Assembly (NCBI GenBank): GCA_033875315.1
Contig: JANRJG010000026.1
Location: 62,001-126,000 of the forward strand
DNA length: 64,000 nt
Source: Candidatus Methylacidiphilales bacterium
Lineage (GTDB): Bacteria; Verrucomicrobiota; Verrucomicrobiia; Methylacidiphilales; CAZTYG01
Reading direction: 5' to 3'
Position 1 is the stretch's first letter. Each line of letters opens with the position of its first letter. The notes beneath the pieces were generated by a model. The model was not told the origin of the DNA, ran no database searches, and saw nothing but the letters and a program-made list of their open reading frames with translations. Positions 1 through 64,000 of the stretch are shown here, piece by piece. The position numbers were made by a program, and so were the translations under genes.

Positions 1-1
1 T

Positions 2-100
2 CGCGAACCCGATGCCGCCTTCCGCGACCACCTCGGCCAGTCCGGGGCCCAACTCCTTCTGGCCAACGAAGCCGTTCCCAAAACCCCCGCCTCCCCATGA
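2..100 (+). CDS. 3' end of an unidentified upstream gene
   Basis: An open frame enters from the left edge and stops with TGA at 98-100. This stop overlaps the next start codon in an ATGA arrangement, so the two genes are probably translationally coupled. Only about 32 C-terminal residues are visible, ending in a Pro/Ala-rich tail, and they carry no recognisable motif. Given the class II aldolase downstream it could be a sugar-metabolism partner, but nothing in the visible part shows this. Confidence 0.5.
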   Translation, partial: REPDAAFRDHLGQSGAQLLLANEAVPKTPASP

Positions 101-855
101 ATGACATCCTAGAAAAACTAACCCAACTCTCCCACGAACTCGGTCGCGAAGAGCGCCATCTGGCCATCCTCGGCGAAGGCAACACCAGCGCCGATCTCGG
201 CGACGGCACCTTCCTCGTCAAGGGCTCGGGCAGTTCCCTCGCCACCATGCGCCCGGAACAGTTTTCGCGGGTGAAGAAAAAGGAAGTCCTCGATTTCATC
301 GACCAGCCGGCCACCGAACAGGAAGTGCAGGACTTCCTCCAATCGTGCCGCGTCGACGCCTCCGCTCCCCATCCTTCGGTTGAAACTTTCCTCCACGCCC
401 TCTGTCAAGAAATCGGCGGCGCCAAATGGGTGGGCCACACCCACACCGAATCGATGATCTCCATCCTGGCCAGCCAGGCCGGGGCGCAGCCTTTCCTCCG
501 CCACATCTATCCCGACGTCATTGTGGTCTGTGGCCGTCACATCGCCGTCGTTCCCTACGTCGACCCCGGCCTGGAACTGGCCCGGGTGGTGCGGGAGGAG
601 TTGGTGCGTTTCAAAGCAAAGCACGGCAAGGGCCCCAAACTCGTCCTCATGGTCAACCACGGGCCGGTCGCCCTCGGCCAGACGGAAAAGGAAGTCTTCA
701 ACATCCTCCTCATGGCCGACAAGTGGGCCCGCGCCCTCAACGGCATGGCCGCCTGGGGCGGACCCAAGTATCTGGAGGAATCCGACTCCGACCGGATCGA
801 CAACCGCCTCGACGAGCACTTCCGCCGGAAACAAATCCTCCAGCAGAAGTCCTGA
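97..855 (+). CDS. class II aldolase/adducin family protein
   Basis: The 252-residue protein has the class II aldolase/adducin fold signatures: a GEGNTSADL phosphate-loop motif near residue 26, a VKGSGSSL segment near 41, an HTHTES motif with His114 and His116 as likely metal ligands, and a later VNHGPVALG segment with a further His. Family members are Zn-dependent aldolases or epimerases acting on phosphorylated sugars such as fuculose-, rhamnulose- or ribulose-phosphates. The substrate cannot be assigned from sequence. The ATGA overlap with the upstream frame suggests an operon whose other members lie outside the window. It converges on the pyrophosphatase gene with a 12-base gap. Confidence 0.85.
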   Translation: MNDILEKLTQLSHELGREERHLAILGEGNTSADLGDGTFLVKGSGSSLATMRPEQFSRVKKKEVLDFIDQPATEQEVQDFLQSCRVDASAPHPSVETFLHALCQEIGGAKWVGHTHTESMISILASQAGAQPFLRHIYPDVIVVCGRHIAVVPYVDPGLELARVVREELVRFKAKHGKGPKLVLMVNHGPVALGQTEKEVFNILLMADKWARALNGMAAWGGPKYLEESDSDRIDNRLDEHFRRKQILQQKS

Positions 856-867
856 TCACCCGACTAC

Positions 868-2523
868 CTATCGCGTCATTCCCTGCAACAACCCGATCAG
901 GTGCGGCAGGAGCTGTTTCTTGCGCGACACCACGCCCTGCAATTCGAAGACGCCACCCTCCAGCTTGGGATAGTCGATCGCCTCGATGACGCGGGGCTCG
1001 CCCGCGGCCAGCATCACGCTCACGTGCTGGCTGATGTCGGTGATGAACAGGCAGGCGAAATCGAGTTTTCTTTCACCCACCAATGCCTCCAGGGCCTGTT
1101 GCAGCTCGGCCTTCCGCGCCCAGAAACGCTCCAGCCCCAGTTCTTCCACCTGGGCCACGGCAAATTTCCATCCACCCTCGCTGAAATCCTTGCAGTCGCC
1201 GCGCACCACTTCGGCCGCCGTCTTCACCTGCAGGACGGAACCCTCGGCAAAAAACCGCTCAGCATAGGCCTTGAGATCCCGTCCCGCTACCTCACCCAGC
1301 CAGGCCAGCAATTCCCGGTCCTCTTGGGTCGTGGTGGGCGAGGTCAGGTAGAGCGTGTCGGAGATCACCCCCGTGGCGAGGCAGAGCGCGATGTCAGGCC
1401 CGGGGGTCAGCCCGCGTTGGCGGAACTGCTTGGCCACCAGCGACGAGGTCGATCCGAGGGGCTCGTTGATGAAGCGGATCGGCTCACGCGTGACGAGGTT
1501 TCCGCCCAGCCGGTGGTGGTCCAACACCTCAAGAATTTCCGCCTGCTCCACCCCGTTGACTGCCTGGCCGAATTCGTTGTGGTCGACCAGGATCAACTTG
1601 GTCAGCGGCGGATTGACCAGATCGGACTTGGAAAAGACACCCACCAGTTGGTCGGATTCATCAACCACGGGGAAGAGGGTCACCGCGGTGGTGGCGGCCA
1701 GCGCCCGGATCTTCTCGATCGGGTCCCCCGGAGCGAAACGCACAAAATCCTTCTGCAACGCATGCGTGACCCGCTTGGAACATTTGATCAGGATCGTTGT
1801 TGTCGCGGTGTCGTGAGGGGAAATCAGCACGGCCACTCCCTTGGCTTTGGCATGCGCGAGAATGTTCGGCTCAATCTCATACCCACTGGTGACGATCAAG
1901 GCCCGAACGCCGAAGTCGATCGCCGGCTTCTGGATGGTGGGGCGGTTCCCGGTCACGAGGATGGTGCGCTCGAGGGGGAATTCGCCGAGGCGTTCCCCGA
2001 AGGCCGCGGCCCGCTGGGCCCCCACCACCAGGATGAAGGGGATCTCGTCATCGAGACCCACCTCGTTCTGGAACCGGCCCCCCAGAGCCTTGGCGATGCG
2101 TCGCAGGCTGGTATCGACCACCCGGGCATCGGTCGGGGCCTTGGAACTGTTGGGCAGGAGGAGGTCGACCATCTTCTGGAGGGAAAGCATCCCAAGCACG
2201 TGTCCCTCCGCATCGAGCACGGGCAGCGTGCGGAGCCCGGGGCCCCGCATGCGGTCGAAGGCTTCACCAAAGGATTCATCCACCCCCGCACTGATGACTT
2301 CGCGCCGGGCAATCTGACCGGCGGTCGGGCGGACATCCATGACCAGCCTCGGTGCGTGAACCCCGGCCTGCTCGAGGGCAAAGGCGGTCCGGGCGTTGAT
2401 CTCCCCACAGCGGGCGGCCTCCACGCCCGGCATCCCGGTGCGGCGGAGCAGGTCGGCGTAACCGATCGCCGAACAGATGGCGTCGGTGTCGGGGTTCTTG
2501 TGTCCGATGACGTAGGTGGGCAT
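868..2523 (-). CDS. ppaC: manganese-dependent inorganic pyrophosphatase with CBS/DRTGG regulatory insert
   Basis: Family II (DHH) pyrophosphatase of 551 residues hydrolysing PPi in the cytoplasm. The N-terminus has GHKNPDTDAI with His8, Asp12 and Asp14 as metal ligands. The later LVDHNEFGQAV and LDHHRLGG segments complete the DHH core, followed by a DHHA2 domain. About 240 residues between the first motif and the core hold two CBS halves (for example RTLPVLDAEGHVLGMLS and TLFPVVDESDQLVGVFS) around a DRTGG-like domain. In this subfamily, CBS domains regulate activity by adenine nucleotides. The length is typical of CBS-PPases. A strong hairpin lies just upstream of the ATG and no clear Shine-Dalgarno is seen. 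Confidence 0.93.
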   Translation of the reverse strand: MPTYVIGHKNPDTDAICSAIGYADLLRRTGMPGVEAARCGEINARTAFALEQAGVHAPRLVMDVRPTAGQIARREVISAGVDESFGEAFDRMRGPGLRTLPVLDAEGHVLGMLSLQKMVDLLLPNSSKAPTDARVVDTSLRRIAKALGGRFQNEVGLDDEIPFILVVGAQRAAAFGERLGEFPLERTILVTGNRPTIQKPAIDFGVRALIVTSGYEIEPNILAHAKAKGVAVLISPHDTATTTILIKCSKRVTHALQKDFVRFAPGDPIEKIRALAATTAVTLFPVVDESDQLVGVFSKSDLVNPPLTKLILVDHNEFGQAVNGVEQAEILEVLDHHRLGGNLVTREPIRFINEPLGSTSSLVAKQFRQRGLTPGPDIALCLATGVISDTLYLTSPTTTQEDRELLAWLGEVAGRDLKAYAERFFAEGSVLQVKTAAEVVRGDCKDFSEGGWKFAVAQVEELGLERFWARKAELQQALEALVGERKLDFACLFITDISQHVSVMLAAGEPRVIEAIDYPKLEGGVFELQGVVSRKKQLLPHLIGLLQGMTR

Positions 2524-2527
2524 GAGC

Positions 2528-2548
2528 GGGTTCCGCAGGGCGGAACCC
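2528..2548 (-). other. hairpin in the ppaC translation initiation region
   Basis: A perfect 9-bp stem (2528-2536 with 2540-2548) and a 3-base loop sit 4 bases upstream of the ppaC ATG. This is where a ribosome binding site would lie. It could hide the start region or be the remains of a terminator. The role is inferred from position only. Confidence 0.4.
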
Positions 2549-2551
2549 GGA

Positions 2552-2586
2552 GTTTTAAGTGTTAAGTCTTAAGTTTCAAGTGGTAA
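2552..2586. repeat. degenerate heptanucleotide array (GTNTTAA units)
   Basis: Five consecutive 7-base units (GTTTTAA, GTGTTAA, GTCTTAA, GTTTCAA, GTGGTAA) lie between ppaC and the VapBC pair. It is AT-rich relative to its surroundings and shares only its 7-base period with the other arrays in the window. Confidence 0.6.
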
Positions 2587-2648
2587 CCCTGAAATCCAGC
2601 GAATAGTAACCGGCCTCACCTACAGTAGTCAATTTTCCCGCTTGTTTC

Positions 2649-2677
2649 TTGACTAATTACTCTTTTCCTTAAATACT
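2649..2677 (+). promoter_or_regulatory. candidate promoter of the vapBC pair
   Basis: A -35-like TTGACT (2649-2654) is followed after 17 bases by a -10-like AATACT (2672-2677). Transcription would start about 7 bases later, at or next to the vapB ATG at 2684, implying a leaderless or nearly leaderless mRNA. No ribosome binding site is visible before that ATG, which agrees. Confidence 0.4.
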
Positions 2678-2683
2678 TCTCTT

Positions 2684-2926
2684 ATGAAGACCAGTTTGGA
2701 AATTCCGGATGAATTGGTCCGCGAGATCAAGATGTTGGCCGCCCGTGAAGGACGCAAGCTCAAGGATGTCGTGGCTGATTCCCTGCGCCAAACCCTCGCC
2801 CAGCGCCCTTCTGACCCGCGTCCGAGCTTGCGCGACTTGAAGCCCTTTTCGGTCGGACAAGTCCACCCTATCCTCATCGACGACCGGATGGATGACCTGC
2901 TCCATGAACGTGGCCATCGATACTGA
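2684..2926 (+). CDS. VapB-like ribbon-helix-helix antitoxin
   Basis: The 80-residue protein begins MKTSLEIPDELVREIKML and continues with a helical segment ending near residue 37. This is the N-terminal ribbon-helix-helix layout of VapB-type antitoxins, which bind operator DNA as dimers. The C-terminal half would wrap the toxin. Its stop overlaps the toxin gene by 23 bases, the usual coupled arrangement. As a class, such antitoxins repress their own promoter together with the toxin. The specific family within the RHH superfamily is not certain. Confidence 0.75.
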   Translation: MKTSLEIPDELVREIKMLAAREGRKLKDVVADSLRQTLAQRPSDPRPSLRDLKPFSVGQVHPILIDDRMDDLLHERGHRY

Positions 2927-3335
2927 TTTTTTGGTCCGCCTGAACATTGCCGAACACCCCGGGCGTCCCGGGGCCGTGCTGATTCGTGACCAAAATCTGG
3001 ATGCGGGAAACCGCTTCGGTCTCACCCCCCAAGTGCTGGCCGAATTCATTCACATCGTGACTGATCCCCGTCGCTTTGAACGTCCCCTGGCCATGGATAC
3101 CGCCCTGAACCGGGCCGAAAAATGGTGGAACGCGGCGGAAGTCGTTCACCTTCTCCCGACCTCGGAAGCGGTCAGTCGGTTTCTGGCGCAAATGCGCACC
3201 AGCCAACTCGGGCGCAAGCGCATCTTGGACACTTTGCTGGCCTCCACCTGCCTGGCCTCGGGAGTCACACACCTGATCACGGGCAATGCCGCCGACTACC
3301 AGATTTTCCCGGGTCTGACGTTGATCGAGATTTGA
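2904..3335 (+). CDS. VapC-like PIN-domain ribonuclease toxin
   Basis: PIN-domain protein of 143 residues from the ATG at 2904, which gives the canonical start MNVAIDTDFL. An in-frame ATG 12 bases earlier is less likely. Acidic residues typical of the Mg-dependent active site are visible: Asp6 and Asp8 in AIDTDF, Glu in VLAEFIH, Asp in RILDTLLA, and a C-terminal TGNAADY. VapC toxins cleave tRNA or rRNA when not bound by VapB. It overlaps the antitoxin gene, so the pair is co-translated. The target RNA cannot be predicted. Confidence 0.85.
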   Translation: MNVAIDTDFLVRLNIAEHPGRPGAVLIRDQNLDAGNRFGLTPQVLAEFIHIVTDPRRFERPLAMDTALNRAEKWWNAAEVVHLLPTSEAVSRFLAQMRTSQLGRKRILDTLLASTCLASGVTHLITGNAADYQIFPGLTLIEI

Positions 3336-3366
3336 TCCGCTATCGAATCCATCAATCACCCTGCAA

Positions 3367-3891
3367 TCACCGGTTCCAAGGCATCCGGGCCAGCAGCAGG
3401 CCCATGCCACACCAATCGGTGAGGCCGGCAAAGACCAAGCCGCCCCCGACAAAAGCCGAGATACCGATCCAGCCCGGATGGACAAAATAACCCAGCACCG
3501 CCCCCGTGAACACGAGGGCTCCGGCCACAATCCGCACCTGCCGCTCCAAAGAAATCGTTTTCTTCCCATGGACCAGGGGCAACCCGGCTTTTTCCCAGGC
3601 GGACACCCCCCCTTGCAACACCCGGACCTTGGTGATTCCGGCCGTGGCCAGCTTTCCCGCCGCCTGTCCGGCCCTCCCGCCCGATTGGCAGACCACCACG
3701 ATCCCCTCCTTATCACGGGCCAGTTGCGACACCGCACCGGGATCGAGATCGGAAAGCGGGTGGAGCACCGATCCCTCGATGTGGGCACCGGCAAATTCCG
3801 CAGGTGTCCGGACATCCAACAAAAGCGCACGGGATGTGATCGTAGAAAGATCCGTGGAGGAAATCTGGTCGATGATCGTGGCCGATGACAT
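3367..3891 (-). CDS. rhodanese-domain membrane protein (YgaP-like)
   Basis: From the ATG at 3891 the protein is 174 residues. Residues 10-107 form a rhodanese domain with LLLDVRTPAEF and the active loop VVCQSGGRAG, where Cys68 is the predicted persulfide-forming cysteine. Residues 120-165 hold two hydrophobic segments of the DUF2892 type. This matches membrane-anchored single-domain rhodaneses such as YgaP, which transfer sulfane sulfur. A longer upstream in-frame extension is rejected because it would run through the divergent gene. Divergent from the gene at 3919. Confidence 0.85.
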   Translation of the reverse strand: MSSATIIDQISSTDLSTITSRALLLDVRTPAEFAGAHIEGSVLHPLSDLDPGAVSQLARDKEGIVVVCQSGGRAGQAAGKLATAGITKVRVLQGGVSAWEKAGLPLVHGKKTISLERQVRIVAGALVFTGAVLGYFVHPGWIGISAFVGGGLVFAGLTDWCGMGLLLARMPWNR

Positions 3892-3918
3892 ATCATAACA
3901 AATTGGAGGATTTCTCCC

Positions 3919-4365
3919 ATGCAGGCAAATGAAATGCTTGAAGAAAACCGGCTCCATGCGGTCCGTTTGACCGGAATCACCTCCCATGCTTTAATGGCGA
4001 ACATGCTTCGCGATGCACCCATCCGCCCCGTGGCGAACGACCTGCCACGCAAGTGGCTGATGGATGATTATCTCGAATTGGTGGTTTGGTATGCCCCGGA
4101 AGGGAATGCAGCGGGGTTTGAGTTGATCTACGACCGCATGAACCGACCGCGCAGCATCCGGTGGCTTCCGGGACAGGAGGCCAGACATTACGCCGTGGAC
4201 GGTGGCGAGGACAACCCGGGGAAAAACCGTTCCCCCATGCTCCTGGCCGATGGAGCTCCGGACCTGCCCCGGATTCGCGAGGAGTTCAGCCTCCGCTCCC
4301 GGGACCTGCCCCAATACCTGCAGGAATTCGTCTCCCTGCGCCTGGCTTCGCTGTCATTTCCCTGA
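3919..4365 (+). CDS. hypothetical protein
   Basis: A 148-residue soluble protein with no recognised domain. A good ribosome binding site (GGAGG at 3905-3909, 9 bases from ATG) supports the start. The middle (residues 50-90) alternates hydrophobic and charged positions, with LELVVWYAP and FELIYDRMNRPRSIRWLPG suggesting beta strands. The C-terminus looks helical. It is divergent from the rhodanese gene and 67 bases upstream of a secreted nuclease/phosphatase-family gene on the same strand. No function is proposed. Confidence 0.6.
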   Translation: MQANEMLEENRLHAVRLTGITSHALMANMLRDAPIRPVANDLPRKWLMDDYLELVVWYAPEGNAAGFELIYDRMNRPRSIRWLPGQEARHYAVDGGEDNPGKNRSPMLLADGAPDLPRIREEFSLRSRDLPQYLQEFVSLRLASLSFP

Positions 4366-4432
4366 ACGGGCGGACCGTTCAACCACAACCACTTCCCCCT
4401 TCCCGGAAAACAAACCACCGCTAAACAAAAGA

Positions 4433-5449
4433 ATGCGTTGTAACCGATGGGTTGTGCTGTTCGTCCTGCTTGCCCCCCCTTGGGCTGGAGCCGAACCATG
4501 GACGGAAAAACCCGCCAACGAAGTAGTCCCCTTGCCCGGAACCACCATCCGGGAGCGATCGTTTTTTCGTGTGGCATCCTGGAACATCGAATGGTATCCG
4601 GCCGGACAGCGCGGGGGGCAAGAACAGGCCACAAACTGGCAAACCGCCGCGGTGGCCCACTTGATCAACCAGATCAAACCGGATGTCCTGGCCACCCAGG
4701 AAATCCGCAACATCGGGGCCCTCCAGCGCCTCAACCGCAACATCGGCCTGTGGCCCTTCTCCCATCTGGCGGCATCCATTTTTTACCAAAAAAACGACAC
4801 CGCCCGCGACCTCGACCGCATCCAGCAACAGTGCGGCTTCATGGCCCGCCACCCGTGGGATGATCTCTGGGAAGTGGACTTCACCCCGATCGCAGGAGCC
4901 GACCGTCCCGTGCGCGGATGGCTGGCCGCACGTTGGAAAGTCGGACCGCTCACCTTCACCATCTACAACGGCCACCTCAAAAGTGATTCCGGGGCCGGAC
5001 GCCCCGAGGAACGCGCCGCCAATTACCGGAATCGACGGGCCGCCATTGCCGAGCTGAAGGCCGACCTCGACCGTCATGACCTCGACCCCTACCGGGACAA
5101 AATCCTCGTTCTGGGCAATTTCAATACCGACTATTTCCTCGCCGATGCCGAGGGGGCGAAGATATTCACCGATCTCGACCGCCTGGGTTTCCATATGGCC
5201 CAGCCCCCGGTGAAACGTGAAGAAGCCATCACCCTGCCCGCGCGCAAGGGCGTGGAGGAGATCCCCGACCAGGTGGTTGACTACATCTTCCTGTCCTCGG
5301 GCTGGCGCGGCATCGAGCCGGAATTGAAAATCCTCGCCCAGGGGGCCTCGAAGAAAAAAGACGTCTTCGGCGGCGATGCGCCCGGACTGGCCAGCGACCA
5401 TTACCCGGTTTACATCGATATTCCGCTGGGCCCGGAAAATCCGCGGTGA
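4433..5449 (+). CDS. secreted endonuclease/exonuclease/phosphatase-family protein
   Basis: From ATG 4433 the protein is 338 residues with a cleavable signal peptide (about residues 1-20, ending WAGAEPW). The EEP fold follows: VASWNIEWYP with the metal-site Asn, IKPDVLATQEIRN with Glu, YNGHLKS with His and Asn, VLGNFNTDY in the position usually GDFN, and a C-terminal ASDHYPVYID with the conserved Asp-His. The family includes DNase I-like nucleases and phosphodiesterases, probably exported here. A longer frame starting near 4202 overlaps the previous gene and is not used. The GN-F-N replacement of the usual Asp is worth noting. Confidence 0.85.
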   Translation: MRCNRWVVLFVLLAPPWAGAEPWTEKPANEVVPLPGTTIRERSFFRVASWNIEWYPAGQRGGQEQATNWQTAAVAHLINQIKPDVLATQEIRNIGALQRLNRNIGLWPFSHLAASIFYQKNDTARDLDRIQQQCGFMARHPWDDLWEVDFTPIAGADRPVRGWLAARWKVGPLTFTIYNGHLKSDSGAGRPEERAANYRNRRAAIAELKADLDRHDLDPYRDKILVLGNFNTDYFLADAEGAKIFTDLDRLGFHMAQPPVKREEAITLPARKGVEEIPDQVVDYIFLSSGWRGIEPELKILAQGASKKKDVFGGDAPGLASDHYPVYIDIPLGPENPR

Positions 5450-5464
5450 CCAGATCCTAACATT

Positions 5465-6406
5465 CTAATCGAAAATCATCCCCGGCATGAGTTTTTGTCC
5501 GCGGGCAAAATCGGCGGCGGGCATCCGGGCCCGGCCCTCCATTTGCACCTCGCGCAACAAAATGCCTCCATCGCCGGCTCCGACCCATACACCCTCTTTT
5601 CCGACCCGGAGGATTTCCCCCGGCCTGCCCCGCACTTTGCGGCAAAGGATGATGCGGAAAACTTTCAACAAACGCCGCTGCCCGTGGTCCTCGAAATAGG
5701 TATAGGCCGAGGGCCATGGGCTCATGGCCCGGACCCGGCGGTCGATCTCGCACAGTGGGCGGCTCCAATCCAGGCGGCCGTCCGCCTTGCTCAGCTTGGG
5801 GGCGTAAGTCGCCAGGCCTGCGTCCTGGGGAAGGCGCGGCGCCCGGCCTTCCCTAACCAGAGAGAGGGCGCGCAACAACAACCCGGGGGCCTGGGCGGCC
5901 AAACGGTCGTGCAATGCCCCGGCCGTGGCCCGGCGCCCCATCGGGAAAGCTTCCTGCAAGAGGATGTCGCCCGTGTCCAAGCCCGCATCCATCCACATCA
6001 CGGTCATGCCGGTGCGGGCGTCGCCGGCCAGGATCGCCGCCTGGATGCAACTGGCGCCCCGGTGGCGGGGAAGGAGGGAGGCATGGAGATTGAGGCAGCC
6101 CATTCGCGGCAATTCAAGGACCGCGGGCTTGAGGATCTGGCCGTAGGCACACACCACCAGGACATCGGGCACCAGGGCCCGCAGTTCTTCGATCACCTCG
6201 GGACGGTTGATTTTTTCCGGCTGCAGCAGGACCACCCCGGAGCCGGCGACGGCCCGTTTGACCGGGGAAGGCGTCGGTTCCAGCTTCCTTCCCGCTGGCC
6301 GGTCCGGCTGGGTCACCACCCCCACCAGATGGATTCCGGGGGCGGAAACCAACGCCCGGTAGGAGGGCACTCCGATTTCGCCCGTTCCCACAAAGACGAC
6401 ACGCAT
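5465..6406 (-). CDS. fmt: methionyl-tRNA formyltransferase
   Basis: A 313-residue enzyme that formylates initiator Met-tRNA. MRVVFVGTGEIGVPS opens the Rossmann-like formyltransferase domain. The catalytic signature NLHASLLPRHRGAS carries Asn106 and His108, and Asp144 lies in DAGLDTGDILL. The C-terminal part (about 205-313) fits the Fmt tRNA-binding OB domain. The start at 6406 is preferred because it gives the canonical N-terminus, although another ATG lies 6 bases upstream. Peptide deformylase, its functional partner, is not adjacent but lies at the far end of the window. Confidence 0.93.
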   Translation of the reverse strand: MRVVFVGTGEIGVPSYRALVSAPGIHLVGVVTQPDRPAGRKLEPTPSPVKRAVAGSGVVLLQPEKINRPEVIEELRALVPDVLVVCAYGQILKPAVLELPRMGCLNLHASLLPRHRGASCIQAAILAGDARTGMTVMWMDAGLDTGDILLQEAFPMGRRATAGALHDRLAAQAPGLLLRALSLVREGRAPRLPQDAGLATYAPKLSKADGRLDWSRPLCEIDRRVRAMSPWPSAYTYFEDHGQRRLLKVFRIILCRKVRGRPGEILRVGKEGVWVGAGDGGILLREVQMEGRARMPAADFARGQKLMPGMIFD

Positions 6407-6654
6407 GGCCATGGGATAGCCCACCGACCGGGGACAATCCAGCAAATCTCCTTGCCCGGCCACCCATGGCGCGCTAGCTCATAGGAATGCTTTGTTCCGC
6501 AGCCACCGCCCTTGCTGCCCGGCCCCGCTTCTGTGTCGGCCTTTCGATTATCATTACCGCCTGACCTCCTGCAACCGGCAGTGAAGGTCCCCACCTCCCC
6601 CCGCCAGCCGGGAAACCACCCTTTGATCCAACCCCCACCTCCATTCCCACTTCC

Positions 6655-8226
6655 ATGAAAATCCCCACCGTCCTCTACGACACCACCCTGCGCGACGGAG
6701 CCCAGGCCGAAGGCATCAACCTGTCTGCCTCCGACAAGCTCCGCATCGCCGAACGTTTGGCCGCCTTCGGGGTGCATTACATCGAGGGCGGATTCCCGGG
6801 CTCCAACGAGAAGGACATCGCCTTTTTCCGCGAGGCCGCCAAACGAAACTGGGGATCCACCCGCATCGCCGCCTTCGGCAGCACCCGCAAACCGGAAATG
6901 AAGGTCACTGACGACCCGCAAATGGACCTGCTCCTGCGCGCGGAGACGCCAGTGGTCACTTTCGTGGGCAAATCTTCCCGTTTCCAGGTCACTGAAGTCC
7001 TCCGGACCACGACCGATGAAAACCTCCGCATGTTGGCCGACACCACCGCGCACCTGCAGCGTCATGGTCGCGAGGTCATGTATGATGCCGAACATTTCTT
7101 CGACGGCTACTTGCTCGACCCTGATTACGCCCTGGCCTGCCTGCGCGCCGCTTCCGATGCCGGGGCTTCGTATGTCGTCCTCTGCGACACCAACGGCGGC
7201 CGACTCCCACATGAGATCGCCGCAGCCACTGCCGCGGCCTGCGCGGCCGTTTCCTGCCGCGTGGCCATCCACACCCACAACGATTGCGGGCTGGGAGTGG
7301 CGAATGCCGTCGCCGCCCTCCAAGCCGGAGCCTCCCAGGTGCAGGGGACGATCAACGGCTATGGTGAACGCACCGGCAATTGCAACCTCACCACGGTCAT
7401 CCCGATCCTCGAACTGAAGCTCGCCCGTCCGGTGCTGCCCCCGGGCATGCTGGCCCGACTGACCGAGATCTCCCAATTCGTCGACGAGGTGGCCAACCAA
7501 AACCACGACATCCGCGCCCCGTTCGTCGGCCAGGCCTCGTTCGCCCACAAGGGCGGCATGCACGCCAATGCCGTGACCAAATCCGGCTCCAGTTACGAAC
7601 ACATCGACCCGGCCCAAGTCGGCAACCAGCGCAGAATCCTCGTCGGCGAATTGTCCAGCCGCAGCAACATCATGCTCAAGGCCCGGGAATTTGGCGTCGA
7701 TCTTCCGGACAAATCAACCGAGGCCCGCCTCGTTCTGGACCGGGTCAAGCAGATGGAAAATGAGGGCTATGAATTCGAAGCGGCCGATGCCTCCTTCGAG
7801 TTGTTGGTGCGCCGCGCCCTCGACCCCGGCCTGTCTTTTTTCAAAGCGCGCGAATACCACGTTTCCATGCGCAAGGACGCCGCCAGCGATTCCTCCGACT
7901 GCGAAGCCACAGTGAGGCTCGAAATCGCGGGTGAGGAGTTCCACACCGTGGCCAAAGGTGACGGTCCGGTCAACGCCCTCGACAACAGCCTCCGCCGGGC
8001 CCTGGCGCAAAAGTATCCGGAAATCGCCGGCCTGCACCTGATCGATTACAAGGTCCGGATCGTCAATTCTTCCGCCGGCACCGCCGCCCGCATCCGCGTG
8101 CTGGTGGAATCCAGCCACGAAGGCCGGGAATGGGGTACCGTCGGGGTTTCAGACAATGTGATTGAGGCCAGTTGGCTGGCCTTGACCGACAGCTTCGAGT
8201 ACCTGCTCCTGCGGCGGGGCAAGTAG
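6655..8226 (+). CDS. cimA: (R)-citramalate synthase
   Basis: A 523-residue member of the alpha-isopropylmalate/homocitrate synthase family. The TIM-barrel part has LYDTTLRDGAQAEG at 7-20, a metal-binding HTHNDCG segment and GGMHANAV. The C-terminal third is a LeuA-type dimer/regulatory domain. CimA condenses pyruvate and acetyl-CoA to citramalate, starting a threonine-independent route to isoleucine. The 'DGAQAEG' form and the long C-terminal domain separate it from LeuA and NifV, though substrate calls in this family remain inferential. It stands alone on its strand between two reverse-strand genes. Confidence 0.87.
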   Translation: MKIPTVLYDTTLRDGAQAEGINLSASDKLRIAERLAAFGVHYIEGGFPGSNEKDIAFFREAAKRNWGSTRIAAFGSTRKPEMKVTDDPQMDLLLRAETPVVTFVGKSSRFQVTEVLRTTTDENLRMLADTTAHLQRHGREVMYDAEHFFDGYLLDPDYALACLRAASDAGASYVVLCDTNGGRLPHEIAAATAAACAAVSCRVAIHTHNDCGLGVANAVAALQAGASQVQGTINGYGERTGNCNLTTVIPILELKLARPVLPPGMLARLTEISQFVDEVANQNHDIRAPFVGQASFAHKGGMHANAVTKSGSSYEHIDPAQVGNQRRILVGELSSRSNIMLKAREFGVDLPDKSTEARLVLDRVKQMENEGYEFEAADASFELLVRRALDPGLSFFKAREYHVSMRKDAASDSSDCEATVRLEIAGEEFHTVAKGDGPVNALDNSLRRALAQKYPEIAGLHLIDYKVRIVNSSAGTAARIRVLVESSHEGREWGTVGVSDNVIEASWLALTDSFEYLLLRRGK

Positions 8227-8291
8227 AATCAAGCTATTGGAGCGGAAAACCCTTCTCCTGATCCTGCCCTGAGAACCTGACGGAACATGAA

Positions 8292-8332
8292 CCTTGTCGC
8301 GCGGATAGACGCGAGGCGCGGCATGGACAAGG
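8292..8332. other. inverted repeat downstream of cimA
   Basis: CCTTGTC (8292-8298) pairs with GACAAGG (8326-8332), with an inner CGCG-rich stem. It lies between the convergent cimA and the small membrane protein gene and has no T-tract, so it may be an RNA-end or factor-dependent signal rather than an intrinsic terminator. Confidence 0.35.
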
Positions 8333-8350
8333 GCCGTTAGGATTATTGGA

Positions 8351-8632
8351 TTATTCTTCGGATTCGTCGATCTCTTTGAGCGCGCGCTTGGCCGCCATCA
8401 GACGGGAGAGTCCCATCGCAAAAGAAACCAGACCGACAGGGAGAAGACAGACGCAGATGACAAAGGCCCAGCCCAGCGAAGCGAGGGCTTGCAGGATGGC
8501 GCCATCATCGGTGATGAGGATATTGACGATGGCCAAACCAAGGGGGACCACGGTCAGGAGCACCCCGATGCCCATGATCATATTGGCGCGGCGGAGGGAT
8601 TCTTGGGGGGACAATTTGGCTGGTTCGCTCAT
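8351..8632 (-). CDS. small two-helix membrane protein, unknown function
   Basis: From ATG 8632 the protein has 93 residues. It has a short soluble N-terminus, two hydrophobic helices (about 20-42 and 52-76) and a charged C-terminus rich in Lys and Glu. No family is recognised. It lies 55 bases upstream of the ispD start-to-stop block on the same strand and could be the last gene of the mla-ispD transcript. Confidence 0.6.
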   Translation of the reverse strand: MSEPAKLSPQESLRRANMIMGIGVLLTVVPLGLAIVNILITDDGAILQALASLGWAFVICVCLLPVGLVSFAMGLSRLMAAKRALKEIDESEE

Positions 8633-8689
8633 GGCGATCATGATGCCGTTGCCTAGCATCCTGTCAATTCGCTTTGTCGGATGGATTGG

Positions 8690-9577
8690 CTAATTGCCCT
8701 TACCCGATTCGAACGACCGGATCATCTCTTGCAGGACTCTCAGTTGCTCCTCGATTTGCTCGGAGGCTTTCAGGCATTTTTCCCAATAATCGATGAACTT
8801 GGGTTCGGTGCTGCCATACTTTTGCAAGAGGGGCAGATAACCGAGCAGGGGGCTGGCTTGATTGGCCAGCGCGTGTACGGCGGCGCGCAACGAGGAACCG
8901 GTGCGGATGGAGAGCCAAAGTTCCAACATCTGCCAATCGGCCGGCCGGGTGATCTTCAGGTTGAAGGCCCCGGCGGTCACAATCCGCACCGGCAGCCCGA
9001 GCCGCTCCACGGCGGAAGCATCGTCGGTCACATTCACCTTCTGCTCCTGAACTTCCCGGTAGGCCCGCTCGATCCAATCCCGGCGGAAAACCTGCGGCGT
9101 CTCGACTTGCCAGTATTTGGAACGGTCCACCGTCGATTCGATCCAACCCGAAGAGTCGGCCAATTTCAGTGTATCGGTGGCCGGACGCCCGCAGATCACC
9201 GCTCCGGACTCCCGCGTCGCCGCCACCAAGTCCGCCACCATCCCGGGGGTCAACAATGGCCGGGCGGCATCATGGATGAGGACCATCGCCGTCGCGGAGG
9301 TCGCCTGAATGCCGTTCCAGACGGAATCCTGGCGTTCCACGCCGCCGGTCACCACCCGCCAGGGTTTGGCCAGACCAGCCCCCCCGGCCAGTCGGGTGAT
9401 GGCCTCCCGAGTGTCCTCCCTCGCCACCAGGACGATCTCGGATACCGAGGGCGAATGGTCGAGGGCCTCCAGCGAGTAGGCCAACACCGGTTTCCCGGCC
9501 AAGGGACTCAGAATCTTGTCAAATCCCAGCCGGCGGCTCGCCCCTCCCGCCAGCAGAACGGCGCTGCAATCATTCAC
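8690..9577 (-). CDS. ispD: 2-C-methyl-D-erythritol 4-phosphate cytidylyltransferase with C-terminal extension
   Basis: IspD transfers CMP from CTP to MEP in the non-mevalonate isoprenoid pathway. The N-terminal nucleotide-binding loop LLAGGASRRLGFDK is at residues 8-21. VLIHDAARPL and the later NVTDDASAVERLG are family signatures. The start is GTG at 9577, overlapping the mlaD stop (GTGA). At 295 residues it is about 60 longer than usual. The extra C-terminus (about 230-295) is helical and charged, with no recognised domain. The partner ispE lies at 29.7 kb. Confidence 0.92.
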   Translation of the reverse strand: MNDCSAVLLAGGASRRLGFDKILSPLAGKPVLAYSLEALDHSPSVSEIVLVAREDTREAITRLAGGAGLAKPWRVVTGGVERQDSVWNGIQATSATAMVLIHDAARPLLTPGMVADLVAATRESGAVICGRPATDTLKLADSSGWIESTVDRSKYWQVETPQVFRRDWIERAYREVQEQKVNVTDDASAVERLGLPVRIVTAGAFNLKITRPADWQMLELWLSIRTGSSLRAAVHALANQASPLLGYLPLLQKYGSTEPKFIDYWEKCLKASEQIEEQLRVLQEMIRSFESGKGN

Positions 9578-10338
9578 TTTTTCTTTTCCTTGGCCCGCGC
9601 CTCTTCCTCGGCTTTCTTGGTGGAGACATCGCTGTAGAAAAGCACCCCTTTGACGCGCAGATTGTAGGAAAGCAGGCGCAATTCCTTGAGGGTTTCCTTC
9701 AGGTCCGCGGCCGCGGACGGGTCCTTCATGACCGTATAGAGGATGCCCTTTCCACCCTGGGCATCGGCCAGAAGGGAATCGACCCGCTGCATGGTGCTGT
9801 TGGCATTCTTGATCGTGGCGTTGAGATTGCTGGCGAACGCTGGGGTGAAGATTTCCGTTTCCAGCTTGCTGGCAATGGCGTCCAACCGCTGGATGACCGG
9901 TTCGGCCTTGGCGGCCAGGTCGTTGATCCCGGTCGAGGGCATGCCGACCACCTCCGCCCCGGGAGACAGGAACTCCCCCGACTCCTGCGTTGGCGGGAGG
10001 ATGTTGACGAAACGGTCGCCAAGCAAACCGTAGGAACCGACCTGGAAACTGGCGTTGGCCGGGATCTTGACCGCACTGTGGATTTCCAGGGGCAGGGCCA
10101 CGTATTTGCCCCCGGCCTGGATGCGTGGCTTGTCCGATACCGTTCCCACCTTGGCCCCCCGGTAAAGAACCTGGGAATTTTTGATCACCCCGCTGGCGTT
10201 GTCGAACTGCACCACGATGGGGTAGGTGGGATTGAGCCAGCTGCCCACCCGTCCGAAAGCCACCACCAGGATGCCCAGCACCAGGAGGCCGACGAGCACG
10301 AAGGCCCCGACCTGTGTTTCCATCTTTTTTTCGTCCAT
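9574..10338 (-). CDS. mlaD: MlaD/MCE-domain lipid transport protein
   Basis: From ATG 10338 the protein has 254 residues. It has one N-terminal membrane helix (about residues 8-30), an MCE domain at 38-115 (FDNASGVIKNSQVLYRGAKVG and SYGLLGDRFVNILP), and a long helical C-terminus ending in a Lys-rich tail. MlaD is the periplasmic-facing substrate-binding ring of the MlaFEDB phospholipid transporter. It follows mlaF and mlaE in order and overlaps ispD. A TTG codon 12 bases upstream is in frame but less likely. Together these genes indicate an outer membrane. Confidence 0.9.
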   Translation of the reverse strand: MDEKKMETQVGAFVLVGLLVLGILVVAFGRVGSWLNPTYPIVVQFDNASGVIKNSQVLYRGAKVGTVSDKPRIQAGGKYVALPLEIHSAVKIPANASFQVGSYGLLGDRFVNILPPTQESGEFLSPGAEVVGMPSTGINDLAAKAEPVIQRLDAIASKLETEIFTPAFASNLNATIKNANSTMQRVDSLLADAQGGKGILYTVMKDPSAAADLKETLKELRLLSYNLRVKGVLFYSDVSTKKAEEEARAKEKKK

Positions 10339-10383
10339 AGTATTTTCCAATGAGTTAGCTATTGTGACCGGTCAGATTGAAAA

Positions 10384-11130
10384 TCACAGCACCGCATCCT
10401 CATCCTTGGAGATGCCGTTGACGAACCGTTGCAATTCGTCGTCCGCAGAAGCCTTGACCTGCTCCACGGTGCCCTGGAACCGGATGGCTCCCTCGTAGAG
10501 GAAACAGACCCGGTCGGCGATCATGAAGGCGCTGGTCATGTCGTGGGTCACCACGATGGAGGCCATCTTGAGCTGTTGCCCGAGGCGGAGGATGAGCTTG
10601 TTGATGCTGTTGGCCACGATGGGGTCCAGTCCGGTGGTGGGTTCGTCGTAGAGCATCAGTTCCGGCCGGCCGATGACGGCGCGGGCCAGGGCCACCCGCT
10701 TGCGCATGCCACCGCTCAGTTCGGCGGGAAGCTTTTTGTTCTGACGGGGAAGGTCGACAATCTCCAGGGCCTCGTCCACCCTCCGCCGTACCTCGCCCGG
10801 GGTGAATCCACCCCGCTCCCGCAGGGGGAAAGAAAGGTTTTCCTCCACCGAAAGCGAATCAAACAGGGCTCCGTTCTGGAAAAGCATCCCGATCTCCCGC
10901 CGGTGCGGGTTCAGATCTTCCTCCGACAAGGTGGAAAGGTTGACCCCCTTGTAACACACCTCCCCGGAATCCGGCTGAAGCAGGCCGATTAGGTGGCGGA
11001 GGAGGACGCTTTTGCCCCCGCCACTGCGACCGATGATGACGACCTGTTCCCCGGGGGCCACATCCAGGTCGACCCCTTTGAGGACGGGCACACGATTGAG
11101 TGCTTTCTTGAGTTGTCGCACCGAGAGCAT
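10384..11130 (-). CDS. mlaF: MlaF-type ABC transporter ATPase
   Basis: A 248-residue ABC ATPase energising phospholipid transport across the envelope. Walker A is GRSGGGKS at 34-41, the signature is LSGGMRKRVALAR, and Walker B is ELMLYDEPTTGLDP followed by an H-loop in VVTHDM. It sits one base downstream of the permease gene and 45 bases upstream of mlaD, in the standard mlaE-mlaF-mlaD set (here permease first). The family also includes organic-solvent-resistance (Ttg2A) proteins. Confidence 0.92.
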   Translation of the reverse strand: MLSVRQLKKALNRVPVLKGVDLDVAPGEQVVIIGRSGGGKSVLLRHLIGLLQPDSGEVCYKGVNLSTLSEEDLNPHRREIGMLFQNGALFDSLSVEENLSFPLRERGGFTPGEVRRRVDEALEIVDLPRQNKKLPAELSGGMRKRVALARAVIGRPELMLYDEPTTGLDPIVANSINKLILRLGQQLKMASIVVTHDMTSAFMIADRVCFLYEGAIRFQGTVEQVKASADDELQRFVNGISKDEDAVL

Positions 11131-11131
11131 G

Positions 11132-11932
11132 TCAGTTGCCGAGAAAGAGGTTGTTGAGGATGAAGGTGAAAAAGAAATTGGAGACCAGGAGTGAGAGCGA
11201 GGACATGACCACAGCCTCGGTGGTCGTCTGGCCGACCCCGGCGGTACCCAGGCGAGGATTGAGCCCCTTGTAACAGGAAACGATGGCGATGATCATCCCG
11301 AAGAGAAAACCCTTGGAAACACCGATGGCCACATCGGTGAACTCGGTGAACTTGACCGTATTGTCCCAGTAGTAGGCCCCGTCAACTCCGAGGATGGGCA
11401 CGGCCACGATGTAGGCGCAGCCGATACCAACCGCGATGGCCACTGCGGTCAGGATCGGGGTGGAAATCATCATGGCCAGGAATCGTGGCACCACGAGGTA
11501 CTCCGTGGGATAGACCCCCATGGAGCGCAGGGCATCCAACTGTTCGGTGATTTTCATCGAGGCGATCTCGGCCGCCATGGAGGCGCCGACCCGGCCCGCC
11601 AGCAAAAGACAACAAAGAACCGAACCCAATTCCCGGCACATGGCCACTGAGACCGTGGGCCCGACCGCCGACTCCATCCCCAGCCGGACGAATTGGAAGT
11701 GGACCTGTGCGGCGAAGACCGCGCCGGTGAAAGCTCCGGTGGTCAGGATGACAAAGGTAGAACGGACGCCGACGAAATAGATCTGTTCGACCAGCAGATT
11801 CCAGCGCAGGCGGTAGCGGAAGAGGCATCGGAATATGTCCAATGTCAAAAGAGCCATAGCCCCGGCGATGCGGGTGCCGCGGATCAACCACGCGCCAAGT
11901 CTGGCCGGGATGACTAAAAGCGCGTTGCTCAC
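11132..11932 (-). CDS. mlaE: MlaE-type ABC transporter permease
   Basis: A 266-residue integral membrane permease with about five to six hydrophobic segments and the MlaE family pattern LCCLLLAGRVGASMAAEIASMKITEQLDALRSMG-like core (positions about 108-140, key residues G-R-x-G-A and E-Q-x-D-A). It forms the inner-membrane channel of the Mla system with MlaF. It is the first gene of the mlaE-mlaF-mlaD-ispD block, and the gap to the upstream ROK gene is 31 bases, so the transcript may begin further upstream. Confidence 0.92.
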   Translation of the reverse strand: MSNALLVIPARLGAWLIRGTRIAGAMALLTLDIFRCLFRYRLRWNLLVEQIYFVGVRSTFVILTTGAFTGAVFAAQVHFQFVRLGMESAVGPTVSVAMCRELGSVLCCLLLAGRVGASMAAEIASMKITEQLDALRSMGVYPTEYLVVPRFLAMMISTPILTAVAIAVGIGCAYIVAVPILGVDGAYYWDNTVKFTEFTDVAIGVSKGFLFGMIIAIVSCYKGLNPRLGTAGVGQTTTEAVVMSSLSLLVSNFFFTFILNNLFLGN

Positions 11933-11963
11933 GCAATGGGTCTAAGTGCCCCTCTGTCAGGGC

Positions 11964-12896
11964 TCAAGACCGAATTTTCCCCATCTGGGCAAGGTCGCCG
12001 TGCAAAGCTTCCCAGGCCGCACCGTAAGTTCCGGCCCAATCCCCCAGTTTTGCCCGCAAGATCCGCACCCGCTGTCCCCGGGGTCTCCACTCCACCCGGT
12101 CGAGCACCGCCTCCAGGGGAACCCAAAGCGCCTCGCGGGCCTCGGCGATTCCACCCCCAAGGATCACGGCTTCGGGATCGACCGCGTTGATGAGTGAAGC
12201 AATGCCGCAACCGAGGGCCTCGATGGAATCCAACCAGATCCGGCTGGCCTCGGCATCGCCCGCGAGGTGGGCCTGGACCAGAGCCTTGGTGCTGGCAAAG
12301 CGGTCGCCCGAGCGACGACGCAGGGTGGCATTACCGATAAAGCTTTCCAAGTCCCCCCGCATGCCGGCATTGCCGGGCTCACCCCGGTAATCCACCGTGG
12401 TGTGCCCAAACTCCCCCGCGCGGCCCAGATGGCCCCGGACCAGTCTTCCTCCGGAAAGAATCGCCCCACCGACACCCGTGCCCAGGGTCAACATGACCAC
12501 GTCCTCCATGCCGCTGGCCGCACCCTGCCAAGCCTCCCCCAGCAAGGCCGCGTGGGCATCATTGAGAACGGGCACCGGGGTTTTGCGCCCGAGCCATTCC
12601 GTCCAGTCAAAGCCTTCGAGGCCGTGGAGGCGGTTGGGCAGGGAAACGATGTGCCGCTTGTCCCTGGCGGCCATGCCCGGACAGGTCATCCCGATGCCGG
12701 AGGCGGGACCTCCCGCATGGGTTTCCATTTCAGCGACCAATTTTTTCACCCGCACCGCCCAGGCCGGGTGATCCCCCATCCGCTCCCCGTCCCCGGTCGG
12801 GGTGGAAAGCTGGGCCAGCATGCGGCCCGCGGGATCGAAGGAGGCCACCTTGATCATTGTGCCCCCCATGTCGACACCTACGACGTATGATTCCAT
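11964..12896 (-). CDS. ROK-family sugar kinase-like protein lacking the zinc-binding cysteines
   Basis: A 310-residue ROK-fold protein. It has the phosphate-1 motif VGVDMGGT (Asp9 and Gly11-Thr13), the catalytic-site Asp in LNDAHAAL (Asp113), LGTGVGGA phosphate-2 and GEFGHTTV with His165. The hallmark CxCGxxGCxE zinc motif is altered: the cysteine positions are Gly175, Ala177 and Asp182, within PGNAGMRGDLE. ROK proteins are glucokinases, fructokinases or repressors. No DNA-binding N-terminus is present, so a kinase role is favoured. The loss of all three cysteines means substrate and metal dependence may differ. Confidence 0.85.
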   Translation of the reverse strand: MESYVVGVDMGGTMIKVASFDPAGRMLAQLSTPTGDGERMGDHPAWAVRVKKLVAEMETHAGGPASGIGMTCPGMAARDKRHIVSLPNRLHGLEGFDWTEWLGRKTPVPVLNDAHAALLGEAWQGAASGMEDVVMLTLGTGVGGAILSGGRLVRGHLGRAGEFGHTTVDYRGEPGNAGMRGDLESFIGNATLRRRSGDRFASTKALVQAHLAGDAEASRIWLDSIEALGCGIASLINAVDPEAVILGGGIAEAREALWVPLEAVLDRVEWRPRGQRVRILRAKLGDWAGTYGAAWEALHGDLAQMGKIRS

Positions 12897-12970
12897 GGAT
12901 TGAACCTAGCAGGACCCTTTTGTCTTGGCATCTCCCGAAATTGGAAAAAGCCGGACGGACAAAAGGACGA

Positions 12971-14344
12971 TCAGGGATGCCGCAAGGCCCGGGCCGGGAT
13001 GTCTTTTTTCCAGCGCTCGGTGCCGTTCTTGTCCATGCAACTGAGGGTGAGCGTGCGTTCTTCCCGCCCCTCTCCCCGAACGTCGATGCGGCAGAAATTC
13101 TGCAAATCCACCAAAGTCCCCTCCACCCGCATCGGGTTGACCGCTTCCAGCTTGAGCGCATTGGCCGCGACGCCCGAGCCGATGGGCGAGCTGGTTAGGT
13201 CATACAAAGGATAGGCCCCCTTGATCTCCATCCGGTTCAGTTCGCTGAAATGACGGTCACCGCTCAGAAACATCACCCCGTCGATTTTTTCCTTTCGGAT
13301 GAAGTCCAGAATCCTCCGACGGTCGGCGGGAAAATCAGCATAGGACTCAAAGGTGTGGTCCTTGAGGAACTGCCCGCCCTGGACGACAAACTTGAAAGTG
13401 GCCTCACGGTTTTGCAGCAGGGTCTGCTCCAGCCATTCGATTTGCCGGGCGCCCAGCATCGTCTTGCCGGGATGATCCGCCAGTTCCAACTCGTTGGCAT
13501 CCCGGTTGGAACGGTCATCCAGCATGACAAATAGACAGTCGCTCCAAACAAAGCTGAACATGATCCCCTCCGGCTCCGGCAGGCCGGACGGCGGATTGGC
13601 CCAGAAATCCCGGAAGGTCTTCCGGGAAACATCGCGTAGCGGAAAGGTCTTGGAGGAATCGTTGGGCCCGAAATCGTGGTCGTCCCAGATGGCAAAGTGG
13701 TGCATCGACCTCAATAAATCCTGCAAGGAAGGGTCGCTGCGGTCGTGGGTGTAGCGATAGCGGATACCGGCGGGCGAAGTCCAGTCGGCTGGACGCAGGT
13801 AGAGATTGTCCCCGAGCCAGAGCATGAAATCCGCCCGGCTGCGGGCCATCAACCCGAGGATCCCCTCCCCCTGCCCGTAGGGTTTTCCCGGGCGGTCGTA
13901 GGGGGCGTCATTCATGTAAAGGCACGAGCCGAAGACGAAGGAAAAATCCGGTGCGGGTTTTTTGTAAGCCCAATCGGCCTGGGTTTGGAACTCCGTCCCG
14001 TTTGGATAACCGGGCAAATCCAGGGTGTAAACGTAACGGGTTCCGGGATCAAGGAGTGAGGGATGGTAACGCAGGATGGTCTTGCCGTCATCGCCGGCCT
14101 GAACTTCGGGAAGTGCGATTTTCACGGCCGAATCCGGGGCATCCGCGCGACGGTAACTCATGGCTGGTCGTCCGTTGCCCTCCACCATGGCCCAGATTTC
14201 CACCTCCCGGTGGCCACTCCATCCCGGCATCGGCCCCGCCAGCAGACGGACACCCGGTTCGGCAGCGCGCGGCGAACAGGAGACAAGGGCCAGGATCGGA
14301 ACAATCCATACATTCAAGAACAGGACGGAAGGAATGGGCTTCAT
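12971..14344 (-). CDS. PhoD-like alkaline phosphatase/phosphodiesterase, lipoprotein
   Basis: A 457-residue protein with a lipoprotein signal (lipobox around LVSC, Cys23). A beta-sandwich N-terminal domain spans roughly 30-120, followed by the PhoD metallophosphatase core: FVFGSC, FMLWLGDN, FAIWDDHDFGPND and VMFLSGDRHFSE with metal-binding Asp, Asn and His. PhoD enzymes release phosphate from phosphodiesters and use Fe/Ca sites. It would sit on the periplasmic side or outer membrane. It is followed in the same direction by the ROK gene after 74 bases. Confidence 0.88.
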   Translation of the reverse strand: MKPIPSVLFLNVWIVPILALVSCSPRAAEPGVRLLAGPMPGWSGHREVEIWAMVEGNGRPAMSYRRADAPDSAVKIALPEVQAGDDGKTILRYHPSLLDPGTRYVYTLDLPGYPNGTEFQTQADWAYKKPAPDFSFVFGSCLYMNDAPYDRPGKPYGQGEGILGLMARSRADFMLWLGDNLYLRPADWTSPAGIRYRYTHDRSDPSLQDLLRSMHHFAIWDDHDFGPNDSSKTFPLRDVSRKTFRDFWANPPSGLPEPEGIMFSFVWSDCLFVMLDDRSNRDANELELADHPGKTMLGARQIEWLEQTLLQNREATFKFVVQGGQFLKDHTFESYADFPADRRRILDFIRKEKIDGVMFLSGDRHFSELNRMEIKGAYPLYDLTSSPIGSGVAANALKLEAVNPMRVEGTLVDLQNFCRIDVRGEGREERTLTLSCMDKNGTERWKKDIPARALRHP

Positions 14345-14382
14345 GGGCGTGGAGAAATGGCTTACACCGACTCCGTGGCAAA

Positions 14383-16026
14383 TCAGAGACTTTTTTCGTT
14401 GGGTCTAGGGATCATGGCCAGCAGGGTTTCCAGCCGGTCCGCCTCCTCCGCCGCTTTGTCCCAGCGGATGCGTTGGATGCGGGGAAAGCGCATCGCCACC
14501 CCGGATTTGTGGCGGGTCGACCGCTGCACGGCATCGAATTCCACCTCGAAGACCAACCCCGGGGCGACCGCCCTGACCGAACCATAACGTTCCAAGGTGT
14601 GCTCCCGCACCCATTTGTCCAGGCGTGCCAATTCTTCATCCGTGAACCCGGAATAGGCCTTGCCGACCGGAACCAACTCCCGCTTCCCTCCCTCCCCCAT
14701 GCGCCAAAGGCCGAAGGTGTAATCGGAGTAGAACGAGGAACGCCGGCCGTGGCCGCGCTGGGCGTACATGAGGACGGCATCGACATTGAGGGTATTCCGT
14801 TTCCACTTGAACCAGACACCCTTGGGCCTTCCCGGCAGATAGGCACTGTTCTTCCGTTTCAGCATCAGGCCCTCCATGTCATATTCACGGGTGCGTTCGC
14901 GCAGGGACCGCAATTCCGCCCAGGTATGGAAGGGCAAGGTCGTGGATAGACGAAAAGCCCGTGCATCCCAACCCGAGCGGGCGGCCAGTGACTCCAACGC
15001 GCTCCGCCGTTCGACCCAGGGGAGGTCGCGCATATCCCGTCCCTGCAAAAAAAGGAGATCATACAGACAAAGCACGACGGGAAACTCCGCCTGCAGTCGT
15101 GCAGTGACGCGCTTCCGGTTGAGGCGTTGTTGCAGCCTCGAAAACGGGGCCAGGTCCCCGAAAGCCCCCGGCAATTCGACCGAACGCGGCACATCGGCCA
15201 GCACCAACAATTCGCCGTCCAGCACGGCATCAAAATCCGCCCGCTCCAATACTTCCGGGAAGGCGGCGGAAATCTCATCGCCCGAGCGCGAAAAGAGGCG
15301 GCGCCGATCTTTGCCGTTGGAGGCCAGTTGGACGCGGATGCCGTCCCATTTCCATTCCGCTACATAATCCGCCGGGTCCATGGCCGCCAAGTCCGCCTCA
15401 TCGAGTGGATGGGCCAACAAAGGGGGGTGGAAGTAGACTTGATGGTCCAAAACAGGGGCACCGCCGCCCTCCAGCCAGGCAAACAATCCCGCATAGGGGG
15501 GCTGGAAAGCGCTCCAGATTTTTTCCAGGTCGTCGGGTTCCCGGCCCCATGCACGGGCCAGGGCGGTCTTGGCCAGACGCGCCGAGACCCCGATGCGTAG
15601 ATTCGCACCGGTGACCAGTTTGAGAAGGGCCCAACGCCCGACCGGGTCGAGGACGTCCAGAAAGGCCGCCACCCGCTCCGAGGCCACGGCCTGATCGCTC
15701 CCCTGCTGCAATGCGTCCACCATTTCGGAAAGCTTTCCACCACCATCCCCTCCGGATCCCGGCCAGAGCAGGGCAATGGTCTCGGCCTGGTCGCCAACGA
15801 AATCATAGGAAAGGTCGAACAAAACAGGGTCCACCCGGGAGCGGACGAGGTCACGCATTGTGCTTGGTTTGACGGCCGGAATTTCCAAGGTCCCCGTGAG
15901 CAGAGCCAAAGCCAGCCCAGCCTCGTCCGGCGGCGTCTCGCGGAAATAGCGCTCCAGCAGCGACAACTTGGCGTTGCGCGAAGGCGTGAAGGCGAGGCGG
16001 TCGAGCAGGCGGGCAAAGGTATTCAC
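14383..16026 (-). CDS. ATP-dependent DNA ligase (ligase-associated DNA damage response type)
   Basis: A 547-residue ATP-dependent ligase with an N-terminal domain (1-215), an adenylation domain with the nucleotidyl Lys226 in AEWKWDGIR, motif III-like FDAVLDGEL, motif IV-like YDMEGLMLKR, motif V-like WFKWKR, and a C-terminal OB domain. It follows the metallo-beta-lactamase exonuclease by 3 bases. This pairing defines the 'ligase-associated' DNA repair cassette (LigC-type ligase with its exonuclease). NAD-dependent LigA would be the replicative enzyme elsewhere, so this one is inferred to act in repair. Confidence 0.92.
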   Translation of the reverse strand: MNTFARLLDRLAFTPSRNAKLSLLERYFRETPPDEAGLALALLTGTLEIPAVKPSTMRDLVRSRVDPVLFDLSYDFVGDQAETIALLWPGSGGDGGGKLSEMVDALQQGSDQAVASERVAAFLDVLDPVGRWALLKLVTGANLRIGVSARLAKTALARAWGREPDDLEKIWSAFQPPYAGLFAWLEGGGAPVLDHQVYFHPPLLAHPLDEADLAAMDPADYVAEWKWDGIRVQLASNGKDRRRLFSRSGDEISAAFPEVLERADFDAVLDGELLVLADVPRSVELPGAFGDLAPFSRLQQRLNRKRVTARLQAEFPVVLCLYDLLFLQGRDMRDLPWVERRSALESLAARSGWDARAFRLSTTLPFHTWAELRSLRERTREYDMEGLMLKRKNSAYLPGRPKGVWFKWKRNTLNVDAVLMYAQRGHGRRSSFYSDYTFGLWRMGEGGKRELVPVGKAYSGFTDEELARLDKWVREHTLERYGSVRAVAPGLVFEVEFDAVQRSTRHKSGVAMRFPRIQRIRWDKAAEEADRLETLLAMIPRPNEKSL

Positions 16027-16029
16027 AGA

Positions 16030-17034
16030 TCAATCCTCCCCGTCTGCTTCCCGCACCAAAGTCAGGGGACGGGCGGTGAGGCCCCCGAGGCGGCACTGAT
16101 GCACCAACGCATCCTCCTGCCCATGGGTGACCCAGATTTCACGCGCCCCCGTTTCACGAATGGTGCGCAACAAATCAGGCCAGTCGGCGTGGTCGGAGAT
16201 GACCAACGGAAGTTCGGCATTTTGTTGCCGGGCCCGCTGGCGGATGCCCATCCACCCGGAGGCAAAGCCCACCACAGGGTCGTGGAGCCGGCGGGCCCAG
16301 GGTTCCCGCACCGCCGAGGGCGGGGCCAGGACCAGTGCCTGACGGAGTTCCTCCCGCGCCGCCACCGTGGCCGGACGGAGTTCGCCCAGTGCAATCCCCT
16401 CGCCGGCGTAATAATCGCAGAGGGCTTGCAGGGCCCCATGAATGTATACCGGGCGGTCCTCCCCCGCCTCCCTCAACAAGCACAGGAGACGCTGCGCTTT
16501 TCCGAGGGAATACACCCCGATGACATGGGATCTTTCCGGAAAAAGTGCCATGGAACGGCGAAGTTTTTCCACTTCTCCCCCGATCAATGGATGCCGGAAG
16601 ACCGGCAGGCCGAAGGTGGCTTCGGTGATGAAGACATCACACGGAACCACCGTGAAAGGGGCACAGGTCGGATCCGGAACCCGCTTGTAATCACCGGAAT
16701 AAACGACGCGTGTGCCACGGTATTCCAGGACGACCTGGGCACTGCCGAGAACATGTCCGGCCGGGGCCAGCGAGATCCGCACCCCACCCCATTCCCAAGC
16801 CTCTCCATAACCAACCGGTTGCGGCATTTGGGGTGCGGCCCCGCGGTAGCGAACCCGCATGATGCCAAGCGTCGCCGCCGTTGCCCGCACCTCCATCAGC
16901 CCCGGTCGGGCGTGGTCGCTGTGGGCATGGCTGACCACGGCGCGCGGGACCGGCCGGGACGGATCGATGAAAAAATCCCCCGGAGCGACGTAGAGTCCCT
17001 CGGGTCGGGGGTAGATCCAGGAGGCAGTGTCCAC
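16030..17034 (-). CDS. ligase-associated DNA exonuclease (metallo-beta-lactamase fold)
   Basis: A 334-residue beta-lactamase/beta-CASP-like exonuclease. The HxHxDH motif appears as SHAHSDHARPG (His36, His38, Asp40, His41), with GHVLGSAQVVLE and YSGDYKR further along and a C-terminal SDHADW and VTHGQ. This is the family always found beside this class of ATP-dependent ligase. Two other members of the usual cassette, a Lhr-like DEXH helicase and a metallophosphoesterase, are not adjacent. It is the first gene of the two-gene unit and is divergent from the tautomerase gene. Confidence 0.9.
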   Translation of the reverse strand: MDTASWIYPRPEGLYVAPGDFFIDPSRPVPRAVVSHAHSDHARPGLMEVRATAATLGIMRVRYRGAAPQMPQPVGYGEAWEWGGVRISLAPAGHVLGSAQVVLEYRGTRVVYSGDYKRVPDPTCAPFTVVPCDVFITEATFGLPVFRHPLIGGEVEKLRRSMALFPERSHVIGVYSLGKAQRLLCLLREAGEDRPVYIHGALQALCDYYAGEGIALGELRPATVAAREELRQALVLAPPSAVREPWARRLHDPVVGFASGWMGIRQRARQQNAELPLVISDHADWPDLLRTIRETGAREIWVTHGQEDALVHQCRLGGLTARPLTLVREADGED

Positions 17035-17114
17035 CCGGTCATTCTACCCCAGTGTTTCCCGGCGCAAGTCCGCCCTGCTTGCCCCCTTGGGGGGCGGATG
17101 TTAAGCTCAACCCC

Positions 17115-17333
17115 ATGCCCTACGTCAATGTCAAGATCACCCGCGATGGTGTCACCGTCGGACAAAAGAAGCAACTGGTCGAGGACATCACGGGATCCCT
17201 GGTGCGCGTGCTGGGGAAAAGACCCGAACACATCCACATCGTCATCGACGAAGTTGATCCAGAGAACTGGGGTTACGCCGGGATGCTGACCACCGATTAT
17301 CGGCAATCGCCATCAGGGAAGACCAAAGATTAA
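17115..17333 (+). CDS. 4-oxalocrotonate tautomerase-family protein
   Basis: From ATG 17115 the protein is 72 residues, the normal size for the family, and begins MPYVNVKITRDGV so that Pro becomes the N-terminal catalytic base after Met removal. The downstream VTVGQKKQLVEDITGSLVRVLGKRPEHIHIVIDEV pattern is typical (key residues Lys, Asp and the PEHIHIVID strand). Members isomerise enol/keto acids, often in aromatic degradation. No degradation genes are nearby, so the substrate is unknown. A longer upstream frame to 17052 lacks family similarity. Confidence 0.9.
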   Translation: MPYVNVKITRDGVTVGQKKQLVEDITGSLVRVLGKRPEHIHIVIDEVDPENWGYAGMLTTDYRQSPSGKTKD

Positions 17334-17371
17334 GCCTTGATGCAGGAGGGGTGCGACGATCCGGTCGGTGG

Positions 17372-17902
17372 TCAGCGATCCTTTTTGGATTCCGCCTTCA
17401 AGTGGGCCTGCACCGCTTTCTTGACCGCACTGCCGCCCTTCGATTCGGTGAAGAGCACCTTGCCGTCCAGGCTGAATTCCGCGAGGTACCCGGTCAAAAG
17501 ATATCCGGAACGCCAGAGCGTGTTGCCTTTGGCTGAATGGGTGCTGGTCAGGACAACGTTGCCAACGTCCGCCTTGATCGTGCTTTGGGCGGGAACCGCG
17601 ATTTGCGAGGCCTCCAGAACCTTGAAGACTTTCAACTCGGAATTCCTGTCCCAATCATTCGGCTCCGCCACGACATATACTTTGGCTTGGAAACCGCTGT
17701 AGGCCTCGTTCTGGAGATTCTCCAGAGAAAAACTGAAATCATAGCGGGCCTCCAATTTGTCCCCTTGGCCCATCTTGTCATCAGCCATCTCGTTCTTGTC
17801 GCGGTCTTTCTCCATCGAAAAAGAGACTTTGACCGATTCCGGCCCGGCCGACAAAGGCAGACATCCCACGCCCATGAGGACAGCAACCAGAAACGGCTTC
17901 AT
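17372..17902 (-). CDS. secreted hypothetical protein
   Basis: From ATG 17902 the protein has 176 residues with a signal peptide (about 1-19, ending PLSAG). The mature part is strand-rich and acidic: a stretch dense in Asp/Lys (about 28-45), then alternating patterns, then a Lys-rich C-terminus. No family is recognised. It lies 70 bases downstream of fbaA on the same strand and may share its transcript. Confidence 0.65.
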   Translation of the reverse strand: MKPFLVAVLMGVGCLPLSAGPESVKVSFSMEKDRDKNEMADDKMGQGDKLEARYDFSFSLENLQNEAYSGFQAKVYVVAEPNDWDRNSELKVFKVLEASQIAVPAQSTIKADVGNVVLTSTHSAKGNTLWRSGYLLTGYLAEFSLDGKVLFTESKGGSAVKKAVQAHLKAESKKDR

Positions 17903-17972
17903 GGGACGATGTTTTCTCATCTTTCGCTGGATTGAAGTCCTTAACAAGCCAAGGCGAGAAAAACAAGGATCC

Positions 17973-19004
<1,032 letters not shown>

Positions 19005-19105
19005 GCGGGCAAAATAAGCGGCCAGAAGGCCTTGAAAAGAGCAAAAGACTCCCCGGGCGAAGTATTAGGATATTTACGCCGCTTAGTCCTGGCCGACCAT
19101 CCGCT

Positions 19106-20821
19106 TTAATGGGACGGATCCGGCGACCCACCTGCTTCCTTCAAGGCCCTTTGCAGCAGCACGGTTTCCTCGGGGAGCGCCTCACGGTGTTGCCGGGCCA
19201 AATCGAAGTAACGGAGAGCCTCGGAGGATTTCCCGGCTTTTTGCAGGATCAACCCCGCGTAGAGCGCGCTGGACGGACGGGAAAGATCTTCTTGGGAAAG
19301 GGTCCGGACCAAGGCCAGGGCTTCATCCGTCCGACCCGCACAGAAGCGACTGTAGGCCAGGGTCATCCGCGCCTCCTTCAAATCCGGGAGGTCGCGGACC
19401 AGCGCCTCGGCCAGCGCGGTGGAACGCCCAACCTCACGCTCGAGCAACAACCCGTAAAAAGCGACATTGTTGCGGGCTACGGGGTTGTCCGGTTCCAGGG
19501 CCAGGATACGCCCGCCCAGGTGGAACAGGGCCAGTGTGTCGCGCCGCTGTTGCGCTTCCTTGATCAGGGCCATCAGCATCGGTCTGTCATCCGGGAACTG
19601 CGAGGCAAATCCGGCAAGGATTTCCTCTCGGCGTGTGGCGGACCAATTCCAATGCCGCAGAAGATCGTCCAGGCGGAAAAAATCGGTGGGGCGGCGGAGA
19701 AGCGAAGAGACGATCAAACGTTCTGCCGGCGATCTTTCTTCACGGACCAGGGTCTCGCGTCCCAGACTCCGGGCCTGGACCAGAAAGGCAAAACGGAAGT
19801 GCTCCAATGGCTGCCAATTCTGGCCTTCCAACTCGTCCGCCAGCCGGTCCCATTGGCCCAAGTCGGTCAAAACCTCCGCCCGTCCGACCAGAACCAAGGG
19901 AAGATCACGAGAGGCGGGCGGCAATCCACCCCACCAATCCAAGGCGACGGTCTGGCGCCCCGTCTTTCGGAACCAATCCAGGGCGCGGTAGATGTCGAGG
20001 TCACTGCGGCATTTCCGGGTCAGGTTTTGGAACCACTCCGGGGGTATGCCACCGGGGGTCCGGCCCAGGGCCTCTCCGGCCAGAAGCAAATCGGACCATT
20101 GGGCAGCAGGATCCTTTTGCAAACAGTCCAACCAAGGGCCGGTCTGGTCGACGACCTTGTCCCTCAGGGCCATGGCCACCAGACTGCGACTGACCTCCAA
20201 CGGCATTTTCTTCTCCAACCACAACTGGCGCAGGAGACTTTCCCCCTCGGCCCGTTCCTTCTCCAGCGGGGAAATCGAAAGGATATTGGCCAGATTGTAA
20301 GTCATCAACGCCTGACCGGGTCGCGTGGCCAGCAGATTCCGGTAGATACGGACCGCAGCCGGGAAATCGTGCAGGGCGATGGCCCGGTTGGCCCGCAGCT
20401 GCTCCAGACGTTCTTTGTCCACCCCTGGCCTGCCTGCCGCAAGGTCTAGTACCTTCCCAGCCGGCCCGGGCTGGCCGGCCGCAAGGAGCGACTGGGCAAA
20501 ATCCAACAACACGGCCGGCTGGCCGGGGTGGAATTCCGCGCGGCGTCCATACCATTCCACAGCCTGGACCGGGTAGCCGTTCCGTTGGGCCAGTTCTCCC
20601 ATCAGCCGAAGAGCTTCGTCATCCTTGGGCGAGGCTTGCAGCACGAGACGGGCGAAGAAGGCGGCTTGGGTGTAATCTCCTTTTCGGGTGTGATCGACGG
20701 CAATTTGACGATGGTGCCAGAGACGTATCGCCTGGTAGGTTTGTTTACCCCCCCAGATAAGAATGCCCGACACGGCCGCCAGGATGACGAGCCGGATAGT
20801 CCAACGGCGGACGAACATCAT
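19106..20821 (-). CDS. membrane-anchored TPR protein
   Basis: From ATG 20821 (ATGATGA overlapping the PEP-CTERM stop) the protein is 571 residues. It has an N-terminal membrane helix at about 8-25, then a long run of helix-turn-helix TPR-like units (for example KGDYTQAAFFARLVLQ, NPVARNNVAFYGLLLE, KSSEALRYFDLARQHRE). A frame open further upstream to 21208 lies antiparallel in reading to the preceding gene and is low-complexity, so it is rejected. TPR proteins next to PEP-CTERM genes often belong to exosortase-linked envelope biology. That link is inferred only from position. Confidence 0.8.
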   Translation of the reverse strand: MMFVRRWTIRLVILAAVSGILIWGGKQTYQAIRLWHHRQIAVDHTRKGDYTQAAFFARLVLQASPKDDEALRLMGELAQRNGYPVQAVEWYGRRAEFHPGQPAVLLDFAQSLLAAGQPGPAGKVLDLAAGRPGVDKERLEQLRANRAIALHDFPAAVRIYRNLLATRPGQALMTYNLANILSISPLEKERAEGESLLRQLWLEKKMPLEVSRSLVAMALRDKVVDQTGPWLDCLQKDPAAQWSDLLLAGEALGRTPGGIPPEWFQNLTRKCRSDLDIYRALDWFRKTGRQTVALDWWGGLPPASRDLPLVLVGRAEVLTDLGQWDRLADELEGQNWQPLEHFRFAFLVQARSLGRETLVREERSPAERLIVSSLLRRPTDFFRLDDLLRHWNWSATRREEILAGFASQFPDDRPMLMALIKEAQQRRDTLALFHLGGRILALEPDNPVARNNVAFYGLLLEREVGRSTALAEALVRDLPDLKEARMTLAYSRFCAGRTDEALALVRTLSQEDLSRPSSALYAGLILQKAGKSSEALRYFDLARQHREALPEETVLLQRALKEAGGSPDPSH

Positions 20822-21663
20822 CCGCAAGTCGTGGGTTTGATGCCTGGACGGAGGCGCCCTTTGACCGCCCGGAAGGCGACAAAGGCCGTCAACAACCCTC
20901 CCGCCACCCAAGTGGAGGGTTCGGGCACCGGGGTGTACGTGATGTTGTGAATGGCAATCCACTGATAACCGCGTGCCGCATCCTGGTTGGTCCAGCGGAA
21001 GCTGATGCTGTTCATGGTGGCATCGTTGAACACCACCGCGACATTGGCGTTGCCGCTGGTCGGACCAACATCCGCCGTCCCGTTCACCGAAGCCGAGGCC
21101 GTTCCACTGTTGGCGACGTTGTTGCCCACAGAACCCGTCAGGTCGGCAAATGAGGTGGTGGTGTTGGCAGAGTTGTAGCCACGAAAGGTGTCCAGCCGGT
21201 CCTCCCATTCACCTGCTCGGTCATCCACGTCAAAAACGGTGAAAGTCACGTTCTGAACACCGAAGGTGTAGAGAAAATCAATCGTGACCGTGATCTGGTC
21301 ATTGGCTGCCCCGTTGTTGTTGTCCGCATAACGTATCTGGATGTAGAGCGATTCGCCATCGGCAGCCGGGGTGATGCCACCGGTGGAGAATGTCGTGTCG
21401 TCGGGGGATGGCCCGGTGGTCGATCCAGCGAACACGTCGTCGTTGTTGGAGGCCGTGTCGCCGGAAAACGTGATGCGGATGTCGTTGCCGGGGTTGGAGG
21501 CATCGATGTCAAAGGCTTGGGTAAATGCATTGGTCGTCCAGTCGACATTCCCCCAGTCGAGCGTGACGGCTCGCAGCCCGGAAGTGCCCAAAAGACACAA
21601 CAGCAGAGCCGCGCAAAGGCAGGGGAATCTCGTCTGTGTTGTAAGATTGACCAGAGAGGGCAC
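20818..21663 (-). CDS. PEP-CTERM sorting-domain protein
   Basis: A 281-residue exported protein with a signal peptide (about 1-32), a Thr/Asn/Ser-rich beta-sandwich-like body, and a C-terminal VPEPSTW motif followed by a hydrophobic helix and a basic tail. This is the PEP-CTERM signal recognised by exosortase in bacteria with an outer membrane. The body resembles the protein encoded just upstream (LDWGNVDWT... compared with LNWGAAGIAWT..., and closing QWIAIHNITYT compared with QWIAISNLDYT), so the two are paralogs. Overlaps the TPR gene by 4 bases. Confidence 0.9.
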   Translation of the reverse strand: MPSLVNLTTQTRFPCLCAALLLCLLGTSGLRAVTLDWGNVDWTTNAFTQAFDIDASNPGNDIRITFSGDTASNNDDVFAGSTTGPSPDDTTFSTGGITPAADGESLYIQIRYADNNNGAANDQITVTIDFLYTFGVQNVTFTVFDVDDRAGEWEDRLDTFRGYNSANTTTSFADLTGSVGNNVANSGTASASVNGTADVGPTSGNANVAVVFNDATMNSISFRWTNQDAARGYQWIAIHNITYTPVPEPSTWVAGGLLTAFVAFRAVKGRLRPGIKPTTCG

Positions 21664-21686
21664 GACTCATCGTAGAATGCCGTGTC

Positions 21687-21714
21687 GGGCCGTCAAGCCC
21701 GGGAAGAACGGCCC
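21687..21714 (-). other. intercistronic hairpin between the two PEP-CTERM genes
   Basis: GGGCCGT (21687-21693) pairs with ACGGCCC (21708-21714) across a 14-base loop in the 50-base gap. No T-tract follows, so it is more likely an mRNA-stability element than a terminator. Confidence 0.35.
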
Positions 21715-22556
21715 TAGGACCGGACGGTGGAAGCACCGCGGAAGCCCATGCGACGTCGGATCTCATACCCGAGCACCAGGACGATCAGCAACACCAAGCC
21801 CACCCAGGTCGAAGGCTCCGGAACGACGGTGTAATCCAAATTGGAAATGGCAATCCACTGCTGGAAGGGATTGGTGGGAGCCCCCGGGCCCGAACCCCAA
21901 GTGAACGAGGCACTGGTGATGCCTTGGCTGCCGAAGGAAATCCCGCCGTTACCATCACCACCTGCCGAGCCATCGACATTGGTGGCAATACCGGTGATGG
22001 TGGCATTGGCCAGGCCCGAGTTGGCCGCCTGATTGGCGGTGCTGGCTGTTACCGTGGCGTTATAAGTTGAGGTTCCAAACGATGCACTGATGTTGCGGAT
22101 CTGATCCTGGAACGGGCTTCCTGATGCACTGTAATCCACATCGTAAATGGTGAATGCCAGGTTGGCAATTTGACGGCTGAAGGTGAAGGTCACGGTGAGG
22201 CTTTGGGTCGTGTTGGTGTAGTCCGCCGCCAAATGAAGTGAAGGCGAACCTGTCCCGGGAGTGAGGTTATTTGCTTCCCGGGGTGTGGGGCCGCCGAATT
22301 GATTGATGATCTGTCCGGTGTTTCCAGAAACCGTGATGGTGATGGTGGTGCCGTTGACCGTGAAACTCTGGGTAAGATTTCCTGCGGTCCAAGCGATTCC
22401 GGCTGCCCCCCAGTTCAAGGTGTCGGCCTTGCAAGGAATCAGATACATCAGGCATGCCGCCGTCATCCCGACTCGAAGGACACGGGCAAGCATGGATACC
22501 CGGCCCAAGGCTTTGGGGATCATCGTTTTCGGAAATTGTCGTGCCGTTGTCGTCAT
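21714..22556 (-). CDS. PEP-CTERM sorting-domain protein
   Basis: A 280-residue exported protein with a long N-terminal region, a hydrophobic signal helix (about 30-45), a Thr/Gly/Asn-rich body, and a C-terminal VPEPSTWVGL, hydrophobic helix and Arg-rich tail (RRR). It is a paralog of the next gene and probably a substrate of an exosortase encoded elsewhere. It leads the PEP-CTERM/PEP-CTERM/TPR operon. Such proteins are usually secreted, glycosylated and associated with extracellular matrix. Confidence 0.88.
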   Translation of the reverse strand: MTTTARQFPKTMIPKALGRVSMLARVLRVGMTAACLMYLIPCKADTLNWGAAGIAWTAGNLTQSFTVNGTTITITVSGNTGQIINQFGGPTPREANNLTPGTGSPSLHLAADYTNTTQSLTVTFTFSRQIANLAFTIYDVDYSASGSPFQDQIRNISASFGTSTYNATVTASTANQAANSGLANATITGIATNVDGSAGGDGNGGISFGSQGITSASFTWGSGPGAPTNPFQQWIAISNLDYTVVPEPSTWVGLVLLIVLVLGYEIRRRMGFRGASTVRS

Positions 22557-22583
22557 CAGATAAGCCGATTTTAAGCTATTTTA

Positions 22584-22604
22584 CCTGCCCACAAAATAGG
22601 CAGG
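22584..22604 (-). other. leader hairpin upstream of the PEP-CTERM operon
   Basis: CCTGCC (22584-22589) pairs with GGCAGG (22599-22604) with a 9-base A-rich loop, 28 bases before the start codon. It may be an operator or leader structure. Confidence 0.35.
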
Positions 22605-22683
22605 AGGTCCAGAAAGGCAAAATAATCTTCTTCAAGCGCCCAAGGAGCAGCCACTGACCAGTCCTGGACCCGAGCGAAGAATC

Positions 22684-23892
22684 TCAGGGCTGGGTGCTGT
22701 GGACGCGTTGGGGGCCCCGACCTTGGGGTGTTACAAAGGGGGCAATGAAATTGTCCTGCGGCTCCATGACCAAACCGGCGGAAACGGGGGAACGGCGTTC
22801 AGCCACGGTGATGGTGAAGGTTTTTTGTTCGTTGTTGCGCAGGACCAACACCGGCAACTTCTGGCCCACACTGGAAAAGAAGGAAGCATCCAGCACATCC
22901 CGCGGTGTCAGGATGTTTCGGTTGCCGATCTTCAGGACCACATCGCCGGGCATGATCCCGCTGGTGGCGGCCGGTGTTTCAGGGAAGAGATTGGAAACCA
23001 CCACGGGTTTGGTGCCTTCGGTCAGAGGTTGTCCTTCCACCACGGCCACCCCGACCCAGCCATGGCGGACTTTGCCGTTTTTGTGCATGTCGGCGGCGAT
23101 ACGAACCACCGAATTGACCGGAAGGATGTAGCACTCCTTGCCTTCCTGGATGGCCATGGCGAGAAGACCCACGACCTGGCCCCGGCTGTTGAGGATCGGG
23201 CCGCCGATCTGGCCCGGGCTGATCGGGATGTTGGCCCGGATGTGGGTGGTGGAGAAGAAGCGGTTGAGGTAACGGACATCAAAACCAGTGACAAAGCCAA
23301 AGGACGGGGCGATGGGAAGGTTCAGGGGGTAGGCCACACTGATCAGGCCACTGGCCATGCGAAGATCGTCCGAGTTGCCAAAAGGGAGATAAGGGGTGTT
23401 TTTCCGGTCCACCCGGAGAAGGGCCACCCCACTGCGGGCATCGCGTCCGAGGACGGAGGCTTCCAGTTTTTGGCCGTTGAATTCAATCCATACACGGTCG
23501 GACTCGCGGACCACAGCATAAGCCGTCAGCAACGTGCCATCCTTGTCGATGAAGAATCCGGTTCCGGCAAGAGGCGTGGCCCCGCTGAGTGACCGGATCT
23601 TCACCACCGCAGGGACAGAACGGTCAAAAACCAGCTGCACTTCCTCGGTGATCGCATCGAAGACATTCGAACCGGTCCTCCCCTTGCGGGAAGAGTCGGC
23701 GGGCAACTGGAGATAGGCCGGCTGGTCGTCACCTGTGGAGGACCAGAGGTTGGTGATTTCTTCCTGCACCCGGCGTTGGTTGGAAAAATGCAGCGTGGCC
23801 CACAGGCCCAAGCCAAGCAACAGGACCGCCGCGAGAGCGGCGCCCGAAATCCACAAAGGTTTATTAGAAGGCCAGGGCCGAATCATACTCAC
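22684..23892 (-). CDS. HtrA/DegP-like pseudoprotease with PDZ domain
   Basis: A 402-residue inner-membrane-anchored protein: an N-terminal helix at about 13-36, a trypsin-like fold at about 85-265, then a PDZ domain (about 268-370, with GWVGVAVVEG and SGIMPGDVVLKIGNRNI). Aligned with DegP, all three catalytic positions are replaced: His is Ala126 (LLTAYAVV), Asp is Gly155 (RSGVALL) and Ser is Ile229 (PGQIGGP). The fold-defining GTGF, GGPILN and VVGL segments remain. It is therefore predicted to bind rather than cut peptides. It ends the sigma-factor operon and overlaps the upstream gene by 29 bases. Confidence 0.85.
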   Translation of the reverse strand: MSMIRPWPSNKPLWISGAALAAVLLLGLGLWATLHFSNQRRVQEEITNLWSSTGDDQPAYLQLPADSSRKGRTGSNVFDAITEEVQLVFDRSVPAVVKIRSLSGATPLAGTGFFIDKDGTLLTAYAVVRESDRVWIEFNGQKLEASVLGRDARSGVALLRVDRKNTPYLPFGNSDDLRMASGLISVAYPLNLPIAPSFGFVTGFDVRYLNRFFSTTHIRANIPISPGQIGGPILNSRGQVVGLLAMAIQEGKECYILPVNSVVRIAADMHKNGKVRHGWVGVAVVEGQPLTEGTKPVVVSNLFPETPAATSGIMPGDVVLKIGNRNILTPRDVLDASFFSSVGQKLPVLVLRNNEQKTFTITVAERRSPVSAGLVMEPQDNFIAPFVTPQGRGPQRVHSTQP

Positions 23893-24358
23893 CGACTGCC
23901 TGCCCGGTCACATAACGGGCGCTGCCGAAATCCTTGTCAAAGGAAGATACGCTGGCCAAATCGAATTCCTCAGGCTGGGCAATGAGACGGGCCGGAGCAG
24001 CCGGGGCCGTGACAAAACCTTGAGAATAACCACCACCCACGGTGGTCTCTGCCACGGACGTGGGGGAGTGCGAGAGGCCAGAGAAAACGACGACGCAGGC
24101 TGCGGCCAAAACAGCGCATGCAGCCCCGTAAGGCGCCAAGACAGCAGCCGGGCGGGCCACCAGTCCTTGAACCAAATTGTCCACCCAACCGCTGAAGGCT
24201 TCAAACCAGGATGCTTGGCTCGCGGGTTGGAGGGGCTGGAGGGCTTGGTAGCGATGGAATTCCGGGAGGAATGCCTCAAAATAGGCCTCCCCGGGAGATT
24301 CATGCCTCTTCAACTGGAGCAGCTGCCGTAGTTTCTGGTCTTGGTTCATCTGGTTCAT
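23864..24358 (-). CDS. single-pass membrane protein, possible anti-sigma factor
   Basis: A 164-residue protein with a soluble helical N-terminus (about 1-55, rich in Gln, Leu, Arg), one membrane helix at about 78-96 and a periplasmic C-terminus. It lies 3 bases after the ECF sigma gene and before the HtrA-like gene. This layout (sigma, membrane partner, HtrA-like) resembles envelope-stress modules in which the second gene is the anti-sigma factor. No anti-sigma family motif is visible, so this role is inferred from position. Confidence 0.65.
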   Translation of the reverse strand: MNQMNQDQKLRQLLQLKRHESPGEAYFEAFLPEFHRYQALQPLQPASQASWFEAFSGWVDNLVQGLVARPAAVLAPYGAACAVLAAACVVVFSGLSHSPTSVAETTVGGGYSQGFVTAPAAPARLIAQPEEFDLASVSSFDKDFGSARYVTGQAVGEYDSALAF

Positions 24359-24361
24359 TGA

Positions 24362-24964
24362 TTACCTTAAGTAGCTTTCCAACATTTTTTGGAGCTTCTG
24401 GTGCGCGTAGTGGAGTCTAGAGCGCACCGTGCCCTCCGAGCAACCCATGATTTTGGCGATATCCGCATGACTTTGGCCATCGATATCGAACAGCACCACG
24501 ACTGCCCTGTGTTCATCAGACAGTCGCTGAAGGGATTCGTTCAATTTTTTTTGCAATTCGGATAGTTCCGCAGACCGATCCCCACCCACTACTTTGACAT
24601 CCGCAAATTGCTTTTCGAGCTGATCGTCCATTTCTATATCGTTCAAGGAAAAGGTATTTCGGGTTTTTTTGCGCTTATTGAGGTGGTTCAATGCCCTGTT
24701 GACGCCGATGCGATAGATCCACGTGTAGAAGGAAGCGTTCTTTTGGTAGGTCGAGAGACTTCGGAAAGCCTTGTCAAAGGTCTCCATGAGGAGGTCGTTG
24801 GTGTCCTCATGATTGGAGGTCATGTTATAAAGGACCCCATAAAGCCGCTCCTTGTAACGCAGGACCAGCCAATCGTAGGAAGATACAGAACCGGAAAGGA
24901 CCTGGTCGACCAATTGCTCGTCGGTCAGGTCGGGCTCACCAGGTCGCCGGGCATCCTCCCCCAT
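24362..24964 (-). CDS. ECF-type RNA polymerase sigma factor
   Basis: A 200-residue sigma-70 family factor. Region 2 spans about 18-95 (DTNDLLMETFDKAFRSL and FYTWIYRIGVNRALNHL) and region 4 about 130-195, with a clear helix-turn-helix (SHADIAKIMGCSEGTVRSRLHYAHQKL). The size and lack of regions 1 and 3 place it in the ECF group (RpoE-like). It begins a three-gene operon with a membrane protein and an HtrA-like pseudoprotease, pointing to an envelope signal. Confidence 0.92.
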   Translation of the reverse strand: MGEDARRPGEPDLTDEQLVDQVLSGSVSSYDWLVLRYKERLYGVLYNMTSNHEDTNDLLMETFDKAFRSLSTYQKNASFYTWIYRIGVNRALNHLNKRKKTRNTFSLNDIEMDDQLEKQFADVKVVGGDRSAELSELQKKLNESLQRLSDEHRAVVVLFDIDGQSHADIAKIMGCSEGTVRSRLHYAHQKLQKMLESYLR

Positions 24965-25022
24965 GAGGGCGGAGCCTAGGGCACAAAACCCGGATAAGGG
25001 AAGATCATTCCCGCCCGGATCA

Positions 25023-26042
25023 TCATTTCAAGCCGTCCAATTCCTTGTGGAAAGCCCGGGCAAAGGTGCGCATCCGCGCGGAATAGTCGTTGATCGGCAG
25101 TACTTCGAGCGATTTCTCGGCCTTTTCCAGCAATTCCTGGGCCTTGCGGACGCTGTAGCGGTGCCCTCCCATTTCCACCACCCGGCGTTGGAGGGCTGCC
25201 CGGTCGGCTTCGTTCCCGTGAAGCAGGGCCTCGGAAACCCGGTCACGTTCCGCACCACCGATCTGTTGCAGGGTGTGCAGGACGGGAAGCGTCAATTTGC
25301 CCTTCTTCAGATCCGTCCCCAGGGTCTTGCCGGAGCCGGATTCGGTCCCAAAAAGGTCCAGGCAATCATCATAAATTTGATAGGCCGTGCCCATCGACTC
25401 CCCGTAAATCCGCAGGGCGTCGACCATGCTTTCCGGCGCTCGGTTGAGCCTTCCGGCCAGTTCGGTGGATATGCGGAAGAGCGCCGCCGTCTTCATGCCG
25501 ATGATGCGCAGGTAATCCGAAACGGACAGATTGAGGTCGTAACGCCGCTGTGTCTGGAGGATTTCGCCGGTGCAAACCTCGTTCGCCGCATCGGCCACCG
25601 CACGGGAAATGGCCGCGTCTTCGAAACGTGTACAAAGCTTGAGCGCGTGGGCAAAGAGGCAGTCGCCCAACAAGACGGAGAGTTCCACCCCCCACTTGGC
25701 ATTCATCGTCGGACGCGCACGGCGGATCTCGGCATTGTCCAACACATCATCGTGGATCAAACTGGCCAGATGGATCAATTCAATGACCACAGCCAGGTCG
25801 ATCTGTTCTTCCCCCGCCCGGCCGGTGGCGTGGGCCGCCATCAGAACAAGGGCCGGACGCAGCCGCTTGCCACTGCTTTCGGCGGCATACTCGACGTAAC
25901 CGGAGATCCCCGGGTCAAAGGCATCGGACTGGGCGCGGATCCGTGCATCGACTCGTTCCAGGTCGGGACGCACCAGTTCTAGGTAGGATTTGATGGCCAG
26001 TTGCTTCTGCAATTGGGGCATCATTAGGGGGGCTTTGCTCAT
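25023..26042 (-). CDS. polyprenyl diphosphate synthase
   Basis: From ATG 26042 the enzyme is 339 residues. It has both aspartate-rich motifs of trans-prenyltransferases: LIHDDVLDNAEIRR (first) and YQIYDDCLDLFG (second), with SGKRLRPAL binding isopentenyl diphosphate. Members make octaprenyl or similar chains for quinones (IspB/HepT) or shorter C15-C20 chains. The residues before the first Asp motif (ELIHLASLIHDDVLD) fit a long-chain enzyme, though chain length needs testing. An upstream extension to 26147 has no family similarity. It supports quinone synthesis using IspD/IspE products. Confidence 0.9.
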   Translation of the reverse strand: MSKAPLMMPQLQKQLAIKSYLELVRPDLERVDARIRAQSDAFDPGISGYVEYAAESSGKRLRPALVLMAAHATGRAGEEQIDLAVVIELIHLASLIHDDVLDNAEIRRARPTMNAKWGVELSVLLGDCLFAHALKLCTRFEDAAISRAVADAANEVCTGEILQTQRRYDLNLSVSDYLRIIGMKTAALFRISTELAGRLNRAPESMVDALRIYGESMGTAYQIYDDCLDLFGTESGSGKTLGTDLKKGKLTLPVLHTLQQIGGAERDRVSEALLHGNEADRAALQRRVVEMGGHRYSVRKAQELLEKAEKSLEVLPINDYSARMRTFARAFHKELDGLK

Positions 26043-26205
26043 GAAATTCGCACGCGTGTGATACGCCACGTTAAAAGTCCTCACCGCAATGTCAAACGGG
26101 CTGTCCCTAATCCACGTAAAAGTCCGCCTAATGCCGCACCCCCGCATCCACCGTCCGGCGGGAATATGCTTGCCTGCGCAACACCCCTAAAGCATAAGCA
26201 TAGAA

Positions 26206-27228
26206 ATGGAACGCGCAGTTTTGGTCATCACGGCATTATTGGCCCTGGCATTGGCCGGATGCGGCGGCAAAGATGGCGCCGCTGTCAAAGAGGTCGAAAA
26301 GCTCATCACCGAGAAAAAATACGACGACGCCATGGGCGTCCTCCAAAAAGCCCTCCGCGACAACCCGAAAAGCAAGGTCCTTCTCCGCGAGCAGGTCAAC
26401 CTCTTCCTCAAAACCGAACAGGTCAGCTACGCCATCGCCGCCTACCGCAAACTGATCGAAAACAGCCCGGATGATCGTATCCTTTACCAAGCCTTCAAAA
26501 ATCCCGACCCGGTCGTCCGGGTCACCGCGGCCAAAGCCCTCGGTCTGATGAAGGATGCCCGCTCGGTCGACCTTCTCATCGAGCACGCCAAAGACAAGGA
26601 ACGCTCAGTCCGACAGGCCATTGTGCTGGCCTTGGGTGACCTCAAAGACAAAAAAGCCCTTTCCGTGCTGGTGGCCGCACTCAAGGACGAGGACTGGTTC
26701 GTCCGCGCCGAAGCCGCCCTTGCACTGGGCAAGGTGGGCGATGCCCAGGCCGCCGCCAAACTCTTTGAATTGCTCAACGACTCCGACACGTACGTCAAAC
26801 AAAACACCCGCAAGGCCCTGCAAGAACTCGCCACGGAGGAAAACAAACCCGCCTACGTCGCCGCCCTCAAGAATGCCGATCCGGCCATCCGTTCCATGGC
26901 CGCGATCGCCTTGGCCACCGTCGGTGACTCCCAAGGCATCGATGTTCTGATTGAACAGCTCGGACGTGGCGATTCCAAGGACACCGCCGACCTGATCCGG
27001 GCCGGGGTGAAATTGCGCGATCCCAAGATCATTCCCGCCCTGCGCCAGGCAGTCGGCCATCCGGTGCCGAACATCAAAGCCCTGGCCATCCTGGCCTTGG
27101 GTGAACTCGGGGACCAGGATTCACTCGGACAGATCAAAGCCATCTCCACCGATAAAAATCAACCCGGCAACGTGCGCACAGCCGCCATGCTGGCGTTGAA
27201 CCGGTTGAACCTCAAAGCCCCGCGCTGA
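26206..27228 (+). CDS. HEAT-repeat lipoprotein
   Basis: A 340-residue predicted lipoprotein (lipobox LAGC, Cys19). A TPR-like helical segment (about 28-80) is followed by at least six HEAT/PBS-lyase-type repeats of about 30 residues (for example DPVVRVTAAKALGLMKDARS, DEDWFVRAEAALALGKVGDA, HPVPNIKALAILALGELGDQ). Such repeats act as protein-binding scaffolds. It would be anchored in the envelope facing the periplasm. It is divergent from the polyprenyl synthase gene. No enzymatic residues are seen. Confidence 0.87.
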   Translation: MERAVLVITALLALALAGCGGKDGAAVKEVEKLITEKKYDDAMGVLQKALRDNPKSKVLLREQVNLFLKTEQVSYAIAAYRKLIENSPDDRILYQAFKNPDPVVRVTAAKALGLMKDARSVDLLIEHAKDKERSVRQAIVLALGDLKDKKALSVLVAALKDEDWFVRAEAALALGKVGDAQAAAKLFELLNDSDTYVKQNTRKALQELATEENKPAYVAALKNADPAIRSMAAIALATVGDSQGIDVLIEQLGRGDSKDTADLIRAGVKLRDPKIIPALRQAVGHPVPNIKALAILALGELGDQDSLGQIKAISTDKNQPGNVRTAAMLALNRLNLKAPR

Positions 27229-27272
27229 TCCCCCTTCCGACCGCTGAACCTGGGGGAAACCTTCCCAGGTTT

Positions 27273-27500
27273 TCAGTAATTCCCCGAGCCCTGGGGGGGA
27301 CCCTGTTCGCAATCCTCAGCCAACGACTGCAAAACCTCGATGAATTCCGCCACGCCGGGGGCTGGCAGGATGATGGTGTCACGGCGTCCATTGACGTCCT
27401 CGGTGATGCGGAGGAAGCGTCCGCGCTGGTTCTCTTTCAGGTCAAAGAAAAAGATTTTGCGTTCGACTTGGATCTGTTCGCTGCGGATCGTTTCTTCCAT
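27273..27500 (-). CDS. PUR-alpha-like DNA/RNA-binding protein (DUF3276)
   Basis: A 75-residue protein with one PUR domain: VERKIFFFDLKENQRGRFLRI at about 12-32 and a second strand-helix block (RRDTIILPAPGVAEFIEVLQSL). DUF3276 proteins of Bacteroidetes, Verrucomicrobia and relatives dimerise and bind single-stranded nucleic acids. The role in the cell is poorly known. It is transcribed alone or with the TPR gene 69 bases upstream on the same strand. Confidence 0.88.
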   Translation of the reverse strand: MEETIRSEQIQVERKIFFFDLKENQRGRFLRITEDVNGRRDTIILPAPGVAEFIEVLQSLAEDCEQGPPQGSGNY

Positions 27501-27569
27501 ATTTTCCCCTTGTGAATTGAAAAGTTAATCCGACCGCGCCCGCTGTCAAATACCCGGATGGAGTAGAAA

Positions 27570-28196
27570 TCAACGGTCCTTGGGGTATTCCACGTTGTTC
27601 TGGAGCCGTTTCTGATCCTCGGCGGGCAGCCACACCTCCCGGTAGGGCTTTTTCTGGTTGTAGAGCTCAAGCCGGCTGCGCGCCTCGGCCAATCGCGGCG
27701 ATTCCGGGAATTTTTTCATCCCCGCCATCAGCACTTGGCGGGCCTGTTGGAAGTTCGACATCTCCGCGTAGGCCGCTGCCAGGATATCGTAGTTCTCCAG
27801 CGATTCGGCCTCCTTCAACGCCTTTTGTCCGTAGGCCACCGCGCGGGTCCCGTCACGCACGTGCTTGACCGGGGACGTCGCCAGCAACCAGGCCAGCGTG
27901 GTGTAATCCGTCAGGCTGACCGGCTGCAACAGGCAGGCTTCCCTCAAATCATAAGCCGAGCGCTCCAGTTGCCCCGTCTTGGCGGCACAGTAGGCCCGGC
28001 GCACATAAGCCGTGGGCGAATCTTCGCGCAGCTTGATCGCCGCCGAATAATCCTCGAAAGCCTCCTGGTAGTGGCCTTTCTTTTCATGCTCGAAACCGCT
28101 CAGTATCAAGGAGGAAAAGTCCGCCGCCTGTTCCGCGCCCCGCAGCCCGGAAAGCATCATCCCAGTAACCAACAAGATCAGGCCCGTTTGTTTCAT
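27570..28196 (-). CDS. secreted TPR protein
   Basis: A 208-residue protein with a signal peptide (about 1-20) and three to four TPR units (FEHEKKGHYQEAFEDYSAAI at about 35-54, AYVRRAYCAAKTGQLERSAYDLREA, and NYDILAAAYAEMSNFQQARQVL). A Lys/Pro-rich C-terminus ends in a charged tail. TPRs scaffold protein complexes, here probably periplasmic. It lies between the roadblock-like pair and the PUR protein on the same strand. The partner is unknown. Confidence 0.8.
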   Translation of the reverse strand: MKQTGLILLVTGMMLSGLRGAEQAADFSSLILSGFEHEKKGHYQEAFEDYSAAIKLREDSPTAYVRRAYCAAKTGQLERSAYDLREACLLQPVSLTDYTTLAWLLATSPVKHVRDGTRAVAYGQKALKEAESLENYDILAAAYAEMSNFQQARQVLMAGMKKFPESPRLAEARSRLELYNQKKPYREVWLPAEDQKRLQNNVEYPKDR

Positions 28197-28239
28197 CGTA
28201 TCCTCATGCTATCCAATACGCCTGCCGCCATGCGGGCAT

Positions 28240-28950
28240 TCACCGTCCCTGCCCCGCCGCAGGCGCCGGCATCTGCCGTTCCACCCGGTCCACCAAGTCG
28301 CCCGCCGCTTCCAGAAAAAACTTGCGCCGTTCCACGCTGGAGATCCGCGACCCCGCCATATCGGCCAAACGCAGCATCTCTGCCCGGCTGTCGAAAGTCA
28401 CTCCGATCTCCACCTCGCGCAACACCGTCCCCACCACCTCGTGTGCACTGGGGCCTACGAAAAGTTCCATCAGTGTGCCCAATTGCTCGATGTAAGCCTG
28501 GTCATGCGAACCACGGTCCTGCCGGACCAGTTCCATTTCCGCCCGGTGCGCCATCGCGGCGAGCGACTCGGCCGACTCTGGTTGCTTTTTGTCCGAACCT
28601 CCGAGGAGGGCGCGCTCCAAATTGACCACGGTCAGGTTGATCGGCTGTCGGAGGTTGGCCACCGAAGCCTTGGGCTGGATGAAAACCACCAGAGTGTGCT
28701 CCTGGCCGAACACTTTGACCCACAGGGTGAACCCCTGGAACTGGAACCGGAGTTCACGCAGGCGGATTTTCGCCCGGTCCACCAGATCGGTGATGCGGCG
28801 CAGGTGGCCGATCAACTGCTCGAGGATCTGCACCGTGTAGTTTTTGGGAACCGCGGCCGCCAAAACACGCCCATCCCGGCTGTAAACAAACGCGGCCGCC
28901 ACTTCTTCCAATGCCTGCAACCGATCCAATGCGGGAATGTTCGGGATCAT
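28240..28950 (-). CDS. roadblock/LC7-like protein
   Basis: A 236-residue protein. The N-terminal 120 residues have the alternating helix/strand pattern of roadblock/LC7 domains (ALEEVAAAFVYSRDGRVLAAA, then a long helix, then TLVVFIQPKASV). The rest is helical with several Glu/Arg-rich stretches. Roadblock proteins regulate small Ras-like GTPases such as MglA. It overlaps the upstream gene by 4 bases (ATGA), so the pair acts together. The domain call is by pattern only. Confidence 0.6.
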   Translation of the reverse strand: MIPNIPALDRLQALEEVAAAFVYSRDGRVLAAAVPKNYTVQILEQLIGHLRRITDLVDRAKIRLRELRFQFQGFTLWVKVFGQEHTLVVFIQPKASVANLRQPINLTVVNLERALLGGSDKKQPESAESLAAMAHRAEMELVRQDRGSHDQAYIEQLGTLMELFVGPSAHEVVGTVLREVEIGVTFDSRAEMLRLADMAGSRISSVERRKFFLEAAGDLVDRVERQMPAPAAGQGR

Positions 28951-29645
28951 CCGTCCACCCCCACCACCTGCCAGAAGGCTTCCTCAAATTCGTCCGGCAG
29001 CACCTCCAGGCTGGCAAAAACGATGATGTAACGCTCGTGGATATGGAAGCGCCAGACCCGGCAAAGCTCGGTCTCCAGATACCACTCCTCGGCCTCGCCC
29101 GCCCCGAGCGACTGGCCCAATACGGCCACCTTTTCGGAAAATTGACGGAACCAGTCGGGGGAAAGAACCTGGTCGGGGACTTTGCCAATCAGCGGGATGA
29201 TGTTCTCCCCGTCGTCCTTCATCGCACAAATGAATCCCGACAGCGTCTCCAGTTTGTCGACAAACCAAAGAAAGGGGTCCTGCATGGCCAGGGGCAGCAC
29301 CGGCATAGGCCCCGAAGACGGCCCCCCGGTGGCGAAATCCCCGATCGCGTCCTTGAGACCATGGGCCGCTTCGGCCCCCACCAAATCTTCGATCACCCGG
29401 TCCAACGGCTCCCAGATCGTCCGCTTGATCCCGCGCGGCAGCTCTCCCAAAGTGTAGCTACTCAATTGCCATCCCAACATCAGCTTGAGTGCATCGTTGG
29501 CCCACAACTTGCCGGAATTGACCTCGATCAATTGCGCATCCTTGAAGTAAAGGAATCCGCTCTCCCCGGCATCCTCGAAAACCGAAAGCATGCAGTTCCT
29601 TCGGGGCAGGCACTCGGTCTTGATGATTTCAATGAGGTTGATCAT
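28947..29645 (-). CDS. DUF4388-like/roadblock-associated protein
   Basis: A 232-residue soluble protein. The N-terminus (about 1-75) resembles PATAN/DUF4388 domains: ECLPRRNCMLSVF, GFLYFKDAQLIEVNSGKL and LMLGWQLSSYTLGELP. This domain follows the pattern of collecting 'expression as low-signal' regulatory partners in gliding and polarity systems. The C-terminal half (about 125-225) is strand/helix rich with ERYIIVFASLEVLPDEF. It is the first gene of a coupled pair with the roadblock-like gene. Function is inferred. Confidence 0.55.
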   Translation of the reverse strand: MINLIEIIKTECLPRRNCMLSVFEDAGESGFLYFKDAQLIEVNSGKLWANDALKLMLGWQLSSYTLGELPRGIKRTIWEPLDRVIEDLVGAEAAHGLKDAIGDFATGGPSSGPMPVLPLAMQDPFLWFVDKLETLSGFICAMKDDGENIIPLIGKVPDQVLSPDWFRQFSEKVAVLGQSLGAGEAEEWYLETELCRVWRFHIHERYIIVFASLEVLPDEFEEAFWQVVGVDG

Positions 29646-29659
29646 GCGGTCGTCTCACC

Positions 29660-30514
29660 TCAGGGTAACAGGCAAGGGGTTTGAATCCAGCAATTTGGTC
29701 CGAAATGATCCCGGGCCGCCTCCGCCACCCGCGAGGCCGCCTCCGCATCCGGCAAAAGGGCAAACACGGTCGCCCCACTCCCGCTCATCATCGCATCCAC
29801 CACCCCCGGTTGTCCCAACAGCCACGCCTTGGCCTCGGCTATCCAGAAATACTTCGTAAAAACCGCCGGCTCGAGATCGTTCCGCAACCGCACCCGCTCC
29901 CGCCCCGGAATCCCCCGGACAGCCAGTTCCAGGCGACCAAGTTCCCCCGCCTGCGGTTCGGCGGCGTAGGTGCGGTAGGCCCAAGGGGTCGGCACCCCAA
30001 AACCCGGATTCAACAACAACACATGCCCCCGCCAGTCCAATTCCACCGGCCGGGTGATCTCCCCCCGCCCCGTGCACCACGATGCCCCGCCATCCAGGAA
30101 AAACGCGATGTCACTGCCCAACCGCCCCGCCAGATCCTTGAGTTGCGCGCGGCTCAAACCACATCCCCAAAGATCATTCACCGCATGCAAGACCGCCGCC
30201 GCGTTTCCACTACCCCCGGCCAAACCGCCGCCCATCGGAATCACCTTGCGCAACACCATCCGCACCCCCTTGCGACAACCTGTCACCTCTTGCACCAGCG
30301 CCGCCGCCCTCCATACCAAATTCGTCGGATCCGCGGGCAGGTCAGCCCCCTCCACCCGAAGCGTGATCCCCTCCCCGGATTCCTCAATCTCCAATTCGTC
30401 ATACAAACCGACCGGGCACATCAGGGTCTCCAATTCATGGAAACCATCCGGCCGCTTACCGGTGATTTCCAGGGTCAGGTTGATCTTGGCCGGGCTCCGT
30501 ACTTTCAACAACAT
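29660..30514 (-). CDS. ispE: 4-diphosphocytidyl-2-C-methyl-D-erythritol kinase
   Basis: GHMP-kinase of 284 residues that phosphorylates CDP-ME in the MEP pathway. The start MLLKVRSPAKINLTLEITGKRPDGFHELET is typical (Lys10 and Asp positions in PAKINL). IPMGGGLAGGSGNAA forms the ATP-binding glycine loop, and MSGSGATVFAL closes the third motif. Upstream in-frame codons are rejected because they cross the divergent pyrF start. The intergenic gap to pyrF is 61 bases and should hold both promoters. Confidence 0.93.
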   Translation of the reverse strand: MLLKVRSPAKINLTLEITGKRPDGFHELETLMCPVGLYDELEIEESGEGITLRVEGADLPADPTNLVWRAAALVQEVTGCRKGVRMVLRKVIPMGGGLAGGSGNAAAVLHAVNDLWGCGLSRAQLKDLAGRLGSDIAFFLDGGASWCTGRGEITRPVELDWRGHVLLLNPGFGVPTPWAYRTYAAEPQAGELGRLELAVRGIPGRERVRLRNDLEPAVFTKYFWIAEAKAWLLGQPGVVDAMMSGSGATVFALLPDAEAASRVAEAARDHFGPNCWIQTPCLLP

Positions 30515-30575
30515 CGGGCCATTGAAAAGGGATACCCGGACTTGAAAAGCAATTTCCACCCCCGATGATCCCTCC

Positions 30576-31265
30576 ATGGCCATTTCCCCCAACCAGATCA
30601 TCCTCGCCCTTGACCTCGACTCCCCCGACGAGGCAATCCGCTGGGCCGAACGCTTCGGCCCCCGCATCGGTTGCTACAAAGTCGGCCTCCAGCTCTTCTC
30701 CCGCTCCGGACCCGATCTCGTGCGCGAACTCCGCCGCCGCCAGGCCGAGGTCTTCCTCGACCTCAAGCTCCACGACATACCCAACACAGTCGCCAAGGCC
30801 GTCGAAGCCCTCCTTCCCCTCGACCTCAAGTTCCTCACCCTTCACACCCTGGGTGGGCCGACCATGATCGAGGCCGCTGTGAAAGCCGCCGCCACCGCCC
30901 CTCAAACCACCCTCCTCGGCGTCACCATCCTGACCAGCCTCGGCGACGACGAAATCAACCAGCTTGGCTTCGACCACACCGCCTCCGGCCAGGCCGTCCA
31001 CCTCGCCCGACTCGCCGTCAACGCCGGCCTCCGCGGCCTCGTATGCTCCCCCTTGGAAGCCCCCCTTCTCCGCGGCCAGCTCGGCCCGGACATCACCCTC
31101 GTCACCCCCGGCGTCCGGCCTCTCGGGTCCGGGGTCGACGATCAGTCCCGCATCGCCACCCCGCGCCAAGCCCTCGAGGACGGTGCCTCCTACATCGTCA
31201 TCGGCCGCCCCATACTCGCCGCCTCGGACCCCGAGGCCGCCCTCTCCGCCATCCTCGCCGAATAA
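30576..31265 (+). CDS. pyrF: orotidine 5'-phosphate decarboxylase
   Basis: A 229-residue class I (PyrF) enzyme for the last step of UMP synthesis. The active-site set is visible: Asp13 in LALDLDS, Lys35 in GCYKVGLQL, and DLKLHDIPNTV with Asp62, Lys64 and Asp67. A C-terminal VTPGVRPLGS and YIVIGRPI phosphate-binding segment follows. The length is normal. It stands divergent to ispE, and the gene downstream is a DMT-family membrane protein after a heptamer array. Confidence 0.95.
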   Translation: MAISPNQIILALDLDSPDEAIRWAERFGPRIGCYKVGLQLFSRSGPDLVRELRRRQAEVFLDLKLHDIPNTVAKAVEALLPLDLKFLTLHTLGGPTMIEAAVKAAATAPQTTLLGVTILTSLGDDEINQLGFDHTASGQAVHLARLAVNAGLRGLVCSPLEAPLLRGQLGPDITLVTPGVRPLGSGVDDQSRIATPRQALEDGASYIVIGRPILAASDPEAALSAILAE

Positions 31266-31275
31266 GCAATCCTCG

Positions 31276-31317
31276 TTCCCAATTCCCCATTTCGCATTTC
31301 ACATTTCACATTTCAAA
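31276..31317. repeat. degenerate heptanucleotide array (TTTCACA units)
   Basis: Six consecutive 7-base units: TTCCCAA, TTCCCCA, TTTCGCA, TTTCACA, TTTCACA and TTTCAAA. It fills most of the pyrF-DMT intergenic gap. Confidence 0.7.
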
Positions 31318-31325
31318 GGCAGCCC

Positions 31326-31670
31326 GTGCCTCCGCTCATTTCCACCATAGCCTTGCTAATCCTGTCGAATGTCTTCATGACCTTTGCCTGGTATGGCCAT
31401 CTCAAACACCTCAACTCCAAACCTTGGGTCATCGCCGCCCTCATCAGCTGGGGCATCGCGCTCTTCGAATACCTCCTCCAGGTCCCGGCCAACCGCATCG
31501 GCTTCCAGTCCGGAATCTCCCTCGCCCAGCTGAAAATCCTCCAGGAAGTCATCACCCTTTCGGTCTTCGTCCCGTTTGCCGTCCTCTACATGGGCCAACC
31601 CCTCAAATTGGATTATCTCTGGGCCACCCTCTGCCTCGTCGGTGCCGTCTACTTCATCTTCCGCAGCTGA
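31326..31670 (+). CDS. DMT-family membrane protein (DUF486)
   Basis: A 114-residue protein of four predicted membrane helices (about 6-22, 32-50, 70-88, 94-112) matching the DUF486 small DMT family (FAWYGHLK, WGIALFEYLLQVPANRIGF, LKILQEVITL). It starts at a GTG. The function of the family is unknown, and the fold resembles small drug/metabolite transporters. It precedes the NikR-like gene by 110 bases. Confidence 0.87.
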   Translation: MPPLISTIALLILSNVFMTFAWYGHLKHLNSKPWVIAALISWGIALFEYLLQVPANRIGFQSGISLAQLKILQEVITLSVFVPFAVLYMGQPLKLDYLWATLCLVGAVYFIFRS

Positions 31671-31743
31671 AAAATCCCTTCATCTCCCGGTCCGGTCTAC
31701 GCGGCCCGTGATCATCCATCCGCGTTTCTGGCACGCTTCCCGC

Positions 31744-31779
31744 TTGCAATAGTATGAAGAATTTATAATTTCTTCATAC
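31744..31779 (+). promoter_or_regulatory. NikR-type operator overlapping the regulator's own promoter
   Basis: GTATGA (31752-31757), 16 bases, then TCATAC (31774-31779) reproduces the GTATGA-N16-TCATAC operator known for E. coli NikR, and the arms extend into a near-perfect palindrome. A consensus -10 TATAAT (31764-31769) sits at its centre, with a weak -35-like TTGCAA at 31744-31749 (spacer only 14). Transcription would start about 5 bases before the ATG at 31781, so the mRNA is nearly leaderless and the regulator would block its own promoter. Confidence 0.75.
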
Positions 31780-31780
31780 C

Positions 31781-32224
31781 ATGTCCACTGCCCTCGTCCG
31801 CTTCACCGTCAGCATGCCCGCCCCGACCGTCCGCGGTCTCGACCGCGTGGCCAAGGGCCGCGGCTTCCCCAACCGCTCGCAGGCCCTGGCGGCCCTCATC
31901 CGAGAAGGTGTTGCGGACTACGATGCCCGCCTCGACACCACCGTCATGATGGGCGTGCTCACTTTCACCTACGAACACCGCCGCCGGAACCTCCAGAACC
32001 GCATCACCGACCTCCAACACCGCCACCTCAAGGAAATCGTCACCATCCAGCTCGTTCACCTGGAAAAACACCAAAGCTTGCAAATCCTCGTCGTCCAAGG
32101 ACCGGCACAAATCCTGCGTCAACTCAAGGATGTCTTCGCTTCGCTCAAGGGCGTTCAACACGCCTCCCTCCAACTCAACAGCACCGTCCTCCCCCCCCTC
32201 CACGACAAACCCGCCCGCCGATGA
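31781..32224 (+). CDS. NikR-family ribbon-helix-helix regulator with altered metal site
   Basis: A 147-residue protein: an N-terminal ribbon-helix-helix (VRFTVSMPAPTVRGLDRVA, then RSQALAALIREGVADY) and a C-terminal ACT-like metal-binding domain (VVQGPAQILRQLKDVFASLKGVQHASL). It aligns without gaps, offset by 4, to E. coli NikR from memory. Ligands His76 and His89 correspond to His80 and His93, but His87 and Cys95 become Leu91 and Ser99. The usual square-planar nickel site is therefore incomplete and the signal may not be nickel. It leads the guanidine island and overlaps the next gene by 4 bases. Confidence 0.85.
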   Translation: MSTALVRFTVSMPAPTVRGLDRVAKGRGFPNRSQALAALIREGVADYDARLDTTVMMGVLTFTYEHRRRNLQNRITDLQHRHLKEIVTIQLVHLEKHQSLQILVVQGPAQILRQLKDVFASLKGVQHASLQLNSTVLPPLHDKPARR

Positions 32225-32967
32225 AAACCGCTGACATCACCCTTCCCGGCATCCCCGAATCCAAGATCCGTTTCCGCGAAATCGTCCCCGGCGGCGGCAA
32301 CTGGTCCCATGTCCTCAAGCGCGGCACCACCCTCCGCCTCATGAACCCCCGCGGCGGCCTCAATGCCGCGGCGATCTTTTTCAACTTCGAACTCCCCTCC
32401 GAACGCTTCAATCTGCCGGACACACTCAAGGCCCAACACACGGCCAAACTCACCACCGGCCACTGCCTCTATTCCGACATGGGCCGCATCCTCGTCTCCA
32501 TACCCCGCGACACCGCCGGATGGCACGATCCCCTCACTGGCCCCTCCACCCCGGAAACCATCCACGCCGCATTCGGCCCCAAATCTTTCCAGGAAGCGCG
32601 CAACCATTTCCACCGCAATGCCCGCGACAACTTTCTGGTCGAGCTTGGCAAATACAACCTCGGCCGCCGTGACCTCGTCATGAATGTCAATTTCTTCAGC
32701 AAGGTCGCGGTCGACAACGAAGGCCAGCTCAACTTCCACCCGGGGCACGCCCAACCCGGTTCGTTCATCGACCTCCGCGCTGAGATGAACACCCTCGTCA
32801 TCCTCAACACCTGCCCCCACCCCCTCTCCCCCGCCGGTCCCTACGACCCCGCCCCCCTCCACCTCGCTGTTTTCACCTCTGATCCCGTGGCCGATGACGA
32901 CCCTTGCCGCATCTCCTGCCCCGAAAACCAACGCGGCTTCGAACTCACCGAACGGTATTTCCTGTGA
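32221..32967 (+). CDS. carboxyguanidine deiminase subunit (urea amidolyase-associated protein 1, DUF1989)
   Basis: A 248-residue DUF1989 protein of the UAAP1 type. Visible features are GGNWSHVLKRGTTLRL, a GGLNAAAIFFN segment, TTGHCLYSDMGRILVSI and RNARDNFLVELGKYNLGRRDLVMNVNFF. Proteins of this pair, found beside 'urea carboxylases', are now known as the two subunits that deiminate carboxyguanidine to allophanate. It is translationally coupled to the NikR-like gene (ATGA) and followed by its partner after a heptamer array. Confidence 0.85.
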   Translation: MKTADITLPGIPESKIRFREIVPGGGNWSHVLKRGTTLRLMNPRGGLNAAAIFFNFELPSERFNLPDTLKAQHTAKLTTGHCLYSDMGRILVSIPRDTAGWHDPLTGPSTPETIHAAFGPKSFQEARNHFHRNARDNFLVELGKYNLGRRDLVMNVNFFSKVAVDNEGQLNFHPGHAQPGSFIDLRAEMNTLVILNTCPHPLSPAGPYDPAPLHLAVFTSDPVADDDPCRISCPENQRGFELTERYFL

Positions 32968-32970
32968 TTG

Positions 32971-32998
32971 CTTAAAACTTAATACTTAAAACATAAAA
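32971..32998. repeat. degenerate heptanucleotide array (CTTAAAA units)
   Basis: Four 7-base units (CTTAAAA, CTTAATA, CTTAAAA, CATAAAA) fill the 36-base gap between the two DUF1989 genes. Confidence 0.65.
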
Positions 32999-33003
32999 CT
33001 AGC

Positions 33004-33654
33004 ATGCTCACCGAATCCCCCCTCAAACCCACCGCGGCCGTATTGGATCAGATTATCCCCGCCGGAGACGGCTGGATGCACGAAATCAAGGCAGGCCAAA
33101 CCTTCCGCATCGTCGACCTGGAAGGCAACCAGGCCGTCGACACGATTTTTTACAACGCCCTCGACCCCGCCGACCGCTACAGCGCCCAGGAAACGATCCG
33201 CGCCCAGGGCAAAATCTACCTCACCACAGGCAGCCGCCTTCTCTCACTCGAAGGCCACACACTGCTCACCATCACCGCCGATACCTGCGGCCGCCATGAC
33301 ACCCTCGGCGGGGCCTGTGCCGCCGAAAGCAACATGGTCCGCTACGCCCTCGAAAAGCGCTCCATGCACAACTGCCGCGACACCTTCCTGCTCCAGATTG
33401 CGGAATACGGACGCGGCTACTCCAAGGGCGATGTCGGCGCCAACATCAACTTCTTCATGAATGTTCCCGTCACCCCCGAAGGCGGCCTCACCTTCGAGGA
33501 CGGCGTCTCCGCCCCCGGTAAATATGTCGAAATGCGGGCCGAAATGGACGTCGTCTGCCTCATCTCCAACTGCCCCCAGCTCAACAATCCGTGCAATGCC
33601 TACAATCCCACACCCGTGAGGGTGCTGATTTGGGACGTGGACGGCCGTCCTTAG
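33004..33654 (+). CDS. carboxyguanidine deiminase subunit (urea amidolyase-associated protein 2, DUF1989)
   Basis: A 216-residue DUF1989 protein of the UAAP2 type: [61 protein letters not shown] and [17 protein letters not shown] (key residues Cys, His and Asp for metal/substrate binding). It pairs with the preceding gene as the second subunit. Its stop codon lies inside the left inverted repeat of the four-helix-bundle cassette, so its last codons may have been replaced by the insertion. Confidence 0.87.
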
Positions 33655-34104
33655 TCCTTGGTCATTCGTCCTTGGAGGAATCTTGAACCCGACCGACCGA
33701 CTTCAGATAGGCATTCAAGGTCTTGGGAAGCGCATCAACCAGGACTTTAAGCCGTTTGATCTGACCAGTGGTCAGCAGCTTGCGCTTGTGGGCACGCCTC
33801 AGAAAATGACGGGTCTCATTGAGCGATCCACGTGCGATTTTAATGAACCGCTTGTTGTCCAGAAAGCTTCCCCTGCCTGCACCCTCGGCGATGTTCGCTC
33901 CCACCGAGTCCACCGCACGCACAAGCTGTTTGCCCACGGTGTCTTTAGCAAACACATCCCAACAGACGACAATATCCCAAACCGCATCCGCCAATTCTTC
34001 TGCCATCCGATACACCCTCAAATTCTCAAAAGATTCATGCGCCACAGCAAAACCCTATCGCCTTGCCCCATGAAACCAAGGACAAAGGACCAATGACCAA
34101 GGAC
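33647..34104. mobile_element. IVS-like single-gene cassette bounded by 29-base inverted heptamer arrays
   Basis: The left arm 33647-33675 and right arm 34076-34104 are inverted copies, identical at 25 of 29 positions, each made of four CCAAGGA-like heptamers. They enclose one reverse-strand gene for a four-helix-bundle protein. The left arm contains the upstream gene's stop codon and the cassette gene's own C-terminal codons. The right arm contains the carboxylase start. Intervening sequences of 23S rRNA genes have the same design (inverted ends, IVP gene). The cassette interrupts an otherwise same-strand operon. Confidence 0.6.
33662..34045 (-). CDS. four-helix-bundle protein (23S rRNA intervening-sequence protein family)
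   Basis: A 127-residue all-helical protein starting at GTG 34045. The family pattern is clear: [72 protein letters not shown] and a final helix. This family was first found encoded in IVS elements of 23S rRNA genes but occurs widely as scattered single genes of unknown function. It is the only reverse-strand gene in the island and is flanked by inverted repeats. Confidence 0.88.
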
Positions 34105-37100
34105 TTCAAGGTTCTGATCGCCAACCGAGCCACCATCGCCTGCCGCATCATCCGGACGCTGCGCAAATTGGACCTCCCCTCCGTCGCCGTCTATTCCGAC
34201 GCCGACCACGGGTCGCTCCACGTCGGCCAGGCCGACGAATCCGTCTGCCTCGGCGCCGCCCCGGCCAAGGAAAGCTACCTCGACGTCGATAAAATCATCG
34301 CCGCCTGCAAATCGACTGGCGCCAACGCGGTCCATCCCGGCTACGGTTTCCTCAGCGAGAATGCCGCCTTTGCGGAACGACTCGAGCGCGAAGGCATCAC
34401 CTTCATCGGTCCCACTCCGGAACAACTCCGCTCCTTCGGCCTCAAACACCGCTCCAAGGAACTCGCCGCCGCCGCCGGGGTCCCCCTCCTCCCCGGCTCC
34501 GGCCTGTTGCGCGATGCCGTCCACGCCGCCGCCGAGGCCGATCGCATCGGCTATCCGGTCATGCTCAAAAGCACCGGCGGGGGCGGCGGCATCGGCATCC
34601 GCGTCTGCCACGACCCCGTCGAACTCCACGCCCAATTCGAGGCCGTCAGCCGCATGGCCGCTGACAACTTCAACGACCCCGGTGTCTTCCTTGAGAAATT
34701 TGTCGCCCGCGCCCGCCATATCGAGGTCCAACTCTTCGGCGACGGCCAGGGGAACGTCATCGCCCTCGGCGAACGCGATTGTTCCGTCCAACGCCGCAAC
34801 CAAAAGGTCATCGAGGAAACCCCCGCCCCCGGCCTCACTGATTCGGTGCGCAGCGAACTCCACGCTTCCGCCATCCGCCTCGGCCAATCCGTCCACTACC
34901 GCTCCGCCGGCACGGTCGAGTATGTCTTCGATGCCGACACCGGCGCCTTCTACTTCCTCGAGGTCAACACCCGCCTCCAGGTCGAACACGGCGTCACTGA
35001 GGAAGTCTTCGGCCTCGACCTCGTCGAATGGATGGTCCGCCTCGCCATGGGCGATAACCCGATCCATGAATACTTGTCTTCCACCAAGAACCTAGAACTA
35101 GGAACCAAGAACCGCTTGCACTCCGTCCAAGCCCGCCTCTACGCCGAGGACCCCCACAAAAACTTCCAACCCAGTTCCGGCCTGCTCATTGAGGCTGCAT
35201 TTCCCCCCAATGTCCGCGTCGAAACCTGGGTCGAGCGCGGCACCGTCGTCCCCCCATACTACGACCCCATGATCGCCAAGATCATCGCCACGGGCCCCGA
35301 CCGCGCCTCCGCCATCGCCCGGCTCCAAGAAGCCCTCTCTCACACCACCCTGTCCGGGATCGAAACCAACACCGCCTACCTTGGCGAAATCCTCCAACAC
35401 CCGGACTTCGTCGCCGGTCGCCCCACCACACGCATGCTGGCCGACTTTTCCTACCACGCCCACTCCATCGATGTCCTCGATGGCGGAGCCATGACCACCG
35501 TGCAGGACTACCCTGGACGACTCGGCTACTGGGCCGTCGGTGTTCCCCCTTCCGGACCGATGGACGATGCCTCGTTCCGCCTGGCCAACCGACTCGTCGG
35601 CAACCCCGAGGGTGCACCCGCCCTCGAAATCACCCTCACCGGCCCCACCCTCAAGTTCAACTCCGACACCGTCATTGCCCTGACAGGAGCCCGCATCGAA
35701 AGCGACCTCCCGATGGACCAAGCCGTCCACGTGAAGGCAGGAACCGTCGTCAAACTCAAGCGCATCGCCGGCACCGGATGCCGTACCACCCTGGCCATTT
35801 CCGGCGGCATCCGTTCCTCGGAATACCTCGGCAGCCAATCCACCTTCACTCTGGGCGGCTTCGGCGGCCCCGCCGGGCGCGCCCTCCGTGCCGGCGACGT
35901 CCTGCATCTTTCCCCCAACCAGAAACAAGAAACCGGAAACTGGAAACTGCTTGATACTCCTGACTGGTCGCATCATTGGCCCATCCGCGTGATGGCTGGT
36001 CCGCATGGCGCCCCCGACTTCTTCACGGACGAGGACATCCGGATGTTTTTCACCACCGATTGGAAAGTCCATTACAACTCCAACCCCACCGGCATCCGCC
36101 TCATCGGCCCCAAACCGCAGTGGGCCCGTCCCGACGGCGGCGAAGCCGGCCTCCACCCCTCCAACATCCACGACAACGCCTACGCCATTGGAACCGTCGA
36201 TTTCACCGGCGACATGCCCATCATCCTCGGCCCCGACGGCCCCAGCCTTGGCGGCTTCGTCTGTCCGGCGACCATCATCCGTGCGGACCGCTGGATCATG
36301 GGCCAACTCCGCCCCGGCGACACCCTCCGCTTCCTCCCCGTCACCCTCGAAGAAGCCGAATCCGCCGAACAAGAAATGGAATCCTCCATCGCTTCAGGTC
36401 ACTACCCCGCTTTGTCTTCATTCAAGGACCATCGACCAAGGACCAAGGACGAATCCTGCATCATCCACCACATTCCCGCCCGCGGGCCCATACCCGCGGT
36501 CAATTACCGCCCCAGTGGCGACAAGTATCTCCTGATCGAATACGGTCCCATCGTCCTCGACTTCGATCTCCGCCTCCGCGCCCACGCCCTCATGCAATGG
36601 GTGGAGAAACATCAACTCCCCGGGGTCATCGACCTCACCCCCGGCATCCGCTCCCTCCAGATCCATTACGACAATCGCGTTCTCCCACGCCACAAACTCC
36701 TGGCCCTCCTGGAAAAAGCCGAAGACGAACTCGGCGACCCCAATGACTTCGAAGTCACCTCGCGCATCGTCCACCTGCCACTCTCCTGGGACGACCCCGC
36801 CACCCGGCTGGCCATCGAGAAATACACCCAATCCGTCCGCCCCGACGCCCCCTGGTGCCCGAGTAACATCGAATTCATCCGCCGTATCAACGGCCTGGAA
36901 TCCATCGATGAAGTGAAGCAAATCGTCTTCAACGCCAGTTACCTCGTCCTCGGCCTGGGTGACGTCTACCTCGGGGCCCCCGTGGCCACCCCGCTCGACC
37001 CCCGCCACCGCCTCGTCACCACCAAATACAATCCCGCCCGCACCTGGACGGCGGAAAACTCCGTCGGCATAGGCGGCGCCTACCTGTGCATCTACGGCAT

Positions 37101-37716
37101 GGAAGGGCCCGGGGGTTACCAGTTTGTCGGCAGAACCCTGCAAGTCTGGAACACCTTCCGCCAGACCGCCGACTTCAAGGACGGCAAACCCTGGCTCCTA
37201 CGCTTCTTCGACCAGATCCGCTTCTACCCCGTCGAGGCCGACGAACTCCTGGAAATGCGGAAAAACTTCCTCCTTGGCCGCCACAAACTGAAGATTGAAG
37301 AAGAACCCTTCCGTCTCCGTGACTACCACCGATTCCTCGAATCCAACGCCGCATCCATCGCCACTTTCCGCGCCACACAAAGAAAAGCCTTCGCTGAAGA
37401 GCGCGAGCGTTGGAAAAGCCTCCCCCCCATCCCGGACGCGGAAGACACCGCCTTCGGCACCACCGACGAGGCCGCCATTCCCGAGGGCTGCGAAGCCGTT
37501 CCTTCGCCCCTCAGTGGCAACCTGTGGAAGATGCTCGTCCAACCCGGCCAGAAAGTGGCCGAAGGCGAAACCCTCGCCATCGTCGAAGCCATGAAAATGG
37601 AAACTGTCGTTCATGCACCCTGCAGTGGCCAGGTTGTGGAAACACGGGCTACCGAGGGCAAACCGGTCACCGCAGGACAAACCCTCGCCGTCGTCAAAGC
37701 GACGGCGAATGGATGA
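34093..37716 (+). CDS. biotin-dependent guanidine/urea carboxylase
   Basis: From ATG 34093 about 1207 residues. Order: biotin carboxylase (about 1-440; GGGGGIGIRVCHD, KKVIEE-type ATP grasp), KipA-like AHS2 (about 455-760), KipI-like AHS1 (about 790-1060), and a C-terminal biotinyl domain with AIVEAMKMETVV, the biotin Lys lying 39 residues from the end. Such enzymes carboxylate urea to allophanate or guanidine to carboxyguanidine. The two DUF1989 partners favour guanidine. Three heptamer arrays lie in frame within it. The start at 34093 is chosen because 34063 is a TTG inside the repeat. Confidence 0.9.
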   Translation: MTKDFKVLIANRATIACRIIRTLRKLDLPSVAVYSDADHGSLHVGQADESVCLGAAPAKESYLDVDKIIAACKSTGANAVHPGYGFLSENAAFAERLEREGITFIGPTPEQLRSFGLKHRSKELAAAAGVPLLPGSGLLRDAVHAAAEADRIGYPVMLKSTGGGGGIGIRVCHDPVELHAQFEAVSRMAADNFNDPGVFLEKFVARARHIEVQLFGDGQGNVIALGERDCSVQRRNQKVIEETPAPGLTDSVRSELHASAIRLGQSVHYRSAGTVEYVFDADTGAFYFLEVNTRLQVEHGVTEEVFGLDLVEWMVRLAMGDNPIHEYLSSTKNLELGTKNRLHSVQARLYAEDPHKNFQPSSGLLIEAAFPPNVRVETWVERGTVVPPYYDPMIAKIIATGPDRASAIARLQEALSHTTLSGIETNTAYLGEILQHPDFVAGRPTTRMLADFSYHAHSIDVLDGGAMTTVQDYPGRLGYWAVGVPPSGPMDDASFRLANRLVGNPEGAPALEITLTGPTLKFNSDTVIALTGARIESDLPMDQAVHVKAGTVVKLKRIAGTGCRTTLAISGGIRSSEYLGSQSTFTLGGFGGPAGRALRAGDVLHLSPNQKQETGNWKLLDTPDWSHHWPIRVMAGPHGAPDFFTDEDIRMFFTTDWKVHYNSNPTGIRLIGPKPQWARPDGGEAGLHPSNIHDNAYAIGTVDFTGDMPIILGPDGPSLGGFVCPATIIRADRWIMGQLRPGDTLRFLPVTLEEAESAEQEMESSIASGHYPALSSFKDHRPRTKDESCIIHHIPARGPIPAVNYRPSGDKYLLIEYGPIVLDFDLRLRAHALMQWVEKHQLPGVIDLTPGIRSLQIHYDNRVLPRHKLLALLEKAEDELGDPNDFEVTSRIVHLPLSWDDPATRLAIEKYTQSVRPDAPWCPSNIEFIRRINGLESIDEVKQIVFNASYLVLGLGDVYLGAPVATPLDPRHRLVTTKYNPARTWTAENSVGIGGAYLCIYGMEGPGGYQFVGRTLQVWNTFRQTADFKDGKPWLLRFFDQIRFYPVEADELLEMRKNFLLGRHKLKIEEEPFRLRDYHRFLESNAASIATFRATQRKAFAEERERWKSLPPIPDAEDTAFGTTDEAAIPEGCEAVPSPLSGNLWKMLVQPGQKVAEGETLAIVEAMKMETVVHAPCSGQVVETRATEGKPVTAGQTLAVVKATANG
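35086..35113. repeat. in-frame heptanucleotide array in the biotin carboxylase domain
   Basis: Units AAGAACC, TAGAACT, AGGAACC and AAGAACC lie in the coding sequence just before the conserved AEDP segment. They encode a Lys/Asn/Leu-rich loop with no counterpart in typical carboxylases. Confidence 0.6.
35920..35947. repeat. in-frame heptanucleotide array in the AHS2 domain
   Basis: Units CAGAAAC, AAGAAAC, CGGAAAC and TGGAAAC encode a Gln/Glu/Thr/Trp-bearing loop. The reading frame continues intact. Confidence 0.6.
36422..36456. repeat. in-frame heptanucleotide array between carboxylase domains
   Basis: Units TCAAGGA, CCATCGA, CCAAGGA, CCAAGGA and CGAATCC lie in the linker between AHS2 and AHS1. 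The unit family matches the ends of the four-helix-bundle cassette. Confidence 0.65.
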
Positions 37717-37801
37717 TTGCTGATTTCTGATTGCGGATTGTTCGAACAGAATTCAGATAAACCCATAACCAATCAGCATTCATCAATCAAAAATCAGAAA
37801 T
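37712..37801. repeat. pair of inverted heptanucleotide arrays between carboxylase and allophanate hydrolase
   Basis: The left array, 37712-37739, has units ending GATT (GATGATT, GCTGATT, TCTGATT, GCGGATT). The right array, 37767-37801, has complementary units (AACCAAT, CAGCATT, CATCAAT, CAAAAAT, CAGAAAT). The left one contains the carboxylase stop and the right one ends on the next ATG. They could fold into a long hairpin. Confidence 0.65.
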
Positions 37802-38685
37802 GACCTCCAAGTCCAAACTCCAGGCGCATTACGAAAAGATCGCCGCCGATGGTCGGTTCAACGCCTGGATCACCCTCGTGCCTTTGGAGGAAAACTTGCG
37901 CCGCCTGGAATCCCTCTCCCCTTCCCTACCCCTCTACGGTAAGACTTTCGCCGTGAAGGACAACATCGATGTCGCCGGCCTGCCGACGACTGCCGCCTGC
38001 CCTGGCTACGCCTATACGCCGAACACCTCGAATCCCGTGGTCCAAGCCCTCCTTAATGCCGGGGCCCTCTGCCTGGGAAAGACGAACATGGACCAGTTCG
38101 CCACCGGCCTCGTCGGCACCCGCTCCCCGCACGGTGCCGTGAAGAATGCCTTGGCGGAGGAATTCATCTCCGGAGGCTCGAGTTCCGGTTCGGCCGTCGC
38201 GGTCGCCCGTGGTCACGTCGACTTCGCCCTTGGCACCGACACCGCAGGTTCGGGCCGCGTCCCGGCCGCCTTCAACGGACTGGTCGGCACCAAGCCCACG
38301 CGCGGCCTCCTCAGCACCCGCGGCGTCGTGCCCGCCTGCCGCTCCCTCGACTGCGTCACTTTTTTCACCAAGGACATCGCCCAGGCCCGCACCCTCCTCG
38401 GACTCACCGCCGCGTTTGATCCCCTCGATCCCTGGTCCCGCCAAGCAAAACCCACACCTGCCGCCGACGCTCCCTGGCGCATCGGCGTTCCGCGTGAGGA
38501 TCAATGGTTCTTCGACAACGACGAGACGGCCCGCTCCGCCTACATCTCCGCCATCGCTCAATGGAAAGCCCTCGGTCACACCGTGGTGGAGATCGACCTG
38601 GCCCCCTTCCTCGAAACCGCCCGCCTTCTCTACGGCGGCCCTTGGGTCGCCGAGCGATACACGGCGGTTGGCGAATTCCTTCATC

Positions 38686-38710
38686 AAATCAGAAATCAGA
38701 AATCAGAAAT
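38686..38710 (+). repeat. AAATCAG tandem repeat at the atzF frameshift
   Basis: Three exact AAATCAG copies (38686-38706) plus AAAT. The frame change between the two halves of the allophanate hydrolase occurs here. Confidence 0.85.
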
Positions 38711-39091
38711 TCCCTAGACCCCACAGTCACAAAAATTATTTTAAATGGTCAAAACCCCACCGCCGCCGACTGCTTCCACGCCCTCCATCGGCTCCAAGAA
38801 CTGAAACGGGCCACCGAACCCGTCTGGGAATCCATCGACTTCCTCCTCCTCCCCACCACCCCGACCTGCTACCGCATCGACGAAGTCCAAGCCAACCCGG
38901 TCGAGCTGAACAGCCGCCTCGGCACCTACACCAACTTTGTCAACCTGCTCGACCTCTGCGCCGTGACCGTGCCCCACGGGTCACAAGTCGGCGGCGTCCC
39001 CACCGGCCCCACCCTACTCGCCCCCGCCTTCCATGACGATTTTCTATTGCAGGCAGCAGCGGTATTTCTTGGCGATAAGCTGCATTCCCTA

Positions 39092-39123
39092 AAATCAGAA
39101 ATCAAAGATCAGAAATCAGAAAT
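39092..39123 (+). repeat. in-frame AAATCAG-type array in the 3' half of atzF
   Basis: Units AAATCAG, AAATCAA, AGATCAG, AAATCAG plus AAAT. It encodes a Lys/Ser/Glu/Ile-rich linker between the amidase and C-terminal domains. Confidence 0.75.
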
Positions 39124-39600
39124 TGAATTGGCCGTCGTCGGCGCCCACTTGAAGGGCCTGCCATTACACCATCAATTGGTCAAACTCGGGGCGCGTTTTC
39201 TAAAGCTCACCCGCACCGCTCCCACCTACAAACTTTACGTCCTGCCCGACAGCACCCCGCCCAAACCCGGCATGGTTCGGGTCAATGCCGGTGGTGCCTC
39301 CATCGAAGTGGAAACCTATGCCCTGTCTCCCGAAGCCTTCGGCCAGTTCGTCGCCCAAATCCCTTCCCCCCTCGGCATCGGCACGATCACCTTGGAAGAG
39401 GGCGAAACCGTCAAAGGATTCCTCTGCGAGCCCGCCGCCCTGGAATCCGCCCCCGAAATCACCGCATACGGGGGATGGCGGGGTTACCTGACCTACCGGG
39501 AATCCAACTGACTGTTTTCAGGGTTTTTCCCCAAGACTTGGCCCGTTGCCTGCTTCATGAAATGAAATCTGTTTTTTCCATGCCTTTTTGCCCACCCGAC

Positions 39601-39628
39601 TGCACACGAATTTTGACTTTCTTCATAC
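39601..39628 (+). promoter_or_regulatory. partial NikR-type operator upstream of the creatininase gene
   Basis: The 28-base segment matches the operator at 31752-31779 at 19 positions, including the complete right half TTTCTTCATAC (39618-39628). The left half is poorly kept. It lies 22 bases before the ATG at 39651 and may be a weaker site of the same regulator. Confidence 0.45.
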
Positions 39629-39650
39629 TTTTTTAACCCCACTTCTCCCC

Positions 39651-40439
39651 ATGTCCCTCCCCGCCCCCCTCTTCTGGTCCGAACGCACCTGGCCGGAGAT
39701 CGCCAGCCTCCGCGATTCCGGCATGCACCTGGCCGTACTTCCGGTGGGGGCCACGGAACAACACGGCCCCCACCTCGCCTGCGGCATGGACACGATTTCG
39801 GCCCAATGGGTGGCGGAGCAGGTCTCGGCCCGCACCGGGGTTCCTGTCCTTCCCGCCCTCCCCTACGGTTGCTCGCTCGGTCACAGCCACCGCTGGCCCG
39901 GGACCCTCTCCCTGACCCCGCACATCCTCACGGATACCGTCGTCTCCCTCTACGAATGGCTGCACCGAGCGGGATTTCAGCGTCTTCTCATTCTGAACGG
40001 CCACGTCACCAACCATGCCCCGCTGCGGTGCTCCCTCGAAATCATCCGCTCCCGCTGGGACGACGCCTGCATCGGCCTCCATTCCATCGCCACCCTCAGC
40101 CCCCGCATCCAAACCCGCTTTGCCGCGGATGCCGCCGACTGGCACGCCAATGAGGCCGAAACCTCGCTCATGCTCCACCTCGCCCCGGAAAAAGTTCGCT
40201 CTGAACTCCTCGACACTTCGGACGACCCCGACCGCACAGAAGGCCTGCCCTTTGCCTTCCCGGTCAACCGGACAAGCAGCAATGGCGTGACCGGCTACCC
40301 CAGCCGGGCCACCCCCGCCGCCGGAGCAGAACTGGCCCGCATGTTGCTGGAAGACTGGGAAGCCCTCGTCCGCACTGCCCTCACCGCCCAACCCCCATTG
40401 AACCACTCCTACGGAACGCCGATCACACAGGACCAATAA
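39651..40439 (+). CDS. creatininase-family amidohydrolase
   Basis: From ATG 39651 the protein is 262 residues. The creatininase fold metal ligands are visible: Glu and His in [10 protein letters not shown], Asp in CGMDTI, His in [11 protein letters not shown] and [10 protein letters not shown], and Glu in HANEAETSL. Family members hydrolyse cyclic amides such as creatinine or act on formamide-type intermediates. Creatinine opening gives creatine, a guanidino compound, which would suit this island, but the substrate is unproven. It is 2 bases upstream of the glutamine synthetase gene. Confidence 0.85.
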
Positions 40440-40441
40440 CC

Positions 40442-41791
40442 ATGGACTTATCCGCCTTCAAAGAAACCCTCATCGCCCAGGGGGTCAAATACTGCATCGG
40501 TGCCTACGTCGACATCCACGGCGTGCCCAAGGGCAAAGTCGTCCCCATTTCCCACTTCGAGGACTTCGCCCAAGGCTCGGAACTTTACACCGGTTACGCG
40601 CTCGACGGCCTGGGCCAGGGACCGAACGACGACGAGATCGCGTCGGTGCCCGACCTCGACCGAATGGTCATTCTCCCTTGGAATACGGAAGTGGCCTGGT
40701 TCCCGGCCGACAACACCTTCCACGGCCAGCCCTACCCCATCAACACACGGGTCGCCTTCAAAAAAGTCCTCCAACAGGCCGCCGACCTGGGCTTCCAGTT
40801 CAACCTCGGCATCGAGTGCGAAGTCTACTTCGTCGGCCAGGACGAGAACGGCGCCCTCTTCGTCCCCAACGGCGACGACAACCTCATCAAGTCCTGCTAC
40901 GACGTCAAACGCTTCCTCGACCAGTATCCCCTGCTCGACCAGATGGCCTCGACCCTCAACGCCCTCGGTTGGGACGTCTACTCCTTCGACCACGAGGACG
41001 GCAACTCGCAGTTTGAATTCGACTTCAAACACAGCGACGGCCTGACCATGGCCGACCGCTACATCTTCTTCCGGTATCTGGCCAAGAAGATCGCCGCCGA
41101 CCACGGCCTGCTGGCCACCTTCATGCCCAAACCCTTTGCCGACAAAACCGGCAACGGGGCCCACTTCAACATGTCCCTCTCCGACCCGGCCACGGGCAGG
41201 AACCTCTTTGCCTGTCCAAAGGAGGAGGACCCGCGGGGCCTAGGCCTCACTCCGCTCGGTTACCAATTCATCGCCGGCATCCTCCGCCACGGCCGGGCCA
41301 TCTGCGCGGCCTTCGCCCCCACGGTCAATTCCTACAAGCGCCTGATCCGCCGCGGCGCCATGAGCTATTACACCTGGGCCCCGGTCTTCAATTCCTTCGG
41401 TACCAACAACCGCACCAATTCCATCCGCGTGCCCATGTCCGGAGGCCGCTGCGAATCCCGCAACGCCGATTCTTCCTGCAACCCCTATCTCGCCGGTGCC
41501 CTGGTTCTCGCCGCCGGGCTCGAAGGCATCCGGGAAAACCTCGACCCCGGCAATCCCCAAACGGAAAACCTCTACGAATTCACCGACGCCCAGCTGAAAG
41601 AACGGGGCGTCCAACCCCTGCCCAAGACTCTCGGCGAAGCCGTGGAGGCCTTCGCATCCGACCCCTGGATCGAAAGTGTCCTCGGCCCGGAACTGCGGCA
41701 GGAATTCATCACCTACAAGCAGGCCGAGTGGGAGGAATACCACCAGACCGTCAGCGATTGGGAAATCAAGCGCTACGCCCGGCTTTTCTGA
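40442..41791 (+). CDS. glnT: type III glutamine synthetase (GlnT-like)
   Basis: A 449-residue enzyme with the GS beta-grasp N-terminus ([17 protein letters not shown]) and catalytic core: [11 protein letters not shown] and [16 protein letters not shown] with metal Glu residues, NGAHFNMSL with the ammonia/glutamate site, and [15 protein letters not shown]. GlnT-type enzymes condense glutamate with ammonia or small amines such as methylamine (gamma-glutamylmethylamide synthesis). In this island it would capture the ammonia released from guanidine or allophanate. Tightly linked to its neighbours on both sides. Confidence 0.9.
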
Positions 41792-41809
41792 ACGACCCCC
41801 AACCACGCC

Positions 41810-42175
41810 ATGACCGCCACCCTCCAAGACACCACCGCCATCGCCGAAACCATCGGGCGCTACACCGAAGGCGCACGCACGGGTGACCTCGCCAAAATGA
41901 AGGCCGCCTTCCACCGCGATGCCCAGATCTTCGGCTACATCCAGGGTGAACCGTTCTTTGGACCGATCCAGATCCTCTTCGATTGGGACGAAAAAAACGG
42001 CCCCGCCGCGGACATCCAAACCCAGATCACCTCGATCGACGTGGCCGGGACCGTGGCCAGCGTCCGCCTGGAAATCGACAACTGGACCGGCATCCGCTTC
42101 ACCGACTTTTTCACCCTCTGCAAAGTGGACGGCCGCTGGCTCGTCATGAACAAAGTCTTCCACCGGCACAATTGA
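41810..42175 (+). CDS. NTF2-like (lumazine-binding-type) protein
   Basis: A 121-residue cone-shaped NTF2-like protein: [38 protein letters not shown], a strand-rich middle and a C-terminal [22 protein letters not shown] (key residues His, Asp and Trp). The family covers isomerases and ligand-binding proteins of unknown role. It lies 18 bases after glnT and 52 bases before the substrate-binding protein gene. No function in nitrogen use is known. Confidence 0.78.
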
Positions 42176-42227
42176 TGCTTTTGCCTCCCCCAACCGAACC
42201 CAAAGTGAACCCCAATCAGGAAAAAAC

Positions 42228-43214
42228 ATGAACATCCCCAAATCCCTGACCCTCGCCGCCGCGTTGGTCATCGCCACCACTGCGGGCGCATTCGCCCAGG
42301 CCAAGAAAGAACCCCTCAAGATCGCCTACAGCGACTGGCCGGGCTGGATCGCCTTTGAAGTCGGCATCCAGAAAGGCTGGTTCAAGGAAGCCGGCGTCGA
42401 CGTCAAATTCGAATGGATGGATTACCTCCCCTCCATGGACGCTTTTGCCGGCGGCAAGGTCGACGCGGTCACCATGACCAACGGCGATGCCCTCGTCACC
42501 GGTGCCAATGGCGGCAAGAGCAAGTTCATCCTCCTCACCGACTACAGCAACGGCAACGACATGATCGTGGCCAAGCCCGGCATCAAATCGCTCAAGGACC
42601 TCAAAGGCAAAAAAGTCGGCTTGGAAGTCACCCTCGTCGAACACCTCCTCCTGCTCAAAGGCCTGGAAAAAAATGGATTGAAGCAGTCGGACATCACCCT
42701 GGTCCCCACACCCACCAATGAAACCCCGCAAACCCTCGCCTCGGGTCAGGTCGAAGCGATCGGTGCCTGGTATCCGGTTTCGCAGCAGGCCCTCAAGGCC
42801 GTCCCCGGCTCCAAACCCATCTGGACCAGCGCCGACGCCCCCGGCCTGATCTACGATGTCCTCGCCGTCAGCCCCCAGAGCCTCTCCGCCCGCAAGGAAG
42901 ACTGGGCCAAGGTGGCCAAGGTCTATTACAAGATCGTCGACTACCTGAAAGATCCCAAAACCAAGGACGATGCTGTGAAAATCATGGCCGCCAAGGTCAA
43001 GGTTTCCCCGGAAGAATTCGCCACCTTCCTCCCCGGAACGTACTTCCTCACCCTCGCCGAAACCAAGGCCCGCTTCAAGAAAACCGACGGCCTCGATTCG
43101 CTCTACGGCTCCACCGCCATTGCCAACAAGTTCAATGTCGACAATGCCGTCTACAAAGAATCGCAGAAACCGGAAGACTACATCGACGCCTCCATCATTG
43201 AATCTCTGAAGTAA
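42228..43214 (+). CDS. ABC transporter substrate-binding protein (urea carboxylase region type)
   Basis: A 328-residue periplasmic protein with a signal peptide (about 1-24) and NitT/TauT-type fold: [30 protein letters not shown], then [15 protein letters not shown] and [16 protein letters not shown]. Its closest family is the binding protein found beside 'urea carboxylases', so the ligand is probably guanidine or a related cation. It is followed by a permease and an ATPase. A hairpin separates it from the permease. Confidence 0.88.
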
Positions 43215-43230
43215 ATCACCCCCATGGCCG

Positions 43231-43259
43231 TCCACGGATCGTCCAACCCGTTCCGTGGA
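43231..43259 (+). other. hairpin after the binding-protein gene
   Basis: TCCACGGA (43231-43238) pairs with TCCGTGGA (43252-43259). No T-tract follows. Such structures protect the 3' end of binding-protein mRNA and give more of it than of the permease. Confidence 0.5.
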
Positions 43260-43309
43260 TTCCAGCAGATGAACCATTCCCAAACTTCGCGTCCTTCGCG
43301 AGCTCCCGG

Positions 43310-43342
43310 CCTCCATGCTTCCGCAAAGCGGGACGATGGAGG
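43310..43342 (+). other. hairpin covering the permease ribosome binding site
   Basis: CCTCCAT (43310-43316) pairs with ATGGAGG (43336-43342), with an inner CCGC-GCGG stem. The 3' arm holds the GGAGG that precedes the GTG starts at 43346 and 43349, so it would limit permease translation. Confidence 0.5.
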
Positions 43343-43345
43343 TTT

Positions 43346-44368
43346 GTGGTGAAACCCTCCCCTCCCCGCGACCCACTCGGCCTGCGCAGCGAACTCTCCC
43401 CACGGAGCCAGTTGCTGCTCCTGGTCCTATCCTTCATCCTCCCGCTCGCCCTTTGGAGCGCCATCAGCTACCTGCCCTTTCTCTGGCACCCCATGGTCCG
43501 CATCACGGAACCCGGCGGAGTGGATTACTTCCAAAAGGGCCAGCTTGTTGACCGCCAGGTGTTTTCCGAGGAATCCGCCAAGGCGGTTTCGGCCGGACTG
43601 GCCAAACCGGACGGCCACCGCGCCAACCCGGTGTACCTGCCCGCCCCCCACGAGGTCGCACGGGCCCTGGTCACCGCCTTCCAGACCCCTCCCCGCCTGC
43701 CCACCGAACCCTGGCTGCACCAGAGCCTCTGGCATTCCGTCACCATCATCTTCTGGGGCTTCACCCTTTCCTCCCTCGTCGGCCTTCCCCTGGGCATCCT
43801 CTGCGGCAGCTTCCGCGCCGTCTCCCGCACCACCGAACCCTTCATCGAATTCTTCCGCTATCTTCCCGCTCCCGCTTTTGGCGCCCTCTGCGTGGCCGTC
43901 CTCGGCATCTACGACGCCCCCAAGATCGCCATCATCTTCATCGGCACCTTTTTCCAACAAGTCCTGGTCATCGCCAACACCGTGCGCAAGGTCGATCCCG
44001 CCCTCCTCGAAGCGGCCCAAACCATGGGGGCCAGCCCCAAGCAACTCGTCACCCGCGTCATCATCCCCGCCTCCATCACCGATGTGTACACCGACATGCG
44101 CATCCTCCTCGGCTGGGCCTGGACCTACCTCATCGTGGCCGAATTCATCGGCACCTCCTCCGGTATCACCTACTTCATCAACCAGCAGGGCCGCTACCGC
44201 AACTTCGACAACGTCTTCGCCGCCATCATGATGATCGGCATCATCGGCCTGGCCTCCGACCTCTTCCTCGCCTGGTTGGGCAAACAAATCTTTCCCTGGA
44301 AAGGCAATGGCCGCCCTTCCATCCTGCGCCTTTTCTTCAAAGCCCTCGCCCCGGACTACGTGAAATGA
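43346..44368 (+). CDS. ABC transporter permease (NitT/TauT type)
   Basis: A 340-residue membrane protein starting at GTG (43346 or 43349). About six to seven hydrophobic segments are seen, and the BPD-transport EAA loop is clear (EAAQTMGASPKQLVTRVIIPASI, key Glu-Ala-Ala and Gly). A long periplasmic segment lies at about 30-110 before the core, unusual for this family. It forms the membrane channel with the ATPase encoded downstream. A repeat element separates it from that gene. Confidence 0.88.
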   Translation: MVKPSPPRDPLGLRSELSPRSQLLLLVLSFILPLALWSAISYLPFLWHPMVRITEPGGVDYFQKGQLVDRQVFSEESAKAVSAGLAKPDGHRANPVYLPAPHEVARALVTAFQTPPRLPTEPWLHQSLWHSVTIIFWGFTLSSLVGLPLGILCGSFRAVSRTTEPFIEFFRYLPAPAFGALCVAVLGIYDAPKIAIIFIGTFFQQVLVIANTVRKVDPALLEAAQTMGASPKQLVTRVIIPASITDVYTDMRILLGWAWTYLIVAEFIGTSSGITYFINQQGRYRNFDNVFAAIMMIGIIGLASDLFLAWLGKQIFPWKGNGRPSILRLFFKALAPDYVK

Positions 44369-44371
44369 TGA

Positions 44372-44473
44372 TTGAACAGGAGGTAATGGAGAAAACAGAG
44401 CAATGCGGCGTTTTATTTTTAACTATAAACCCTCATCGGCCTTGCTCAGTTAACTCTGTTTCCTCCTGTTAAA
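44372..44473. mobile_element. ORF-less inverted-repeat element (same family as the GxxExxY cassette ends)
   Basis: Left arm 44372-44406 and right arm 44439-44473 are 35-base inverted copies (27 of 35 identical, both beginning as in TTGAACAGGAGG...GCAAGGC). They share their ends with the GxxExxY cassette at 61.7 kb but enclose only 32 bases. It looks like a deletion derivative or miniature element, and it sits between two genes of one operon without breaking either. Confidence 0.6.
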
Positions 44474-44479
44474 ATTCCC

Positions 44480-45379
<900 letters not shown>

Positions 45380-45414
45380 CCATCCCCACGCAACCGACGG
45401 TTCCTTTGCACTTG

Positions 45415-45445
45415 CCAAGGACCGATGACCAAGGACGATGGACCC
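45415..45445. repeat. heptanucleotide array before sbtA (CCAAGGA family)
   Basis: Units CCAAGGA, CCGATGA, CCAAGGA and CGATGGA, ending directly at the ATG. The AAGGA sequences may act as weak ribosome binding sites. Confidence 0.65.
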
Positions 45446-46390
45446 ATGTCCGCTCTTGATCCTGTCATCTGCTTCTTCCTGCTTGGTTTGGTCGGCGGGC
45501 TGGCCAAATCCGACCTCGACATTCCCGACCAGATCAACAACGCCATCAGCATTTACCTCCTCCTGGCCATCGGGATCAAAGGCGGGATTGCCCTCCATGG
45601 TGCCACCCTCGCCCCCATCGCCCTCCCTGCCCTCGGGACCCTCGGCCTCGGTCTTCTCATCCCCGTGCTGGCCTACACCATCCTGAGGAAACTCGGCAAG
45701 TTTTCCGGCATCGACTCCGCCGCCATTGCCGCCCACTACGGTTCGACCAGTGTCATCACTTTCGCCGTTGCCCTCAACATCCTCTCGCGCCAAGGCATCA
45801 CCCACGAGCCCTTCATGGTCGTCCTCCTGGTCATCCTGGAAATCCCCGCCATCATCGTCGGCCTGATGCTGGCCCGGCTGACCCATGCCTCCACCAATGT
45901 CCACTGGAGCGAAACCCTCCGCGAGGTCGTGCTGGGCAAGAGCGTCCTCCTCCTTGTCGGCGGGCTCCTGGTCGCCTGGTTCAACGGTCCCGAACGCATG
46001 ACCGACATCAACAAGCTCTTCATCGAACCCTTCAAGGGCGTGCTGGCGCTCTTCATGGTCGGCATGGGGGTGGCCGCAGCCAAACGCCTGGGCGACCTGC
46101 GCACGGCTGGTCCCTTCTTGGTGGCATTTGCCCTGGTCATGCCCCCTCTGGCTTCGTTACTCGGCATCGGCACCGGCATGGCCTGCGGACTTTCCTACGG
46201 CGGGTGTGTTCTGCTGGGCGTACTCGCCGCCAGCGCCAGCTACATCGCCGCCACCGCCGCCGTCCGCGTAGCCCTCCCCGAAGCCAACCCCGGCTACTAC
46301 CTCGTCGCCTCCCTCGGCATCACTTTCCCCTTCAACGTCATCATCGGCATCCCCCTCTACCTCCGCTTCGCCTCCTGGATGGGGGCCTGA
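45446..46390 (+). CDS. sbtA: SbtA-type sodium-dependent bicarbonate transporter
   Basis: From ATG 45446 the protein is 314 residues with about ten hydrophobic segments in two related halves. The SbtA family pattern is clear (FFLLGLVGGLAKSDLDIPD, LLLAIGIKGGIALHG, HYGSTSVITFAVAL, SYIAATAAVRVALPEANPG). SbtA imports bicarbonate with sodium in cyanobacteria and other bacteria. Placed after a guanidine/urea carboxylase and its importer, it would supply the bicarbonate that enzyme uses, an inference from context. No SbtB-type PII partner is adjacent. Confidence 0.85.
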   Translation: MSALDPVICFFLLGLVGGLAKSDLDIPDQINNAISIYLLLAIGIKGGIALHGATLAPIALPALGTLGLGLLIPVLAYTILRKLGKFSGIDSAAIAAHYGSTSVITFAVALNILSRQGITHEPFMVVLLVILEIPAIIVGLMLARLTHASTNVHWSETLREVVLGKSVLLLVGGLLVAWFNGPERMTDINKLFIEPFKGVLALFMVGMGVAAAKRLGDLRTAGPFLVAFALVMPPLASLLGIGTGMACGLSYGGCVLLGVLAASASYIAATAAVRVALPEANPGYYLVASLGITFPFNVIIGIPLYLRFASWMGA

Positions 46391-46399
46391 TGGAAAGTC

Positions 46400-46427
46400 T
46401 GAAGTTGAAGGTTCGGGGTTTCTTGTT
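46400..46427. repeat. possible heptanucleotide array (NNNNGTT units)
   Basis: Units TGAAGTT, GAAGGTT, CGGGGTT and TCTTGTT follow sbtA. The period is 7 but the units are diverged. Confidence 0.4.
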
Positions 46428-46501
46428 CCTGTGAAGGTGGAAGGTGTTCCTGAGAATACCTTATCACGGGACAACCGTATTTTATCACCTAAGTTGGTGG
46501 G

Positions 46502-47644
46502 GTGAGCGATTGCTGTTCTTCCCAACCCAAACTTAACCCCACCCCATCGCCCACTCCGTCCTGCTGTGGTGGAGACCACGGAACACCACCCCCCAGTCCA
46601 AATCATGATGGGGGTGACTGTTGCGGCTCTACCAAGAGAACCTTCGACTGGCTCCTGTGGGGATCGTTCGCCCTGGCTGCTCTGGCTTACTCCACCCACC
46701 TGGCCTTTCCCCACCTGCACGATACCCATGCCCGCCTGGGCACTTTCACGCATGGGGTCTTCGACCTCCTGAATCAAATGTGGTGGGGCCTGGCCTTGGG
46801 CATCGTTGCCGTCGGCCTGCTCGGGAAGGTCCCCCGCGAAACGGTCATGGGCCTTCTGGGACCGGGCGGCAGAATCAATGGCATCCTGCGCGCGGTCGGC
46901 GCGGGATTGCTCCTCGACCTCTGCAACCACGGCATCCTACTCGTGGCCATGAAACTCTATGAACGCGGAGCCAGTGTCGGACAGGTGATGGCCTTCCTGA
47001 TTGCCAGCCCTTGGAACTCTTTTTCCCTCACGATCATTCTCTTCTCTCTCATCGGTTGGAAATGGACCGTGCTCTTCATCGCGGGCTCGGCTGTCATCGC
47101 CCTACTCTCCGGGCTGATCTTCGACCGCCTGGTCGCGAGCGGCATCCTACCCGCCAACCCGCATACGCGGGATCTGCCGGAAAACTACTCCCTTGTCGGA
47201 GATGCGAAAGCCCGCCTGCGCACCTTCCGACCGGGTTCGCATTGGATCCGTTCCGTGCTGGTGGATGGCATCCGGGATTCCCGCATGATCGTGCGCTGGA
47301 TCCTTTTCGGCTCGGTGCTGGCGGCTTTGCTTCGCGCGGTGCTTCCGATGGAATTCTACCAAACCTGGTTTGGCCCGACCATCGGTGGCCTGCTGCTCAC
47401 CCTGCTGGCGGCCACCATCATCGAAGTCTGCTCGGAGGGATCGACCCCCATCGCTGCCGACCTGGTGACCCGTGCCGGGGCGCCGGGGGGCGGGTTCACC
47501 TTTCTGATGGCCGGGGCGGCCACCGACTACACCGAGATCATGGCGTTGAAGCAAACCACCGGTTCCTGGAAGATCGCCCTTTTCCTGCCCCTGGTCACCG
47601 TCCCCCAAGTTCTCCTCCTCGGCTGGATCATGAACCGATTCTGA
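46502..47644 (+). CDS. permease of the SO_0444 (ArsP/DUF318-like) family, putative metal exporter
   Basis: A 380-residue membrane protein starting at GTG. The N-terminus has three CC pairs (SDCCSSQ, SCCGG, DCCGS), likely metal-binding, then about eight to ten hydrophobic segments. The family pattern is clear (RAVGAGLLLDLCNHGILLVAMKLYERGAS, SPWNSFSLTIILFSLIGWKW, VCSEGSTPIAADL). SO_0444-type proteins are linked to Cu/Zn or arsenic export. An array of the CCAAGGA type lies downstream in inverted orientation relative to that before sbtA. Confidence 0.82.
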   Translation: MSDCCSSQPKLNPTPSPTPSCCGGDHGTPPPSPNHDGGDCCGSTKRTFDWLLWGSFALAALAYSTHLAFPHLHDTHARLGTFTHGVFDLLNQMWWGLALGIVAVGLLGKVPRETVMGLLGPGGRINGILRAVGAGLLLDLCNHGILLVAMKLYERGASVGQVMAFLIASPWNSFSLTIILFSLIGWKWTVLFIAGSAVIALLSGLIFDRLVASGILPANPHTRDLPENYSLVGDAKARLRTFRPGSHWIRSVLVDGIRDSRMIVRWILFGSVLAALLRAVLPMEFYQTWFGPTIGGLLLTLLAATIIEVCSEGSTPIAADLVTRAGAPGGGFTFLMAGAATDYTEIMALKQTTGSWKIALFLPLVTVPQVLLLGWIMNRF

Positions 47645-47656
47645 CTTAGGGTAAGC

Positions 47657-47698
47657 GTCCTTGGTCCTTGGTCCTTGGTCCACCGTCATCCGTCATCC
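47657..47698. repeat. heptanucleotide array (GTCCTTG units)
   Basis: Units GTCCTTG three times, then GTCCACC, GTCATCC and GTCATCC. It is the reverse-complement family of the CCAAGGA arrays and lies between two convergent genes. Confidence 0.75.
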
Positions 47699-47703
47699 AC
47701 CCC

Positions 47704-49008
47704 TCACCCCGCCCAACCGAGGACGTGGACCAGCCACCCGGCGGCACCCCCGGCCACAATCACCGACAGCACCCCTCCGGGCACATGCTTGTTGAGGGCG
47801 ATCCAAGCAAGGAGGGCCAGGATGGCCGCCGTGCCATCGAAACGTCCGCCGAAGGGAAGAAGTAAGTGGGAACCGAACCAAAGGGCGAGGTTGAGGATCA
47901 CCCCCACCACGGCGGCAGTCACCGCGGTCAGGGCGGCGTCACAACGCGCCCACCCCCGCAAGCGTTCGACATAAGGGGCCCCCACCAGAATGAAGAGAAA
48001 ACTGGGCAGAAACGTGCACCAAGTGGTCAGAACGGCACAAAGTGTGGCGGCCACGAGCGGCGGAATGCCCTCCATGGGATTCTGCCAACCGCCGAGGAAA
48101 CCGACGAATTGTAGAACCATGATCAAGGGCCCCGGAGTGGATTCCGCCAAGGCAAGCCCGGCCATCATCTGTTCCGGTCCGACCCAACCGGCGGAGACCG
48201 CATGATCGGCCACGTAAGGCAGCACCGCATAGGCCCCTCCGAAAGTCACCAAGGCCGCCTGGCTGAAAAAAATCCCCTGCCGGAACAGGATGCTTTCCCC
48301 GCCGAACACCCAGAACGCCGCTCCCAGGGGAGCCCACCATAACAACAGACAAATCACGGCAACACGCACGGTAGAAATTGGAGAAACTCTCCCGTTGTCG
48401 CGCACGGGTGTCTCCCGCCCGGATTCCGGTCGCAACAACCCGGGACCCTTTGGAAAAACAAAACTGCCCGCCCAACCGATCAAAGCCGCACCCACCACCA
48501 AAAAGGGAAAAGGAACCTGCCACTCAAAGATCGCAAAAAAAGCCAGTACCGCCACTGCCGCCGGCAGGGGACCCCTCAGTGCCCTTTTCGACAGCCTTAA
48601 AACCGCCTCAATCACCAGGGCCAGAACGACGCACTTCAAGCCGTAGAAGATCGCCGAAAGGACCGGCAAGTTGCCATAGGCGGCATAAACGTAACTCAAG
48701 CCCCACAGGAGGAGTGCCGACGGCAAGACAAACAGGGCTCCGGCCACCACCCCGCCACGGACGCCGTGCATCCGCCAACCCAGATAGGTCGCCAGTTGCT
48801 GGGCCTCCGGTCCCGGCAGCAACATACAATAATTGAGCGCGTGGAGGAATTGGGGTTCCGTAACCCATTTTTTCTCCTCCACCAATTCCCGGTGCATGAT
48901 CGCGATCTGACCGGCCGGTCCCCCGAACGAAATCAAACCCAACCGACCCCAAAAACGCACCGCTTCCCTCCATGTGGGCGTATGATTTTCAGGCAATCGG
49001 GGAGTCAT
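47704..49008 (-). CDS. chrA: chromate transporter (long form)
   Basis: From ATG 49008 the protein is 434 residues, the two-domain long form of ChrA. Each half begins with a similar stretch (WGRLGLISFGGPAGQIAIMH and QAALVTFGGAYAVLPYVADH). LPGPEAQQLATYLGW and ESTPGPLIMVLQFVGFLGG are family landmarks. ChrA exports chromate (or sulfate analogues) across the inner membrane. It is alone on its strand. An upstream extension to 49101 is rejected. Confidence 0.9.
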   Translation of the reverse strand: MTPRLPENHTPTWREAVRFWGRLGLISFGGPAGQIAIMHRELVEEKKWVTEPQFLHALNYCMLLPGPEAQQLATYLGWRMHGVRGGVVAGALFVLPSALLLWGLSYVYAAYGNLPVLSAIFYGLKCVVLALVIEAVLRLSKRALRGPLPAAVAVLAFFAIFEWQVPFPFLVVGAALIGWAGSFVFPKGPGLLRPESGRETPVRDNGRVSPISTVRVAVICLLLWWAPLGAAFWVFGGESILFRQGIFFSQAALVTFGGAYAVLPYVADHAVSAGWVGPEQMMAGLALAESTPGPLIMVLQFVGFLGGWQNPMEGIPPLVAATLCAVLTTWCTFLPSFLFILVGAPYVERLRGWARCDAALTAVTAAVVGVILNLALWFGSHLLLPFGGRFDGTAAILALLAWIALNKHVPGGVLSVIVAGGAAGWLVHVLGWAG

Positions 49009-49169
49009 GGGGACTGACTTCAGCAAACCCCTGCTCCCGCCGCAAGTGCGCACCTTTGCACCCCGGGGTTGATCTTTACGAACACCGCCCTGTTCCCTCA
49101 AACGACACCCCGATCCCCCTTAGATTCCCAGCTTCCCAGCGGCCCGGCGCCTGCGTATCCTTTCGGACC

Positions 49170-50063
49170 ATGCCCGTCCTTTCCACCCAGGCCCTGACCA
49201 AACACTATGGCCGCGTCGCCGCCCTCAACGGCCTCGATCTATCCATTGATGCCGGCCAGGTTTTCGGCCTCCTCGGCCCCAATGGCAGCGGCAAAACCAC
49301 CTTTCTCGCCACCATCCTTGATGTACTCCGCCCGACCTCAGGCACTTTCACTTGGTTCGACGGCTCCGAAGGCCCGCGCGTCCGCCGCCGGATCGGCGCC
49401 CTCCTCGAAACCCCGAACTTCTACCCCTACCTCGACGCCGATCAAAATCTGGCCCTCGTCGCCGCGATCAAGGGCTTGTCCCACTTCGACCCTGATCCGC
49501 TCCTGGAACTCGTCCAATTGAAAGAACGACGTGCTTCCCCTTTCAAGACCTACTCCCTGGGGATGAAACAACGCCTGGCCATCGCCTCCTGCCTGGTCGG
49601 CGATCCAGATGTGCTCATCCTTGACGAACCGACCAACGGCCTCGACCCCGAGGGGATGATCGAAGTCCGTCGCATTCTTCTAAAAATCGCCTCCCAGGGC
49701 AAAACCATCGTGCTGGCCAGCCACATCCTCGATGAAGTGGAGAAAATCTGCAGTCACGTGGCCATCCTCAAACAGGGCCGGTGCCTGGCCTCGGGAGCGG
49801 TGGGCTCCATCTTGGGCGGACGCCCGGTTGTCGAAGCCGTCACCTCCGAGGAGGACGCGGAAAAGCTTCACCAGTTGCTGGCGTCACTGCCCTACGTGCT
49901 GAACCTCAAGCGCGAGGGCGTGCGCCTGATCTTCGAACTGGAAGACGGGCATGTGCCCGGCGAGATCAACCGCCAAGCCTTCGATAAAGGAATCACGCTC
50001 AACCACATCACCTCGAAATCGCGCAGCCTCGAGGCGGAATTCCTGGAAATCACCCGCTCATGA
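49170..50063 (+). CDS. ABC-2 type transporter ATPase
   Basis: From ATG 49170 the protein has 297 residues. Walker A GPNGSGKTT, signature YSLGMKQRLAIASCLVG, Walker B VLILDEPTNGLDPEG and ASHILDEVEKIC are all present, and the C-terminal part resembles CcmA-type drug/lipid exporters. It overlaps the permease gene by 4 bases (ATGA). The substrate is unknown. Confidence 0.92.
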   Translation: MPVLSTQALTKHYGRVAALNGLDLSIDAGQVFGLLGPNGSGKTTFLATILDVLRPTSGTFTWFDGSEGPRVRRRIGALLETPNFYPYLDADQNLALVAAIKGLSHFDPDPLLELVQLKERRASPFKTYSLGMKQRLAIASCLVGDPDVLILDEPTNGLDPEGMIEVRRILLKIASQGKTIVLASHILDEVEKICSHVAILKQGRCLASGAVGSILGGRPVVEAVTSEEDAEKLHQLLASLPYVLNLKREGVRLIFELEDGHVPGEINRQAFDKGITLNHITSKSRSLEAEFLEITRS

Positions 50064-50881
50064 AAGTCTCCTCTCTGCTTTCCATCGAAGCACGCCGCTT
50101 CCTGCCCAATGGAACCTTCCGCACGCTGGTGGTGCTCTATCTGCTCCTGTTTGCCGGGGGCTTCCGAATGACCCATCTGATCGGGGAGAATTTCCAGATG
50201 ACCGTCAATGGGGACACGGTCAAACCCTTGCAGGATATGTTGGTTCATCCCAAGAACTGGCAACTCCTGGCCTGGGTCGGCAGTTGGGCCAACGTCCTCC
50301 TCATGGGATTTCTGGGCGTATTCATGATCACCTCGGAATTCCAACACAAAACCCTCCGGCAGAGCGTGATTTTCGGTCTGACCCGTGGTGAAGTGGCAGC
50401 GTCCAAAGGAATCTTCGCCGTCGCCCTGTCGCTCGCGGGGACCGGGGTTTACTTGGCCCTGGGTTCACTGGTGGGGATTTTCACTGGAACATTATCCTTA
50501 CCACCCTGGTTTTCCCTCTTGGGCTTTTTTCTCCAGGCCCTGGGTTATCTGGCCATCGGTACGCTGGTCGGCCTCTTCATCCGCCAGACCGCTTTGGCCA
50601 TCATCCTATATTTGGCTTACGTGTTGTTCCTCGAAACAGTGGCACGCTGGATGTTCGCCTGGGTTGTTGGCCCCACCCGGGCTTGGCTGTTCCTGCCGGA
50701 CAAGGTTCTTGAAGCACTGGCATCCTTTCCTGTTCCGCAAGCAGCAAGACAGGCAGTGCGATCCGTCACAGCCTCGCTGCCAGCGGAATTGAACCCCTTC
50801 GAATCGGGACTGGCCGCGACCGCCTATCTGGCCCTCTTTGCCATCCTCTTCACCCGCCACCTGCAAAAAGCGGATCTATAA
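50060..50881 (+). CDS. ABC-2 type transporter permease
   Basis: A 273-residue membrane protein with six predicted helices (about 18-35, 75-95, 115-140, 150-172, 178-200, 250-268) and an EFQHKTLRQSVIFGLTRGE-type coupling segment near 95-115. It is coupled to the ATPase gene by an ATGA overlap and is the last gene of that unit. Exporter substrate unknown. Confidence 0.87.
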   Translation: MKVSSLLSIEARRFLPNGTFRTLVVLYLLLFAGGFRMTHLIGENFQMTVNGDTVKPLQDMLVHPKNWQLLAWVGSWANVLLMGFLGVFMITSEFQHKTLRQSVIFGLTRGEVAASKGIFAVALSLAGTGVYLALGSLVGIFTGTLSLPPWFSLLGFFLQALGYLAIGTLVGLFIRQTALAIILYLAYVLFLETVARWMFAWVVGPTRAWLFLPDKVLEALASFPVPQAARQAVRSVTASLPAELNPFESGLAATAYLALFAILFTRHLQKADL

Positions 50882-50948
50882 TCCCCCCGATCTATTCGGT
50901 ATTGATTGGGTATTGGAAGTTCCCTTCTTCTCCTTACATTGGGGGGCC

Positions 50949-51095
50949 ATGAAAAATATCGGCCTTCTTCTTGCTGGAATCTGGCTCACCGCCACCGGTG
51001 TCATCCAACTCATTGACCTGCACTTCAAGGGACTGCCCGTCGTCATGGCGGTGCTCGCCTTGGTCGCCGGCATCTTCCTCATTGTCCGGCGCTGA
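50949..51095 (+). CDS. small two-helix membrane protein
   Basis: From ATG 50949 a 48-residue protein: two hydrophobic stretches (about 3-22 and 28-46) and a final RR. A purine-rich GGGGGG before the ATG is a plausible ribosome binding site. It lies 67 bases after the ABC permease. No function is known. Confidence 0.55.
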   Translation: MKNIGLLLAGIWLTATGVIQLIDLHFKGLPVVMAVLALVAGIFLIVRR

Positions 51096-51173
51096 TCCGG
51101 CTCTATGCAGTTGCTTACCACGAAGAGCAGGAAGTTCACGGAGACATTCAGGTTTTGATAGGCTAAACCCCAT

Positions 51174-52181
51174 TCACGGAACGCTGAGCCTGAGGTTGGG
51201 ATCGACATCCAGATCCCATGGGGAAATCTGGCCGGCGCGGAATCGGAGCAAACCGGCGGCGGCTATCATGGCGGCATTGTCGGTGCTGAGCGTCCGGTCC
51301 GGACCAATGAAACGGGATCCTTCCCCTTCCGCCATTTTTTTCAAGGCCCCACTCAGGGCCGAATTGCAACTCACCCCACCGCTCAGCGCCAACAGGCGAC
51401 CACCAGTCTGTTGCAGGGCCCGCCGGGCTTTGGCCACGAGTACGTCGACCACCGCCTGTTGGAACGACGCACATACATCATCCACCGGGAAATCCGGGTT
51501 TTTGTCGCGAAAAATCCGAACCGCGGTTTTGAGTCCGCTGAAGCTGAAATTCAGGTCACCCGAGTCGAGCATGCTGCGGGGAAAGTCCACCGCTGCCGGA
51601 TTGCCACCGCGCGCACGTTTCTCAATCTCCGGGCCACCGGGATAAGCCAGCCCGAGCAGCTTGGCCACTTTGTCGAAAGCTTCCCCGGCAGCGTCATCGC
51701 GCGTCGTGCCCAACACCCGGTAATCCCCCGGACCGCGAACTTCCACCAACAGGGTGTGGCCGCCGCTGACGATCAAGGCCACGTGGGGGAACGCCGGCGG
51801 GTTGCCAGTGGTCAGAAACGGGGACACCAGATGCCCCTCCATGTGGTTGATGCCGATCCAGGGTTTGCCCGAGGCCAGGGCCAGTCCCTTGGCGTAGGAA
51901 AGCCCGATGAGCAGGGACGAGGCCAGCCCGGGGCCGCGGGTCACGGCAATGCCAGCCAAGTCGGACAAAGCGGTGCCTGATTCCTCCAGCAGACGGGCCA
52001 CCATCGGGTCCAAGCGCAGCAGATGCTGGCGCGTGGCCAGTTCCGGCACGACTCCGCCATACGGGCGATGGGCCTCGATCTGCGACGCGATCAGGTGGCC
52101 GCAAATCTCCAGCCGCCCGCCCGCCTCGCGCACCAGCGCGACCGACGTCTCATCACAGGAAGATTCAATACCAAGGATCAC
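51174..52181 (-). CDS. tsaD: tRNA N6-threonylcarbamoyladenosine transferase subunit
   Basis: A 335-residue TsaD/Kae1 protein. ILGIESSCDETSVALV opens the ASKHA fold. The metal site HMEGH (His113, His117) and SGGHTLLV and SGGVSCNSAL loops are present. TsaD transfers threonylcarbamoyl to A37 of ANN-decoding tRNAs with TsaB/TsaE/TsaC. None of those partners is in the window. Normal length. It is followed upstream by an S41 protease gene on the same strand after 83 bases. Confidence 0.96.
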   Translation of the reverse strand: MILGIESSCDETSVALVREAGGRLEICGHLIASQIEAHRPYGGVVPELATRQHLLRLDPMVARLLEESGTALSDLAGIAVTRGPGLASSLLIGLSYAKGLALASGKPWIGINHMEGHLVSPFLTTGNPPAFPHVALIVSGGHTLLVEVRGPGDYRVLGTTRDDAAGEAFDKVAKLLGLAYPGGPEIEKRARGGNPAAVDFPRSMLDSGDLNFSFSGLKTAVRIFRDKNPDFPVDDVCASFQQAVVDVLVAKARRALQQTGGRLLALSGGVSCNSALSGALKKMAEGEGSRFIGPDRTLSTDNAAMIAAAGLLRFRAGQISPWDLDVDPNLRLSVP

Positions 52182-52221
52182 GCAAAAAACCGGTGGTAGT
52201 AAAAAGGCGCCAGCTTCCCCA

Positions 52222-52251
52222 CTTAAAACTTCATTATTTAAAACTTAAAAC
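52222..52251. repeat. degenerate heptanucleotide array (CTTAAAA units)
   Basis: CTTAAAA, CTTCATT, an 8-base ATTTAAAA and CTTAAAA lie between tsaD and the S41 protease gene. The same unit family is found at 32971-32998. Confidence 0.55.
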
Positions 52252-52264
52252 TTTTCCCCGCCCC

Positions 52265-53604
52265 TCACCTCACCCAGGCGATCTGCTTGGATTGCTTGCG
52301 TTCGCCGTAGAGCTGGATGGCTTGGAGGGCGTTGACGGCGCGGCCGAGCTGGGTGTCGGGGAGGTTCTGGACTTCGGTCTGCTGCTCGGGCGAGAGGAGG
52401 TGCCAGTTCTGGCGGCGGAGGACATTCTGCTCCTCTTTCAAACTGATCGGCACGAGAATGTGCGGCGTGATGCCGACCCCATGAATGGGGGCATGGCTGG
52501 GGGTGTAATACTTGGCCGTGGTCAAACGGACGCCGACCAGCGGCTTGGCATTGGGGTCGACGGGCTGGACGGTCTGGACCGAGCCCTTGCCGTAGGTGAC
52601 ATCGCCGACCAGCACGGCCCGGCCGAGATCTTTCAAGGCGCCAGAGACAATTTCCGCCGCACTGGCGCTGTGGCGGTTGACCAGCACGACCAGGGGCAGG
52701 TCGGGGAAATGGGTCCGGCCCTTGGCCTGGAAAAAATTGCGTTCGGAGACCCCCTTGCGGCCCTCGGTCGAGACAATGACCGTGCCCGCCGGGACGAAGC
52801 GACCGGCGATCTGGGCCGAGACATCGAGCAGGCCGCCCGGGTTGTTGCGCAGGTCGAGGACCAGCCCGTTGGCCCCCTCGTTCTGCAACTGCTGGAGGGC
52901 GGCATCGAACTCGGCCACGGTCTTTTCGCCGAACTGCACCAGGCGGATGTAACCCACGCGGCTGTTGCCGCGGGTGTACTCCTGGAGGATGCGGACCCCG
53001 CGCACGGTGGGCACGTTGATGAGTTCGCGCTCCACCGCGACTTCCAAAGTTTCGTTGGTGGAGGGCCGGAAGATGAGGAGCTGGACCGATTCACCCGGTT
53101 TGCCGCGCATGGCCTGGACGGAATCACGCACGCTCATGCCTTTGGTCGATGTCCCATTGATCTTGACCACCCAATCCCCGGGCAGCAACCCGGCCTTGGC
53201 CGCGGGACCGCCCTCGACCGGCATATTGACGACCAAGGTGCGGTTGGGGAGCATGCCGACGTAGATCCCCAGCCCGCCGAATTCGCCCTCGGTTTCACTG
53301 CGCATGGCCGAATAGCCCTCGGGGTCGAGGAATTCACTGTAGGGATCAAGCGATGCCAGCATGCCGTCGAGCGCGGCGTAGGTCAGTTTTTCATAATCCA
53401 CGCTGCCCGCATCGACGTATTCTTCCCGGATCAATTCGAGCACGCTGGAGAAGACCACCGCACTACGGTAGCGGGCCTCATCGTTGGCCCCAGCCGGGGC
53501 CGGGGGCACGGTGGTGGGCAGGGTTTGCCCCCGAACCGGGGCGACGAGGGCGGAAGCGGAGACGGCCAGGGCCAGGAACAACGGGGCGGCGCGGCCGGCT
53601 TTCA

Positions 53605-53605
<1 letters not shown>
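52265..53605 (-). CDS. ctpA: S41-family C-terminal processing protease
   Basis: A 446-residue secreted protease with a signal peptide (about 1-26, ending VRGQ). An N-terminal helical domain precedes a PDZ domain (about 110-180, GLGIYVGMLPN...LLPGDWVVKINGTST). The catalytic core has Ser in NRHSASAAEI and Lys in YGKGSVQ. CtpA cleaves C-termini of exported proteins. A Gln/Leu-rich tail (about 400-446) is longer than usual. Its ATG shares one base with the stop of the upstream epimerase gene. Confidence 0.92.
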
Positions 53606-54543
<938 letters not shown>

Positions 54544-54630
54544 AAATTGGGATTAGCCGCTTCCCCGCCGTTGGCAAGCACCCACCGACCGCCGAACCCG
54601 CCTGGCCATGGAACCCTTGCCTGGTTTCAA

Positions 54631-55650
54631 TTACTGCTGTTGTTGCTGCTGCTGTTTCTGGATCTGGATTTCCTCCTCGAGGGAGGTGGTGGCGTGGGAA
54701 ATGTAGCTGGTGTAGATGGCCGAACCGATGGCGTTGAGCTTCTGCTGCAGTTCATCCAGATAATCGTGCAACCCCAGCCGGAGGACGTCGTCCAGGGTGC
54801 TGTAATTGAGTTCGGAAAGGAGACGCCCGGAAATGCGCTCGGCCTCCCGGGTGAAAGTGCCGGGAGTGCTGCCGGAAATGCTGCGCAGGGACTGGTCCAG
54901 GGTATTGGCGCAGTAACGGATGGAACGCGGGAAGCTGTCGTTGAAGATCAGCAGCTCCGCCACTTTCCAGGGGAGGATGTCGGTGCTGTAGGTCTGCTGG
55001 TAGGTTTCATAGGCGCTGCAGGAACGGAGCACCGCGGCCCATTGCACGGAATCGACGCTGGCCGCGGCTTCTCCGGCCACTTCCGCCTGGAGATTGTGGT
55101 ATTTGACATCCAGCAGCCGGGTGGTCTTGTCGGCACGCTCCAAGAAGAGGCCGGCGGTGAAAAACTGGCGGCGTTCATCCCGGGGCATGGTCGCGTTGGC
55201 CAGGCCTTGGACCAAATAGGAGCTTTGTTTGACCTCGCGGTAAAACGCGGTCGGGCTTTGTTTCCAGATTTTTTTGGCATCCCGGGCCCGGACAAAAAGG
55301 TAAAGCCGGTTGATCTCCTCCCACATTTCCTGGGAAATCTGGTCGCGCACACTACGGGCGTTTTCCCGCGCCGCCGTCACCGACATGAGGATGGAGTTGG
55401 GGTTCTTGGGATTGAAGGTCAGGAAGTCGGTCACGTTCGCGCTGTCGGCCTTCTTGTGCAGCTTGGCGAACAATTCCTCATCCCCCAGACTGACCACCAG
55501 CGGCTCCCAATGCTGCTTCAACGCCTTGTCATCCAGCTTCTGGTAATCGAGCAATAGCTGGAGGTTGACATCGACGATGCGGGCGATGTTCTCCGCCCGC
55601 TCGGTCTGGCGGGCCATCCAAAACAGGGAATCGGCTACACGCGACAGCAT
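54631..55650 (-). CDS. alpha-E domain protein (DUF403)
   Basis: A 339-residue all-helical protein beginning MLSRVADSLFWMARQTERAENIARIVDVN, the alpha-E family start. It continues with PTAFYREVKQSSYLVQGLANATMPRDERRQFFTAGLFLERADKTTRLLD and ends in a run of Gln residues. These proteins pair with the circularly permuted ATP-grasp enzyme encoded one base upstream and usually with a transglutaminase-like protein. The pair is thought to make or modify a peptide. The Gln tail is low-complexity. Confidence 0.9.
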   Translation of the reverse strand: MLSRVADSLFWMARQTERAENIARIVDVNLQLLLDYQKLDDKALKQHWEPLVVSLGDEELFAKLHKKADSANVTDFLTFNPKNPNSILMSVTAARENARSVRDQISQEMWEEINRLYLFVRARDAKKIWKQSPTAFYREVKQSSYLVQGLANATMPRDERRQFFTAGLFLERADKTTRLLDVKYHNLQAEVAGEAAASVDSVQWAAVLRSCSAYETYQQTYSTDILPWKVAELLIFNDSFPRSIRYCANTLDQSLRSISGSTPGTFTREAERISGRLLSELNYSTLDDVLRLGLHDYLDELQQKLNAIGSAIYTSYISHATTSLEEEIQIQKQQQQQQQ

Positions 55651-55651
55651 A

Positions 55652-57091
55652 TCATTCGTCTCCGAAAAGCACCCAGGTGTCCTTGCTGCCCCCGCCCTGG
55701 GAAGAATTGACCACCAGCGAACCCTTGCGCAGGGCCACCCGGGTCAGACCACCGGGCATGATACGCACTTTATCGCCATAAAGGATATAGGGACGGAGGT
55801 CGATGTGGCGGCCCTCGAAGACGCCGTCGGTGTAGGTGGGGTGGCGGGAAAGGGAGATCGTCGGCTGGGCGACGAAGTTGCGCGGTTCCTTGATGATCTT
55901 GTCGCGGAATTCTTTGAGTTCGGCCTTGGTCGCCTTGGGACCGATGATCATGCCGTAGCCCCCGGCCTCGTTGGCCGACTTGACCACGAGTTCGGGCAGG
56001 TGCTCGAGGACATACTTCATGTCCTGCTTTTCGTTGGGCAGGTAGGTGTCGACGTTCGGCAGGAGGGGCTCCTCTCCGAGGTAGAATTTGATCATGCGGG
56101 GGACAAAATAATACATCACCTTGTCGTCGGCCACGCCGGTGCCGATGGAGTTGGCCAGGCTGACGTTGCCCGCGCGATAGGCACTGACCAGGCCGGGCAC
56201 GCCGAGGGCCGAATCCTTGCGGAAGACCATCGGGTCGAGGAAGTCGTCGTCGATGCGGCGGTAAATGACGTCGACCTGTTCGAGCCCCTTGGTGGTGCGC
56301 ATGTAGACCTTGGCATCGCGGACCAGGAGGTCTCGCCCCTCGACGATCTCCACGCCCATCTGGCGGGCCAGGAAGCAATGCTCGAAGTAGGCGCTGTTAT
56401 AGATCCCCGGGGTCAGAACCACCACGGTCGGGTCGTCTTTGCCCCGAGGCGCGATGTGGCGGAGGGTGTGCAGAAGGTCGGCGGCGTAGGTATCCACCGG
56501 GCGGACGCCCATGCGGTCGAACAAATGCGGGAAGGCCCGTTTCATGGCCTGTCGGTTTTCCAGCACGTAGGATACCCCGGAAGGACAGCGGCCATTGTCC
56601 TCCAGGACAAGGTAACGCCCGTCATTGTCGCGGATCAGGTCGGTGCCACAGATGTGGATGTAGATGTCGCGGGGAACATTGCAGCCCATGAACTCGGGCC
56701 GGTAGTGCTTGGCGGAAAGCACGTATTCCGCCGGGATGATCCCCTCCTTGATGATGCGCTGCTCGTGGTAGATGTCCTTGAGGAAAAGGTTGAGGGCGGT
56801 GATGCGCTGGGTCAGACCCTTTTCCAGGAATTCCCATTCTTTGTTGGGAATGATGCGGGGAATGAGGTCGAAGGGAAAAATTCGCTCGGTCCCCTCCTCG
56901 TCCCCGTAGACCGTGAAGGTGATGCCCATGCGCAAGAAGGAAAGGTCCACCTCCTGTTGCTTGCGCTCGAAATCACGGCGGTTCAATTCCTTGAACCGTT
57001 CGAGAAGGGCACGGTAGTGGGGGCGCGGTTGCCCGGACTTGACGAACATCTCGTCGAAAAAACCTTCGGTGGCGTATTTGGAGAACAGCAT
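55652..57091 (-). CDS. circularly permuted ATP-grasp protein (DUF404/DUF407 type)
   Basis: From ATG 57091 the enzyme is 479 residues. Motifs include [57 protein letters not shown] and [14 protein letters not shown], with Arg/Asp/Glu for ATP and metal binding. It partners with the alpha-E protein. A transglutaminase-like third gene is not next to it. An upstream extension to 57310 overlaps the sugar isomerase gene and is rejected. Confidence 0.9.
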
Positions 57092-57183
57092 AGCTGGCGT
57101 CGCCGTATCCCCGGCAACGCTAGGAAACAAGCAGGAGGCGTTCCTGACAAGGGGAAAAGGTGGTTCTTTTGCCAACCCACATG

Positions 57184-57960
57184 CTACAGCCAGGATTGGA
57201 GCGCCTGCGCTTCCCTTTCCAAAATCGCCGGCTCGTCCCCTGGAACAAATTCCAAGAGCACGGGCACATCCCTTCCGCCCCCCCGCAAGGCCTCGAAACA
57301 GGGCTGCCATAAAGCCGCCCCCTCCGCCAGGGGAAGGCGCTGCTTCCCATCGGGCCAGTGGAAGACATGCACATGCTCCAAGAACGGCGCCAGATGTCGC
57401 AGGTCATTCAAACGGTCGGAAAGGCCCGTCCCATGCCGGGGCTGCCAAAGTGTCCGCAACGCAGGCTGGTCGGCCTCGGCCAGCAGTTTCAAAGTCGAGT
57501 CCAGATCATCCGTAAGCGTCCCGGCATGGAACTCCAATGCCACCCGCAAACCCTCGCCTCCGGCCCGTTCCGCCACCCGGCGGCATTCCCGCGCCACCCA
57601 GTCCCGGTAAGCCGCATCCGCCTGCGAAGAAGCCCGGGTGCCGGCCCAGATGCGGATCACCGGGGCCCCCAGGGCCCGGGCAGAAGCCAGCACCGAATCG
57701 AAGGAAAGCCCCTCCTGTTCACTGTGTCCGGCGCGGAAGTAGGAACCGTAGCACACCACGCCCAAACCCGCTTCCCGGGTGGCCTCCCCCACCGCCTTGG
57801 CGGTTTCGGTGTCCCCGTGCGGCACATGGATGTCCCCGCCCCATTCAATGCCGCGCAGACCGCAGCGTACCGCAGCCGACAGCACCTCCACCGCGTTCAA
57901 GGCACGGAAGGTCACCGACACCAAACCGGGGACCAGGGTCGCGGATGCTTCCACAGCCAC
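57184..57960 (-). CDS. sugar phosphate isomerase/epimerase (xylose isomerase-like TIM barrel)
   Basis: A 258-residue AP-endonuclease-2/xylose isomerase-like protein. [14 protein letters not shown] gives a Glu ligand, [14 protein letters not shown] a Glu and His, [19 protein letters not shown] His residues, and LLEFVPGD a Glu. Such enzymes epimerise or isomerise keto-sugars. No transport or kinase genes accompany it, so the substrate is open. It lies 3 bases after the transaldolase gene. Confidence 0.85.
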
Positions 57961-57963
57961 GGA

Positions 57964-58902
57964 TCAGCGGGCTTCCTGGATCATTTTCTCCAGTTTGACC
58001 GAGTCGACCGCGAATCCCCGGATGCCTTCGGAAAGCTTCTCTGTCGCCATCGCATCCTCGTTCATCATCCAACGGAAGGCTTTTTCATCGAGGCTGATTT
58101 TCTCGGCAGCGCTGGCCTTGGCCGCGTCCGCCGAAAGCTTGCGCGCCAGGGGTTCTTGGCTGTCCTTGAGTTCTTGGAGGAGGTTCGGACTGATGGTCAG
58201 CAGGTCGCAGCCGGCCAGTTCCTGGATCTCACCGATGTTGCGAAAGCTCGCACCCATGACCTCGGTCGGGTAGCCGAATTTTTTGTAGTAGTCGTAGATT
58301 TTGCGCACCGAGAGCACGCCGGGGTCTTCGGCGGGGGAGAAATCGCGCCCGGCGTTTTTCTTGTGCCAGTCCAGGATCCGACCGACGAACGGGGAAATGA
58401 GCTTGATCCCACCCTCGGCGCAGGCGATGGCCTGGGGCAGGGCGAAAAGCAGGGTCAGGTTGCAGTTGATGCCCTCTTTCTGGAGAACTTCCGCCGCTTT
58501 GATCCCCTCCCAAGTGGAAGCAATCTTGATCAGGACGCGCTTACGGTCGATGCCCGCTTTTTCATAAAGCGAAATCAATTGTCGGGCCTTGGCCACGTTG
58601 GCGGCGGAGTCAAAGGAAAGTCGCGCATCCACTTCGGTCGATACACGGCCCGGAACAATCTTGAGGATCTCCAACCCAAAGAGGATGAGCAAATGGTCGG
58701 TGATTGTTTCGATCGAGGCACCCGGGTTATCTTTGACGGCCTTGAGCAAGAGGGCTTTGTATTCCTCTTTCTGCACGGCCTTCAGAATGAGGGAAGGATT
58801 GGTCGTCGCATCCTGGGGCGCATAGGCCTTCATGGATTCGAAATCGCCGGTGTCGGCGACCACAGTGGTGAATGCTTTGAGTTGGTCGAGTTGATTGCTC
58901 AT
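57964..58902 (-). CDS. tal: transaldolase (class I)
   Basis: From ATG 58902 the enzyme is 312 residues, matching TalA/TalB. VVADTGDF and ATTNPSLIL open the barrel (Asp and Asn of the active site), and [19 protein letters not shown] contains the Schiff-base Lys. [29 protein letters not shown] follows. It links the pentose phosphate pathway to glycolysis. The much longer upstream frame to 59439 is not coding for this family and is rejected. Confidence 0.95.
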
Positions 58903-59063
58903 AGAATGGGTTGTGGGATGGTGAAAGCGGGATCGTATTCCCGGGGGGAGTGAGCGGCAAACCCTTTTTTGGCCAAGTTCCCCCCAACCGTCGTCATCAA
59001 ACGGTCGCGGCGATCCAGCCGCAAGGGGATTGCAAGCCTTCGGAAGCCCGGCATCTTGACACC

Positions 59064-59303
59064 ATGAGCGCATTGCAAAACGTGCAGCGGGACTTGGCGG
59101 ATTATCTGAATGCCGTGGCCTCGGTGAAAAACCAGGGGAAAGACGAACTCGCCCGCGCGGTGATCGCCCTCGAGGCCCACAGCCGGAATCCCGACCCTTC
59201 CCTGCCGGGGCCGCTGAGGCATTACCTCGAATCACGCAGCTATCGCAAGGCCTGGGAATGGCTCCAGGGCCAGACCCCGGCCAAGGGTTCCTGCGGGAAC
59301 TAG
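59064..59303 (+). CDS. small hypothetical protein
   Basis: From ATG 59064 the protein is 79 residues, helical and charged: [38 protein letters not shown], then [16 protein letters not shown]. No family recognised. It is divergent from transaldolase (161 bases between starts). It precedes the non-coding stretch. Confidence 0.6.
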
Positions 59304-59625
59304 GACGGGGGATTCCACCGCAGAGAGCGCGAGGGGCGAGAAGATCGAGGGGGTTGGTGACCTCCCAGTGATTCTCCATAGGGTTCATAGGTTCCTTAGG
59401 GCAAATACGGCGATTCACTGCAGCAGAAAGTCCGTTCAATCAGAAATCGATCCAAACCAAGCCCGGTTCGGGCCCTCGCAGTAAAAATCTTCCACGGTGA
59501 ACAACCGGTGTACAACTGGGAAATAGTTCCCCTAACCTGCTTGCCCTGTTTGATTTATAACCACAGGGCATTGAAGTAACTTATTCACAAGTGCTTGCCA
59601 TTAAACTACTTAGACAAAGTTTTTC
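59304..59625. other. intergenic stretch without a recognised gene
   Basis: No credible protein gene is seen. The first part has GA-rich, short repeated words (GCGCGAG, GGGCGAG) and near-repeats around 59392-59420 (CATAGGG, CATAGG, CTTAGGG). The second part (59500-59625) is AT-richer and holds several promoter-like hexamers, such as TTCACA at 59584 with TACTTA 17 bases on. It probably contains promoters for the structured RNA that follows. Confidence 0.5.
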
Positions 59626-59653
59626 TTGCCAAATCCATTGGTATTGCTACACA
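59626..59653 (+). promoter_or_regulatory. candidate promoter of the structured RNA
   Basis: TTGCCA (59626-59631), 16 bases, then TACACA (59648-59653). Transcription would begin near 59660, next to a TTCTT/AAGAA dyad at 59664-59676. Confidence 0.35.
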
Positions 59654-59659
59654 TGAACT

Positions 59660-60524
59660 TAGTTCTTTGAAAGAAAAGTCTGCCGGGAAACCGGCGGATG
59701 GGATAATCCCGGGTGACCGGGGAACGATCGGTGCCAGCTGGTGGCCCGGTCCCTCTGCACGGCCGAAAGGCACGGCGGCAGGCAACTTTCACCAGCCCCT
59801 CTGGAGGTGGTCGCACACCTCCAGCTCCTGCGAAATCAGGGGCTAGGCGGAAAGCCGTGGAACCGGCGAAGGCTGGTCCAAGAAACAACGGCGATCCGAG
59901 TGAGAACCCTGGCGTGTTTCGACGCCGGGGGGAACACAGTGACCCGGAGGGTCACGGTTGCTACTGTGCACCAGCACGGGGCGGTCGTCCCGGAGTTGAA
60001 CCAAACTCCACAAGATTCCAGCCACGGGCTGGAAAACGCAAGGGGACGGACGTGTCGGGGAGTGGGTCCGCCGGGCAAGGCGGACAAAACCTCCTGATTC
60101 CGGCAGCGCTACAAACGGCGCCGCCGGATGACGAATCGAAAAGCAACCTGAGAGTTAAGAGGTCAGACCCGTCATTCAGGGCCAACGTGCCGCCAAAAGC
60201 GGCAGCCGTCCCTGAAGAAACCGGTCCAGACGCGGAATCCGATCATTCGTCGGCGTGTCTGGACCCAGTTGGGCGAGCGAGCCGCCGGCAGGCGGCCACC
60301 GAACCCAGCCGAGAGGCCTCACTCAATAATCCCGCATGGGTGACCATCGGGACGGCCCTGCTACGAGGCCGGAGACTCCGCTTGCCGTGGAGAATAGCGT
60401 CGGGAAGCTGGCAGCCCACCGCAAGGTGGAGCGCCGAATGCCAGCCATCGGGAAAGAGCGCGTGGCGAACGCCCACCCCCACTTTTCAAACCCCCGGGAC
60501 CCACCATCCCGGGGGTTTCTTTTT
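59660..60524 (+). ncRNA. candidate large structured non-coding RNA (about 860 nt)
   Basis: No protein family fits this stretch. It is packed with strong hairpins: 59682-59686/59691-59695 (GAAA loop), 59801-59809/59816-59824, 59939-59945/59949-59955, 60066-60072/60079-60085, 60175-60181/60210-60216 enclosing 60188-60193/60199-60204, 60223-60231/60257-60265, and 60408-60413/60439-60444 enclosing 60416-60420/60425-60429 (GCAA loop). It ends in an intrinsic terminator. RNase P, tmRNA and group II intron signatures were looked for and not found. The 5' end is estimated. Confidence 0.6.
60488..60524 (+). terminator. intrinsic terminator of the structured RNA
   Basis: A 12-bp stem (60488-60499 with 60507-60518), a 7-base loop and a C-T5 tail (60519-60524). 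It is the strongest intrinsic terminator seen in the window and points to plus-strand transcription through the preceding region. Confidence 0.9.
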
Positions 60525-60597
60525 GCCCGGGTCGGCCGAAGATTCCCGCTGGCATCGCCCGCCGGCTGCCGCTATCTTCCGGTTTCTTCACACCACC

Positions 60598-61251
60598 ATG
60601 ATCGAAAAAATCATCCATTTCTTCAGCGTCGGCGGCGTCTTCATGATCCCCCTGATCGTGGCCTCCATCGTCTCCCTTTCCTTCATCCTCGAACGCGGCT
60701 TCGCCCTCCGCCGCTCCCTCATCCTCCCCGAGCCCCTCCTCAACGCCATCACCCGCCTCCGCATCGGTGCCTCCACCGACGAACTCGAACAATACGTGGC
60801 CTCAGGGGATTCGACCCTCTCCCGGCTGGTCCGCATTGCTTTGGAACACCTGCCCTGGAGCAAATCCGAAAACATGGAAGCCATCCAAACCCAGGCCCGC
60901 ACTGAAATCACCCGCATGGACCGAGGCCTCGTTGTATTGGAAATCGTCACCGGCATCGGCCCCCTCCTCGGCCTCCTCGGCACAGTCTCCGGCCTCATCT
61001 ACGTCTTCGCCGGCATCGGCTCCGACAAAATCGCCACCCAGGGCATCCTCATCGCCAAGGGGATCTCCGAGGCCCTCAACTGCACCGTTTTCGGCCTGGT
61101 CATCGCCATCCCCTCCCTCATCGCCCACAGCTACTACACGAAGAAAATCGAAGCCATGTCGGCGGAGATGGAGAGCGCCTGCATGGACCTCTTGACCAAG
61201 CTATACCTCAAGCCCGAGGCCCCGGTCCCCGGCAAAAACCCGGAGCCATGA
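60598..61251 (+). CDS. exbB: MotA/TolQ/ExbB-family proton channel
   Basis: From ATG 60598 the protein is 217 residues with three membrane helices: about 10-30, 115-140 (IVTGIGPLLGLLGTVSGLIYVF) and 155-180 (ISEALNCTVFGLVIAIPSLIAHSYY). These are the ExbB/TolQ signatures. With ExbD it forms the proton-driven engine for TonB or Tol. A TonB gene is not in view. A longer frame to 59713 runs through the structured RNA and is rejected. Confidence 0.92.
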   Translation: MIEKIIHFFSVGGVFMIPLIVASIVSLSFILERGFALRRSLILPEPLLNAITRLRIGASTDELEQYVASGDSTLSRLVRIALEHLPWSKSENMEAIQTQARTEITRMDRGLVVLEIVTGIGPLLGLLGTVSGLIYVFAGIGSDKIATQGILIAKGISEALNCTVFGLVIAIPSLIAHSYYTKKIEAMSAEMESACMDLLTKLYLKPEAPVPGKNPEP

Positions 61252-61255
61252 TCCC

Positions 61256-61675
61256 ATGCGGTTCTACACCCGCCAGCGCCGCCCCCTCGTCATCAACCTC
61301 GTCTCGTTGATGGACATCCTCACCATCCTCCTCCTCTTCTTCATCGTCACCACCACCTTCCGCAAGAACGAACCCGAGGTTCGGATCAACCTGCCGGAGT
61401 CGACCCAGGGCACCGAGGAAACGAAACCCACCGAGCCGGTCATCCTCTACGCCACCAAGGACCAGAAAATTTTCGTGGGCACCCGCGAGGTCCAGCTCGC
61501 CACCCTGACCACGGAGTTGAAACAGACCCAGAAAGAACTGGGCGCCCCGGTCTTCGCCCTCAAGGCCGACGAGGAAGTGCCCTTGGGCTTCTTCGTCAAA
61601 GTCATGGACGCCGCCAAGGAGGCCGGCCTATCCGATCTCTCCCTCTTCACCGAAAAACCGGGATCTAAGCCTTGA
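61256..61675 (+). CDS. exbD: ExbD/TolR-family biopolymer transport protein
   Basis: A 139-residue protein with one N-terminal helix (about 14-34, NLVSLMDILTILLLFFIV, with the proton-carrying Asp in LMDIL) and a periplasmic domain. It starts 4 bases after exbB and forms the second part of the motor. Length typical. The GxxExxY cassette begins right after its stop. Confidence 0.92.
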   Translation: MRFYTRQRRPLVINLVSLMDILTILLLFFIVTTTFRKNEPEVRINLPESTQGTEETKPTEPVILYATKDQKIFVGTREVQLATLTTELKQTQKELGAPVFALKADEEVPLGFFVKVMDAAKEAGLSDLSLFTEKPGSKP

Positions 61676-61677
61676 AC

Positions 61678-62146
61678 TTGAACAGGAGTTAACAGAGACA
61701 ACGGAGCAAGGCATGCATCCACTTTATCCCAAGGCCGCGGCCCTCACCGAGTCCGTCATTGGTGCTGCCATTGAGGTCCATCGGGAAACTGGCCCTGGCT
61801 TGATGGAATCCTATTACGAGCGTTGTTTGATCCATGAACTGCAGCTTCGCCATCTCACTTGCACCTCCCAAAAACGTGTGCAATTCACCTACAAGGGGTT
61901 GGTTATCGACGAACCTCTCCGTTTTGACATCCTCATCGAGGATTGCCTGCTGGTCGAAGCCAAAGCCGTTGAAACCGTTTTACCCATCCACAAAGCCCAA
62001 CTCATCACCTACATGAAACTTCTCAACATTCCCTTGGGCCTCCTGATCAACTTCCACGAAACCACCCTCAAGAAGGGCATTCACAGAATGATCCTCCCCG
62101 GAGCCAACCAACCCTGATTTGCCTTGCTCTGTTACCTCCTGTTCAA
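61678..62146. mobile_element. GxxExxY single-gene cassette bounded by inverted repeats
   Basis: The left arm 61678-61712 and right arm 62121-62146 are inverted copies: apart from a 9-base insertion in the left, 25 of 26 positions agree (TTGAACAGGAG... and ...GCAAGGC). They enclose exactly one gene, whose ATG follows the left arm directly. The arms match the ORF-less element at 44.4 kb. The cassette lies between exbD and def, whose starts and stops are intact. Confidence 0.6.
61713..62117 (+). CDS. GxxExxY-family protein
   Basis: A 134-residue protein of the GxxExxY family, defined by GPGLMESYYE near residue 28, preceded by TESVIGAAIEVHRETG. The rest resembles nuclease-like folds (PLRFDILIEDCLLVEAKAV with Asp, Glu and Lys; THKAQLITYMKLLNIPLGLLINF-like core). 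These single genes are scattered in many environmental genomes, and a PD-(D/E)xK-like nuclease role has been suggested by fold pattern, here by inference from Asp69, Glu78 and Lys80-type spacing. It sits inside an inverted-repeat cassette. Confidence 0.85.
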   Translation: MHPLYPKAAALTESVIGAAIEVHRETGPGLMESYYERCLIHELQLRHLTCTSQKRVQFTYKGLVIDEPLRFDILIEDCLLVEAKAVETVLPIHKAQLITYMKLLNIPLGLLINFHETTLKKGIHRMILPGANQP

Positions 62147-62152
62147 CTCCCC

Positions 62153-62707
62153 ATGATCCTCCCCATCATCCCCTACGGCCATGCGGTGCTCCGGAAAAAG
62201 GGCCGCACCGTCCCCGCCATCACCCCGGAAATCCGCCAATTGGTCGCTGACATGATCGAAACCATGCGCGCCGCCCACGGCGTAGGCCTGGCCGCCCAGC
62301 AGATCGGCCAGGACCTCCAGCTCTGCGTCATCGAAATCACCCCAGAAGTCAGCAAGGAGCGTCCTTCGCGCAAATGGGTCGATGGCAAGGAAACCGACCC
62401 CCACGAGCACATGCCCCTGGTTCTGGTCAACCCGGTCATCGAAATGACCAAGAAAAAAGAAACCGGACCCGAAGGCTGCCTCAGCTTCCCCGGACTCACC
62501 GCCGATATTGTCCGCGGTTACCGCGTGAAAGTGACCCACCAGGATCTGGAGGGAAAGACCCACACCTTCGAGGCTGCCGGCCTCCTCGGCCGCGCCGTAC
62601 AGCACGAATACGACCACCTCCAGGGCGTCCTCTTCATCGACCGCATGGACCCCGCCGACCGTGCGGAGTTGAAGGACGAAATCGAGGCTTTGCGGCGAAA
62701 CGATTGA
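62153..62707 (+). CDS. def: peptide deformylase
   Basis: A 184-residue metalloenzyme removing the N-formyl group from nascent proteins. All three motifs are present: GVGLAAQQIG (about 43-52), EGCLSFP with the metal Cys (about 107-113), and QHEYDHLQG with the two metal His and the catalytic Glu. An insertion between motifs 1 and 2 is somewhat long. It starts 6 bases after the right end of the GxxExxY cassette. Confidence 0.95.
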   Translation: MILPIIPYGHAVLRKKGRTVPAITPEIRQLVADMIETMRAAHGVGLAAQQIGQDLQLCVIEITPEVSKERPSRKWVDGKETDPHEHMPLVLVNPVIEMTKKKETGPEGCLSFPGLTADIVRGYRVKVTHQDLEGKTHTFEAAGLLGRAVQHEYDHLQGVLFIDRMDPADRAELKDEIEALRRND

Positions 62708-62802
62708 GAGGGGGTGACAGGCGGGTGAAGACCACCCTCCCGGGCTTGCCTCTTTCGTTCCTCTGTTGATCCGGAACACGCCCTGCTCCACCATCCTGCA
62801 AG

Positions 62803-64000
62803 ATGTTGATCCAAGCCGATGCCGTCCTGACCATGGACGCCCCTGACCCCTTCCCGGGCGGGGTGCGGGTGGAGAACGGCCTGATCGTGGATGTCGGGCC
62901 CGGGCTGCAGCCCCGCCCCGGCGAGGAAGTGCGGAAACTCGGCCGCTGCGTCCTGATGCCGGGTCTGGTCAACGCCCACTGCCACCTCGACTACACCGCC
63001 TTCAAGGGCGCCCTTTTCCAGGGCAGCAGCTTCACCGAATGGATCAAGCGGATCAACGCCCTCAAGAAAAACTTCAGTTCGGACGACTTCCTCCATTCCA
63101 TCCAACTGGGCTTCCAGTTGTTGCAAAAATCCGGCTGCACCACGGTACTCAATATTGAGGCCTTCCCGGAACTCATGCTCCGCATGGACCGCCCCCCCCT
63201 GCGCACCTGGTGGTTCCTCGAACTGATCGACCTGCGCACCCACCTGGCCCACGAGGAAATGTTGCTCGGCGCCCTGCAGTTCTTCGACAGCCACCCGGAC
63301 TGGCTCGGTGGCTTCGGCCTCAGTCCCCACGCCCCCTACACCGCCTCGATCGAGCTCTACCGTCTGGCCAAGCACTGCAGCGAGCAGTCGGGCATGCCCA
63401 TCACCACCCACATCGCCGAATCGATCGAGGAACAGGAAATGTTTCTTTACGGGGAGGGTCCGCTGCATGAATTCCTGGCCGGATTAGGGCGCAATATGGA
63501 AGATTGCGGCCACGGATCCGCGCTCTCACACCTCTTGGAACACGGCCTGCTCCATGAACGCTGCCTGGCCGTGCACTTGAATTACCTCCAGGAATACGAT
63601 TGGCCGCTCCTGCGACGTCACCCCCTGCATGTCGTTCACTGCCCCAAGTGCCACGCCTACTTCGGCCACACCCGCTTTCCCATGGAGCGGCTGCGTGAAT
63701 CGGGCTGCACCATCAGCCTCGGCACCGACAGCCTGGCCAGCAACGACACCCTCGACCTGCGCGCCGAAATCCGCCAAGCCCGCTGGACTTTTGGCGACAT
63801 CCCGCAAATGGAATGGCTGCGCATGGTCACCGTGAATCCAGCCCGGGCACTCGGGCTGGAAGGCAAACTGGGGGTGATCAAACCGGGCGCCTTCGCCGAC
63901 TTGGTGGCCTTCCCCTGGCCGGAAAACAGCGACCCCGCGGAATCCGTCATCCAGTCACGCGAGGAGCCCGAGCTCCTGATGGTCGGCGGCTCAGTCATTT
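62803..64000 (+). CDS. amidohydrolase (TRZ/ATZ/SsnA-type deaminase), 3' end beyond the window
   Basis: The open frame from ATG 62803 runs to the right edge (399 codons). The metal motif NAHCHLD, then PHAPYTAS, THIAESIEEQE, HCPKCHAYFG and LGTDSLASND carry the His, Asp and Glu ligands of deaminases in this superfamily. The C-terminal part restores the small beta-sandwich (KLGVIKPGAFADLVAF). Members include guanine and chlorohydrolase-type deaminases and aminofutalosine deaminase of menaquinone synthesis. The substrate cannot be chosen from this sequence. Confidence 0.85.
   Translation, partial: MLIQADAVLTMDAPDPFPGGVRVENGLIVDVGPGLQPRPGEEVRKLGRCVLMPGLVNAHCHLDYTAFKGALFQGSSFTEWIKRINALKKNFSSDDFLHSIQLGFQLLQKSGCTTVLNIEAFPELMLRMDRPPLRTWWFLELIDLRTHLAHEEMLLGALQFFDSHPDWLGGFGLSPHAPYTASIELYRLAKHCSEQSGMPITTHIAESIEEQEMFLYGEGPLHEFLAGLGRNMEDCGHGSALSHLLEHGLLHERCLAVHLNYLQEYDWPLLRRHPLHVVHCPKCHAYFGHTRFPMERLRESGCTISLGTDSLASNDTLDLRAEIRQARWTFGDIPQMEWLRMVTVNPARALGLEGKLGVIKPGAFADLVAFPWPENSDPAESVIQSREEPELLMVGGSVI

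Follow-up and report, generated by a model that had tools for sequence, protein, structure and literature searches.

NikR-type operator and nickel-site loss in a regulator clade linked to predicted guanidine operons

We identified a palindrome in a Methylacidiphilales genome that is probably the operator of a NikR-derived, nickel-blind repressor, which would release a guanidine operon upon binding guanidine or a metabolite of its pathway; we place the probability of this reading at about 0.72. The regulator belongs to a single clade that diverged from nickel-sensing NikR, no longer has the nickel site and spread along with guanidine-carboxylase islands. The window, that is, the whole stretch of DNA analysed, comprises 64,000 nt (JANRJG010000026.1, positions 62,001–126,000, forward strand) of a genome of 3.15 Mb.

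The palindrome and the operon in the window

Using a pattern scan of the window, we located the predicted operator GTATGAAGAATTTATAATTTCTTCATAC at 31752–31779 (no strand assigned), a palindrome with perfect 10-bp arms (GTATGAAGAA/TTCTTCATAC) that has no mismatch to GTATGA-N16-TCATAC and is conserved in relatives. Its half-site centres are separated by two helical turns, and C at 31780 is the sole base between it and the regulator ATG at 31781, so the coordinates and spacing given in the original prediction hold. Within the window it is the only perfect palindrome of 28 bases with 10-bp arms, and the second-best match to the pattern there has two mismatches. In the genome as a whole (3.15 Mb), no second perfect copy exists and a single site comes within one mismatch; the reversed pattern used as a control gave no match across the same sequence. 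A chance palindrome is ruled out by this genomic uniqueness, the reversed-pattern control, the 10-bp arms and the excess of N16 sites over shuffles in relatives. Based on conserved and covarying sites, binding by the adjacent regulator, as a NikR-type operator with autoregulation implies, is very probable, and the site very probably serves control of the whole operon as well.

The regulator gene (31781–32224, +) heads a run of genes that all point the same way. Its stop codon is overlapped by the start of UAAP1 (32221–32967, +; TIGR03425, 318.9 bits, cut-off 206), a carboxyguanidine deiminase subunit of the CgdA/B type, followed by the second deiminase subunit, UAAP2 (33004–33654, +; TIGR03424, 336.4 bits, cut-off 285); both are DUF1989 proteins. 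Downstream are a guanidine carboxylase of a type annotated as urea carboxylase (34063–37716, +; TIGR02712, 1817 bits, and alignment to 3va7), an allophanate hydrolase assigned by domain and family searches (37800–39511, +), a creatininase-family amidohydrolase (39588–40439, +; PF02633), a type III glutamine synthetase-like enzyme (40442–41791, +; TIGR03105, 597.7 bits, cut-off 470) and a small lumazine-binding-like (SnoaL-type) protein (41810–42175, +; PF12893, 95.5 bits). An ABC importer (42228–45379, +; Pfam NMT1, BPD_transp_1 and ABC_tran) consists of a binding protein (42228–43214), a permease (43346–44368) and an ATPase (44480–45379), and its genes are found again in related islands. After the island lies a gene for an Sbt_1 sodium-dependent bicarbonate transporter-like protein (45425–46390, +; PF05982, 368.6 bits), which may feed bicarbonate to the biotin carboxylase.

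Guanidine carboxylases are distinguished from urea carboxylases by Asp rather than Asn at position 1330 (K. lactis numbering); position 1584 holds another conserved Asp (PMC11410670). In the alignment to 3va7, the window carboxylase has Asp aligned to Asn1330 of K. lactis urea carboxylase, its diagnostic Asp residues sitting in VDFTGD and GLGD at the 1330 and 1584 positions. All 80 of the 80 scored island carboxylases have the guanidine-type Asp at the 1330 position. The other enzymes of the guanidine carboxylase pathway are encoded too, with two DUF1989 subunits above their cut-offs and an allophanate hydrolase that is frame-broken in the assembly. Because the carboxylase has guanidine-type Asp residues, the window operon is, judged by its sequence, a guanidine operon; the proposed guanidine link is supported.

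The frame break in the allophanate hydrolase gene (about 38686–38720) coincides with a tandem heptamer, (AAATCAG)x3, and could reflect either slippage frameshifting (phase variation) or an assembly error. Short heptamer repeats of the ACCAAGG, CATTTCA and AAATCAG types occur at 31290–31315, 34070–34110, 36424–36450, 39092–39120 and 47660–47680; they are found in intergenic DNA and also within conserved enzyme genes or at their margins, where they apparently encode repeat-derived peptides such as PRTKDE and DQKSEIE. Between UAAP2 and the carboxylase, a gene for a 23S rRNA-intervening-sequence (four-helix bundle) protein (33662–34045, −; PF05635) runs antisense. A MISL RNA (Rfam, 498 bits) lies at 59701–60473 (+), where the mechanical list of open reading frames crosses it.

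A regulator clade without the nickel site

The window regulator has the RHH and NikR_C domains of NikR (PF01402, 20.6 bits; PF08753, 72.5 bits), and it is the only NikR_C protein in the genome. The solved proteins closest to it are NikRs, and the best PDB matches of its predicted fold (pLDDT 89.7) are likewise all NikR. Its scores lie below the curated NikR equivalog cut-offs (100.9 bits vs 105, 82.1 vs 83 and 75.9 vs 175). Several relatives in the clade score above the NCBIfam cut-off for nickel-responsive NikR, so that genome annotation likely misnames them.

E. coli NikR coordinates nickel in a square-planar site formed by His76, His87, His89 and Cys95. These residues align with His, Leu, His and Ser in the window protein, which has therefore lost two of the four ligands; the replacement of His87 and Cys95 by Leu and Ser had been predicted correctly. 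Thr9, Glu95 and Gln106 of the window protein correspond to Thr5, Glu91 and Gln102 of E. coli NikR, whose numbering we use below.

We searched 388 genomes of the phylum, without preselection, for NikR_C with Pfam and then read the loci. UAAP, carboxylase, glutamine synthetase and creatininase genes are absent near NikRs with the canonical HHHC ligands, whereas NikRs with an altered site have them nearby. An unselected Pfam search of a proteobacterial class gave the same split, and one proteobacterial genome holds both kinds, an HHHC protein without an island (L244) and an HHHT protein within one (L241). Twenty canonical loci re-fetched with wider flanks still showed no island. Counting distinct NikRs for which 8 kb or more of context was available, 101 of the 106 that have altered ligands lie in an island, as against 0 of 35 with HHHC (Fisher 4e-28, relatedness uncorrected). 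The five altered NikRs outside islands are L079 and L098 (ABC genes, short contigs), L083 (short contig), L070, which is on a different long branch, and L179, which is away from any island. The last of these (G085 C18, 4494–4830, −) is an HHHY-type NikR standing alone in a genome with no UAAP1 match, and is possibly a relic left by island loss.

In a tree computed from 127 columns and 184 rows, for which the ligand columns were left out, every one of the 116 island-linked altered NikRs falls into one clade (SH-aLRT 99); the inner forks are weak because of the small number of columns for so many rows. The clade spans Verrucomicrobiota and Alpha-, Beta- and Gammaproteobacteria, and Cys95 is absent from 116 of its 116 island-linked members. 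The ligand positions vary freely within the clade and the changes are not confined to the anticipated Leu and Ser: nickel-site states include HLHS, HHHY, RHLT, RHLV, AHFS, SNNI and YNNT, among others. Relative to canonical NikR, Gln102 (100%) and Glu91 (82%) are newly fixed in the clade. A GTDB-wide scan with the island alignment returned 447 relatives, and none of the best 80 of these, which include Verrucomicrobiota, Novosphingobium, Croceicoccus, Erythrobacter, Methylobacillus, Mangrovitalea and Thiogranum, has Cys95; as the set was picked by the island alignment, it indicates breadth and not frequency. Nickel is not the conserved signal of the island regulators.

Operator conservation and promoter elements

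The upstream regions of relatives yielded the operator consensus GTRTKA-N16-TMAYAC. In an independent set of 300-bp upstream regions, an N16 site with at least 11 of 12 matches was present in 28 of 86, compared with 0–5 at other spacings and 0–1 in shuffles. The N16 sites lie 5' of the regulator, the ABC binding-protein gene or UAAP1, i.e., at the heads of transcription units, and 79 of 112 distinct island regulators have a site before one of these genes. In the zones scanned, approximately 30% of the island regulators lack an N16 site reaching 11/12, and reversed or direct half-site pairs occur at L034, L038, L039, L044 and L047. In seven genomes of the phylum with the same island and no NikR, no N16 operator stands in front of the island genes. 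This joint presence and absence of regulator and operator is, at the level of sequence comparison, strong evidence of function. In Novosphingobium-type islands (L112, L114, L121, L123, L125 and L146), two tandem NikR-like genes flank the ABC transporter genes; in several of these islands, the transporter and the second regulator each have an operator of their own.

Residue 5 of E. coli NikR is on the strand that reads the DNA. Island regulators with Thr5 have GTATGA half-sites in 13 of 13 cases, and those with Ser5 have GTATTA or GTGTTA in 55 of 60; the corresponding half-site counts are 28:4 and 145:5. On the tree, the Thr5/GTATGA pairing arose in about three switches among the scored rows, to which the L034/L038/L039 group was added by eye, giving roughly three to four independent events. 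No reverse switches were found on the tree, and a sign test over the 2–3 available pairs was not significant.

It is very improbable that the operator is a mere survivor, handed down without change from an E. coli-like nickel NikR. The window site is identical to the E. coli site (PMC7055735), but the nearest relatives and the sister HHHC group have Ser5 with GTGTTA or GTATTA (GTGTTA-N16-TAACAC in the sister group), Thr5 with GTATGA re-arose in separate subclades, and E. coli NikR sits on a distant branch. The tree speaks against direct inheritance of the E. coli operator. Because Thr5/GTATGA arose repeatedly inside a clade of Ser5 and GTATTA/GTGTTA, the half-site identity with E. coli appears convergent, and the N16 spacing appears ancestral. 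Of the idea that an old DNA code was joined to a new signal, the old spacing and the departure from nickel stand; the half-sites, being convergent, do not belong to what was inherited. The original prediction also included a leaderless mRNA, for which TATAAT inside the operator would serve as a −10 box and the repressor would stop RNA polymerase there. TATAAT does occur, at 31764–31769, and with TTGCAA at 31744–31749 it would make up a sigma-70-type promoter (31744–31769, +). The two closest relatives, L052 and L053, have a TTGMAA −35-like box in the same place, 2 bp 5' of the operator, no Shine-Dalgarno sequence was seen 5' of the regulator ATG, and the operators of L052, L053 and L055 also adjoin the start codon. 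However, the spacing of 14 nt is off consensus, a sigma-70 scan found no promoter on the + strand at the window operator, and TATAAT is found in 1 of 82 family operators, namely the window copy, which rules it out as a conserved −10 element. A sigma-54-like element with better family-wide support adjoins the operator and predicts a leader. We therefore regard the leaderless mRNA as unproven and doubtful.

This −24/−12 element, TGGCACGCTTCCCGCT (31729–31744, +), scores 13.5 of 15.5 against TGGCAC-N5-TTGCW with GG-N10-GC (shuffle p 0.004), its −12 part (CCGCT) being imperfect. The predicted start at about 31755 falls within the operator and would leave a leader of about 26 nt. Such elements end at most 20 nt 5' of the operator in 34 of 82 operators (shuffle mean 0.61), scans at shifted positions relative to the operators gave mostly 0, and the window's genome encodes sigma-54. 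No −24/−12 element was found at the operators of L052 and L053. Islands without a NikR-like regulator keep sigma-54 elements and lack the operator, and alphaproteobacterial members have TTGACA within the operator. Since every promoter variant has the operator across the promoter or the start, we predict repression rather than activation.

The signal and relation to known systems

In the mechanism we propose, the regulator is probably a tetramer, as in NikR, with two ribbon-helix-helix heads on the two half-sites. Lying over the promoter or start of the first gene, the regulator gene itself, the bound repressor would block transcription initiation for the entire operon, its own gene included. 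Guanidine or some metabolite of the pathway would fill the remodelled former nickel pocket, releasing the repressor and turning the operon on. With a sigma-54-type promoter, present in many relatives and probably in the window, the operon could integrate nitrogen shortage, through an activator, with substrate, through the repressor.

Seven proteobacterial islands (L100, L106, L119, L128, L129, L234 and L240) have a guanidine-II riboswitch in or just before the carboxylase gene, which is independent evidence that these islands answer to guanidine. Rfam searches found no guanidine riboswitch in the window island, where relaxing the threshold made no difference, none in the other verrucomicrobial and alphaproteobacterial islands that were scanned, and no guanidine-I riboswitch in the 388 genomes of the phylum. 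Given verrucomicrobial islands without a riboswitch, the regulator is the leading candidate for the substrate sensor that these islands would need. In another verrucomicrobial lineage, L181–L186 (G002, G009, G011, G070, G089 and G112) have a guanidine island that includes sigma-54 promoters and an extra copy of a UAAP2-like gene; neither a NikR nor an Rfam riboswitch accompanies it.

Guanidine is suggested as the ligand by the operon context, the loss of the metal site and the conserved acidic residue nearby. That the clade comprises the first known guanidine-binding transcription factors, with the metal site converted to a guanidinium pocket (Glu, Gln) and the DNA geometry kept, is a tentative proposal to which we give slightly less than an even chance. 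A pathway product or a nitrogen signal is also possible: the repressor might sense glutamine, allophanate or an ammonium-linked metabolite in place of guanidine. ACT-like C-terminal folds such as that of NikR often bind small metabolites in other families, the island encodes a type III glutamine synthetase-like enzyme, and, in the seven islands that have a guanidine riboswitch of their own, the repressor might respond to a different signal. Sigma-54 promoters already provide input on nitrogen status, and some substrate sensor is expected in the scanned verrucomicrobial islands that lack an Rfam guanidine riboswitch, which makes a nitrogen or product signal unlikely. We consider it still more improbable that the regulator responds to nickel or another metal through its leftover histidines and represses the guanidine operon on that cue, for instance so that Ni-dependent routes take precedence while nickel is abundant. 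The NikR fold, the NikR-type operator and the many members above the NCBIfam cut-off would suit such a response, as would His76 and His89 in the window protein and the three histidines of HHHY and HHHT members, which might still bind a metal. Against it, no member of the island clade retains Cys95; His76 is replaced by A, R, Y, S, N or C, His87 by L, N, Q or V and His89 by F, L, Q or N; the carboxylase pathway uses biotin and not nickel; and no intact-site NikR examined lies in a guanidine island. Residual nickel regulation is thus judged unlikely, and release by guanidine or a pathway metabolite remains our preferred reading.

The clade offers a concrete and widespread candidate for a guanidine-sensing transcription factor with a defined operator, and it is directly testable. 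The clade also illustrates clearly how a metal sensor can lose its metal and still retain its DNA geometry, and its one-residue code, Thr or Ser at residue 5 with G or T in the half-site, can be read across phyla. In the open-access literature, we found no report linking NikR to guanidine or urea-carboxylase operons (subscription papers and preprints were outside the scope of the search).

The E. coli nik operator is GTATGA-N16-TCATAC (PMC7055735), and the window system shares with it the RHH and NikR_C domains, the N16 dyad, identical half-sites and Thr at residue 5. It differs in lacking two nickel ligands, in having Glu and Gln fixed close to the former nickel site, in its distant branch, and in its target, which is predicted to be its own guanidine operon instead of a nickel importer. 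Deltaproteobacterial NikR sites, GTGTTAC-[N13/14]-GTAACAC in both orientations (Rodionov 2004, PMC545781), resemble those of the Ser5 members and the sister HHHC group in half-site type, spacing and occasional reversal; those NikRs, in contrast, regulate nickel transport and hydrogenases (PMC545781). The pathway of guanidine carboxylase, CgdAB and allophanate hydrolase is credited to Schneider 2020 (cited in PMC11410670 and PMC12186494), and the window has the same enzyme set, the diagnostic Asp residues and an ABC importer. The known examples are riboswitch-controlled, whereas here a NikR-derived protein and its operator would replace or add to that control. Guanidine-I and guanidine-II riboswitches act on the same target genes, with guanidine-II 5' of the carboxylase in seven islands, but they are RNA sensors, and neither the window island (any guanidine riboswitch) nor the searched Verrucomicrobiota (guanidine-I) yielded one. 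The NikR fold and operator are thus known, the regulon is new, and the signal is probably new as well.
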